33,890 nt of DNA from a virus. Under the pieces are notes generated by a model, which searched no databases, had not been told where the DNA came from, and was given only the letters and a program-made list of their open reading frames with translations. Positions 1 to 33,890 of the stretch are shown one piece after another. The stretch's first letter is position 1, and the number at the start of each line of letters is the position of its first letter. The DNA is taken from IMG/VR virus record IMGVR_UViG_3300042860_003287, positions 1 through 33,890 of that record, one strand, 5' to 3'. A program made the position numbers and the translations under genes.

Positions 1-90
1 TCGGCTTTGTAGGGCAGACCGCATGTCCTCCGCTCCGTGCGCCCCGGTCGGCCTAACCAATTTGCTGGCCGCCGACCACGATCCGACGGT

Positions 91-119
91 TTGGCAAAAA
101 CACTCTGTTCTGGTAGCCT
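91..119 (+). promoter_or_regulatory. Weak candidate promoter ahead of the HNH gene
   Basis: TTGGCA (91-96) lies 17 bases before TAGCCT (114-119), a fair -35 match with a poor -10 match, just upstream of the GTG at 127. The first 126 bases hold no gene I can support. This could be chance in a window that is otherwise one long transcription unit. Confidence 0.18.
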
Positions 120-126
120 ATGACCC

Positions 127-1149
127 GTGCGTGGAGACGCCGGAGAAAACGCCAAGGAAGGCAAAAGTTGTCCCGTATGCGGCGGTTCTGTGCCGCCCTC
201 CCTTGGCGTTAAGCCCAGGACGTATTGCTCTGCGGCCTGCTGCCGAGCTTCGTCGCGGTCGCCGAAGCCCGCGGTCGTGCCGTGCTCTGTCTGCGGCAAA
301 GACGTACCGCAGGACGCAAGTAGTGTCGGCAGACGCCGGGAAGTCTGCTCCGATCAGTGCCGCAAGCTGCGAAAGACAAAGAAGCCGACGCATCACGGGA
401 CATGCCTGAGATGCGGTGAGGGCTTCGTTCGGTTTAAGAACTCAAAATACTGTAGCGACGAGTGCCGATACCCCAACCGCCCATGCGTTAAGCCTTGCCA
501 GCAGTGCGGAAAAAGCTTCAAGCAGAGGCACTCTGGGAGCAAGTTTTGCAGCCAGAGCTGTGTCGCGCTGGCGAGGGCACCCGAGACGATCAAAAGAAAC
601 AAGAGCCGTGCTGCGCAGCGGCAGTGCCTCTGTTGCCAGAAGCCGTTCCGAAAACGAGGAACCGGGCGAAATGCCGGAAAATACTGCTCCAGGGAATGCG
701 CATTTGAGGCGAGGCGGCTTCGCCTCCCATGCGCGAGACTGACAAGGCGGCCGGGGGCAACGCTTGACGAGCAGATCGCTGTGTGGTTCGGAACCTGGGG
801 CAATGACGCAGGCGACCCGCTGAATGTCGGCGGCAACGCTGGCGGCCACAAGTTTCGATGCGTTAAGTACGGGTGCCACTACGAGTCGTTCTCGAAAACG
901 TCGATCCTTCGCCGGGACAACTGGACGTGCCAGATATGCCAGTGCGAGCTGCTTCCGCGGTGGACAAAGATCGATGGCAGCGAGACTCCGCATCCCCGCA
1001 GCCCCACGATCGATCACATCGTGCCGCTGTCTTACGGTCCCGACGGCCCAGGCCACAGACCGAGTAACGTCCAGGCCGCCTGCTGGGCGTGCAACATAAA
1101 GAAATCCGACTCCTTTGCGGGGCCATTGCCTACTGTGCAATACTCGTAG
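127..1149 (+). CDS. HNH endonuclease with five N-terminal zinc-ribbon repeats
   Basis: Probable DNA-nicking or cutting HNH nuclease encoded beside the terminase genes; HNH proteins in this position are known to assist cos-type DNA packaging in several HK97-like phages. Five CxxC...CxxxC zinc ribbons occupy about residues 15-39, 53-78, 93-113, 124-145 and 167-191. The HNH core follows, with C268xxC271, D296-H297, N314 and C319xxC322-N323 plus lysines. An in-frame stop at 121-123 makes GTG 127 the earliest start; no clear ribosome binding site is visible. It ends two bases before the TerS start. The zinc-ribbon array is longer than in typical phage HNH proteins and may bind DNA or the terminase. 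A free-standing homing nuclease is the alternative. Confidence 0.85.
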   Translation: MRGDAGENAKEGKSCPVCGGSVPPSLGVKPRTYCSAACCRASSRSPKPAVVPCSVCGKDVPQDASSVGRRREVCSDQCRKLRKTKKPTHHGTCLRCGEGFVRFKNSKYCSDECRYPNRPCVKPCQQCGKSFKQRHSGSKFCSQSCVALARAPETIKRNKSRAAQRQCLCCQKPFRKRGTGRNAGKYCSRECAFEARRLRLPCARLTRRPGATLDEQIAVWFGTWGNDAGDPLNVGGNAGGHKFRCVKYGCHYESFSKTSILRRDNWTCQICQCELLPRWTKIDGSETPHPRSPTIDHIVPLSYGPDGPGHRPSNVQAACWACNIKKSDSFAGPLPTVQYS

Positions 1150-1151
1150 GC

Positions 1152-1634
1152 ATGGCAAGAGGCCCAGCACCAACGCCGAAGCACCTCCTCAAGCTGAGAG
1201 GCTCTGAGGAAGCCAACTACCGCGAGGAGCTTGGCACCCCCCTGCACTCTCTGCCGTCCGCCCCCGACTGGATGCGGCCGGCAGCCAGGGAGATGTTCAA
1301 CCTTGTCTGCGGCTACACCCAGAGAATGGGCACCCTGGCCGAAAGCGATGTCGAGGTGATCTCGCGGTATTCGATCATCTGGGATCGCTGGCGAGAGGCG
1401 GAAATGCAGCTTGCCAAGATGGATTCCGGTTGGGTCGAGGTGACGGCCCCCGACGGCTCCCTCCGGTTCAGCCGACCGAACAAGTGGCAGTCGCAGAGTA
1501 ACCACTGCCACGAGCAGTTGCGGCAGCTTGAGACTGTTCTCGGCCTAACGCCTGCCGACCGCACCCGCATGGGCTATCACGCCGAGAAGGTCGTGCTAGA
1601 CCCGATGGACGCTCTTCTAGCCAAGCGTGGTTGA
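1152..1634 (+). CDS. terS: Terminase small subunit, P27 family
   Basis: Recognises viral DNA and loads it onto the large terminase. The N-terminus (MARGPAPTPKHLLKLRGS) is the hallmark P27/Terminase_4 opening, followed by a helical region with a WDRWREAE segment and a short C-terminus; 160 residues is normal for the family. An upstream in-frame ATG at 1089 would extend it into the HNH gene, but the conserved opening fixes the start at 1152. The 3' end overlaps the terL GTG start by 8 bases, implying coupled translation. DNA specificity cannot be read from the sequence. Confidence 0.85.
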   Translation: MARGPAPTPKHLLKLRGSEEANYREELGTPLHSLPSAPDWMRPAAREMFNLVCGYTQRMGTLAESDVEVISRYSIIWDRWREAEMQLAKMDSGWVEVTAPDGSLRFSRPNKWQSQSNHCHEQLRQLETVLGLTPADRTRMGYHAEKVVLDPMDALLAKRG

Positions 1635-3129
1635 TATCCGCGATTTCATCGGCCTGCTGAAGCACAGTCGCGGCGACTTTGCGGGGAAGCCTTTCGTCCT
1701 CGAGCGCTGGCAGGACGAATATCTCGACAAGCTCTTCAACACGAAGAAAGCCGACGGCCTGCGGCAGTATCGGACAAGCCTGCTCGCGTTGCCCCGCAAG
1801 AACGGTAAATCAGCCCTCTGCGCCGCCATCGGCATCTACATGATGTGCTGCGACGACGAGGGGGCAGAGGTGATCGTCGCGGCCGGCGACCGCGCGCAGG
1901 CTTCGCTCCTGCACACGGCTGCAAAGCAGTTCGTCGAGGGTTGTCCGTCACTGATGAAGAGATGCCGCATCTACAGAAATAGCATCGTCTTCCCTGAGAA
2001 GAACTCCACGATGCTGTGCATCAGCAGCGAAAGTGCCACGAAACACGGTTACAACCCAAGCTGCTGCCTCATTGACGAAATGCACGTCTTCCCCGACCGC
2101 GAGCTGATCGACGTTCTGGAGACCGGCATGGGTGCCAGAAGCCAGCCGCTGACCATCTACATCACGACGGCCGGCACCGACATGGACGGCCCGTGCTACA
2201 AGGACTGGCAGCGGGCACTCAAGATTCGCGACGGCGTCCTGAAGGACGACTCGTTCCTGCCCTGCATATACGCCGCCGATCCCGAGGACGACCCGTTCAT
2301 CGAGGAGACTTGGAAGAAGGCCAACCCGAACTACGGAATCACGCTAAAACCCGACTATTTCAGGCAATTTTCGGAAAAAGCCAAGTCCTCACCCACCGAC
2401 GAAGTCGTTTTCCGAACCCTCCACTTGAACCAGTGGCAAAAATCGGAAACGAAGTGGATCAGGCACGGTGCCTGGGATGCCAACAACGCTCCGCTCAGGC
2501 CGACGGCGGGGCGGCCGTGCTGGTGCGGCGTCGACCTCGCCAGCACCTTCGATACGACGGCGTTCGTGGCGGTCTGGCCGGACGCCGACGGCACCTACGA
2601 CATCCACGCTCACTTCTTCATCCCAGAGGAGAACGCGATCAAGCGTGGTCGCGAGGACAGGGTGCCGTATCAAGCCTGGGCGAAGGACGGTTTTGTTACA
2701 CTAACAGATGGCGACATAACGGATTACGACGTGGTCCGCGACTACATTCTCTCGTTTTGCGAGAAGAATGCGGTTCGGTCTATTGCGATTGACCGCTGGA
2801 ACGCAGTGCATCTGACGACGCAGCTCACGGCGGAGGGAATCGACGTTAAGCCGTTTGGACAAGGTTTTGCGAGCATGTCAGCGCCGTCGAAGCTGCTCGA
2901 GACGCTGACAATCTCCAAGAAACTGCGTCACGGCGGCAACCCCGTCTTGGCGTGGCAGATGTCGAATGTGCAGGTGAAGGTAGACGACGCCGGGAATATC
3001 AAGCCGACCAAGAAGCACAGTCATTCCACGGCCCGCATCGACGGCGCGGTCTCACTGATCATGGCCCTGGGCATTGCCTCGAGCGAAACCCACGGCAATA
3101 CCGACGAACCAAACCTCATGGTGCTGTAG
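1627..3129 (+). CDS. terL: Terminase large subunit (ATPase-nuclease), Terminase_1 type
   Basis: Motor that pumps DNA into the prohead and cuts the concatemer. The ATPase half has a Walker A-like LPRKNGKS (about 55-62), Walker B CCLIDEMH (146-153) with D150-E151, and a coupling motif ITTAG (179-183). The RNase H-like nuclease half starts at GVDLAS (301-306), with D303 a likely metal ligand, and continues through an AIDRW strand. 500 residues fits the family. The GTG start at 1627 overlaps terS by 8 bases and the gene ends one base before the portal GTG. With the HNH gene upstream, an HK97-like cos mechanism is plausible but not proven. Confidence 0.95.
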   Translation: MVDIRDFIGLLKHSRGDFAGKPFVLERWQDEYLDKLFNTKKADGLRQYRTSLLALPRKNGKSALCAAIGIYMMCCDDEGAEVIVAAGDRAQASLLHTAAKQFVEGCPSLMKRCRIYRNSIVFPEKNSTMLCISSESATKHGYNPSCCLIDEMHVFPDRELIDVLETGMGARSQPLTIYITTAGTDMDGPCYKDWQRALKIRDGVLKDDSFLPCIYAADPEDDPFIEETWKKANPNYGITLKPDYFRQFSEKAKSSPTDEVVFRTLHLNQWQKSETKWIRHGAWDANNAPLRPTAGRPCWCGVDLASTFDTTAFVAVWPDADGTYDIHAHFFIPEENAIKRGREDRVPYQAWAKDGFVTLTDGDITDYDVVRDYILSFCEKNAVRSIAIDRWNAVHLTTQLTAEGIDVKPFGQGFASMSAPSKLLETLTISKKLRHGGNPVLAWQMSNVQVKVDDAGNIKPTKKHSHSTARIDGAVSLIMALGIASSETHGNTDEPNLMVL

Positions 3130-3130
3130 C

Positions 3131-4774
3131 GTGGACAGAGTCGACGAGGAAGTCTCCGATCTGATCGAGCTTCGCGGTAATCTTTCCCGCATTTTCGAGG
3201 AGATTTCCAGCACCCGGCGAACTGCGTCGGGGGTCTCCGTCTCGCCGGAAACGGCCCTGGAATGCACGGCCGTTCTCGCCTGCGTCCGCGTGCTGTCCGA
3301 GTCGCTCGCCAGCCTTCCGTTCAACGTGTATCGGCGGCTTCCCGGCGGCGGCAAGGAGATCGCCGAGGAGCAGCACCTGCACGAGGTGATCGCCTACCAG
3401 CCGAACTCGTGGATGACGGGCTTTGAGTTCCGCGAGTTGATGCAAAGCTGGCTGCTCCTGTGGGGCAACGCCTACGCCTACATCAAGGGCGGCAAGAACG
3501 GCGCGGTGACTGAGTTGATCCCGCTGCATCCGTCGCGGATGGAGGTCAAGCGGCTGACCAACGGCAAGCTGAGGTACTACTACCGAGAGCCCGCGACGCT
3601 GATTCAGCCGACGCCCGACCCGACGGAGTATCGGCAGGACGAGATTTTTCATTTGCGATGGCTCTCGTCAGATGGGGTGACAGGATTTATCCCAACGAGC
3701 CTGTCCCGCGATGCGATCGGTCTGGCGAGAGCAACTGAGCTACACTCCGGCAGCTTCTTCGGGCACGGCGCGCAGGTCGGGACGTACATCGAAACCGATC
3801 AGCCGCACAAGCCAGAGGTGCTCGCCCGGTTCAAGGATCAGTGGAACGATGCCCACCAGGGGCCGGACAAGGCATACAAAACCGTCGTCATGCCGTTCGG
3901 CTTCCACCGGAAGCAGGTCGAGGTCAGAAACGACACGGCCCAACTGGTTGAGACCAGGCGCTTCCAGTTGGCCGAAGTGGCACGGTGCTATCGCGTGCCA
4001 CAGTATTTGATTGGCGACTTGTCTGATGTCCGCCACAGCACCGTGGAGCAGCAGGCGATCGACTTCGTCACGTTCTCGCTCTTGCCCTGGTGCCGGCGGT
4101 GGGAGATGGCGTGCCGGCGAGACCTCGTGGTCGACGACAAGCAGTATTTCTGCCAGTTCGACCTGAACTCGCTGATGGCCGGCGACTACGCGGCGAGGTC
4201 GCAGTTCATTCGGGAGATGGCGAACCTCGGAGCCCTCGACATCGACGAGATTCGCGCTCAGATCGGCTACAACCCGCTCCCCGGCGGCGTCGGGAAGAAG
4301 CGGTTCATTCAGGTCAACATGCAGTTGCTGGAGGCGTTCACGCTTGAGAACCCGACCGGCCAGAAGCCGCAGAATCCCGCTCCCCAGGGCGGCGTTGACG
4401 GGCCGCCGGAACCGACGGTTGGCGATGCCCCCGACGCAGAAGACGCCCCCGACGCCCGCCAGATCGCAGGAGCCGAAGTCGTCTTCAAGACCTCTCTCCG
4501 GCGGCTCGCCGCCATCGAGGCTGACGGCGTCCTTGAGCGACGCAATAAGCCCGAGAAGCTTGCTGCGTGGCTTGATCAAATGACCGGCCGGATGCGGGAA
4601 GAGCTGCGCGAGTCCGCACAGGCTACCGGCAGAGACATCGACAAGTTTGTGGGAACGTGGATGACCCGCTCGCGAGAACTCCTGCTTGAGTGTCATCGCA
4701 GCGGCCAGAAGTACGAATCAGTCACCGAGGACTGGTGCGACAAGCACCTGACGACCGATGCCGCAAGCACCTGA
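3131..4774 (+). CDS. Portal protein, HK97 family
   Basis: Forms the dodecameric channel at the unique capsid vertex and docks terminase and then neck proteins. The opening VSPETALECTAVLACVRVL and the later IGYNPLPGG motif are typical of HK97-type portals. GTG 3131 is chosen because it follows the terL stop directly and precedes the conserved region; an ATG at 3074 would lie inside terL. After the core, a Pro/Ala/Asp-rich linker (about residues 413-445) leads to a roughly 100-residue charged helical extension not needed for the usual fold. That extension might interact with the next gene product, which overlaps it by 17 bases. 547 residues is longer than the HK97 portal. Confidence 0.93.
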   Translation: MDRVDEEVSDLIELRGNLSRIFEEISSTRRTASGVSVSPETALECTAVLACVRVLSESLASLPFNVYRRLPGGGKEIAEEQHLHEVIAYQPNSWMTGFEFRELMQSWLLLWGNAYAYIKGGKNGAVTELIPLHPSRMEVKRLTNGKLRYYYREPATLIQPTPDPTEYRQDEIFHLRWLSSDGVTGFIPTSLSRDAIGLARATELHSGSFFGHGAQVGTYIETDQPHKPEVLARFKDQWNDAHQGPDKAYKTVVMPFGFHRKQVEVRNDTAQLVETRRFQLAEVARCYRVPQYLIGDLSDVRHSTVEQQAIDFVTFSLLPWCRRWEMACRRDLVVDDKQYFCQFDLNSLMAGDYAARSQFIREMANLGALDIDEIRAQIGYNPLPGGVGKKRFIQVNMQLLEAFTLENPTGQKPQNPAPQGGVDGPPEPTVGDAPDAEDAPDARQIAGAEVVFKTSLRRLAAIEADGVLERRNKPEKLAAWLDQMTGRMREELRESAQATGRDIDKFVGTWMTRSRELLLECHRSGQKYESVTEDWCDKHLTTDAAST

Positions 4775-5231
4775 AGGCGTGATTGACGCCCTCCAAGCCT
4801 CCGTTCGGCTGCATCTGCTGGCGATTGAGAACTACCAGTCGCAGGCGGAGCATCTCGACCGCTGGGGGTACGGCAAGCTGGCAGCCGGCTGCCGCGCTGA
4901 CGCCGAGGAAGAGCGGGGCCACCTGCACGAGGTGCAGTCCCGGCTCGAATACTACGACGTTCAGCCGACCTACGACCACGACCAGCCCGATTGGCCCAGG
5001 CACGACTACGAGGGCATCCTCGCGGCGAATCTTTCGCTGGAAACGGCTGCGGCGGAGGCCGAGAGGGCCGGGGTGCTGGCGTGTCGGGCGGCCGGGGACG
5101 AGATATCGGCATCGGCCTTCGTCATGCTGCTTGAGGGCAGCGAAGAGGCGATCGCCAAAATCGAAGCAGTGCAGCGTGTGATCGAGCAGATCGGTCTGGA
5201 TAACTACCTCGCGAATCAGGTGACGGCATGA
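4758..5231 (+). CDS. Bacterioferritin-like protein in the head operon
   Basis: 157 residues, the length of a bacterioferritin subunit, and recognisably of that four-helix family: LLAIENY (20-26), WGYGKLA (36-42), an ExxH motif E52-R-G-H55, NLSLE with E95, and the C-terminal IGLDNYLANQ (145-154). By hand alignment E52, H55 and E95 match diiron ligands, but the first-helix glutamate is H19 and the last-helix E and H are S128 and A131, so the ferroxidase site looks half lost. The haem methionine that follows the ExxH glutamate in bacterioferritin is R53. ATG 4758 overlaps the portal by 17 bases, and the stop overlaps the protease start by 4 bases. Role unknown: iron binding, cage or partner assembly, or a structural reuse of the fold. 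Confidence 0.75.
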   Translation: MPQAPEGVIDALQASVRLHLLAIENYQSQAEHLDRWGYGKLAAGCRADAEEERGHLHEVQSRLEYYDVQPTYDHDQPDWPRHDYEGILAANLSLETAAAEAERAGVLACRAAGDEISASAFVMLLEGSEEAIAKIEAVQRVIEQIGLDNYLANQVTA

Positions 5232-6901
5232 GCAACGAGATTGAGCGGCGCACGACGGTTTCGGACGCGACGGTCGAGTACCGCGACATGGGGAACGGCG
5301 AGAAAAAGCCCGTGATTTCGGGCTATGCCGCCGTCTTTAACGCCGAAAGTCGCAACCTCGGCGGCTTCGTCGAGACGATTCACCCGAATGCGTTCGACGA
5401 AGTGCTCGCCGAGAACCCCGATGTCATCGGTGTGTTCAATCACGACCGCAATCTGCTCCTCGGCCGCACCGGAAACGGGTCGATGAAGCTCACGAAAGAC
5501 CCGTATGGGCTTCGCTACGAGATCACGCCGAACGAAAACACCTCCATCGGCCGCGACGTGATCGAGTGGGTGAAGGACCGGACGGTTGTCGGGTCCAGTT
5601 TCGCCTTCGCGATCAAGCGAGATGGTGGCGATTCGTGGTCGACGGACAACCAGCGTGGCATTCGCAGGCGTGAAGTGAAAGCGATCGGCCTGCTCGAGGA
5701 CGTTGGGCCTGTGGTTCGGCCTGCATATGACTCCTCCAGCGTGGTTGTGAGCCGCCGAGCCATCGAAATGGCCCTCGGCGAGTCGTTCAGGCCCATCCAG
5801 ACGATGGCGAATGCGTCAAAACGAGGTCTGAAGCTGGCTCAGAGGCACGAAAACATCGATTCTCGCCTCCTGTGCATCGCCGAACGAGTCGCGAACCGCG
5901 AAATCGTCAGTGTCGAGGAGGTTTCGTACCTTTCCGGCGTCTACGAGCGGTGTTTGGCGGCGAAAGTGACGGGTTGGTCGGGCTCGCCGGCCTGGATCGA
6001 GTGGCAATTGGCCGGCGGCGACGCTGGCGAGAAGTGGGTGGATCGGCGTGCTGCCTCATCGTCCGATGAGACAGCCCCGTCTGTGGACATCCCGGCTGAA
6101 ACCGCCCCTGTTTCCGAGGAAAGAGCCGCCTCCGACGTGAATCTGACCCCGACGGCGGGCATGGCCGCCGCCGCGAAGCGCGGTCTGGCCCTGCACGAGG
6201 CTGGTCGGTCGGGCGACGGCCTCAAGCCGGAGACGGTGGCCCGTGCCGGCAAGATCGCGGCTCGCGAGGAGCTGACGCCTGAGCACGTTCGCGAGATGCG
6301 GGCGTGGTTCCGCCGCCACAAGGTCGACAAGAAGGCCGGCTGGTCGAACAAGGGCGAGGAAACCCCTGGCTACACCGCCTGGATGCTCTGGGGCGGTGAC
6401 CCGGCGTGGCGGTGGAGTGAGGCCAAGGTCGCGCAGATGGAACGCGAGAGCGGCAAGCGAGACATCGGCGAAGACGGCGAGGCCATTGAGGAAGAGTACG
6501 GCAGCGTCCTGTCGGCTGCGAACCTCACCCTGGCCGAGTCGTATGAGGGCATTGCCGAGGAGTACGGCCCCTGGAGCCAGAACGACGCTCACTACATGAC
6601 CGACAATCCGTTCGCCAGGGATGGCGTGAAGTGCAGCAACTGCGTCTTCTTCGAGGGCGAAGAGGGCCGGTGCTACATCGTTCAAGGTGCCATCGCGGCC
6701 GACGCCGTGTGCAAGCTGTGGATCATTCCCGAGGAGCGTATGAGCCAAGAAGAAAAGAAGCCGGAGCCTGCTCCGGTTGAGGAAAAGCCCGCCGAGGACA
6801 TGCGTGCGGAGCAGGAAAGCGTCGATATCGCTGTGAAGCTCGCGAACCTGAAGGCGACAATCCTTCGGACTCAGTTGCACGGCGCACGTCAGGGTCAGTA
6901 G
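5228..6901 (+). CDS. Prohead protease with duplicated C-terminal domain and HiPIP-like cysteine motif
   Basis: Residues 1-185 are an HK97-type (U35) maturation protease: SGYAAVF near 31-37, FNHD with H72, GSSFAF with S124, and EDVGPVVRPAY with acidic D158 near the third catalytic position. It should cleave capsid N-termini during maturation. The remaining 370 residues are unusual. Two related domains (about 193-273 and 311-400) share an A-rich KRGL opening, a helical middle and a W...W..GGD..W ending. A C469xxC472...C482...C495 motif then resembles high-potential iron-sulfur proteins. A charged tail (505-557) closes it. ATGA-type overlap with the ferritin-like gene. The extension may act as scaffold; metal binding is inferred from the cysteines only. 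Confidence 0.85.
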   Translation: MSNEIERRTTVSDATVEYRDMGNGEKKPVISGYAAVFNAESRNLGGFVETIHPNAFDEVLAENPDVIGVFNHDRNLLLGRTGNGSMKLTKDPYGLRYEITPNENTSIGRDVIEWVKDRTVVGSSFAFAIKRDGGDSWSTDNQRGIRRREVKAIGLLEDVGPVVRPAYDSSSVVVSRRAIEMALGESFRPIQTMANASKRGLKLAQRHENIDSRLLCIAERVANREIVSVEEVSYLSGVYERCLAAKVTGWSGSPAWIEWQLAGGDAGEKWVDRRAASSSDETAPSVDIPAETAPVSEERAASDVNLTPTAGMAAAAKRGLALHEAGRSGDGLKPETVARAGKIAAREELTPEHVREMRAWFRRHKVDKKAGWSNKGEETPGYTAWMLWGGDPAWRWSEAKVAQMERESGKRDIGEDGEAIEEEYGSVLSAANLTLAESYEGIAEEYGPWSQNDAHYMTDNPFARDGVKCSNCVFFEGEEGRCYIVQGAIAADAVCKLWIIPEERMSQEEKKPEPAPVEEKPAEDMRAEQESVDIAVKLANLKATILRTQLHGARQGQ

Positions 6902-7048
6902 TCTACAGGTAGAGACATTGCTTCACGACGGATGTCGTGAGGGGCAGTGCGAGCGACTTGAGGATTCAAGCACGCGGCGCGCTAGCGGGATCACCCGCCG
7001 GCCGCCGCATTGTGCGATTGGCCGGCTCAAACCAAGGAGCAGGCCAAC
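6902..7048 (+). promoter_or_regulatory. Structured leader upstream of the capsid gene
   Basis: The largest clearly gene-free gap in the head operon (147 bases). Hairpin 1: CTTCACGAC (6921-6929) pairs with GTCGTGAGG (6934-6942), one G-U pair, loop GGAT. Hairpin 2: GCGGG/CCCGC (6985-6998). Hairpin 3: GCCGGCC (6997-7003) pairs with GGCCGGC (7020-7026), with an inner CGCA/TGCG stem; it ends 8 bases before the AAGGAGC ribosome binding site (7034-7040). It may stabilise or boost the capsid message, or carry a promoter; I see no convincing sigma-70 boxes and no terminator T-tract. Confidence 0.45.
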
Positions 7049-8401
7049 ATGGCGTCGAATCTCAAGCGTCTTCAGGAACGTGCCGCGGCTGTCGCCGCTC
7101 GGATGACCGAACTGTCCGGTATCGAGGATCGCTCGGCCGAGCAGACCAAGGAACTCATCTCGCTCGGCACTCAGGCCGACGACCTGAAGACCTCCCTGGA
7201 CTTCGAGGAGCGGATCGCCGCGAAGGAAGCCGAACTGCGGGCCGTGGTCGAGAAGGCCGCCCCTGCCCCGGCTCCCGTGGCCGAAGTCGCCGCGAAGGTC
7301 GAGGAGAAGAAGGTCGAGATTCGTTCGATCCAGCCTCATCACACCAGCCTGCGTGCATTCAACGACGGCCCCGAGGCTGTCGAGAGTGCCTACCGCTGCG
7401 GCCGGTGGCTCCGGGCTCACATCTTCAAGAACGCCGAAGACCTCCGGTGGTGCAAGGATCACGGCGTCGAGAACCGCGCGATGGGCGAGAACAGCAACGC
7501 TTCTGGCGGTGCCCTTGTCCCAGAGGAGTTCGCTTCTCGCGTGATCCGGTTAGTAGAAAATTTCGGAACCTTCGCAGCGAGCAACGTCGAGAAGGTGACG
7601 ATGACCCGCGACACGATGATCATCCCGAAGCGTGTCACGGGCACCACGGCCTACTTCGTCGGCGAAGGCACCGCGGTGAGCGAGAGCGAGCCGACCTACT
7701 CGAACGTGCAGCTCATTGCCAAGAAATTGGCCGTGGGAACCCGCATGTCGAGCGAGGTGGTGGAAGACGCTCTCGTGTCGATCGCTGATGCCGTGGCAAC
7801 TGAGTTCGCGACGAGCTTGGCCTACAAGACCGACTTGGTCGGCTGGCTCGGCGCGGGCGACTCGGCTTCGGGCGGAATCTACGGCGTGGTGCCGAAGGTC
7901 AATGACGGCACGCACAACGCGGGCGTCGTGACTGCCGGTGCCGGTGCCACGGGCTTCGAGACCCTGACCGTGACCGACTTCATCAAGGTCATCGGCAAGA
8001 TGCCGCTCTACGCCCGCCAGGGTGCAGCGTGGTACATCTCGCCGGCCGGCTTTGCTGCCTCGATGGCCCGCCTCCGCTACGCGGCTGGTGGCAACACCGT
8101 CGAGCAGGTTGGCGGCGGCGTGACCGAGCAGTTCCTCGGATTCCCCGTGAACTACGTTCACGTCCTCGACGGCACGCTCGGTGCCGATCCGGGCAAGGTC
8201 AAGGTTCTCTTCGCGAACCTGGGTCTCTCCAGCATCTACGCTCGTCGCCGCGACTTCGCAGTGCGGATGTACGACCAAGTCTACGCCACGACCGATCAGC
8301 TCCTGCTCCAGGGCACGATGCGGTTCGACGTGGTTCATCACTCGCTCGGCGACAACACGACCGCCGGCCCCGTGGTTGCTCTCAAGTCCGCGGCGTCGTG
8401 A
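7049..8401 (+). CDS. Major capsid protein, HK97 fold
   Basis: Forms the icosahedral shell. Residues 1-90 are charged and helical (coiled-coil-like delta or scaffold domain) ending in an Ala-Pro linker (70-80), the part usually removed by the prohead protease. The Phage_capsid core begins near GGALVPEEF (153-161) and contains the typical FVGEGTAVSESEPTYSNV stretch and an IYGV segment. 450 residues suits a family member with an N-terminal scaffold. ATG 7049 is preferred over an in-frame ATG at 7010 because AAGGAGC sits 8 bases upstream and the downstream coil is a standard start. A structured leader precedes it, consistent with very high expression. The cleavage site cannot be placed. Confidence 0.92.
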   Translation: MASNLKRLQERAAAVAARMTELSGIEDRSAEQTKELISLGTQADDLKTSLDFEERIAAKEAELRAVVEKAAPAPAPVAEVAAKVEEKKVEIRSIQPHHTSLRAFNDGPEAVESAYRCGRWLRAHIFKNAEDLRWCKDHGVENRAMGENSNASGGALVPEEFASRVIRLVENFGTFAASNVEKVTMTRDTMIIPKRVTGTTAYFVGEGTAVSESEPTYSNVQLIAKKLAVGTRMSSEVVEDALVSIADAVATEFATSLAYKTDLVGWLGAGDSASGGIYGVVPKVNDGTHNAGVVTAGAGATGFETLTVTDFIKVIGKMPLYARQGAAWYISPAGFAASMARLRYAAGGNTVEQVGGGVTEQFLGFPVNYVHVLDGTLGADPGKVKVLFANLGLSSIYARRRDFAVRMYDQVYATTDQLLLQGTMRFDVVHHSLGDNTTAGPVVALKSAAS

Positions 8402-8439
8402 GCCTGACAAACACCCTCTAGAAGGAGAACCCCAGAACC

Positions 8440-8865
8440 ATGATCCATTCTCAGAACGATAAGGTTGTCGGCTCCGTCCCCGCGGCCGTCGGCACCAGCG
8501 CAGTGACCCTGACGATCGACACCCTCGGCTACGACCACGCGAGCGTGGACGTGCTGCGGGCGAGCAACGCCTCGACGGTGTTCGCCAGCGTGCTGAAGGT
8601 CGAAGAGTCGGATGACAACTCGTCCTACTCGAACGTGTCGGGCCTCGTCGGCGGCACCGACTTCACGATTCCGGCTGTGTCCGACACCGCGTCGGCCGCC
8701 ATCGTGAAGCTCGATATCGACACCAAGGCGAAGAAGCGTTACCTCAAGGTCACGGCGACCCCCGCGGTCAGCGTGAACACCGTGGTGTCGGCTCGTCTGT
8801 CGCGTGGCGAAGAGGCTCCGGTGACGGCGGCTGACGCTGGCGTCATCGGCTGGGTCAAGGGCTGA
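8440..8865 (+). CDS. Probable capsid decoration or head-stabilising protein
   Basis: A 141-residue, beta-rich protein with Ser/Thr/Val-rich strands and a pattern (TLGYDHASVDVL, then a KVEESDDNSSYSNV segment) seen in small structural proteins encoded directly after HK97-type capsid genes. No signal peptide, cysteine or enzyme motif. A strong AGAAGGAG ribosome binding site lies at 8421-8428. Position and composition point to a surface-bound decoration protein, but no family is recognised with certainty. It is followed by a hairpin array and a glycosyltransferase gene, making its Ser/Thr-rich surface a possible sugar acceptor (inference). Confidence 0.6.
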   Translation: MIHSQNDKVVGSVPAAVGTSAVTLTIDTLGYDHASVDVLRASNASTVFASVLKVEESDDNSSYSNVSGLVGGTDFTIPAVSDTASAAIVKLDIDTKAKKRYLKVTATPAVSVNTVVSARLSRGEEAPVTAADAGVIGWVKG

Positions 8866-8867
8866 TT

Positions 8868-8936
8868 CCCGAACTGCGGGACGGCCATGATGGCCGACAA
8901 AGGCGCATGGATGCGCGCCCGCTCCACACACGGAGC
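8868..8936 (+). promoter_or_regulatory. Four tandem hairpins; the last sequesters the glycosyltransferase ribosome binding site
   Basis: The 76-base gap is almost filled by inverted repeats: CCCG/CGGG (8868-8880), CGGCCA-TGA-TGGCCG (8882-8896), GCGCA-TGGA-TGCGC (8903-8916) and GCTCC-ACACAC-GGAGC (8921-8936). The last stem pairs the GGAG (8932-8935) that serves the ATG at 8942. No T-tract follows, so a classical terminator is unlikely; attenuation of translation, mRNA processing or protection of the upstream 3' end fits better. Confidence 0.55.
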
Positions 8937-8941
8937 GATCC

Positions 8942-9670
8942 ATGCTGATCAGAGTCGGTAACGTCGAAGCGGAAATCAAAGTCGCGGCGGTGATGAGCAC
9001 CCCGCGGCTTGGATTTACCGACAATTTCTTCTGTGTCTCGTCGGCACTGGCCCCGCATGGCATCAGTCCCATCAAGGTGACGGGTGCCTTCTGGGGCCAG
9101 TGCCTTCAGCGAGCGATGGAGCAGGTCGTCGACACGCACGACGTGATCCTGACCATCGACTACGACACGGTCTTCAGTGCGAAGACGGTCGAGGCGCTCC
9201 TTGCACTGCTCCTGCACTCTGGCTACGACGCCATCGCTCCGCTTCAGACGAAGCGGGAGGCGAACGCGGTGATGTTCGCCCTGGCCGGCAGTGACGTTGA
9301 CCAGAAGACGACGGTGGACGGCGACTTCTTCAACAAGGTCGTGCAGCCCGTGGAGACGGCCCACTTCGGCCTGACATTCCTGCGGACCTCGGGCCTCAAG
9401 AAGATGAAGAAGCCCTGGTTCCTCGCCAAGGCGAACGACCAGGGAGAGTGGACGGGGGGCCATACCGACGAGGACATCTCGTTCTGGAAGTCGTGGGCCG
9501 CCTGCGGCAACAAGCTGGGCCTCGCCACGCATGTCAGCGTCGGCCACGCCGAACTGATGGTCACATGGCCCTCGAGGACGGCCGACGGCGGCAAGGTGCA
9601 GCAGCACACGACGGAATACTGGACGAACGGCCAGAAGGCACCGGAAAGCGCCTGGGGGCACGTTCATTGA
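8942..9670 (+). CDS. Glycosyltransferase-like protein, GT-A fold (GT2-like)
   Basis: 242 residues with a GT-A signature: beta strand HDVILTIDYDTVF carrying a D73-x-D75 metal/nucleotide-sugar motif, a FGLTFLR acceptor-side segment (142-148), TDEDISFWKSW (175-185) with candidate catalytic acids D176, E177 and D178, and a late GHAEL with H202. It has no signal or membrane segment, so it would act in the cytoplasm, probably with a nucleotide sugar. Its place between the decoration candidate and connector genes suggests it modifies a virion protein, though host surface or DNA modification cannot be excluded. GGAG at 8932-8935 is the ribosome binding site and lies in a hairpin. The stop overlaps the next TTG start. 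Confidence 0.7.
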   Translation: MLIRVGNVEAEIKVAAVMSTPRLGFTDNFFCVSSALAPHGISPIKVTGAFWGQCLQRAMEQVVDTHDVILTIDYDTVFSAKTVEALLALLLHSGYDAIAPLQTKREANAVMFALAGSDVDQKTTVDGDFFNKVVQPVETAHFGLTFLRTSGLKKMKKPWFLAKANDQGEWTGGHTDEDISFWKSWAACGNKLGLATHVSVGHAELMVTWPSRTADGGKVQQHTTEYWTNGQKAPESAWGHVH

Positions 9671-9858
9671 AAATCCGCGTGCTCCAGAATTTTGACTGCT
9701 ACGAGAAGGGGCAGGTCTTCGAGGACTGGGCGGCCGGGATGTGCGACATCCTCATCCGCCGCGGGCTGATCGAAGAGGTCGAGACCGCCGAGGCTGTCCC
9801 CGAGGCCGTCGAGCGTGCGGAAGTGGCCGTCAAGCACACACCGAAGAAGAGGCGATAA
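9667..9858 (+). CDS. Small 63-residue structural-region protein, TTG start
   Basis: Reads MKIRVLQNFDCYEKGQVFED..., with a compact N-terminal half and an acidic then Lys/Arg-rich tail (KHTPKKRR). The frame extends upstream inside the glycosyltransferase gene, but the conserved-looking opening starts at TTG 9667, whose bases overlap the preceding TGA (TTGA), and the gene ends directly against the next ATG at 9859. This tight fit supports a real translated gene. Function unknown; small proteins with this kind of opening occur next to connector genes, so a minor neck or head factor is a guess. Confidence 0.6.
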   Translation: MKIRVLQNFDCYEKGQVFEDWAAGMCDILIRRGLIEEVETAEAVPEAVERAEVAVKHTPKKRR

Positions 9859-10500
9859 ATGGATCAGATTGTCTTCGGCACGCCGCAGAGGCCGACGGCG
9901 ACGATTACGCCGTTTCGCAGCCTGCGACGCATTACGAACCCGGCCGTGGAGCCGGTCAGCCTGTCGACGGCGAAGCAGCATTGCCGGGTGGATACCGATG
10001 TGGATGACCTCTACATCCAGGGTCTCATCGCCGTGGCGAGGCAGTATGTCGAGGATGTTCTTGACATCACGATCTGCACGACCGTGTGGGAGGCCAAGTA
10101 CGACCTGTTTCCTGTCTGGGCGATCATCCTGCCCCGCCTGCCGCTTCTGGACAGGTCGATCACGGTGACCTATCGCAACGGCGACGGCACCTACGGCACG
10201 CTCTTGAGCGCGAACGGCGACTTTCAGGTCGACGCCAGCGTCCTGCCTGGGCGGATTTACCCGCAGTGGGCCAGAGCTTGGCCCGCGACCCGCGGCGACG
10301 AAAATTCAGTCACGGTGCGGTATTCGGCGGGCTACGGCGACGACGGGCAGAGCGCGCCGCCCGTGGTCAAGCACTTGATTTGCCTGCTCGTGGCCCACTG
10401 GTTCGACACGAGGCAGCCGGCGGTCACGGGGGCACCCGTTTCTGTGCCGCAGACGTTCGATACGCTCCTGGCCGCGGCCAGCATGGGGGTTTACCGATGA
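9859..10500 (+). CDS. Head-tail connector, gp6-like (phiE125 gp8 type)
   Basis: Forms the ring under the portal that begins the neck. The N-terminal helical region has the family pattern EPVSLSTAKQHCRVDTDVDD followed by LIAVARQYVEDVL; a beta-rich middle follows (LPRLPLLDRSITVTY) and then VRYSAGYGD and a C-terminal helix VVKHLICLLVAHWFDTR. 213 residues is normal. ATG 9859 begins immediately after the previous stop, and the end overlaps the next gene by an ATGA junction. Confidence 0.85.
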   Translation: MDQIVFGTPQRPTATITPFRSLRRITNPAVEPVSLSTAKQHCRVDTDVDDLYIQGLIAVARQYVEDVLDITICTTVWEAKYDLFPVWAIILPRLPLLDRSITVTYRNGDGTYGTLLSANGDFQVDASVLPGRIYPQWARAWPATRGDENSVTVRYSAGYGDDGQSAPPVVKHLICLLVAHWFDTRQPAVTGAPVSVPQTFDTLLAAASMGVYR

Positions 10501-10826
10501 CCGTCAAGGCCCGCATCGACATCGACGCCGTCTACCACGACTCGAGTGACACTTCGCTCACGATCGGCTCGCTGTCCGAGCACATTTCCCCGTCGCTGAC
10601 GAGCGCTCAGACGATCAACGGCAGCGTCGGCACAGCCGCCGTTCAGATCGTCGGGGCGACGCCGCTCTCGACGCTGGTGGTCAAGAACACGGGCACGAGC
10701 GTCCTGCGGCTGGCTGGCAGCTTCAACGTGGCCGCCGGCCGCGTGGCCGTGCTGCCAGTTACAACGACGATCACAGTCTCTGCGCCGTCCGGCACGGGTT
10801 CGTACACCGCCCTCTGGATGGGGTGA
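10497..10826 (+). CDS. Small beta-rich protein of the neck region
   Basis: 109 residues starting at ATG 10497 (ATGA overlap with the connector gene). Composition is Ser/Thr/Val-rich with alternating strands and no cysteine, signal or catalytic motif. A longer in-frame extension upstream lies inside the connector gene and is rejected. I recognise no family. Its conserved place between the gp6-like and head-tail joining genes suggests a virion component, perhaps a minor decoration or neck protein. Confidence 0.6.
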   Translation: MTVKARIDIDAVYHDSSDTSLTIGSLSEHISPSLTSAQTINGSVGTAAVQIVGATPLSTLVVKNTGTSVLRLAGSFNVAAGRVAVLPVTTTITVSAPSGTGSYTALWMG

Positions 10827-10828
10827 CC

Positions 10829-11149
10829 ATGATCAATTCGGGCACGATGCGCGAGCGGGTCACGATCCAGAAGCCCGTGGAGCAGCAGAGTTCCTTCGGC
10901 GAGACGACGCTGACCTGGGTGGACGAGGCCACAGTCTACGCCAGCATCATGGGCGTTAGGGCCAGCGACTACTTCGCCGCCCAGCAGGCCGGCGCGATCG
11001 TGACGCACCGCGTTCGGATCAGGTTCTTCCCCGGCCTAAATCACCAGCACCGGCTTCTCTGGAGGGGCCGTGTGATGGAGATTTCTAGCGTCCTTGAGCG
11101 AGAGACCCGCTCGATCCATGAGATACTGGCGAGGGAGGACGCGACATGA
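10829..11149 (+). CDS. Head-tail joining protein (Phage_H_T_join / SPP1 gp16-like)
   Basis: 106 residues with the family opening MRERVTIQKPVEQQSSFGE, then a W-containing strand and GVRASDYFAAQQAGAIVTHRVRIRF and LWRGRVMEISSV, the standard pattern of head-closure or stopper proteins that seal the connector and join the tail. A GTG at 10823 overlaps the previous stop and would add two residues; ATG 10829 is preferred, but the choice is not decisive. The end overlaps the next ATG by an ATGA junction. Confidence 0.85.
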   Translation: MINSGTMRERVTIQKPVEQQSSFGETTLTWVDEATVYASIMGVRASDYFAAQQAGAIVTHRVRIRFFPGLNHQHRLLWRGRVMEISSVLERETRSIHEILAREDAT

Positions 11150-11883
11150 TTACGCAGGGCTACGGGACTCCGAGATCGATTGGCGGCAGCACCGGCAAGT
11201 CGCTGGCCGAGGGGTTCGTGTCGGTCAGGATGGAGGGTGTCCGTGAATTGGCCGAGAGGCTCCAGAAGCTCGCCGCAGAGGTGGGCGAGCCAAAGGCGCT
11301 CGAGCAGGCCGTCAGAAAGGCCAGCAGCCACATAAAGCGAAGCTATCAGTCGAAGGTCGGCAACGTCACCGGCAACCTCGCGAGATCGACAAGGATCGAA
11401 ACCAAAGTCTACGATGCGGCAACTGTGGCGATTGTGGGACCGTACCAGTCTGGAACGGGCCGCAGCACTGACAAGCAGGCTTCGGGCAACCACGCTTGGC
11501 TGAAGGAGTTCGGGTCCGGCCCGCGCAGGCCGGGGACCAAGGGCCGCCGCACCTACGTCAACGTCCACCAGATGATCAACGGCAAGATGCGACGCCACTC
11601 GTCGGCGAATGACCAGCAGTTCGCCAATATGTCGAGGGGCTACTACTTTTTGATGGGCAGCCGCGACGAAGAGACGCGGCAGGCCCGCCAAGGCATCGGC
11701 TACCCCCACGATTTCGGCTACTCCAACGGCAGGCAGCATCCGATCACCCTCCACCCAGGCGACACCTACGCTCCGATGCCAGCCAGCCACGCGATGGAGC
11801 GGTCCATCGCCGAAACCAAGGACGCTGTACTGAATACGCTCAAGGCAGCAATCCAGAACTCGCTTGACAGGCTCAGTAAGTGA
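11146..11883 (+). CDS. Neck/tail-completion protein, HK97 gp10-like
   Basis: 245 residues. A helical segment GVRELAERLQKLAAEVG with a following K/R-rich stretch (VRKASSHIKRSYQSK) and GNLARSTRIET match the HK97 gp10 family, which caps the tail or forms the neck. The middle is longer than usual: an insertion with GSGPRRPGTKGRR and a Tyr/His-rich part precede the PASHAMERSIAET end, which retains the family's alpha-helical close. It is joined to both neighbours by 4-base overlaps. Confidence 0.75.
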   Translation: MITQGYGTPRSIGGSTGKSLAEGFVSVRMEGVRELAERLQKLAAEVGEPKALEQAVRKASSHIKRSYQSKVGNVTGNLARSTRIETKVYDAATVAIVGPYQSGTGRSTDKQASGNHAWLKEFGSGPRRPGTKGRRTYVNVHQMINGKMRRHSSANDQQFANMSRGYYFLMGSRDEETRQARQGIGYPHDFGYSNGRQHPITLHPGDTYAPMPASHAMERSIAETKDAVLNTLKAAIQNSLDRLSK

Positions 11884-12305
11884 TCATCTCCCCAGAAAAA
11901 CACGTTTTCCAGAGGCTCATCACCTCGCCGGAGGTGGCGAGGCTGGTCGGTTTTCAGGTCTACCCGATCGCGGTGCCGAAAAACGCCGTCCTGCCGTTCT
12001 GCATCTACAAGCGGAATAACATCACCCGCGAGGCCCATCTCGCAGGCCCGATGTACCAGCCGATCGTGCATCTCCAGATCGCCTCCTGGGCACTCTACTA
12101 CGACGTTGCCCGCGAGCTTGCCGACGAGGTGCGTCTCGCTTTGGATGGACGCACTGGCACCCTCGCGGGCGTTACAATAAGTGATATACGGCTCGTGTCG
12201 GAGACAGATGACTATCTGGACCCGGCAGCCGTGGGAGCCCAGCTCCCGCCCGCATACGAGGTTCGACAACTGTTTCAGATTCGGTGGTCCGAAGCTACCG
12301 AATAA
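11880..12305 (+). CDS. Tail terminator/completion protein, DUF3168-like
   Basis: 141 residues with the pattern of tail-terminator proteins: N-terminal helix (VFQRLITSPEVARLV), YPIAVPKNAVLPFCIY, a VHLQIASWALYYDVARELADEVRLAL helix-strand block and a C-terminal strand FQIRW. Such proteins end tail-tube growth and bind the neck. The GTG start at 11880 makes a GTGA overlap with the gp10-like gene, the usual order in this module. Confidence 0.75.
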   Translation: MIISPEKHVFQRLITSPEVARLVGFQVYPIAVPKNAVLPFCIYKRNNITREAHLAGPMYQPIVHLQIASWALYYDVARELADEVRLALDGRTGTLAGVTISDIRLVSETDDYLDPAAVGAQLPPAYEVRQLFQIRWSEATE

Positions 12306-12329
12306 GACTTTAGCGCAAGGAGGCGCACT

Positions 12330-12659
12330 ATGGCCGGTGTTGCTGCGATGGGCGTGACGATGACCTACAGCGGTCAGACGCTGGTGATTACGAGCTTCAA
12401 TGTCAACGACCAGATCGACAACGCCGATGGTTCGCATCTCGGCATCCCCCCTGGCGGGCGTCGGGAGTACGTCCCCACGTTCGTGCAGCGGGAAATCTCC
12501 TGCGACTACATCGCCACGACCGTCATCACGATTCAGTCCGCGGCGATCAGCATCGCCGGCCCGGTTAGCTTCACCGGCAACGCCACCCTCACGGCGTCGA
12601 CCGTGGGCGGCACCGTCGGCGATCTCATCAAGGGCAACGCGACTTGGCGGGTCGCCTAA
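12330..12659 (+). CDS. Tail-tube-like protein A
   Basis: 109 residues, beta-rich, no cysteine cluster. It follows the tail terminator gene and has a strong ribosome binding site AAGGAGG upstream, consistent with abundant product. By eye it aligns with the next protein: both open MAG..A.G.T, share a middle strand (EISCDYIATT versus TITVDFLTSN) and end G.LI/VKG/RGN/S. Tail-tube or tube-like minor protein is the best reading from order and fold pattern; which of the pair is the main tube is unclear. Confidence 0.6.
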   Translation: MAGVAAMGVTMTYSGQTLVITSFNVNDQIDNADGSHLGIPPGGRREYVPTFVQREISCDYIATTVITIQSAAISIAGPVSFTGNATLTASTVGGTVGDLIKGNATWRVA

Positions 12660-12679
12660 CGCCCTGGAGGTGACCCGAC

Positions 12680-13045
12680 ATGGCCGGGGCCACCGCACAC
12701 GGCGCGACCTTTTCGTTCCTGAACTTCAGCGGGTCGCTGGTCGGCATCTCTGTGGAGATGCCGACTGCGGAGGTCGTCAACATGACCTCTGCCAACGACG
12801 TGCTGGGCAGCATGGTTGCGGTGCCGACCGGGGAGTGGTCCGGCGGCACCATAACCGTCGACTTCCTGACATCGAATGTCGACCCGCAGTTGCTCGTCAG
12901 GAGGGTCGGCCAGCTCACGTTCTCGTCGAGGGGCTACAGCATCAGCCGGCGAGTGGTCTGCGAGTCCGCGTCTGTAGGCGCGCAGGCGGGCGAGCTGGTG
13001 CGAGGCTCGCTCAAGTTCTTGATGACTGATTACCAAGCAGCATAG
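12680..13045 (+). CDS. Tail-tube-like protein B
   Basis: 121 residues, beta-rich, preceded by GGAGGTGA (12666-12673), an excellent ribosome binding site. The strand pattern SGGTITVDFLTSN and RGSLKFLM fits small siphovirus tail-tube proteins, and it lies directly before the chaperone genes, the classic place of the major tail protein. It looks like a diverged tandem copy of the preceding gene. I favour this one as the main tube protein because of its position and ribosome binding site, with modest certainty. Confidence 0.65.
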   Translation: MAGATAHGATFSFLNFSGSLVGISVEMPTAEVVNMTSANDVLGSMVAVPTGEWSGGTITVDFLTSNVDPQLLVRRVGQLTFSSRGYSISRRVVCESASVGAQAGELVRGSLKFLMTDYQAA

Positions 13046-13090
13046 CCGGCAAGGATGCCGCGCCACACCGTTACTGGGAGCAGAGCAGAC

Positions 13091-13462
13091 ATGGCACTTG
13101 ATCGAAAGAGCATCCTGGCCGCCGACGACGTTCGCAAGGAGAAGGTCGCCGTCCCCGAGTGGAAGGGCGACGTGTATCTCCGTGTGCTCACTGGCACCGA
13201 CCGCGACAGGTTCGAGGAGAGCTACGCCGACCAGAAGATGAAGGCGTTTCGCATTCGCTTCCTCCTGCTCGCTCTGTGCGACGAGGATGGAGAGCGGCTC
13301 TTCAGTGACGACGAGGCCGACATTCTCGGCAAGAAGTCTTCGGTTGTGATCAACCGTCTCTTCGAGGCCGGCTGGAAGCTGAATGCCTTCACGCAGGAGG
13401 CAGTGGATGCCCTGGGGGAAGATTCCGAAACCGCCCAGAGCGGAGGTTCTACTTCCGCCTAG
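13091..13462 (+). CDS. Tail assembly chaperone, G-type
   Basis: 123 residues beginning MALDRKSILAADD, then VPEWKGDVYLRVLTGTDRDRFEE, the typical siphovirus tail-chaperone core, and an acidic C-terminus. It should coat the tape measure and recruit tube subunits. ATG 13091 has GGGAG ten bases upstream; an ATG at 13055 is rejected because the conserved opening and binding site favour 13091. Near the end, reading frame -1 is open and continues into the T-type gene (see the frameshift entry), so a minority product of about 215 residues is expected. Confidence 0.8.
   Translation: MALDRKSILAADDVRKEKVAVPEWKGDVYLRVLTGTDRDRFEESYADQKMKAFRIRFLLLALCDEDGERLFSDDEADILGKKSSVVINRLFEAGWKLNAFTQEAVDALGEDSETAQSGGSTSA
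13414..13420 (+). other. Candidate -1 ribosomal frameshift site between chaperones G and T
   Basis: Zero-frame codons CTG GGG GAA include a run of five G (13414-13418). Slipping one base back on GGG re-pairs perfectly and continues as GGA AGA TTC..., giving GRFRNRPERRFYFRLAATLG and then the T-type ORF without a stop. The A-site repairing is imperfect, so the exact heptamer is uncertain, but the gene pair, the -1 direction and the open overlap match the lambda G/GT arrangement. Confidence 0.6.
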
Positions 13463-13476
13463 CGGCGACGCTGGGG

Positions 13477-13737
13477 ATGAGCGTCAAGCGTCTGTTGCAG
13501 GAGGTTGACAGCGCGGAGATCGCCGAATGGTACGCATTTGATCAGAGGTGGCCGCTGCCTGACCCGTGGGGGCAAACGGCCAGACTGTGCAGGGTGATCA
13601 TGGCCTCGTCTGGGAACTACAAGAAGCATGACCTCCCAGACGAGGCTGCGTTCATCCCGAGCGTGATCAAGCCGGAGCAGACGAACGATCAGATCATGGC
13701 CGAGCTGATGAAGTTGAACACGCCAATTCAGGGATGA
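13477..13737 (+). CDS. Tail assembly chaperone, T-type (frameshift-extended part)
   Basis: 86 codons from ATG 13477 (MSVKRLLQEVDSAEIAEWYAFDQRWPLPDPW...), the usual T-domain with LL.E...AEW.AF. It lies in frame -1 relative to the G-type gene. The frame is open upstream of the ATG and encodes RFYFRLAATLG, which belongs to the family core, and the ATG has no ribosome binding site. It is therefore most likely expressed only as a G-T fusion of about 215 residues made by -1 frameshifting. It ends four bases before the tape measure start. Confidence 0.75.
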   Translation: MSVKRLLQEVDSAEIAEWYAFDQRWPLPDPWGQTARLCRVIMASSGNYKKHDLPDEAAFIPSVIKPEQTNDQIMAELMKLNTPIQG

Positions 13738-13741
13738 ATCG

Positions 13742-16700
13742 ATGGCAAACGGCTACCTCGGCAAGATCAGTGCAGTTGTCTCGGCGAGCACGGGAGACTT
13801 CGACAGCAAGCTGGCGAAGTCTGCGAAAGAAGTCGCCAACTTCGCCAGCCGGGTGCAGGGCAACCTGACATCGGCGTCCACTCAGGCTGCTAGGGCTCTG
13901 GAGGGTATCTACACGCCCCTCCAGAAAGTCGAGCGGTCTCTGCGGGCCGCCGAGTCGATGAAGCTATCGTTCAAGGGCTTCAAGGGTCTCATCGGAGACG
14001 TGGACGCCCTTCAGCGGCGGCTGCAAGGTCTCAACGAGCGACAGATCGACATCGTCCTGAAGACGAGCGGAATGAAGAGCATCACGGAATTCCGCGATGC
14101 CATCAACGGCCTTACGTCGAAGGACGTGGAGATCATCACCCGCGTCGGCGGCCTGGAGAAGATCAACGAGCTTCGTGAGCAGATCAGGTCGTCGCCCGCT
14201 GTTATGAAGGTGGCGGCGGATGTCGAATCGGCCAAAGATCGGATTCAGGCGCTGAAGCAGGAGATCAAGTCCGCGGCCGACAGCGGTGGCAAGGTTACCG
14301 TCCCCGTCGATGACGCCGCGGTGCAGAAGCTCGAGGGGCGGCTTGCCAAGGCTACGGCGGCCTTGAAGAGGTTGCAGGATCAGGCCGCAGCCGGCGGCGG
14401 CGGTTCGCGCGAACTCGACGCGATCAACGAACAACTTGATGCGCTGAACAGCAAGCGGGCATCCCTTGAGGCGAAGGCCATTCGCGTTCGCGGTGATGAA
14501 CGAGAGCTTCAAAAGGTCCGCGCGGTGATCGACGGCATCTCGGAGGAGATCGATTCGCTTGAAAAGAAGCAGGCCAGGGTCGCCAAGATCAGTGTATCGA
14601 CAGACGAGTTCAAGGCACAGATCGCCGAGGCGCAGGACAGGGTCGACAGGCTGACGGCCGCTCTGGAGAAGGCCAAGGCCAGCGGGCGCGTCGTCGACAT
14701 CAAGGCGAAGTACGACGAGCTGACAGAGGCAGAAAGCACGCTCGGCAAGCTGAATCGCCAACTTGGCAAAAAGGTCACCGCTGAGTTCGGCGTGAACGTC
14801 GACATTCAGACGCTTGACGATGTCGCCAAGAAGGCCGAGGCCGCGGGGGCGGTACTCGGCAAACTGCCTCGCGTCATGGAAGAGCTTGGCCGCTCTGACC
14901 TGACGGCCGCGACGACGAAGATGCGGCAGATGGTGTCTCAGTCGGAGGAGCTGTCAAAGCCTATCGCGGCAGCCACGCAGCAGTTCGGTACGCTGACCAG
15001 AGAGGTTCAGGCTGGTTTCCTGCCTGCGCTCTCAAGCGTGCAAAACGATCTTGAGTCGCTGGCAAGACTGATCGATGACGGCGTCGCTCCCGCCAAGGCA
15101 ATTGAGGCCACGTTCGTCGGCATAAAGCAGGATGTCGATCAGGTCGTGGCGTCGGTCTCGCGATTGGCCGAGGCGTCGGCGAAGGTCGGGAAGATCAAGA
15201 CCGGCAGGGAGCTTTTCTTTGACCAGCCCGGGCTGTCCGAGTCTTTGGACCGCGGAGCGGCTATCGGCGACAAAGCAGCGGCGCTGCCGGCCTCGGCGAT
15301 TCAGGCAAACCCGAGGATTGTCGAGTCGCTCGTGGAGGTCAACAGGCTTTCGCAGGAGGCCACGGTTCGGTACGCGAAGCTGCAAGCAGTGATTGCTGAT
15401 AGCCTCCCGACGGGGCCAGCGCAACTGTCGCTTGATCTTGTTATCAAGAAGCTCGGCGAGGCTCAGGAGGTCGCGGAAAAAGAAATCAGGGTCACCATTG
15501 ACACCGCCGAGGCGCAGAGAAAGGCTGACGAGATCACGGCGAAGATCACGTCAATGCGCGAGCGCGCCGCCTTCGTCATCACCGGCCGTCCGCAGAACAT
15601 GGAGCAGGCAGACGGCCGCCGAGGGCAGCTAGAAGGCGACATCGTCGGCCTAGACCGCGCACAGCGTCAGAACTACAAGCCGCTCCTAGAAGACGCGGCA
15701 ATGGCGCGACAATTGGGCGACTTGGACAAGTACAACGACGTTCTTGACCAGATCGCATTCAAGGTCGCCCAGGACAAGAAGTTCAACCTCACTACCGCAG
15801 ACGCCAAGAAGAAGACGGATGACCTGAAGGCCAGCATCGACGCCCTCAAGGAGTCCGCCGCGTTCCAGTTCACGGGACTGCCGCAGAACAGGGCGCAGGC
15901 CGAGGGCGAGCTGCGTAGCACCATCGCCAGAGCCGGCAGCCTCGACCCCGCCGCCTTGGCGAGGGTGACGACCGCCAAGGACGCGGCCATCGCGGGGCTT
16001 GGTAACGCGGACTTCGGCGCGCCGCTGATCAAGGTGTTCGTCGATCTCGTCGACAAGGAGTTGCAGGCGAAGAAGGCGGCAGATGACCTCAAGGCTGCGA
16101 TGGCGGCCATCGGAGACGGCGCGAATCCGAGCCAGCCCATCGATATCCTCAAGAAAAACCTTGCCGAGGCCAAGGCGGCGGTCGCGAAACTTGACGGCCC
16201 GATGAAAGCCATCGGCGAGAAGAACATCGCCAAGATCGAGACGTTCGTCGGCGCGAATGCTGGCAACGAGGCGGCTGCGAGGCTTGCCGGCCAGCGTGCG
16301 GGCCAGTTGCGGGACGCAGCGATCGCGGCGGCACCGCCGCCGAAACCGCCGAAACCGCCAGTGGACGTTCTTGGAGCAGACTTCGGCACAGCCGCTCGTG
16401 GATACGCCAACCTCCAAGCTAATGTCGTATCGCTCCAGACCAGCCTTGAAAAGCTGCCGACGCCGTTGCAGGCTCAGTTGATTCCGGCGATCAACAAGGT
16501 TCGAGACGCATTTAAGGGGCTTGGCCCATCGTCAACTGCGGCGGAGATCGATGCAGTCGCAAAGAAGGTCGCTGGCCTTGAGCGGGCGCTGACCAGAACG
16601 CAGCAGGCCGCCAAGCTCGGCGGCACGCTTGGAGACGCGCTGAACACCGCGGCGTTCACTCGCACAGAAAAGCAGATCGGATTCATCAGGGCCAAGCTGC

Positions 16701-19700
16701 TGGACATCGGGGCGGCGGCTAGCGGCCCCGTCGCCGACGCCTTCAACAAGTACGCAGCTTTCGTCGAGAGCGCTGCCAGGAAGGGTACCATTGGTCTCGC
16801 CTCCACGAAGGAGCAGGCCGACCAGCTCGCAGAGAAGATTGGAGAGGCTGCCCTTGCCGCTGGCTTGTTCAAGAGCAAGGCAGAAGCTGCTTCATTCGTC
16901 AAGGGCATCGGCGACGTTGGTCGAGCCGGCGCTGACAAGTTTGCCCTCGGTCTTAACCAAGCCATATTCGCCGTAGACGACTTCATGTCTTCTACCGGCG
17001 GCCTTGAATTCAAGCTTCGCGCCGTCAGCAACAACATCACCCAGCTTGGTTTTATAGTCGGCGGAACGACGGGCCTGTTCGTCGGCCTGGGTGCCGTGAT
17101 CGCGGGGCAGGCGGCCGTCGGGCTCATTAAGTGGGCGAACAATGGCCGGTCGGCGGAAGACCAGACGAAGGCGCTCAACGAAGCCCTGGCACGACAAAAG
17201 AGCCTTGTCGAGGATTTGGCGCAGGCGTTCAGGTCGCTTGGCGACGCGATGTCGCGCGGCACCTTCTCTGCCGGCGGCGAGCAGGCCGCAGAGTTCTCGA
17301 GGCAGATGGAGGACATTCGGAAGAAGCAGAACGAGGCGATCCGAAATAACGTAGCCGACTTCGATCCCGAAGTGATCAAGGAGCGGGCCGAGCAGCGGAA
17401 GCTCCAAGATGATATCGAAAAGAGCACAGACGTTGGCGAGATCGTCGGGCTTCAGAGGCAACTGGAGGACTCCAGGCGACGCGAGCGGGACGCCGCCGAC
17501 CGCGCCGTCTCCGCGCCGCCGCCAGACTTTGGTCAGATTCAGAAAAGGTTGCGGGAGTCTCTGGAAGCACAGGCCGTGGCCGCCGCGAGAGACGAGGGAG
17601 CGAGTAATCCCGACGACCCATTTGCTCCCGCTCGAGCAGCCGCGCCGTTCATGGAACGGGCTGCGTCCGTTCCGTTGGCGGGGAGCGTCAGCGAGGCGAG
17701 GGAGCAGGTTGATGCTCGCATCAAGGAACTGTCGACGCAGATCGAAGGCGGGCTTTTGACATCAAACGAGGCGGCAACGGCAAAAAAGGAGATCGCAGAA
17801 CTCCGTCTTGTCCTCGGCTCCCTGAGCGCTCCGCTCCTCAGGGAAATCAATAGGACTGCTAACGAAATCGCCGAGTCCTCCCGCGGCCCCGCGGCCCAGA
17901 TTCGCCAAGCCCAAGAGGACGTTGCGGAGGCGATTCGCAGGGGCGTGCCGAATGCCGCAGCGTTCCAGCGTGAGCTTGATGCGAATGCCAAGAAGCTGAA
18001 AGAAGCCTATGTATCGCTCGAGGAAGCCCAGAAGGAAACCGACCCTGACAAGAAGCGGGCCAAGGTAGACGAGGCCAAGGCGAATATCGACCAAGTCGAG
18101 GCAGAGGGGGCTGGCATTCGCCTCCGCTCTCGCGAAACGCGGCTCGGCCGCACGTTTGGCGGCGAGCGGACGACGGCCGCATTGGCGTCGATTCAAGGAA
18201 ACGAGCGGTTTGCAGGCGACGAATATAGCATTAGAACGACCGCGTACATTGAGGCCGCAATCGACCGAGAGATTGAGGCTCGCGGGCAGCTCGAGGTTGC
18301 GACGGCAAAGGGGTCTGACGCAGAAATCAAGGCCGCAGAGGCAGAGCTTGAGGCCGCCCAGAGCGCCTCGGAGGCCGCTGCGGCATTCGCCGAAGCAGCC
18401 GTCGCCGTCGAGGCCGCGCTGACCCGCATTCGCAAGGTCGGCGAGTCTGCGGTGCAGCGATCCGAGCAAGGGGCAGACGCCGCACAGAAGGCGTTTGAAG
18501 AGAACCCCCTGCGGGCTGGCAGCGGCCAGTCTCGCGACGATGCGGAGCGAAGGTTAATCGACGACCGCGCTCGCGTGGCGCAGGCTCAGGTGGATTTGGA
18601 CATTCGGCGAGGCGTGGTGCAGAACGACCCGCGAATGCAGGGCATCAACAAAGAGTTTGAAGCCATTACGCAGCGGCGGGCAGACCTTGAGGCCAAAGCA
18701 AGGATTGGGTCTCTTGATCCGGCTGAACAGAATGAGCTTGACGCAGCCAGGAAGCGCGAGATTGAGCTTATGCGCCAACGCGAGCACCTCGCCCGCAACC
18801 TCACAGAGGCAGAGAGAAAGCAGCTTGACGCCATTAACAACGGCATCGCTGCCCGCGAGAAGGAGCTTGAAAAGAGCCGGCAGCGGGCCGCCGAAGACCC
18901 GACCTTCAAGAGGCGAATGGACGCCGCGAACCAGATCATCGCCGACAGCGAGCGTCAGGCGAATGAGGCCCAGGAGAGGTACATCAACAACCCGACCGAG
19001 CAGAATCGCACAGATCGTAACGCGGCCGACGCGCAACTTCGTGCTGACCGCGAGCTAGCCCAGAAGCTGCAAGACGATCTGGACAACAAACGAAAGGAAA
19101 TAGAGCAAGACCCGCTGTTCGCAGCCAACAACAGGTTGATCGCGGCGAATGACGAGAGACTCGCGGCGCTTGCCGAAAAAGAGGCGAGCGTTGGGCTGAC
19201 GCAGAGAGAGAAGGACGAGCGGATTGCGAGGCAAAAGGACAGCCGCAGAATGCTCGCCGAAAGAGACTTGATGATTGCCGACGGCACTCGCGATGAGCAG
19301 AAGGCCATCGACATCGAGCGGATGATCCAGAACGACCGAGACCGCGCCCTGCGAGGCCGCGATCTCGGCATGACTGACCGCGAGCGTTTTCGCAAAGAAT
19401 TCACCGAGGGGGCGGGTGCGGACATTAACGCCAATGCCCTCGATATGCTGCTCAAGGGCGAGAACCCGCAAGCCTTCCTCCGCCAAGCCATCCAGAACCA
19501 GATGGAGCAGGTCGCCCCGATGCTCCAGCAGTTTCAAGAGGAGCGGCAGAACGCCCTGCTCCAAGGCCCGTCCCGCGCCGCCCTCAACGTCTCCGACGTG
19601 TCGACGAGCCAGGGCCAGAGCGAACTCAACAGGCTTCTCCGAGGCGACGACTCGGCGAAGGATGTGAATCTCGCGGAGCTGCGGAAGCAGACGGACAAGC

Positions 19701-19753
19701 TGGACGAGGTCGTTAGGGCGATCAAAGAAGGTAACCCAGGAGTCCTGCTGTAA
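13742..19753 (+). CDS. Tape measure protein, 2003 residues
   Basis: Sets tail length and is ejected ahead of DNA. Mostly charged coiled coil and Ala/Lys/Glu-rich helix. A hydrophobic block at residues 1104-1131 (FIVGGTTGLFVGLGAV...LIKW) is the usual membrane-inserting segment. Two internal duplications are visible: units of about 97 residues near 606 and 703 (RERAAF.ITG.PQN and KESAAF.FTG.PQN), and units of about 162 residues near 1574 and 1736 (SE..A..AQ......NP). At about 0.15 nm per residue the tail would be near 300 nm, very long for a siphovirus. No peptidase or lysozyme domain recognised. ATG 13742 follows the chaperone; the stop overlaps the next ATG (TAATG). Confidence 0.93.
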   Translation: MANGYLGKISAVVSASTGDFDSKLAKSAKEVANFASRVQGNLTSASTQAARALEGIYTPLQKVERSLRAAESMKLSFKGFKGLIGDVDALQRRLQGLNERQIDIVLKTSGMKSITEFRDAINGLTSKDVEIITRVGGLEKINELREQIRSSPAVMKVAADVESAKDRIQALKQEIKSAADSGGKVTVPVDDAAVQKLEGRLAKATAALKRLQDQAAAGGGGSRELDAINEQLDALNSKRASLEAKAIRVRGDERELQKVRAVIDGISEEIDSLEKKQARVAKISVSTDEFKAQIAEAQDRVDRLTAALEKAKASGRVVDIKAKYDELTEAESTLGKLNRQLGKKVTAEFGVNVDIQTLDDVAKKAEAAGAVLGKLPRVMEELGRSDLTAATTKMRQMVSQSEELSKPIAAATQQFGTLTREVQAGFLPALSSVQNDLESLARLIDDGVAPAKAIEATFVGIKQDVDQVVASVSRLAEASAKVGKIKTGRELFFDQPGLSESLDRGAAIGDKAAALPASAIQANPRIVESLVEVNRLSQEATVRYAKLQAVIADSLPTGPAQLSLDLVIKKLGEAQEVAEKEIRVTIDTAEAQRKADEITAKITSMRERAAFVITGRPQNMEQADGRRGQLEGDIVGLDRAQRQNYKPLLEDAAMARQLGDLDKYNDVLDQIAFKVAQDKKFNLTTADAKKKTDDLKASIDALKESAAFQFTGLPQNRAQAEGELRSTIARAGSLDPAALARVTTAKDAAIAGLGNADFGAPLIKVFVDLVDKELQAKKAADDLKAAMAAIGDGANPSQPIDILKKNLAEAKAAVAKLDGPMKAIGEKNIAKIETFVGANAGNEAAARLAGQRAGQLRDAAIAAAPPPKPPKPPVDVLGADFGTAARGYANLQANVVSLQTSLEKLPTPLQAQLIPAINKVRDAFKGLGPSSTAAEIDAVAKKVAGLERALTRTQQAAKLGGTLGDALNTAAFTRTEKQIGFIRAKLLDIGAAASGPVADAFNKYAAFVESAARKGTIGLASTKEQADQLAEKIGEAALAAGLFKSKAEAASFVKGIGDVGRAGADKFALGLNQAIFAVDDFMSSTGGLEFKLRAVSNNITQLGFIVGGTTGLFVGLGAVIAGQAAVGLIKWANNGRSAEDQTKALNEALARQKSLVEDLAQAFRSLGDAMSRGTFSAGGEQAAEFSRQMEDIRKKQNEAIRNNVADFDPEVIKERAEQRKLQDDIEKSTDVGEIVGLQRQLEDSRRRERDAADRAVSAPPPDFGQIQKRLRESLEAQAVAAARDEGASNPDDPFAPARAAAPFMERAASVPLAGSVSEAREQVDARIKELSTQIEGGLLTSNEAATAKKEIAELRLVLGSLSAPLLREINRTANEIAESSRGPAAQIRQAQEDVAEAIRRGVPNAAAFQRELDANAKKLKEAYVSLEEAQKETDPDKKRAKVDEAKANIDQVEAEGAGIRLRSRETRLGRTFGGERTTAALASIQGNERFAGDEYSIRTTAYIEAAIDREIEARGQLEVATAKGSDAEIKAAEAELEAAQSASEAAAAFAEAAVAVEAALTRIRKVGESAVQRSEQGADAAQKAFEENPLRAGSGQSRDDAERRLIDDRARVAQAQVDLDIRRGVVQNDPRMQGINKEFEAITQRRADLEAKARIGSLDPAEQNELDAARKREIELMRQREHLARNLTEAERKQLDAINNGIAAREKELEKSRQRAAEDPTFKRRMDAANQIIADSERQANEAQERYINNPTEQNRTDRNAADAQLRADRELAQKLQDDLDNKRKEIEQDPLFAANNRLIAANDERLAALAEKEASVGLTQREKDERIARQKDSRRMLAERDLMIADGTRDEQKAIDIERMIQNDRDRALRGRDLGMTDRERFRKEFTEGAGADINANALDMLLKGENPQAFLRQAIQNQMEQVAPMLQQFQEERQNALLQGPSRAALNVSDVSTSQGQSELNRLLRGDDSAKDVNLAELRKQTDKLDEVVRAIKEGNPGVLL
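15557..16110 (+). repeat. Two ~97-residue internal repeats in the tape measure
   Basis: Residues from about 606 and from about 703 repeat the pattern AAF.(I/F)TG.PQN..QA(D/E)G followed by a charged helix and a K-rich A(D)DLKA segment. The end of the second unit is approximate. Confidence 0.55.
18461..19430 (+). repeat. Two ~162-residue internal repeats in the tape measure C-terminal half
   Basis: Units beginning near residues 1574 and 1736 share SE(Q/R).A..AQ......NP, an R.DRE/RA....Q segment, a QDP/NDP element and a long DERL/RADLE AKE helix. The end of the second unit is approximate. Confidence 0.55.
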
Positions 19754-20829
19754 TGCCGAAGCTCGTATCAGAACTCGCGCAGGGCAAATCCTTCAGCCGC
19801 AGTGCCGATGGCGGGCAGCTTGCCGATCAGGCAACGCGGACGTGGAAAATCCTGCTCAACTCACCAAACGAGTCGTTCAACATTGCGGAAGCAATCGGCG
19901 TCAACATCGGCGACGCCCTTGGCTCCGAGAACTCCATCCCTTGCGTCAGCCTGGACGTGAAGGCGGATGGCGAGAGCCGGCTGGTCCGCATCGTCACGGC
20001 CCAGTACCGCAGCAACCCGAGCGTCGGTGGCACCGACCCTGGGCTTCAGGAGCCAACCGTCCGGCCGGCGATGTATTCGATGACTACGTCCCTGACGGAG
20101 ATCGCCGCGTGGGGCGGTGCTCCGGTGACGGGCGGCGCGTCGGGGGCGTGGGTGCCGGCCGCCAATCCCGTTGGAGACCTCGTCGATGGCGTGACTCGCC
20201 TCGAGCCGGTCGTGAACATCAACATCGACCAGTATTCGGCGAGCGACATGAGCCAGTTGCTTGCTTATTGCGGGTATGTGAACAACGACCAGTTCACGTT
20301 CAGCAACCTCTCCATCGGCGTCCATTGCTGCATGTTGCAGAGCATCTCGTCGAACGCTGTTGTCGAGCAGTTCGGCAACACGACGTTTAGGGGGTTCAAG
20401 GTGACGTTCGGGTTTGCCGTCAGGGCGCACTGGACACTCACCCGCCACGGCTTCCAGGCAATCGGCTGGGATATGGCCGTCCCGCAGACGGGGTTTAACA
20501 TCTACAACAGCGGCCTTTCCCGCGGAGACGTAGACCAGAGATCGCTTTCGCTTGAGCACAGGGAAGGCAAGGTATGGCTGGTCGGCGGGTCATTCCCAGT
20601 GCTCGCCATTGGCACTGAGCAGCAGAAGGCGAGGGCAATGGTCACGGTCCCCGCAGGCGACGGCGGCTACGTTCAACGCCCCGCCGCACAGCCCGTGGCG
20701 CTGAACGACGACGGCACGCCAAGGTCGCCGTCTGCGAACCCAAGGGTACTGATCAACCGCATCTGCATCCAGCCAGAAATGGCGTTTGGCAGCAATTTCT
20801 CGAACTTCGGAATACGCTGGTTTACCTGA
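19753..20829 (+). CDS. Tail-tip protein (distal-tail candidate)
   Basis: 358 residues immediately after the tape measure (TAATG junction), the place of Dit or tail-tip hub genes. The protein is beta-rich with several Trp/Phe/Tyr-containing strands (for example FGFAVRAHWTLTRHGFQAIGWD) and ends GSNFSNFGIRWFT. No recognised catalytic motif, signal or membrane segment. I do not recognise the family, so the call rests on gene order and composition. It overlaps the next ATG by one base (TGATG). Confidence 0.55.
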   Translation: MPKLVSELAQGKSFSRSADGGQLADQATRTWKILLNSPNESFNIAEAIGVNIGDALGSENSIPCVSLDVKADGESRLVRIVTAQYRSNPSVGGTDPGLQEPTVRPAMYSMTTSLTEIAAWGGAPVTGGASGAWVPAANPVGDLVDGVTRLEPVVNINIDQYSASDMSQLLAYCGYVNNDQFTFSNLSIGVHCCMLQSISSNAVVEQFGNTTFRGFKVTFGFAVRAHWTLTRHGFQAIGWDMAVPQTGFNIYNSGLSRGDVDQRSLSLEHREGKVWLVGGSFPVLAIGTEQQKARAMVTVPAGDGGYVQRPAAQPVALNDDGTPRSPSANPRVLINRICIQPEMAFGSNFSNFGIRWFT

Positions 20830-21473
20830 TGGCAGACGGCAAATACCTTATCGGCGAGAGTCTCCGCGAGAAGCTGAAAAGCACGATCGCGAAAGTGGAC
20901 TCCATACCGTTCGGCGGGCCGGTGAGCCGCATACCGACGGTGATCGAGGGCGACGGGCAGTCATACGCCCCCAAGGTCTTCCGCGTCTGCACCGCTGCCG
21001 GCGCATGGTCGTTAGACACGTTGAAGACAGTGACCTTCTACGGCGTCACGGCCACGCCGAACACGGTCAGTGCAATCAACAAGATCGTCAGCCTGCCAGC
21101 TCCCAGGAGCACGGCAACAAGCAGGATCGTCAACATCGCGAAGGACGGCACGCAGTGGTATCTGGTTAGCTTTCAGATGTCAGCCGCGACCGGAGCGTTT
21201 TCCACGTCCACGCAGTCGATCACTTTTATCGGGCCAAACGCCACCCAATCCATCACGTTTGCGTCTGCCAACTCCTCCGCAGTGACGGTGATAACGGACG
21301 TGTCTGCTGTTTTTAACACCAGCAGTTGCAGCATCACCTTGAATAAGACAACTGCTTCTCTGCAAGTGGCAGGCCCGACGCAGACGGCGACCGTCGTCGC
21401 CATCAGCGGTACGCAGACGGCCACGGTTGTGGCCGGCACGTTCACGGCAACGTTCGTTTCGCTGGAGATATGA
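20829..21473 (+). CDS. Tail-tip region protein, unrecognised
   Basis: 214 residues. The N-terminal third is mixed and basic (GESLREKLKSTIAKVDSIPFGGPV); the C-terminal two thirds are a Ser/Thr/Val/Ala-rich beta region with repeated short strands (ATQSITF, TVVAISGTQTATVVAG). This looks like an extended fibre-like or tail-tip accessory protein. No enzyme motif. It starts on the stop of the previous gene, with no separate ribosome binding site, so is probably translationally coupled. Confidence 0.55.
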   Translation: MADGKYLIGESLREKLKSTIAKVDSIPFGGPVSRIPTVIEGDGQSYAPKVFRVCTAAGAWSLDTLKTVTFYGVTATPNTVSAINKIVSLPAPRSTATSRIVNIAKDGTQWYLVSFQMSAATGAFSTSTQSITFIGPNATQSITFASANSSAVTVITDVSAVFNTSSCSITLNKTTASLQVAGPTQTATVVAISGTQTATVVAGTFTATFVSLEI

Positions 21474-21474
21474 G

Positions 21475-22095
21475 ATGGCTTGTCCATGCTGCAATCCGCC
21501 GCAGTGCTGCCCGGCGTTCCGTGCGTTTGACGGCACGAACAAGTTTTACCGCTACTTCACACACTACGACTGGGATATTCCAACATTTGGAGTCAACCAA
21601 TACGTTTTGACGCCGCAAGATCAAGACTTTGCTGTGATGGATCAGTTCGGGACGCCCGCGCCTCCTGGGCGACTTGTCGACGGGCATGTGGTTACAGACG
21701 CGCTGTCGCTTTGCCCGGGATACCCGGAGGCTTTGCTTCCTTCGGTGACGGGCGGGCCAAGGTATCCGCCGGGTTCGTATGGTAATAGGAATCCATTTAA
21801 CTCTCCGAGTCGTGGATTGCTGGGTGGAGAACCCAGCCCGTACATCCCGTCTCGTCAGCCCACATTATTCAACCGAGGAGGGGGGCTTTTAAACATTCCC
21901 GACGTTGATCGTGAATTGTCGGAGTCTTATGTTCCAGCCTCGGGCGACCCTGGCTACTGGGCTTACATTTTTGGACAGGTGCCGACCAAGCAAAAGGATG
22001 GCTTTTCTCTGATTCGCTCTGAGTTGAGCGGCGAGTATTCTTCGCCGCCCAGCCCGTATTGCCACATAAACTCGTTGGACAACCCGCTGCCGTGA
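21475..22095 (+). CDS. Cys-rich-N-terminus tail-region protein, unrecognised
   Basis: 206 residues opening MACPCCNPPQCCPAF (five cysteines in twelve residues), then a Pro/Gly/Tyr-rich low-complexity body. ATG 21475 follows GGAG at 21464 and the stop of the previous gene; a GTG-type extension upstream is rejected. The gene looks less GC-biased in third positions than its neighbours, hinting at a different origin or relaxed selection. The N-terminal cysteines could bind metal or form disulfides in a tail-tip part. Function unknown. The stop overlaps the next GTG (GTGA). Confidence 0.6.
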   Translation: MACPCCNPPQCCPAFRAFDGTNKFYRYFTHYDWDIPTFGVNQYVLTPQDQDFAVMDQFGTPAPPGRLVDGHVVTDALSLCPGYPEALLPSVTGGPRYPPGSYGNRNPFNSPSRGLLGGEPSPYIPSRQPTLFNRGGGLLNIPDVDRELSESYVPASGDPGYWAYIFGQVPTKQKDGFSLIRSELSGEYSSPPSPYCHINSLDNPLP

Positions 22096-22571
22096 ACACA
22101 GTCAGTTGCCGCCGCGAGCACCTTGAAGAGCGTTGCGCCGAGCGAGGCTATACGCTGGAAGAGGTGATGCCGTGCGTTGTCTCGCAGACTGCCGACGAGT
22201 GGATCGTCGACACTGACAGCCCGTGGTATCCGAGGACGCTGAAGCCGGGTTACAGCGTGGAAGATGCGGCCGTAGCAACGCAGCTTTCCAGACACGGCGC
22301 GCCGTCGTTTTTGACCAAGGTACGAAATCTCGCCTCTGCCGCCGCCGGTCACGTCGCCGCAGGCATGCCGATGGCATCGGACGACGAGATCATCAGGCGG
22401 CACGATATCTGCCTTCAGTGCGAACATCTGCAAAACAATGCCTGCTCTCTCTGCGGTTGCCCGGTCGCGAGGATTCGCGGGTACGTCAGCAAATTATCGT
22501 GGGCTGATCAGGAATGCCCCGCTGGTAAATGGGGCAAGGCGACGCCGCACCGAAACAGCATTGACCAGTAA
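22092..22571 (+). CDS. Two-part zinc-ribbon protein
   Basis: 159 residues. The N-terminal part (SCRREHLEERCAERGYTLEEVMPCVVS...TDSPWYP) is compact and looks like a separate small domain. The C-terminal part has C107xxC110...C118xxC121-G-C123 and a final CPAGKW (C142), a zinc-ribbon of the kind seen in many phage tail-region proteins. GTG 22092 is chosen because it makes a GTGA overlap with the preceding stop and avoids an extension inside the neighbour. Likely a metal-binding structural or regulatory protein; partner unknown. Confidence 0.6.
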   Translation: MNTVSCRREHLEERCAERGYTLEEVMPCVVSQTADEWIVDTDSPWYPRTLKPGYSVEDAAVATQLSRHGAPSFLTKVRNLASAAAGHVAAGMPMASDDEIIRRHDICLQCEHLQNNACSLCGCPVARIRGYVSKLSWADQECPAGKWGKATPHRNSIDQ

Positions 22572-22572
22572 A

Positions 22573-22596
22573 GACTACTAGGCGACACTATTAGTC
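22573..22596 (+). repeat. Imperfect inverted repeat containing CTACTAGGCGACA
   Basis: GACTACTAG (22573-22581) and CTATTAGTC (22588-22596) pair with one mismatch around GCGACA, directly against the ATG at 22597. The 13 bases 22575-22587 recur with one change at 25129-25141. No T-tract, so a terminator is unlikely; an operator or RNA hairpin controlling the next start is possible. Confidence 0.5.
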
Positions 22597-22818
22597 ATGG
22601 GCAAGGCAACCCCACCCAAGGGAGTCATTCTCCCGCCTGAGCTGGACGACGACGAGGAGATCGCCGGAGGCGGCATCCCCGACGACGACGGGTGGATTCA
22701 CCTCAAGGGAAAACAGGATGGACTTAGCCAAGGAGATTCTGGAAAGCGCAAGGCCGTCGCCAGGAAACCAAAGCTGGTTTCACGCTCTGTCCGAAGAGCA
22801 CCAAAGCGCGATCCTTGA
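22597..22818 (+). CDS. Small acidic-to-basic protein, unrecognised
   Basis: 73 residues: an acidic first half (PPELDDDEEIAGGGIPDDDGW) and a Lys/Arg-rich second half. Third-position GC in the first half is high like a true gene. It has no clear ribosome binding site; an inverted repeat abuts its ATG. Its last 101 bases overlap the next gene in another frame, so the basic tail may be a by-product of that overlap. No family recognised. Confidence 0.5.
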   Translation: MGKATPPKGVILPPELDDDEEIAGGGIPDDDGWIHLKGKQDGLSQGDSGKRKAVARKPKLVSRSVRRAPKRDP

Positions 22819-22963
22819 GGTCCGCGACTCCTGGCGAAAGACAACCGAGGCGACGGGTGTCTCGGCCTGCCAGATGGCAAAGACGATCGTCGAGAAGATC
22901 TCCGCCCGCGGCTACAAAGTCGCCAAATACCGGCAGGTGCAACGATGGCTGACCCAGGGCTGA
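22718..22963 (+). CDS. Small helical protein, possible DNA-binding type
   Basis: 81 residues with a helical pattern (SWFHALSEEHQSAILEVRDSWRKT...QMAKTIVEKISARGYKVAKYRQVQRWL) that ends in a basic helix with a Trp. A purine-rich AAGGGAAAACAGG lies just before ATG 22718. It overlaps the upstream small gene by 101 bases and the phosphoesterase start by 19 bases. The spacing of helices resembles a small helix-turn-helix-like factor, but no family is assigned. Confidence 0.65.
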   Translation: MDLAKEILESARPSPGNQSWFHALSEEHQSAILEVRDSWRKTTEATGVSACQMAKTIVEKISARGYKVAKYRQVQRWLTQG

Positions 22964-24120
22964 CCGGCGACATCCTCTCGGCCGCAGCCGCGGCGTCCAC
23001 CCCGAAGCCGGCCCCTGACGCCGAGCAGGTGACGCAGCGTCGCGACGGAGACACGCTCGAGGCGAGATCGACGAGCCGTCGAATCAAGACGGTCGACGAT
23101 CTCCTCAAGCACATCGAGGCCGACACTAGCCGCTACGAAGTAGCGGCTAGTGAGGCGACCAAATGGGAGGTCGCGACCGCCGACGCCAATGGCGAGCCAA
23201 CGGTCACTGAGCTTCACCGCGTCTGGGTGAGGCTCAAGCCCAAGGCAGGCCCAGGCATCAAGGAAATCGTCGAGGCGATGATCGCCGGAGCGAATCTGCC
23301 CAGGACGAAGCAGAAGCCGAACAAGCCGAAGTCTCGCGGCGATCTCTGGCAGGTGCTGGTCGTCGCGGACACTCATTTTGGCAAATACGCCTGGGCCAAG
23401 TCGACCGGCCACGATGACTACGATCTGTCGATCGCCGAGAAGATGGTCGGCGAGACAGGCATGTCCCTGATTGATACCGGCGACACATACCAGCCGGCCC
23501 GCCGCACGATCTTGTTCTTGGGCGACTTATTCAACGCCGACGGCCCCGCGGGCAACACGACCGCAGGGACTCCGCAGGACAATGACGGTCGGTTTCAGAA
23601 GATGATCCAAGTCGGCTGCGATACGCTGCTTGGGCTGGTCGAGCGGTCGGCGGCCACTGTGCCGACAGACGTACTCGTCGTGAACGGCAACCACGACGAG
23701 ACGCTGACGGCCGCGTTTCGCCGAATCCTTCAAGAGCGATTCCGCAATGACGGCAGGGTCGCCGTCTCGCCGCACTACACACGCCGGCAGTACGTCACCC
23801 ACGGCAGCAACCTCATCGGCGCGGCCCACGGCGACAAGGCGAAGAAGCGACTGCCGCAGATCATGGCGATGGAGGCGTCGGCTGATTGGTCGCGGTGCTG
23901 GTATCGGGAGTTTCACACCGGCCACCTCCACGCCCAGGCCGCCGAGCGGGCGATCGAGTCCGTTGATTCGGTGGTGCTGCGAACTGCGCCGTCGATCACC
24001 CCACCGGATGAGTGGCATTCCGCGAGCGGCTACATTTGCTCGCGACAGTGCATGGAGACGTTCATCTACCTCCCCGAGGGCGGCCTGACCGCCATGCACA
24101 TCGCGGGGCCGACACGATGA
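22945..24120 (+). CDS. Calcineurin-like metallophosphoesterase
   Basis: 391 residues. All five metal-site motifs are present: VVADTHFG (D142, H144), LGDLF (D194), NGNHDE (N249, H250, D251), GAAHGD (H295) and HTGHLH (H327, H329). It would hydrolyse a phosphate ester, most likely nucleic acid or nucleotide, in the cytoplasm. About 130 N-terminal residues carry an extra WEV...VWVRLKPK region, common in phage versions. A perfect 13-bp inverted repeat lies inside its early coding sequence. It is followed by a dCMP deaminase (ATGA overlap), so a role in DNA or nucleotide metabolism fits; an SbcD-like nuclease is an alternative. Confidence 0.85.
   Translation: MADPGLTGDILSAAAAASTPKPAPDAEQVTQRRDGDTLEARSTSRRIKTVDDLLKHIEADTSRYEVAASEATKWEVATADANGEPTVTELHRVWVRLKPKAGPGIKEIVEAMIAGANLPRTKQKPNKPKSRGDLWQVLVVADTHFGKYAWAKSTGHDDYDLSIAEKMVGETGMSLIDTGDTYQPARRTILFLGDLFNADGPAGNTTAGTPQDNDGRFQKMIQVGCDTLLGLVERSAATVPTDVLVVNGNHDETLTAAFRRILQERFRNDGRVAVSPHYTRRQYVTHGSNLIGAAHGDKAKKRLPQIMAMEASADWSRCWYREFHTGHLHAQAAERAIESVDSVVLRTAPSITPPDEWHSASGYICSRQCMETFIYLPEGGLTAMHIAGPTR
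23124..23152 (+). repeat. Perfect 13-bp inverted repeat with GAA loop inside the phosphoesterase gene
   Basis: CACTAGCCGCTAC (23124-23136) and GTAGCGGCTAGTG (23140-23152) pair perfectly around GAA. It encodes residues 61-69 (TSRYEVAAS) away from catalytic motifs. It shares CTAGCCG with the element at 25129. No start codon or gene boundary is nearby; a folded RNA or a protein-binding DNA palindrome is possible. Confidence 0.85.
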
Positions 24121-24602
24121 TCGACTTCGACTTCGTGCGACTGCGGGACGCCTGCCGCTACGCTGCGGAGAATTCCCACGACCCAGACACGCAGAACGGA
24201 GCCGTGCTGGTGACTGCCGGCGGCACGATCTACGCCGCCAACTGCGTGCCGCGGGGGGTGTCGCGCCCCGACCACAGGCTCGCGAGGCCGTTCAAGTACC
24301 ACTTTGTCGAGCACGCCGAGCGAGCGGCGATCTACAAGGCCGCCGAGGTGGGGGCGGCAACTGCCGGGGCAACGCTCTACTGCCCCTGGTTCGCCTGCAC
24401 CGACTGTGCCAGGGCGATCATCCAGGCTGGCATCAAGGAGGTCGTCGGCCTCGTCGCCATGAGGAACGCCACGCCGGCACGCTGGCTCCTGAACGTGGAG
24501 ATGGCGGAGCGGATGCTCGAGGAGGCCGGAGTCAGCCAGAGGCTCCTGGCCGGCAGCGTAGGGGTCACGATTCGCTTCGATGGGAGAGATTTTCAATGCT
24601 GA
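24117..24602 (+). CDS. dCMP deaminase
   Basis: Converts dCMP to dUMP for thymidylate synthesis. The zinc site is visible: H66-A-E68 in VEHAERAAIY and the cysteine pair C94-x-x-C97 in YCPWFACTDCARAIIQAGI. 161 residues suits the family. The canonical PCxxC is modified to PWFACxxC, with three residues between P90 and C94, still a standard deaminase spacing for C94/C97. ATG 24117 gives an ATGA overlap with the phosphoesterase; a longer frame upstream lies inside that gene and is rejected. Confidence 0.88.
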   Translation: MIDFDFVRLRDACRYAAENSHDPDTQNGAVLVTAGGTIYAANCVPRGVSRPDHRLARPFKYHFVEHAERAAIYKAAEVGAATAGATLYCPWFACTDCARAIIQAGIKEVVGLVAMRNATPARWLLNVEMAERMLEEAGVSQRLLAGSVGVTIRFDGRDFQC

Positions 24603-25123
24603 TTGGACTCTGCGGGCCGGCTGGGGCCGGTAAGAATACGGTGGCGGAAATTCTTACCGATTTCCGGCAGATCGCCTTCGCAGACCCGCTGTATCAGTGC
24701 ATTTCGACGATTACGGGCCTCCCCGTCGGCCGGCTTCAAGACCGGGCCGTGAAAGAGGCATTGATCCCCTGGCTCGGCAAGTCGCCTAGGCAGATGCTCC
24801 AGACCCTCGGCACCGAGTGGGGTCGAGGCAGCGTTCACGAGGAAATCTGGATTCGGATCGCGCTCGAGCGGGCGAAGCCGGAACTGGCCGCCGGCCGCGG
24901 CGTCGTCATAACCGACGTTCGGTTCGACAACGAGGCCAAAGCCATCATCGACGCTGGCGGCGAGGTGTGGAGGGTCGTGCGGCCGGGGTGGCGATGCCTC
25001 GACGACGCCTCGGCGTCGCACTCGAGCGAGGCGGGGGTGAGCGACCTTCTTGTCGCCCGAATCATCGACAATTCCGGCTCCTTGGATGCCCTCAGACTGC
25101 AACTGACCGCTGCTACAATTTAA
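24596..25123 (+). CDS. Deoxynucleoside monophosphate kinase-like protein
   Basis: 175 residues with a Walker A GPAGAGKNT (7-15) and a FADPL segment, then a W-containing helix LGTEWGR and VVITDVRFDNEAKAI, the pattern of phage dNMP kinases (T4 gp1 type). It would phosphorylate dNMPs, feeding dNTP supply together with the upstream deaminase, whose stop lies 7 bases inside this gene. No other kinase motif is needed for the call, but substrate range cannot be read. Confidence 0.82.
   Translation: MLIGLCGPAGAGKNTVAEILTDFRQIAFADPLYQCISTITGLPVGRLQDRAVKEALIPWLGKSPRQMLQTLGTEWGRGSVHEEIWIRIALERAKPELAAGRGVVITDVRFDNEAKAIIDAGGEVWRVVRPGWRCLDDASASHSSEAGVSDLLVARIIDNSGSLDALRLQLTAATI
25111..25119 (+). promoter_or_regulatory. 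Candidate extended -10 promoter
   Basis: TGC followed by TACAAT (5 of 6 match to TATAAT) gives an extended -10 motif inside the end of the kinase gene. No -35 at proper spacing. Transcription would start near 25126, just before the repeated CTACTAGCCGACA element, and give a 40-base leader to the gene at 25167. Confidence 0.3.
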
Positions 25124-25126
25124 GAA

Positions 25127-25149
25127 GGCTACTAGCCGACATTTTGTAG
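25127..25149 (+). repeat. CTACTAGCCGACA element with small hairpin
   Basis: GGCT-ACT-AGCC (25127-25137) forms a small hairpin; CTACTAGCCGACA (25129-25141) differs at one base from the element at 22575. An outer CTACAA/TTGTAG pair (25113-25118 and 25144-25149) encloses it. Run TTTT lies at 25142-25145; a weak terminator is possible but the stem is short. Confidence 0.5.
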
Positions 25150-25166
25150 TTTTCGCGGAGTGGCAG

Positions 25167-25463
25167 ATGTCAAGCGAATCGTTCACCGAGGCCGCGTTCC
25201 GCGTGGCCGAGAGGTTCGGCGTTCCGGTCGTCATTCTGGCCGTAATGATCTGGTTTCTCAGGGACGCGGCGGTGACGCTCCACGGCACCGTGCTCGTCCC
25301 GATCGTCAAATCCCACACAGAATTCCTTGATTCGACGAGAGAAACCCTCGACGAAATCGGGAAAACGCAGTTCAAGCAGGCAGAAACCCTCCAAGAAATC
25401 GCCGCCGGCCAGCAGGAAATCAAGCAGGCTGTCGTGAAGAAGACCGGCGAAGCACCCCACTGA
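25167..25463 (+). CDS. Holin-like small membrane protein
   Basis: 98 residues: one hydrophobic segment near residues 18-36 (FGVPVVILAVMIWFLRDAA), then a charged helical region (FLDSTRETLDEIG...LQEIAAGQQEIKQAV) likely a coiled coil. GGAG sits six bases upstream of ATG 25167. The N-in single-span with cytoplasmic or periplasmic coil resembles small phage membrane proteins near lysis genes, but no endolysin is seen in the window, so a tail-anchor or membrane accessory protein remains possible. Confidence 0.55.
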   Translation: MSSESFTEAAFRVAERFGVPVVILAVMIWFLRDAAVTLHGTVLVPIVKSHTEFLDSTRETLDEIGKTQFKQAETLQEIAAGQQEIKQAVVKKTGEAPH

Positions 25464-25472
25464 GGCCAAGCC

Positions 25473-25838
25473 GTGCCCGATTTCGTTTTACTGCCAGGGG
25501 AATTAAATCTGCGCTTCGTCCGCGGGGACGAACTGACCGTGCCCGTGAATATCCAGAGAAATGTTTCTGGGTACTCGTGGGAAAGCTACGTCTACCAGAG
25601 CGACTTGGTCACGACGGGCGGGGGCGTGGAGTCCCTCAGTGGCATCGGAGCGACGGTGACGCAACCGTCCATCACTGTCACCGATGCAGCCGCCGGCTCC
25701 ATGACCGTGGCGCTATCCGAGACCCAGACCAACCTGCTGTCGCCGTCATCCACCTACCGCTGGTATCTCCGCTGGGTGGCTCCAGGGCAGATCACGAGAA
25801 CGATCATCAGCGGCAGCGTGACGGCGGTGGCCCCATGA
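25473..25838 (+). CDS. Baseplate/fibre-base protein (BppU-like candidate)
   Basis: 121 residues, beta-rich, GTG start at 25473. A strand pattern with LNLRFVRGDELTVPVNIQ and a following W/Y strand (YRWYLRWVAPGQITRTIISGSV) resembles the N-terminal domain of upper baseplate proteins that attach fibres. It precedes a series of fibre-type genes and ends in an ATGA overlap with the next. Assignment rests on fold pattern and order. Confidence 0.5.
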   Translation: MPDFVLLPGELNLRFVRGDELTVPVNIQRNVSGYSWESYVYQSDLVTTGGGVESLSGIGATVTQPSITVTDAAAGSMTVALSETQTNLLSPSSTYRWYLRWVAPGQITRTIISGSVTAVAP

Positions 25839-26293
25839 GCGCAATCAACATTACGGTCGCGGGCTCGGGCACCGCGGGCGTCTCCGTTTCCGGCGGCGAC
25901 TCAGTCAACGTCAACGTCGGCGACTTGCTGCCCCTGCCGGCCGAGCTTCGGGCGAACGCGACGCACGTTCAGTGGAAGCTGGTCGCCAGCTCGAGCTGGA
26001 CCGACCTCGTGCCGCTTACGTCGCTCCTGGGGCCGCCAAACACGCTGTCGATCGGAACGGTCGCCGTGGGGCCGACGGCCGCAGTGTCGATCACGGGGTC
26101 GGCACCGTCGCAGACCTTGAGCCTCGTGCTGCCGGCCTTGCGGCCGGAGTTCCAGTCGACCGGCTCATACCTCCAGTGGCGACTGGTCGGCGACACGGCG
26201 TGGAACAACCTCGTGCCGATTTCGTCGATCGTGGGGCCAATGGGACCGAGCGGCAGCGGCGTGCGAATCGGAACAGTATTGGCACTCTCGTGA
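25835..26293 (+). CDS. Fibre-type protein with two imperfect internal repeats and a short collagen-like element
   Basis: 152 residues from ATG 25835 (ATGA overlap). Two copies of a W-containing segment, QWKLVASSSWTDLVPLTSLLGP and QWRLVGDTAWNNLVPISSIVGP, recur about 68 residues apart, followed by GPMGPSG, a minimal collagen-like turn. This is a typical pattern of tail-fibre shafts. A longer frame upstream is in the previous gene and is rejected. Confidence 0.6.
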   Translation: MSAINITVAGSGTAGVSVSGGDSVNVNVGDLLPLPAELRANATHVQWKLVASSSWTDLVPLTSLLGPPNTLSIGTVAVGPTAAVSITGSAPSQTLSLVLPALRPEFQSTGSYLQWRLVGDTAWNNLVPISSIVGPMGPSGSGVRIGTVLALS

Positions 26294-26302
26294 GGTGGAT
26301 CG

Positions 26303-26677
26303 ATGGCAAACCCAAACATCAACAACGCAAGCACGATCCTCGCGAATAATAATCAGGTCTCGCTTGGGTCGACGGCAGCGACCTCTCTGGTCAGCAACGC
26401 GGTGGATAGCGGCAAGCTTCTTCTGGTCGACTCCGTCATCGTCGCTAACGCCGACCCGTCAGTCGCCGTGTCGGTCACGGTGACGAGGTACGACGACGCC
26501 GCAAACGTCGGCACGCCGTTTCACATCGCCTATCAGATTCCGATTCAGGCCGGTCACAGCCTCGTCGTGATCGACAAGACTTTTGGATTCGGGCTTCTCG
26601 AAAACCAAAGTCTGTATGTCGCAGCGGCGGTCGCCAACAAGCTGACAGTCGACGTGAACTGGAAGGAGGTCTTCTAG
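26303..26677 (+). CDS. Small beta-sandwich fibre-associated protein
   Basis: 124 residues, no cysteine, with strands LLLVDSVIVANAD, VSVTVTRYDD and an end LYVAAAVANKLTVDVNWKEVF. This pattern is widespread in small phage structural proteins located between baseplate and fibre genes. AGGTGG lies upstream of ATG 26303. It ends on the next GTG by a TAGTG junction. Probable adaptor or fibre tip part. Confidence 0.55.
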   Translation: MANPNINNASTILANNNQVSLGSTAATSLVSNAVDSGKLLLVDSVIVANADPSVAVSVTVTRYDDAANVGTPFHIAYQIPIQAGHSLVVIDKTFGFGLLENQSLYVAAAVANKLTVDVNWKEVF

Positions 26678-29600
26678 TGGCGAGGCTGGATAGACTAAGC
26701 GATCAGGGTTGGAACTCGATCATCAGTGCCTTTGCACCCCCCGCGCCGACTTCGCTCACGGTGGCTGGCGGCGACGGCTCGGCTACGTTGTCGTGGGCTG
26801 CTCCTGCCACGATATCTCAGTTGCCTATTACGGATCACCAAGTCCAGTACAGCGCCGACGGCGTTTCGTGGACGACGTTCTACGACCAAGCTGGCGGCGC
26901 GGCGACCGCCGTCGTGACCGGCCTCACCAGCGGAAGTTCGTACTTCTTCCGGGTGCGGGCGGTCAACAAGGCTGGCTTCGGGCCTTACGCTTCGACGACG
27001 GTCGCCGCACTCATCGGCCTTCCGCCCGGTGCGCCGACGAGCTTGACGGCGACGGCTGGCGAGCGGCAGGTGCAACTATCTTGGGTTGCTCCAGCCAGCA
27101 CAGGCGGAGTCGCGATCTCGGACTACACGATCGAGCAGAGCGTCGACTCTGGCGTGACGTGGACCGCAGTGACTCGCCCCTCGGCCTCGACGGCGCTGGG
27201 CTTCACCGTCACCGGCCTCGCTGGTCAGACGGCGTATCAGTTTCGCGTTCGGGCGGTTAACGGCATCGGGCCGGGGGCGTGGTCAAGCACAGCAGCCGCC
27301 ACGCCCGTGTCCTACGACGACAACTGGGACGACGTTGCCCTGCTCCTGAAGATGGACGGCAGCGGGACCACGTTCGTGGACTCGTCCGTGAACAACACGG
27401 TCATCACGTCTCTTGGTGCGACTCAGTCCACGACTCAAAAGAAGTGGGGGGCGAAAAGCGCTGACCTGCCGACAAGCAGCAACTACCTCACCGTCGCCAA
27501 CGGTCCCAGCACCGCCCTGACTGGCGCGTTCACGATCGAGTTCTGGGTCTTTTTCAAAGCCGCGCCGACGCGAGAACTCTACCTGTTCCACGGTGCAAAC
27601 AACAGCACCGAAGGCAGGAACATGAGCTTTCTCACGACATCCTCCAACGGACAAGCGCTGCGATACGGCAGATCGTGGGTGGCGCAGCTAAGTGCGCCTT
27701 CGCCGGTGCAGTTTCAAGCCGCCCGCTGGTATCACATCGCCGTGGTCCGCGAGGCTGACTTTCGCATCCGCCTGTTTGTCGACGGAGTTCAGATCAACCC
27801 GCAAACGTCTGCGGACGTGTGGAGCGGTTCGGCTGCTCTCTCTGGAAGGCTCTTCGTCGGCTACCCAGCCCGCTCGCCCGTCGCCTTCATCGACGAGTTC
27901 AGGGTCACGAAGCGAGCGAGGTATTCGGCGAACTTCACTCCGCCCTCTGAGCCATTCCCGGTCGCAAAGAGGCCGCTGGCCCCCGACTCGCCCGTGACAG
28001 TGACGGCGACCGCCGGAGACGGGCAGTTGTCCGTCTCATGGGCGGCTGTGACTGGTGCCACTGGCTATGTCGTCGAATACCAGCGAGATGGCGGCGAGTG
28101 GGAGTCTGGGGGCAGCGTGTCTACGACATCACGCACGATCACCGGACTTGCAAACGGCGAGACATACACAGTGCGTGTCGCCGCCGTGAACGCTGGCGGG
28201 CAGGGGGTGTGGATCACCAGCACTCCCGTGACTCTTCTCACGCCACCCGCCCAAGTCTCCGGCCTGATTGCTGCCGCTGGACACTTGCAGGCATGCCTCT
28301 CTTGGTCGGCACCTGACGGCGACGTGACTGACTACACTGTGCAGTACAAAAGCGGGCCTAGCTGGCAGACCTTCTCGCACCCCGCGTCGACGAACACGTT
28401 CATCACAGTAACCGGGCTAACCAATGGTGTGAGCTACGACTTCCGCGTGGCTGCAACCAACGGACAATATACCGGCGTGTATTCAAGTGTCGCTACGGCT
28501 ACGCCGTCTCTGGCTTTGCCAGAAGCACCGACATCAGTGACGGGCGTATCCGGCAACGGGCAGGCGACTCTGAGTTGGACGGCACCTGCGAACACAAGCT
28601 GCCGCGTCCTGACCAACTACATCGTCTCCTACAGTGCAAACTCCGGCAGCACATGGACGGACCTCACGCCGCAAGCTGCGTCAGGTGTCACATCGACTGT
28701 CGGCGGACTCACGAACGGCACGAGCTACATCTTCCGAGTGGCGTATCAGTCGTCTTCCGGCACCGGGCCTTGGTCGGCATCCAGTGCAGCCGTCACGCCG
28801 AGCGGCCCGCCCAGCCCGCCAGCCAGTGTTTCCGGCACTGCTGGTGATGGCGAAGTAGTCGTGTCGTGGGTAGCTGGCAGTACCGGCGGCACGCCGGTCT
28901 TGGACTACCTGCTGCAATACAGCACCGATCAGTCCTCGTGGACGCCGATCGACGACGGCCAGAACACTTCTGGTTCGTATACAGTCACGGGACTAACAAA
29001 CGGCACGGCTTATTATTTCCGAGTCTCTGCCCGCACGGCGGTCGGCGACAGCACTCCGACGCAGTCTTCTGCCGTCACCCCTCGCGGCGTGCCGAGTTCT
29101 CCGGGGACTCCCAGCGGCACGGCAACTTCTGGTCAGGTGGCTCTCGCGTGGACTGCGTCGTCTGCCAACGGGTCTGCGATCACGGGGTATACAGTCGAGT
29201 ACACGGCATCTGGTGGCTCCCCCCAGACGGTCGAGACTGGTTCTGTCAACTCCTCGTACACCGTCACCGGCCTGACGAACGAAGTGTCGTACACGTTCCG
29301 CGTTCGAGCGACCAACGCAGTCGGTGTCGGCCAGTGGAGCGACGCATCGTCGCCGGTTTTGGTGCAGGGTCTGCCGGGAGTGCCGACTAACCTCAGTGGC
29401 ACGTCAGACGACGGAAGCGTTTATCTCTCGTGGGTGGCACCTGCCGACGACGGCGGTCCTGATATCACGAGCTACACGGTCGAGTACACCCCGGCGGGTG
29501 GGTCTGCACAGACGGTAGCCGCCTCCTCCAGCCCGTACACGCTGAGCGGGCTGACGAACGGCACTAGCTACTCGATCCGAGTTGCCGCGAACAACCCGGT

Positions 29601-32600
29601 CGGCAGGGGCGGGTACACGGCGGAGATCACTCGCACGCCAGCCACTGCGCCGGGGACTCCAACTGGCCTGACCGCAACTGGCGGAAGCGCATCCGGCAGG
29701 CTCGTGCTTGCGTGGACCGCTCCCAGCAACGGCGGGTCGGCGATCACGGGATACACTGTTGAGTACACGCCGTCTGGCGGGTCCGCTCAGACTGTCAGCA
29801 CTGGTAGCACGTCGGCCTCGTTCAATCTCAACGGCCTCACGAACGGCACGTCCTACAGCGTGCGAGTGCGTGCGGTGAATGTCGTTGGAGCGGGCGGGTA
29901 CAGCACAGCCGCAACTGGCACACCGGGTCTTGTTCCCGGCACTCCCACCAGCCTGATCGGCACGATCGGAGACGGCAGCGTCGATCTCTCGTGGACCGCA
30001 CCTGCCAGCGACGGCGGGGCCACGATCACGAACTACACCGTCGAATACACACCGGCAGGTGGTTCTGCCGCGACCGTGACTGCGACAGCAAGCCCGTACA
30101 CGCTGACCGGCCTGACCAACGGCACGAGCTACTCGATCCGAGTTGCCGCAAACAACGCGGTTGGAAGAGGCGAGTACACGACGGCGATCGCTCGAACTCC
30201 ACAAATCGCAGTACCCGGCGCTCCGACGGGCTTGACGGCAACCGGCGGCAGCGAGTCTGGCAGGCTTGTGCTTGACTGGATCGCGCCCTCGGTGGCGGGC
30301 GGGTCCGCGATCACGGGATACACCGTCGAGTACACACCCTCGGGCGGCTCTCCTCAGACCGTCGACACAGGCAGCACCAATACGGTTTACAACCTTGACG
30401 GCCTGACGAACGGCACTTCATACAGCTTGATGGTTCGGGCGGTGAACGCGGGCGGCGCTGGAAACTACAGCGAAGCTGCCTCCAGCACGCCTTTCACTGT
30501 CCCCGGCGTTCCAGCCAACTTGAGCGGCACCACAAGCGACGCGAGCGTTGCTATTTCGTGGGACGCCCCATCAAGCAATGGCGGCTCCACGATAACAAAC
30601 TACACGATCGAGTACACGCCGTCGGGTGGTTCGGCTGTGACGGTGACGGCGGCGTCCAGCCCATACACTCTGCCTTCACTGACCAACGGCACGAGCTACT
30701 CGATCCGAGTCGCCGCAAATAACGCAGCGGGTCGTGGCGGGTACACGACGGCAATCAATCGCACCCCCGCCACGACGCCCAGCGAGCCGACAGGACTCAA
30801 TGCCACTGGAGGTGGCACTGCGGGCAGGCTGGAACTCTCGTGGACAGCACCGTCCAGCAACGGCGGGGCCGCGATCACCGAATACACAATCGAGTACACG
30901 CCTTCAGGCGGCTCGCCTGCGACGGTCAACACTGGCAGCAATTCGACATCATACAATCTTGACGGCCTGACAGGCGGCACGACCTATAGCGTCCGCGCAC
31001 GGGCTGTGAACGCCGTCGGGTCGGGGGGATACAGCACCGCCGCAACCGCGTCGCCAGTCTCCGCTCCGGGCGCACCCACGAGCCTTCAAGGCACGATCGG
31101 AAACGGCAGCGTCGCCCTGTCGTGGACCGCTCCTGCCAGCGACGGCGGCTCCGCGATCACGAACTACACCGTCGAGTACACGCCGTCAGGTGGCTCCGCT
31201 GTGACGGTGACGGCGGCGTCCAGCCCATACACTCTGCCTTCACTGACCAACGGCACGAGCTACTCGATCCGAGTCGCCGCGAACAACGCGGTTGGCCGAG
31301 GCTCGTACACGACGGCGATCACTCGCACGCCTGCCACAGTACCTGCCAGTGTCGTGAATGTGACCGTCACGAGCGGAACAGCCTCGGGCAGACTCGCGCT
31401 GAGTTGGACCGCGCCTTCAAGTAACGGCGGTTCCGCGGTCACGAGCTACACGATCGAGTACACGCCGTCGGGTGGGTCGGCCGTGACAGTCAACACCGGC
31501 AGCGCAGCAACATCTTACAACCTTGACGGCTTGACGAACGGGACGCTGTACGGCGTTCGAGTGCGGGCGGTGAACTCCGTAGGGTCGGGTGGCTACAGCG
31601 ATTCATTCTCTGGAACACCAGCAACCGTGCCGGGATCGCCGACATCGCTTGCAGGCACTGTCGGAAACGGCAGCGTTGCCCTGTCGTGGACCGCGCCGAC
31701 GAGCAATGGCGGCTCCGCGATCACGAACTACACGGTGGAGTACACGCCTTCAGGCGGCTCCGCCGTGACAGTGACGGCGGCATCAAGCCCGTACACGCTG
31801 ACAGGACTAACCAACGGCACGAGCTACTCGATCCGAGTTGCCGCGAACAACGCGGTTGGCCGAGGCTCGTACACGACGGCGATCAGCCGCACGCCTGCCA
31901 CAGTACCTGCCAGTGTCGTGAATGTGACCGTCACGAGCGGAACAGCCTCCGGCAGACTCGCGCTGAGTTGGACCGCGCCCAACAACGGTGGTTCAGCCAT
32001 CACAGGCTACACCATTGAATACACGCCCAGCGGCGGCTCTGCGCAAACCGTCAGCACTGGCACAAGCGCGACCTCCTACAACCTTGACGGCTTGACGAAC
32101 GGGACGCTGTACGGCGTGCGAGTGCGGGCGGTAAACGCTATCGGCGCTGGAGGCTACAGCGATTCATTCTCTGGAAAACCGTTCACTGCGCCAGACTCGC
32201 CGACAGGGGTGTCGGGAACTCGCAGCAATGCTTCCGCAAGCCTTTCATGGGCTGCGCCATCAAACAACGGCGGAAGCGCTGTGCAAGACTACGTTGTCCA
32301 ATACTCCTCGGACGGCGGGTCCAACTGGACTACATTCAGCGACGGCTTTGCCGAATCAACCGGAACGACAGTCACTGGCCTCACGAACGGCGTTGAATAC
32401 GTCTTCCGCGTGGCCGCGATCAATGCCGCAGGGCAAGGGGCGTGGTCGGCGCTGTCGGGAGGTGTAACCCCAGAAGATTTGACGTATCGCCTGATACCAC
32501 AGATGACCTCCATGACCGCGCCATCCGGCGAAGTGTCGTTTCATGAATATGCTTTTCCGGGGTGGCGTACCTCGCAGTGCGGAGGAGGCGGGAGCGAGGA

Positions 32601-32973
32601 ATTCTGGCGTGTCTTTGATCAAGGCTGCGGTGGGATGCAGGTGCGAGCGGCCGCTAACGTGTCGCCGCTCAGGTGGCTGCAATACGCATTTCCTGAGAAC
32701 CAGAAATCGTGGGCTGGTGGCTACCGAGTCAAGACAGGCGATGCCGCCGGTACTTTCGGGCCGAACAGGATATTTCTCTCTGGTAGCAATGACGGCGCGA
32801 CGTTCCAAATGATTGACGAGCGAGTCGGCTTGGCGTGGTCTGACAACGAGACAAAGACGTTTACATTTGCAGCACCCGCCAACTACAGATATTGGCGGTG
32901 GCAGTTCGTGGTTGACAACCCAGTTCTCACCGACGTTCGCGTCGGCGACATTCAGCTACTGCCGCCACAGTGA
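26677..32973 (+). CDS. Giant tail fibre: 18 fibronectin III domains, LamG-like domain, discoidin-like tip
   Basis: 2098 residues. Two FN3 domains (about 20-210) are followed by a concanavalin A/LamG-like domain (about 211-431, with FTIEFWVFF and RWYHIAVVRE), then sixteen more FN3 domains (432-1934) and a C-terminal F5/8-type (discoidin-like) carbohydrate-binding domain from about 1935 (LIPQMTSMTAPSGE... YRYWRWQF). Domains 8-17 alternate between two subtypes with an exact 188-residue period. The architecture of repeated stalk plus sugar-binding domains indicates host-surface attachment. GTG 26677 overlaps the previous TAG. No signal peptide or membrane segment. Confidence 0.9.
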   Translation: MARLDRLSDQGWNSIISAFAPPAPTSLTVAGGDGSATLSWAAPATISQLPITDHQVQYSADGVSWTTFYDQAGGAATAVVTGLTSGSSYFFRVRAVNKAGFGPYASTTVAALIGLPPGAPTSLTATAGERQVQLSWVAPASTGGVAISDYTIEQSVDSGVTWTAVTRPSASTALGFTVTGLAGQTAYQFRVRAVNGIGPGAWSSTAAATPVSYDDNWDDVALLLKMDGSGTTFVDSSVNNTVITSLGATQSTTQKKWGAKSADLPTSSNYLTVANGPSTALTGAFTIEFWVFFKAAPTRELYLFHGANNSTEGRNMSFLTTSSNGQALRYGRSWVAQLSAPSPVQFQAARWYHIAVVREADFRIRLFVDGVQINPQTSADVWSGSAALSGRLFVGYPARSPVAFIDEFRVTKRARYSANFTPPSEPFPVAKRPLAPDSPVTVTATAGDGQLSVSWAAVTGATGYVVEYQRDGGEWESGGSVSTTSRTITGLANGETYTVRVAAVNAGGQGVWITSTPVTLLTPPAQVSGLIAAAGHLQACLSWSAPDGDVTDYTVQYKSGPSWQTFSHPASTNTFITVTGLTNGVSYDFRVAATNGQYTGVYSSVATATPSLALPEAPTSVTGVSGNGQATLSWTAPANTSCRVLTNYIVSYSANSGSTWTDLTPQAASGVTSTVGGLTNGTSYIFRVAYQSSSGTGPWSASSAAVTPSGPPSPPASVSGTAGDGEVVVSWVAGSTGGTPVLDYLLQYSTDQSSWTPIDDGQNTSGSYTVTGLTNGTAYYFRVSARTAVGDSTPTQSSAVTPRGVPSSPGTPSGTATSGQVALAWTASSANGSAITGYTVEYTASGGSPQTVETGSVNSSYTVTGLTNEVSYTFRVRATNAVGVGQWSDASSPVLVQGLPGVPTNLSGTSDDGSVYLSWVAPADDGGPDITSYTVEYTPAGGSAQTVAASSSPYTLSGLTNGTSYSIRVAANNPVGRGGYTAEITRTPATAPGTPTGLTATGGSASGRLVLAWTAPSNGGSAITGYTVEYTPSGGSAQTVSTGSTSASFNLNGLTNGTSYSVRVRAVNVVGAGGYSTAATGTPGLVPGTPTSLIGTIGDGSVDLSWTAPASDGGATITNYTVEYTPAGGSAATVTATASPYTLTGLTNGTSYSIRVAANNAVGRGEYTTAIARTPQIAVPGAPTGLTATGGSESGRLVLDWIAPSVAGGSAITGYTVEYTPSGGSPQTVDTGSTNTVYNLDGLTNGTSYSLMVRAVNAGGAGNYSEAASSTPFTVPGVPANLSGTTSDASVAISWDAPSSNGGSTITNYTIEYTPSGGSAVTVTAASSPYTLPSLTNGTSYSIRVAANNAAGRGGYTTAINRTPATTPSEPTGLNATGGGTAGRLELSWTAPSSNGGAAITEYTIEYTPSGGSPATVNTGSNSTSYNLDGLTGGTTYSVRARAVNAVGSGGYSTAATASPVSAPGAPTSLQGTIGNGSVALSWTAPASDGGSAITNYTVEYTPSGGSAVTVTAASSPYTLPSLTNGTSYSIRVAANNAVGRGSYTTAITRTPATVPASVVNVTVTSGTASGRLALSWTAPSSNGGSAVTSYTIEYTPSGGSAVTVNTGSAATSYNLDGLTNGTLYGVRVRAVNSVGSGGYSDSFSGTPATVPGSPTSLAGTVGNGSVALSWTAPTSNGGSAITNYTVEYTPSGGSAVTVTAASSPYTLTGLTNGTSYSIRVAANNAVGRGSYTTAISRTPATVPASVVNVTVTSGTASGRLALSWTAPNNGGSAITGYTIEYTPSGGSAQTVSTGTSATSYNLDGLTNGTLYGVRVRAVNAIGAGGYSDSFSGKPFTAPDSPTGVSGTRSNASASLSWAAPSNNGGSAVQDYVVQYSSDGGSNWTTFSDGFAESTGTTVTGLTNGVEYVFRVAAINAAGQGAWSALSGGVTPEDLTYRLIPQMTSMTAPSGEVSFHEYAFPGWRTSQCGGGGSEEFWRVFDQGCGGMQVRAAANVSPLRWLQYAFPENQKSWAGGYRVKTGDAAGTFGPNRIFLSGSNDGATFQMIDERVGLAWSDNETKTFTFAAPANYRYWRWQFVVDNPVLTDVRVGDIQLLPPQ
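29371..32190 (+). repeat. Five tandem 564-base FN3 domain pairs
   Basis: Ten FN3 domains fill exactly 2820 bases, five units of 564. In each unit the first domain has SSPYTL...YSIRVAANN.VGRG and the second TGG...GRL.L...YNLDGLTNGT...VRVRAVN. Units 4 and 5 are almost identical at DNA level: 31246-31415 versus 31810-31979 differ at about four positions. Confidence 0.85.
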
Positions 32974-33026
32974 CACATCGCATGATCCGCACCTCCATCG
33001 TCCTCGTCGCTTTAAGCAGGTAACAC

Positions 33027-33890
33027 ATGCCACTCTCGTTTCCATCGTCGCCGACGGTCGGGCAAACCAGCCAACAGAACCAACGCGAGTTTTTTTGGAC
33101 GGGCTATGCGTGGGAATTGCTCACAAGCACGGGCGGCTCCATCCCAACCGCATCCGCCTCGGTGCTGGGCCTCGTCAAGGTCGGCAGCGGCTTGACGATC
33201 ACCGACGGCGTGTTGGCTGCGTCTGGCGGCGGCTCGCTCTCGGGCAGCGTGACGATTCCGGCGAGCGGGGACCAGTTCTGGACGCAGACGCAATTGCTTC
33301 TGAAGGGCGACGGAGACCTGACGGACTCGTCGAGCTACGCACGCAGCGTAACGGCTTACGGCAATGCGGCGGCGACGGGGATGGCGAAGTACGGGTCCAA
33401 CTCGCTGGCGTTCGATGGCACCGGCGACTACCTGCGCGTCGCTGGCAGTTCGGCGTTTGCCTTCCCCGCCGATTTCACGCTGGAAACGTGGGTGTTTTTC
33501 AATGCTGCCTCGGCGTCATTTGACGGCGCATACGGTGCCTGTTTGATGGCGACCTACCCTGCCGGGCAGGGCGGGAATCAAGGCTGGCAGCTACGCATCA
33601 ACGGCACGTCGAGCGGATACAACACTATCAACGTCTACACAGGCACGACCGACCTGAACTGGACGGCGACCTTTAATCTCAACCAGTGGCATCACGTTGC
33701 CGTGACTCGCTCGGGCAGCAGCATCCGCGCGTTTGTTGACGGCGTGCAAGTCGGCTCGACCGTGACAAACAGCGACGACATGACTCCCGGCGCAACGACC
33801 GACCTGTGGATCGGTCAACTGAACGCCCACCCGTATCTGTTCTCGCTCAATGGGCGATTGGACGACCTGCGCGTGACAAAAGGCACGGCG
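33027..33890 (+). CDS. LamG-like fibre protein, partial (runs off the window)
   Basis: 288 codons open to the window end; stop not seen. The N-terminus MPLSFPSSPTVGQTSQQNQREFFWTGYAWEL is a common phage fibre opening. From about residue 82 a concanavalin A/LamG-like domain is visible (QLLLKGDGDLTDSS, FTLETWVFF, QWHHVAVTRSGSSIRAFVDGVQV, LDDLRVTKGTA), closely similar to the LamG part of the preceding fibre. AGCAGG precedes ATG 33027. Likely a second receptor-binding fibre or fibre accessory. Confidence 0.8.
   Translation, partial: MPLSFPSSPTVGQTSQQNQREFFWTGYAWELLTSTGGSIPTASASVLGLVKVGSGLTITDGVLAASGGGSLSGSVTIPASGDQFWTQTQLLLKGDGDLTDSSSYARSVTAYGNAAATGMAKYGSNSLAFDGTGDYLRVAGSSAFAFPADFTLETWVFFNAASASFDGAYGACLMATYPAGQGGNQGWQLRINGTSSGYNTINVYTGTTDLNWTATFNLNQWHHVAVTRSGSSIRAFVDGVQVGSTVTNSDDMTPGATTDLWIGQLNAHPYLFSLNGRLDDLRVTKGTA

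Follow-up and report, generated by a model that had tools for sequence, protein, structure and literature searches.

An optional phage gene at the portal-protease locus encodes a bacterioferritin homologue with a probably rebuilt metal site

The stretch of DNA analysed here (the window, 33,890 nucleotides) contains on its + strand an open reading frame with an ATG start at positions 4758-5231, which encodes a protein of 157 residues related to bacterioferritin (Bfr). The local gene order is TerS-TerL-portal-[Bfr-like]-protease-major capsid protein, the flanking genes being assigned by PHROG and Pfam. The portal gene (3074-4774, + strand, reading frame as listed) shares its final 17 bp with the Bfr-like gene, and the prohead protease gene (5228-6901, + strand) overlaps the end of the Bfr-like gene by 4 bp. 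The protease carries a Peptidase_S78 domain at residues 21-180, followed by a long C-terminal extension. An earlier note on this DNA had described a 157-residue bacterioferritin-like protein lying between portal and protease with tight overlaps and bearing the landmarks WGYGKLA, ExxH (E52-R-G-H55), NLSLE and IGLDNYL..Q; this description of the locus is correct. Elsewhere in the window, two very long + strand reading frames at 26677-32973 (2098 aa) and 13742-19753 (2003 aa) are, judging from their position, probably tail genes.

The Pfam Ferritin family (PF00210) matches residues 9-144 of the protein with E=6e-11 and 42.9 bits, which is above the gathering score of 24.5. In a phmmer search of the PDB, 48 of the 48 entries among the matches listed are bacterioferritins or ferritins, aligned over nearly their full length with E-values from 1.8e-11, and a search with the family profile reaches E-values down to 7.7e-22. 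The Bfr equivalog model of NCBIfam (TIGR00754) is matched by all 38 aligned relatives (best E 4.1e-18), and the identity to cellular Bfr is about 24-28%. The AlphaFold2 model, computed from the 38-sequence family alignment, has a mean pLDDT of 95.6 and a pTM of 0.89; it consists of helices A-D and a short helix E (residues 8-35, 39-65, 84-111, 115-145 and 147-152). The top Foldseek matches of this model in the PDB are Bfr structures with a TM score of about 0.94. By these matches, the homology to Bfr is not due to chance, and the predicted structure has the four-helix ferritin fold. The HMM search and the structure prediction, which the earlier note had proposed as checks with the absence of a ferritin fold as the refuting outcome, both bear out the bacterioferritin-like assignment. 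PHROG gave no match to the protein, and membership of a known phage protein family was therefore discarded.

Comparison with E. coli Bfr shows that three of the six di-iron ligands, including both ligands of helix D, are replaced. His19 (4812-4814, + strand) occupies the position of Glu18 and is a histidine in 141 of 142 distinct phage relatives, the remaining row being gapped. In the segment Ser128-Glu129-Glu130-Ala131 (5139-5150, + strand), Ser128 replaces the bridging Glu127 and is always serine, and Ala131 takes the place of His130, where the relatives have serine, alanine or glycine. The ligands E51, H54 and E94 are retained as E52, H55 and E95. The first two form the ExxH motif Glu52-Arg-Gly-His55 (4911-4922, + strand), and Glu95 (5040-5042, + strand), which is E, D or V in relatives, is not strictly conserved. 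Arg53 lies at the position of the haem ligand Met52, where relatives have R, Q, H, L or F. The alignment thus confirms the previous suggestion that the di-iron site is half lost, with H19, S128 and A131 at ligand positions. Judged by its sequence, the protein is a Bfr homologue, yet it falls outside the functional Bfr family, because it scores 52.6 bits against the TIGR00754 cut-off of 125.55, half of its di-iron ligands are replaced and the haem methionine is missing. These substitutions support the loss of the classical ferroxidase centre. The E52-H55 pair together with the invariant H19 and S128 suggests a site for one metal ion where Bfr has two, although the invariant histidine and glutamate residues could instead be structural. 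A further set of polar residues (H32, R35, R81, H82, D83 and E64, E102) is invariant in the phage proteins, where Bfr mostly has non-polar or other residues; they might form a second site or a network of salt bridges.

The family to which the protein belongs is large. The window protein as the sole query found 58 loci in IMG/VR, a family profile found 230 stretches encoding a relative, of which 80 were kept, and a second profile, with a divergent relative as its lead sequence, gave 207 matches, of which the 80 kept represent another clade on contigs of up to about 238 kb; all of these are counts of contigs, some of which may have been found by more than one scan. As search patterns, the scans relied on conserved peptides near HxxRWGYxK and QIGLDNYL, to which the first scan, but neither of the two profile scans, added MLLEGSEE. 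The residues H19 (with one gapped row), H32, R35, E52, H55, R62, E64, R81, H82, E102, D114 and S128 are invariant in 142 distinct phage sequences, and the invariance at H32, R35-Y38 and G146-L151 is partly due to ascertainment because the scan peptides cover these residues, whereas H19, E52 and H55 were part of no scan pattern. In 37 cellular Bfrs, mostly from alphaproteobacteria, the corresponding pattern is E18-E51-(M/R/L)52-H54-E94-(E/T/A)127-H130, with E18, E51, H54, E94 and H130 kept in all 37. Isolate phages searched by tblastn with two members of the family, the window protein and the relative at locus L058, yielded no member of the phage Bfr-like family. The one weak match to the window protein, MT835709 (E=0.6), was rejected as a member: it reads FELT, DEMKD and RDEETH, keeps E18, E127 and H130, has Asp at position 54 and lacks the phage signature.

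The partial loss of ligands and the low identity to cellular Bfr might be taken as signs of a host bfr gene that was captured recently and is now decaying. This explanation is already contradicted and hardly credible. In the tree, the phage sequences form a single group whose stem measures about 2 substitutions per site; the support of the nodes is low (0.48 and 0.69), and long-branch effects on the grouping are therefore possible. The long stem and the uniform residue signature, found on hundreds of carrier contigs, disfavour recent capture. Decay of the gene is rejected on two grounds: the 142 relatives show no variation in the replacement residues, and pairwise dN/dS among relatives is 0.07-0.21. 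Of the "degenerate iron binder" proposed previously, the loss of the classical ferroxidase centre stands and the degeneration does not.

The residues that hold the Bfr cage together are largely kept. The Bfr 24-mer is stabilized by E128-R61 and E135 contacts, the single mutations E128A or R61A reduce it to dimers, and E. coli Bfr without helix E forms dimers only (PMC3179174). In the window protein, the inter-subunit salt-bridge partner Arg61 corresponds to Arg62 (4941-4943, + strand; role from PMC3179174), which is invariant, and Glu128 corresponds to Glu129 (within 5139-5150, + strand). Among the phage relatives the R61 position is kept in 142 of 142 sequences, the E128 position in 141 of 142, and the E135 position in 70 of 72 and 68 of 74 sequences of two subsets. 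The short C-terminal helix E is retained in the AlphaFold2 model (residues 147-152; 5196-5213, + strand; role from PMC3179174). Formation of a cage is thus plausible, but its assembly could differ from that of E. coli Bfr, because the residues N23, R30 and Y114 of the two- and three-fold interfaces are not conserved in the phage family.

Among loci of the window's lineage that are long enough to judge, almost every one has the gene between portal and protease, so that the synteny search called for in the earlier note was positive for one large lineage. A scan with the portal protein as the query, which is free of any bias from the Bfr-like gene, gave 80 loci: 34 carry the gene, in 42 the portal gene is followed directly by the protease gene, and 4 are undecided. 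In one locus where the gene is absent (L140), the portal protein ends in ...HLAAESTDQIGLDNYLVNKVQE, which is the C-terminus of the Bfr-like protein joined in frame (L140 6869-6910); read from its sequence, this fusion is the scar of a gene deletion. The start of the protease at L129 (MSQPLD) was considered as a second scar and is ambiguous, since its codons overlap the portal end. A search for PF00210 in 15 records chosen mainly for the absence of the gene found nothing in 14, and the sole match was in a record that carries the gene (L188).

Other members of the family are found in other genomic settings. In one type of locus (L114) the gene lies between helicase and methyltransferase genes, at two loci (L033, L090) it is near an integrase, and in large phages it stands beside dehydrogenase, glycosyltransferase and sigma-factor-like genes. 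At the large-phage locus, which may or may not belong to a head module, a gene matching the head maturation protease family phrog_94, and weakly also ATP-dependent protease families, is situated about 3 kb away, and the remaining neighbours are without an assigned family or are glycosyltransferases. A search with the T4 portal in 10 large records gave nothing above the cut-off. In L228 and in record G327 (229 kb) the gene adjoins a phrog_7595 protein, a dehydrogenase, a glycosyltransferase and a sigma-factor-like gene, with a rIIA homologue on the same record. In the gene tree, the helicase-region group is nested inside the head-module family, beside one subgroup, with a support of 0.98. Identities of the Bfr-like and portal proteins are only moderately correlated (rho 0.40, 47 loci), which suggests exchange. 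The 42 relatives with an intact head module and no gene, together with the L140 scar, rule out a required head component. The idea of structural reuse, in the form of a needed part of the head, is disfavoured by these close relatives and by the presence of the family beside helicase and methyltransferase genes and in unrelated large phages. The gene looks like an optional, actively maintained accessory.

The C-terminal extension of the neighbouring protease contains a HiPIP-like module at residues 461-510 (6608-6757, + strand), in which four cysteines (Cys469, 472, 482 and 495; spacing C-x2-C-x9-C-x12-C) are invariant in relatives. The Pfam HIPIP family (PF01355) matches the module weakly in 18 of 18 relatives (best E=4.7e-4; 17.2 bits for the window against a cut-off of 22), the top three PDB matches of a profile of the module are HiPIPs, and its AlphaFold2 model has a pLDDT of 46. 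Among complete proteases, the module accompanies the Bfr-like gene at 25 of 29 loci and is present at 8 of 39 that lack the gene (p=8e-8, with relatedness ignored); a search of records from the other genomic settings did not find it. The module is tied to the Bfr-like gene by context only. A highly speculative extension would be that a viral class of ferritins with a single-metal His-Glu-His-Ser site forms cages which, together with the HiPIP-like iron-sulfur module of the protease, handle iron or some other metal during particle assembly; if so, metal or redox state would enter into the maturation of the head.

By combining these observations, it is possible to propose a tentative description of the protein. 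Probably it is a cage subunit derived from Bfr, accessory to the phage and not a required part of the head, in which the metal site has been rebuilt. The family would have split from cellular Bfr long ago and then lost both the ability to ligate haem and, in the di-iron centre, the second iron position. A new site formed by His19, Glu52, His55 and Ser128 would have become fixed, and two features of the 24-mer, helix E and the salt bridge between subunits, would have been retained. In the lineage of the window, the protein is presumably made late, because it would be translated in tandem with the portal and the protease. Each subunit would most likely bind one metal ion by two histidines and one carboxylate. 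The protein would then work on the iron of the infected cell, forming cages of its own or mixing into those of host Bfr, and iron would be buffered, or diverted from its normal storage in ferritin, during the making of particles. We infer metal binding, cage assembly and the place and time of action, and the account as a whole, an optional gene whose product handles iron inside the infected cell, is the one to which we incline, at somewhat less than even confidence. Action on iron in the infected cell fits an accessory gene selected in several settings better than a required structural role does. A simple link to iron demand is not apparent, because a search of 25 phage records found no iron-release partner Bfd, and the iron-dependent class I RNR R2 turned up in just 2 of 28. 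The commonest setting of the gene, one fixed place in the head module, tells against this account, as it would also suit a role in the virion.

Such a role, in which the Bfr-like subunit would be a minor structural protein or a metal cargo carried inside or on the surface of the head close to the portal (Ferrojan Horse or encapsulin-like), is somewhat unlikely. It would agree with the constant portal-Bfr-protease order of one large lineage, with the overlap of the genes, with the co-occurrence of the HiPIP-like module, and with the detection by mass spectrometry of the ferritin-like gp217 of the Vi01-like phage Sajous1 (PMC10892097). More than half of the portal-selected relatives, however, do without the gene, one of them after its deletion, and elsewhere the family occurs away from head modules. 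Vi01-like phages, moreover, infected tonB and feoB mutants to about the same degree as the wild type, their infection being independent of TonB or FeoB (PMC10892097). These phages are the one relevant precedent for the Ferrojan Horse idea. Virion iron in this sense is unsupported for the phage of the window.

One of the two forms that action on iron in the infected cell permits is a saboteur subunit, which would co-assemble with host Bfr and dilute or block its ferroxidase and haem functions, so that iron would stay soluble for the phage. The retention of the cage salt-bridge residues alongside the loss of the ferroxidase and haem residues points in this direction, as does the solved structure of a heteropolymeric Bfr (9iig), but the altered two-fold and three-fold residues do not, and this form taken by itself is unlikely. 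It is also quite improbable that the four-helix scaffold has been reused free of metal, for example as a chaperone or an adaptor for the portal or the protease. The lost ligands and the constant neighbours in one lineage would suit such a scaffold, whereas the invariance of the remaining E52 and H55 and of the new H19 and S128, and the family members away from portal and protease, would not.

The closest known system is bacterioferritin itself (TIGR00754; E. coli 1bcf, Achromobacter 5zur), the best structural match, with which the phage protein has in common its length, the five-helix fold, the ExxH and WG motifs, the R61/E128/E135 salt-bridge residues and helix E, but from which it differs by E18H, E127S, the change of H130 to S/A/G and the absence of haem Met52. 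Two kinds of subunit per cage are known from mixed-subunit bacterioferritins (Shewanella SoBfr12, 9iig), but the phage subunit has neither an intact di-iron centre nor the haem methionine, and its co-assembly is hypothetical. Sajous1 gp217, compared by its description alone, is likewise a ferritin-like protein of a tailed phage, detected by mass spectrometry and discussed in terms of the Ferrojan Horse (PMC10892097), although it belongs to different phages and to a tail-side operon. An auxiliary bfr gene reported from a vOTU of Vrana Lake, also compared by description alone, is likewise virus-encoded and under purifying selection, but it is said to come from Thermoproteota and to be likely functional (PMC10904782). 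Dps domains of uncultured Caudovirales in BFVD, some of them named prohead protease, tie the ferritin fold by name to head genes, but they are Dps-like, with 9-14% identity and weak structural matches. Three BFVD proteins named prohead protease (A0A6J7XDU5, A0A6J7WIS1 and A0A6J7WPK9, uncultured Caudovirales) are Foldseek matches to the ferritin-like model, as if protease and ferritin-fold domains had been joined.

Links between phages and iron have so far been mostly hypothesis. Two findings lay beyond the reach of the earlier note: the fixation of the substitutions throughout a large family of viral proteins, and the optional presence of the gene at the portal-protease locus. On hundreds of uncultured phage contigs, the fold of an iron-storage protein is kept and its catalytic centre is swapped for a single fixed alternative. 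Matched relatives that carry the gene and others that lack it, among them the one with the deletion scar, provide a natural comparison, and the fixed residues H19, E52, H55 and S128 direct attention to the identity of the metal, cage formation, mixing with host Bfr and presence in the particle. The gene may let the phage handle the iron of its host.
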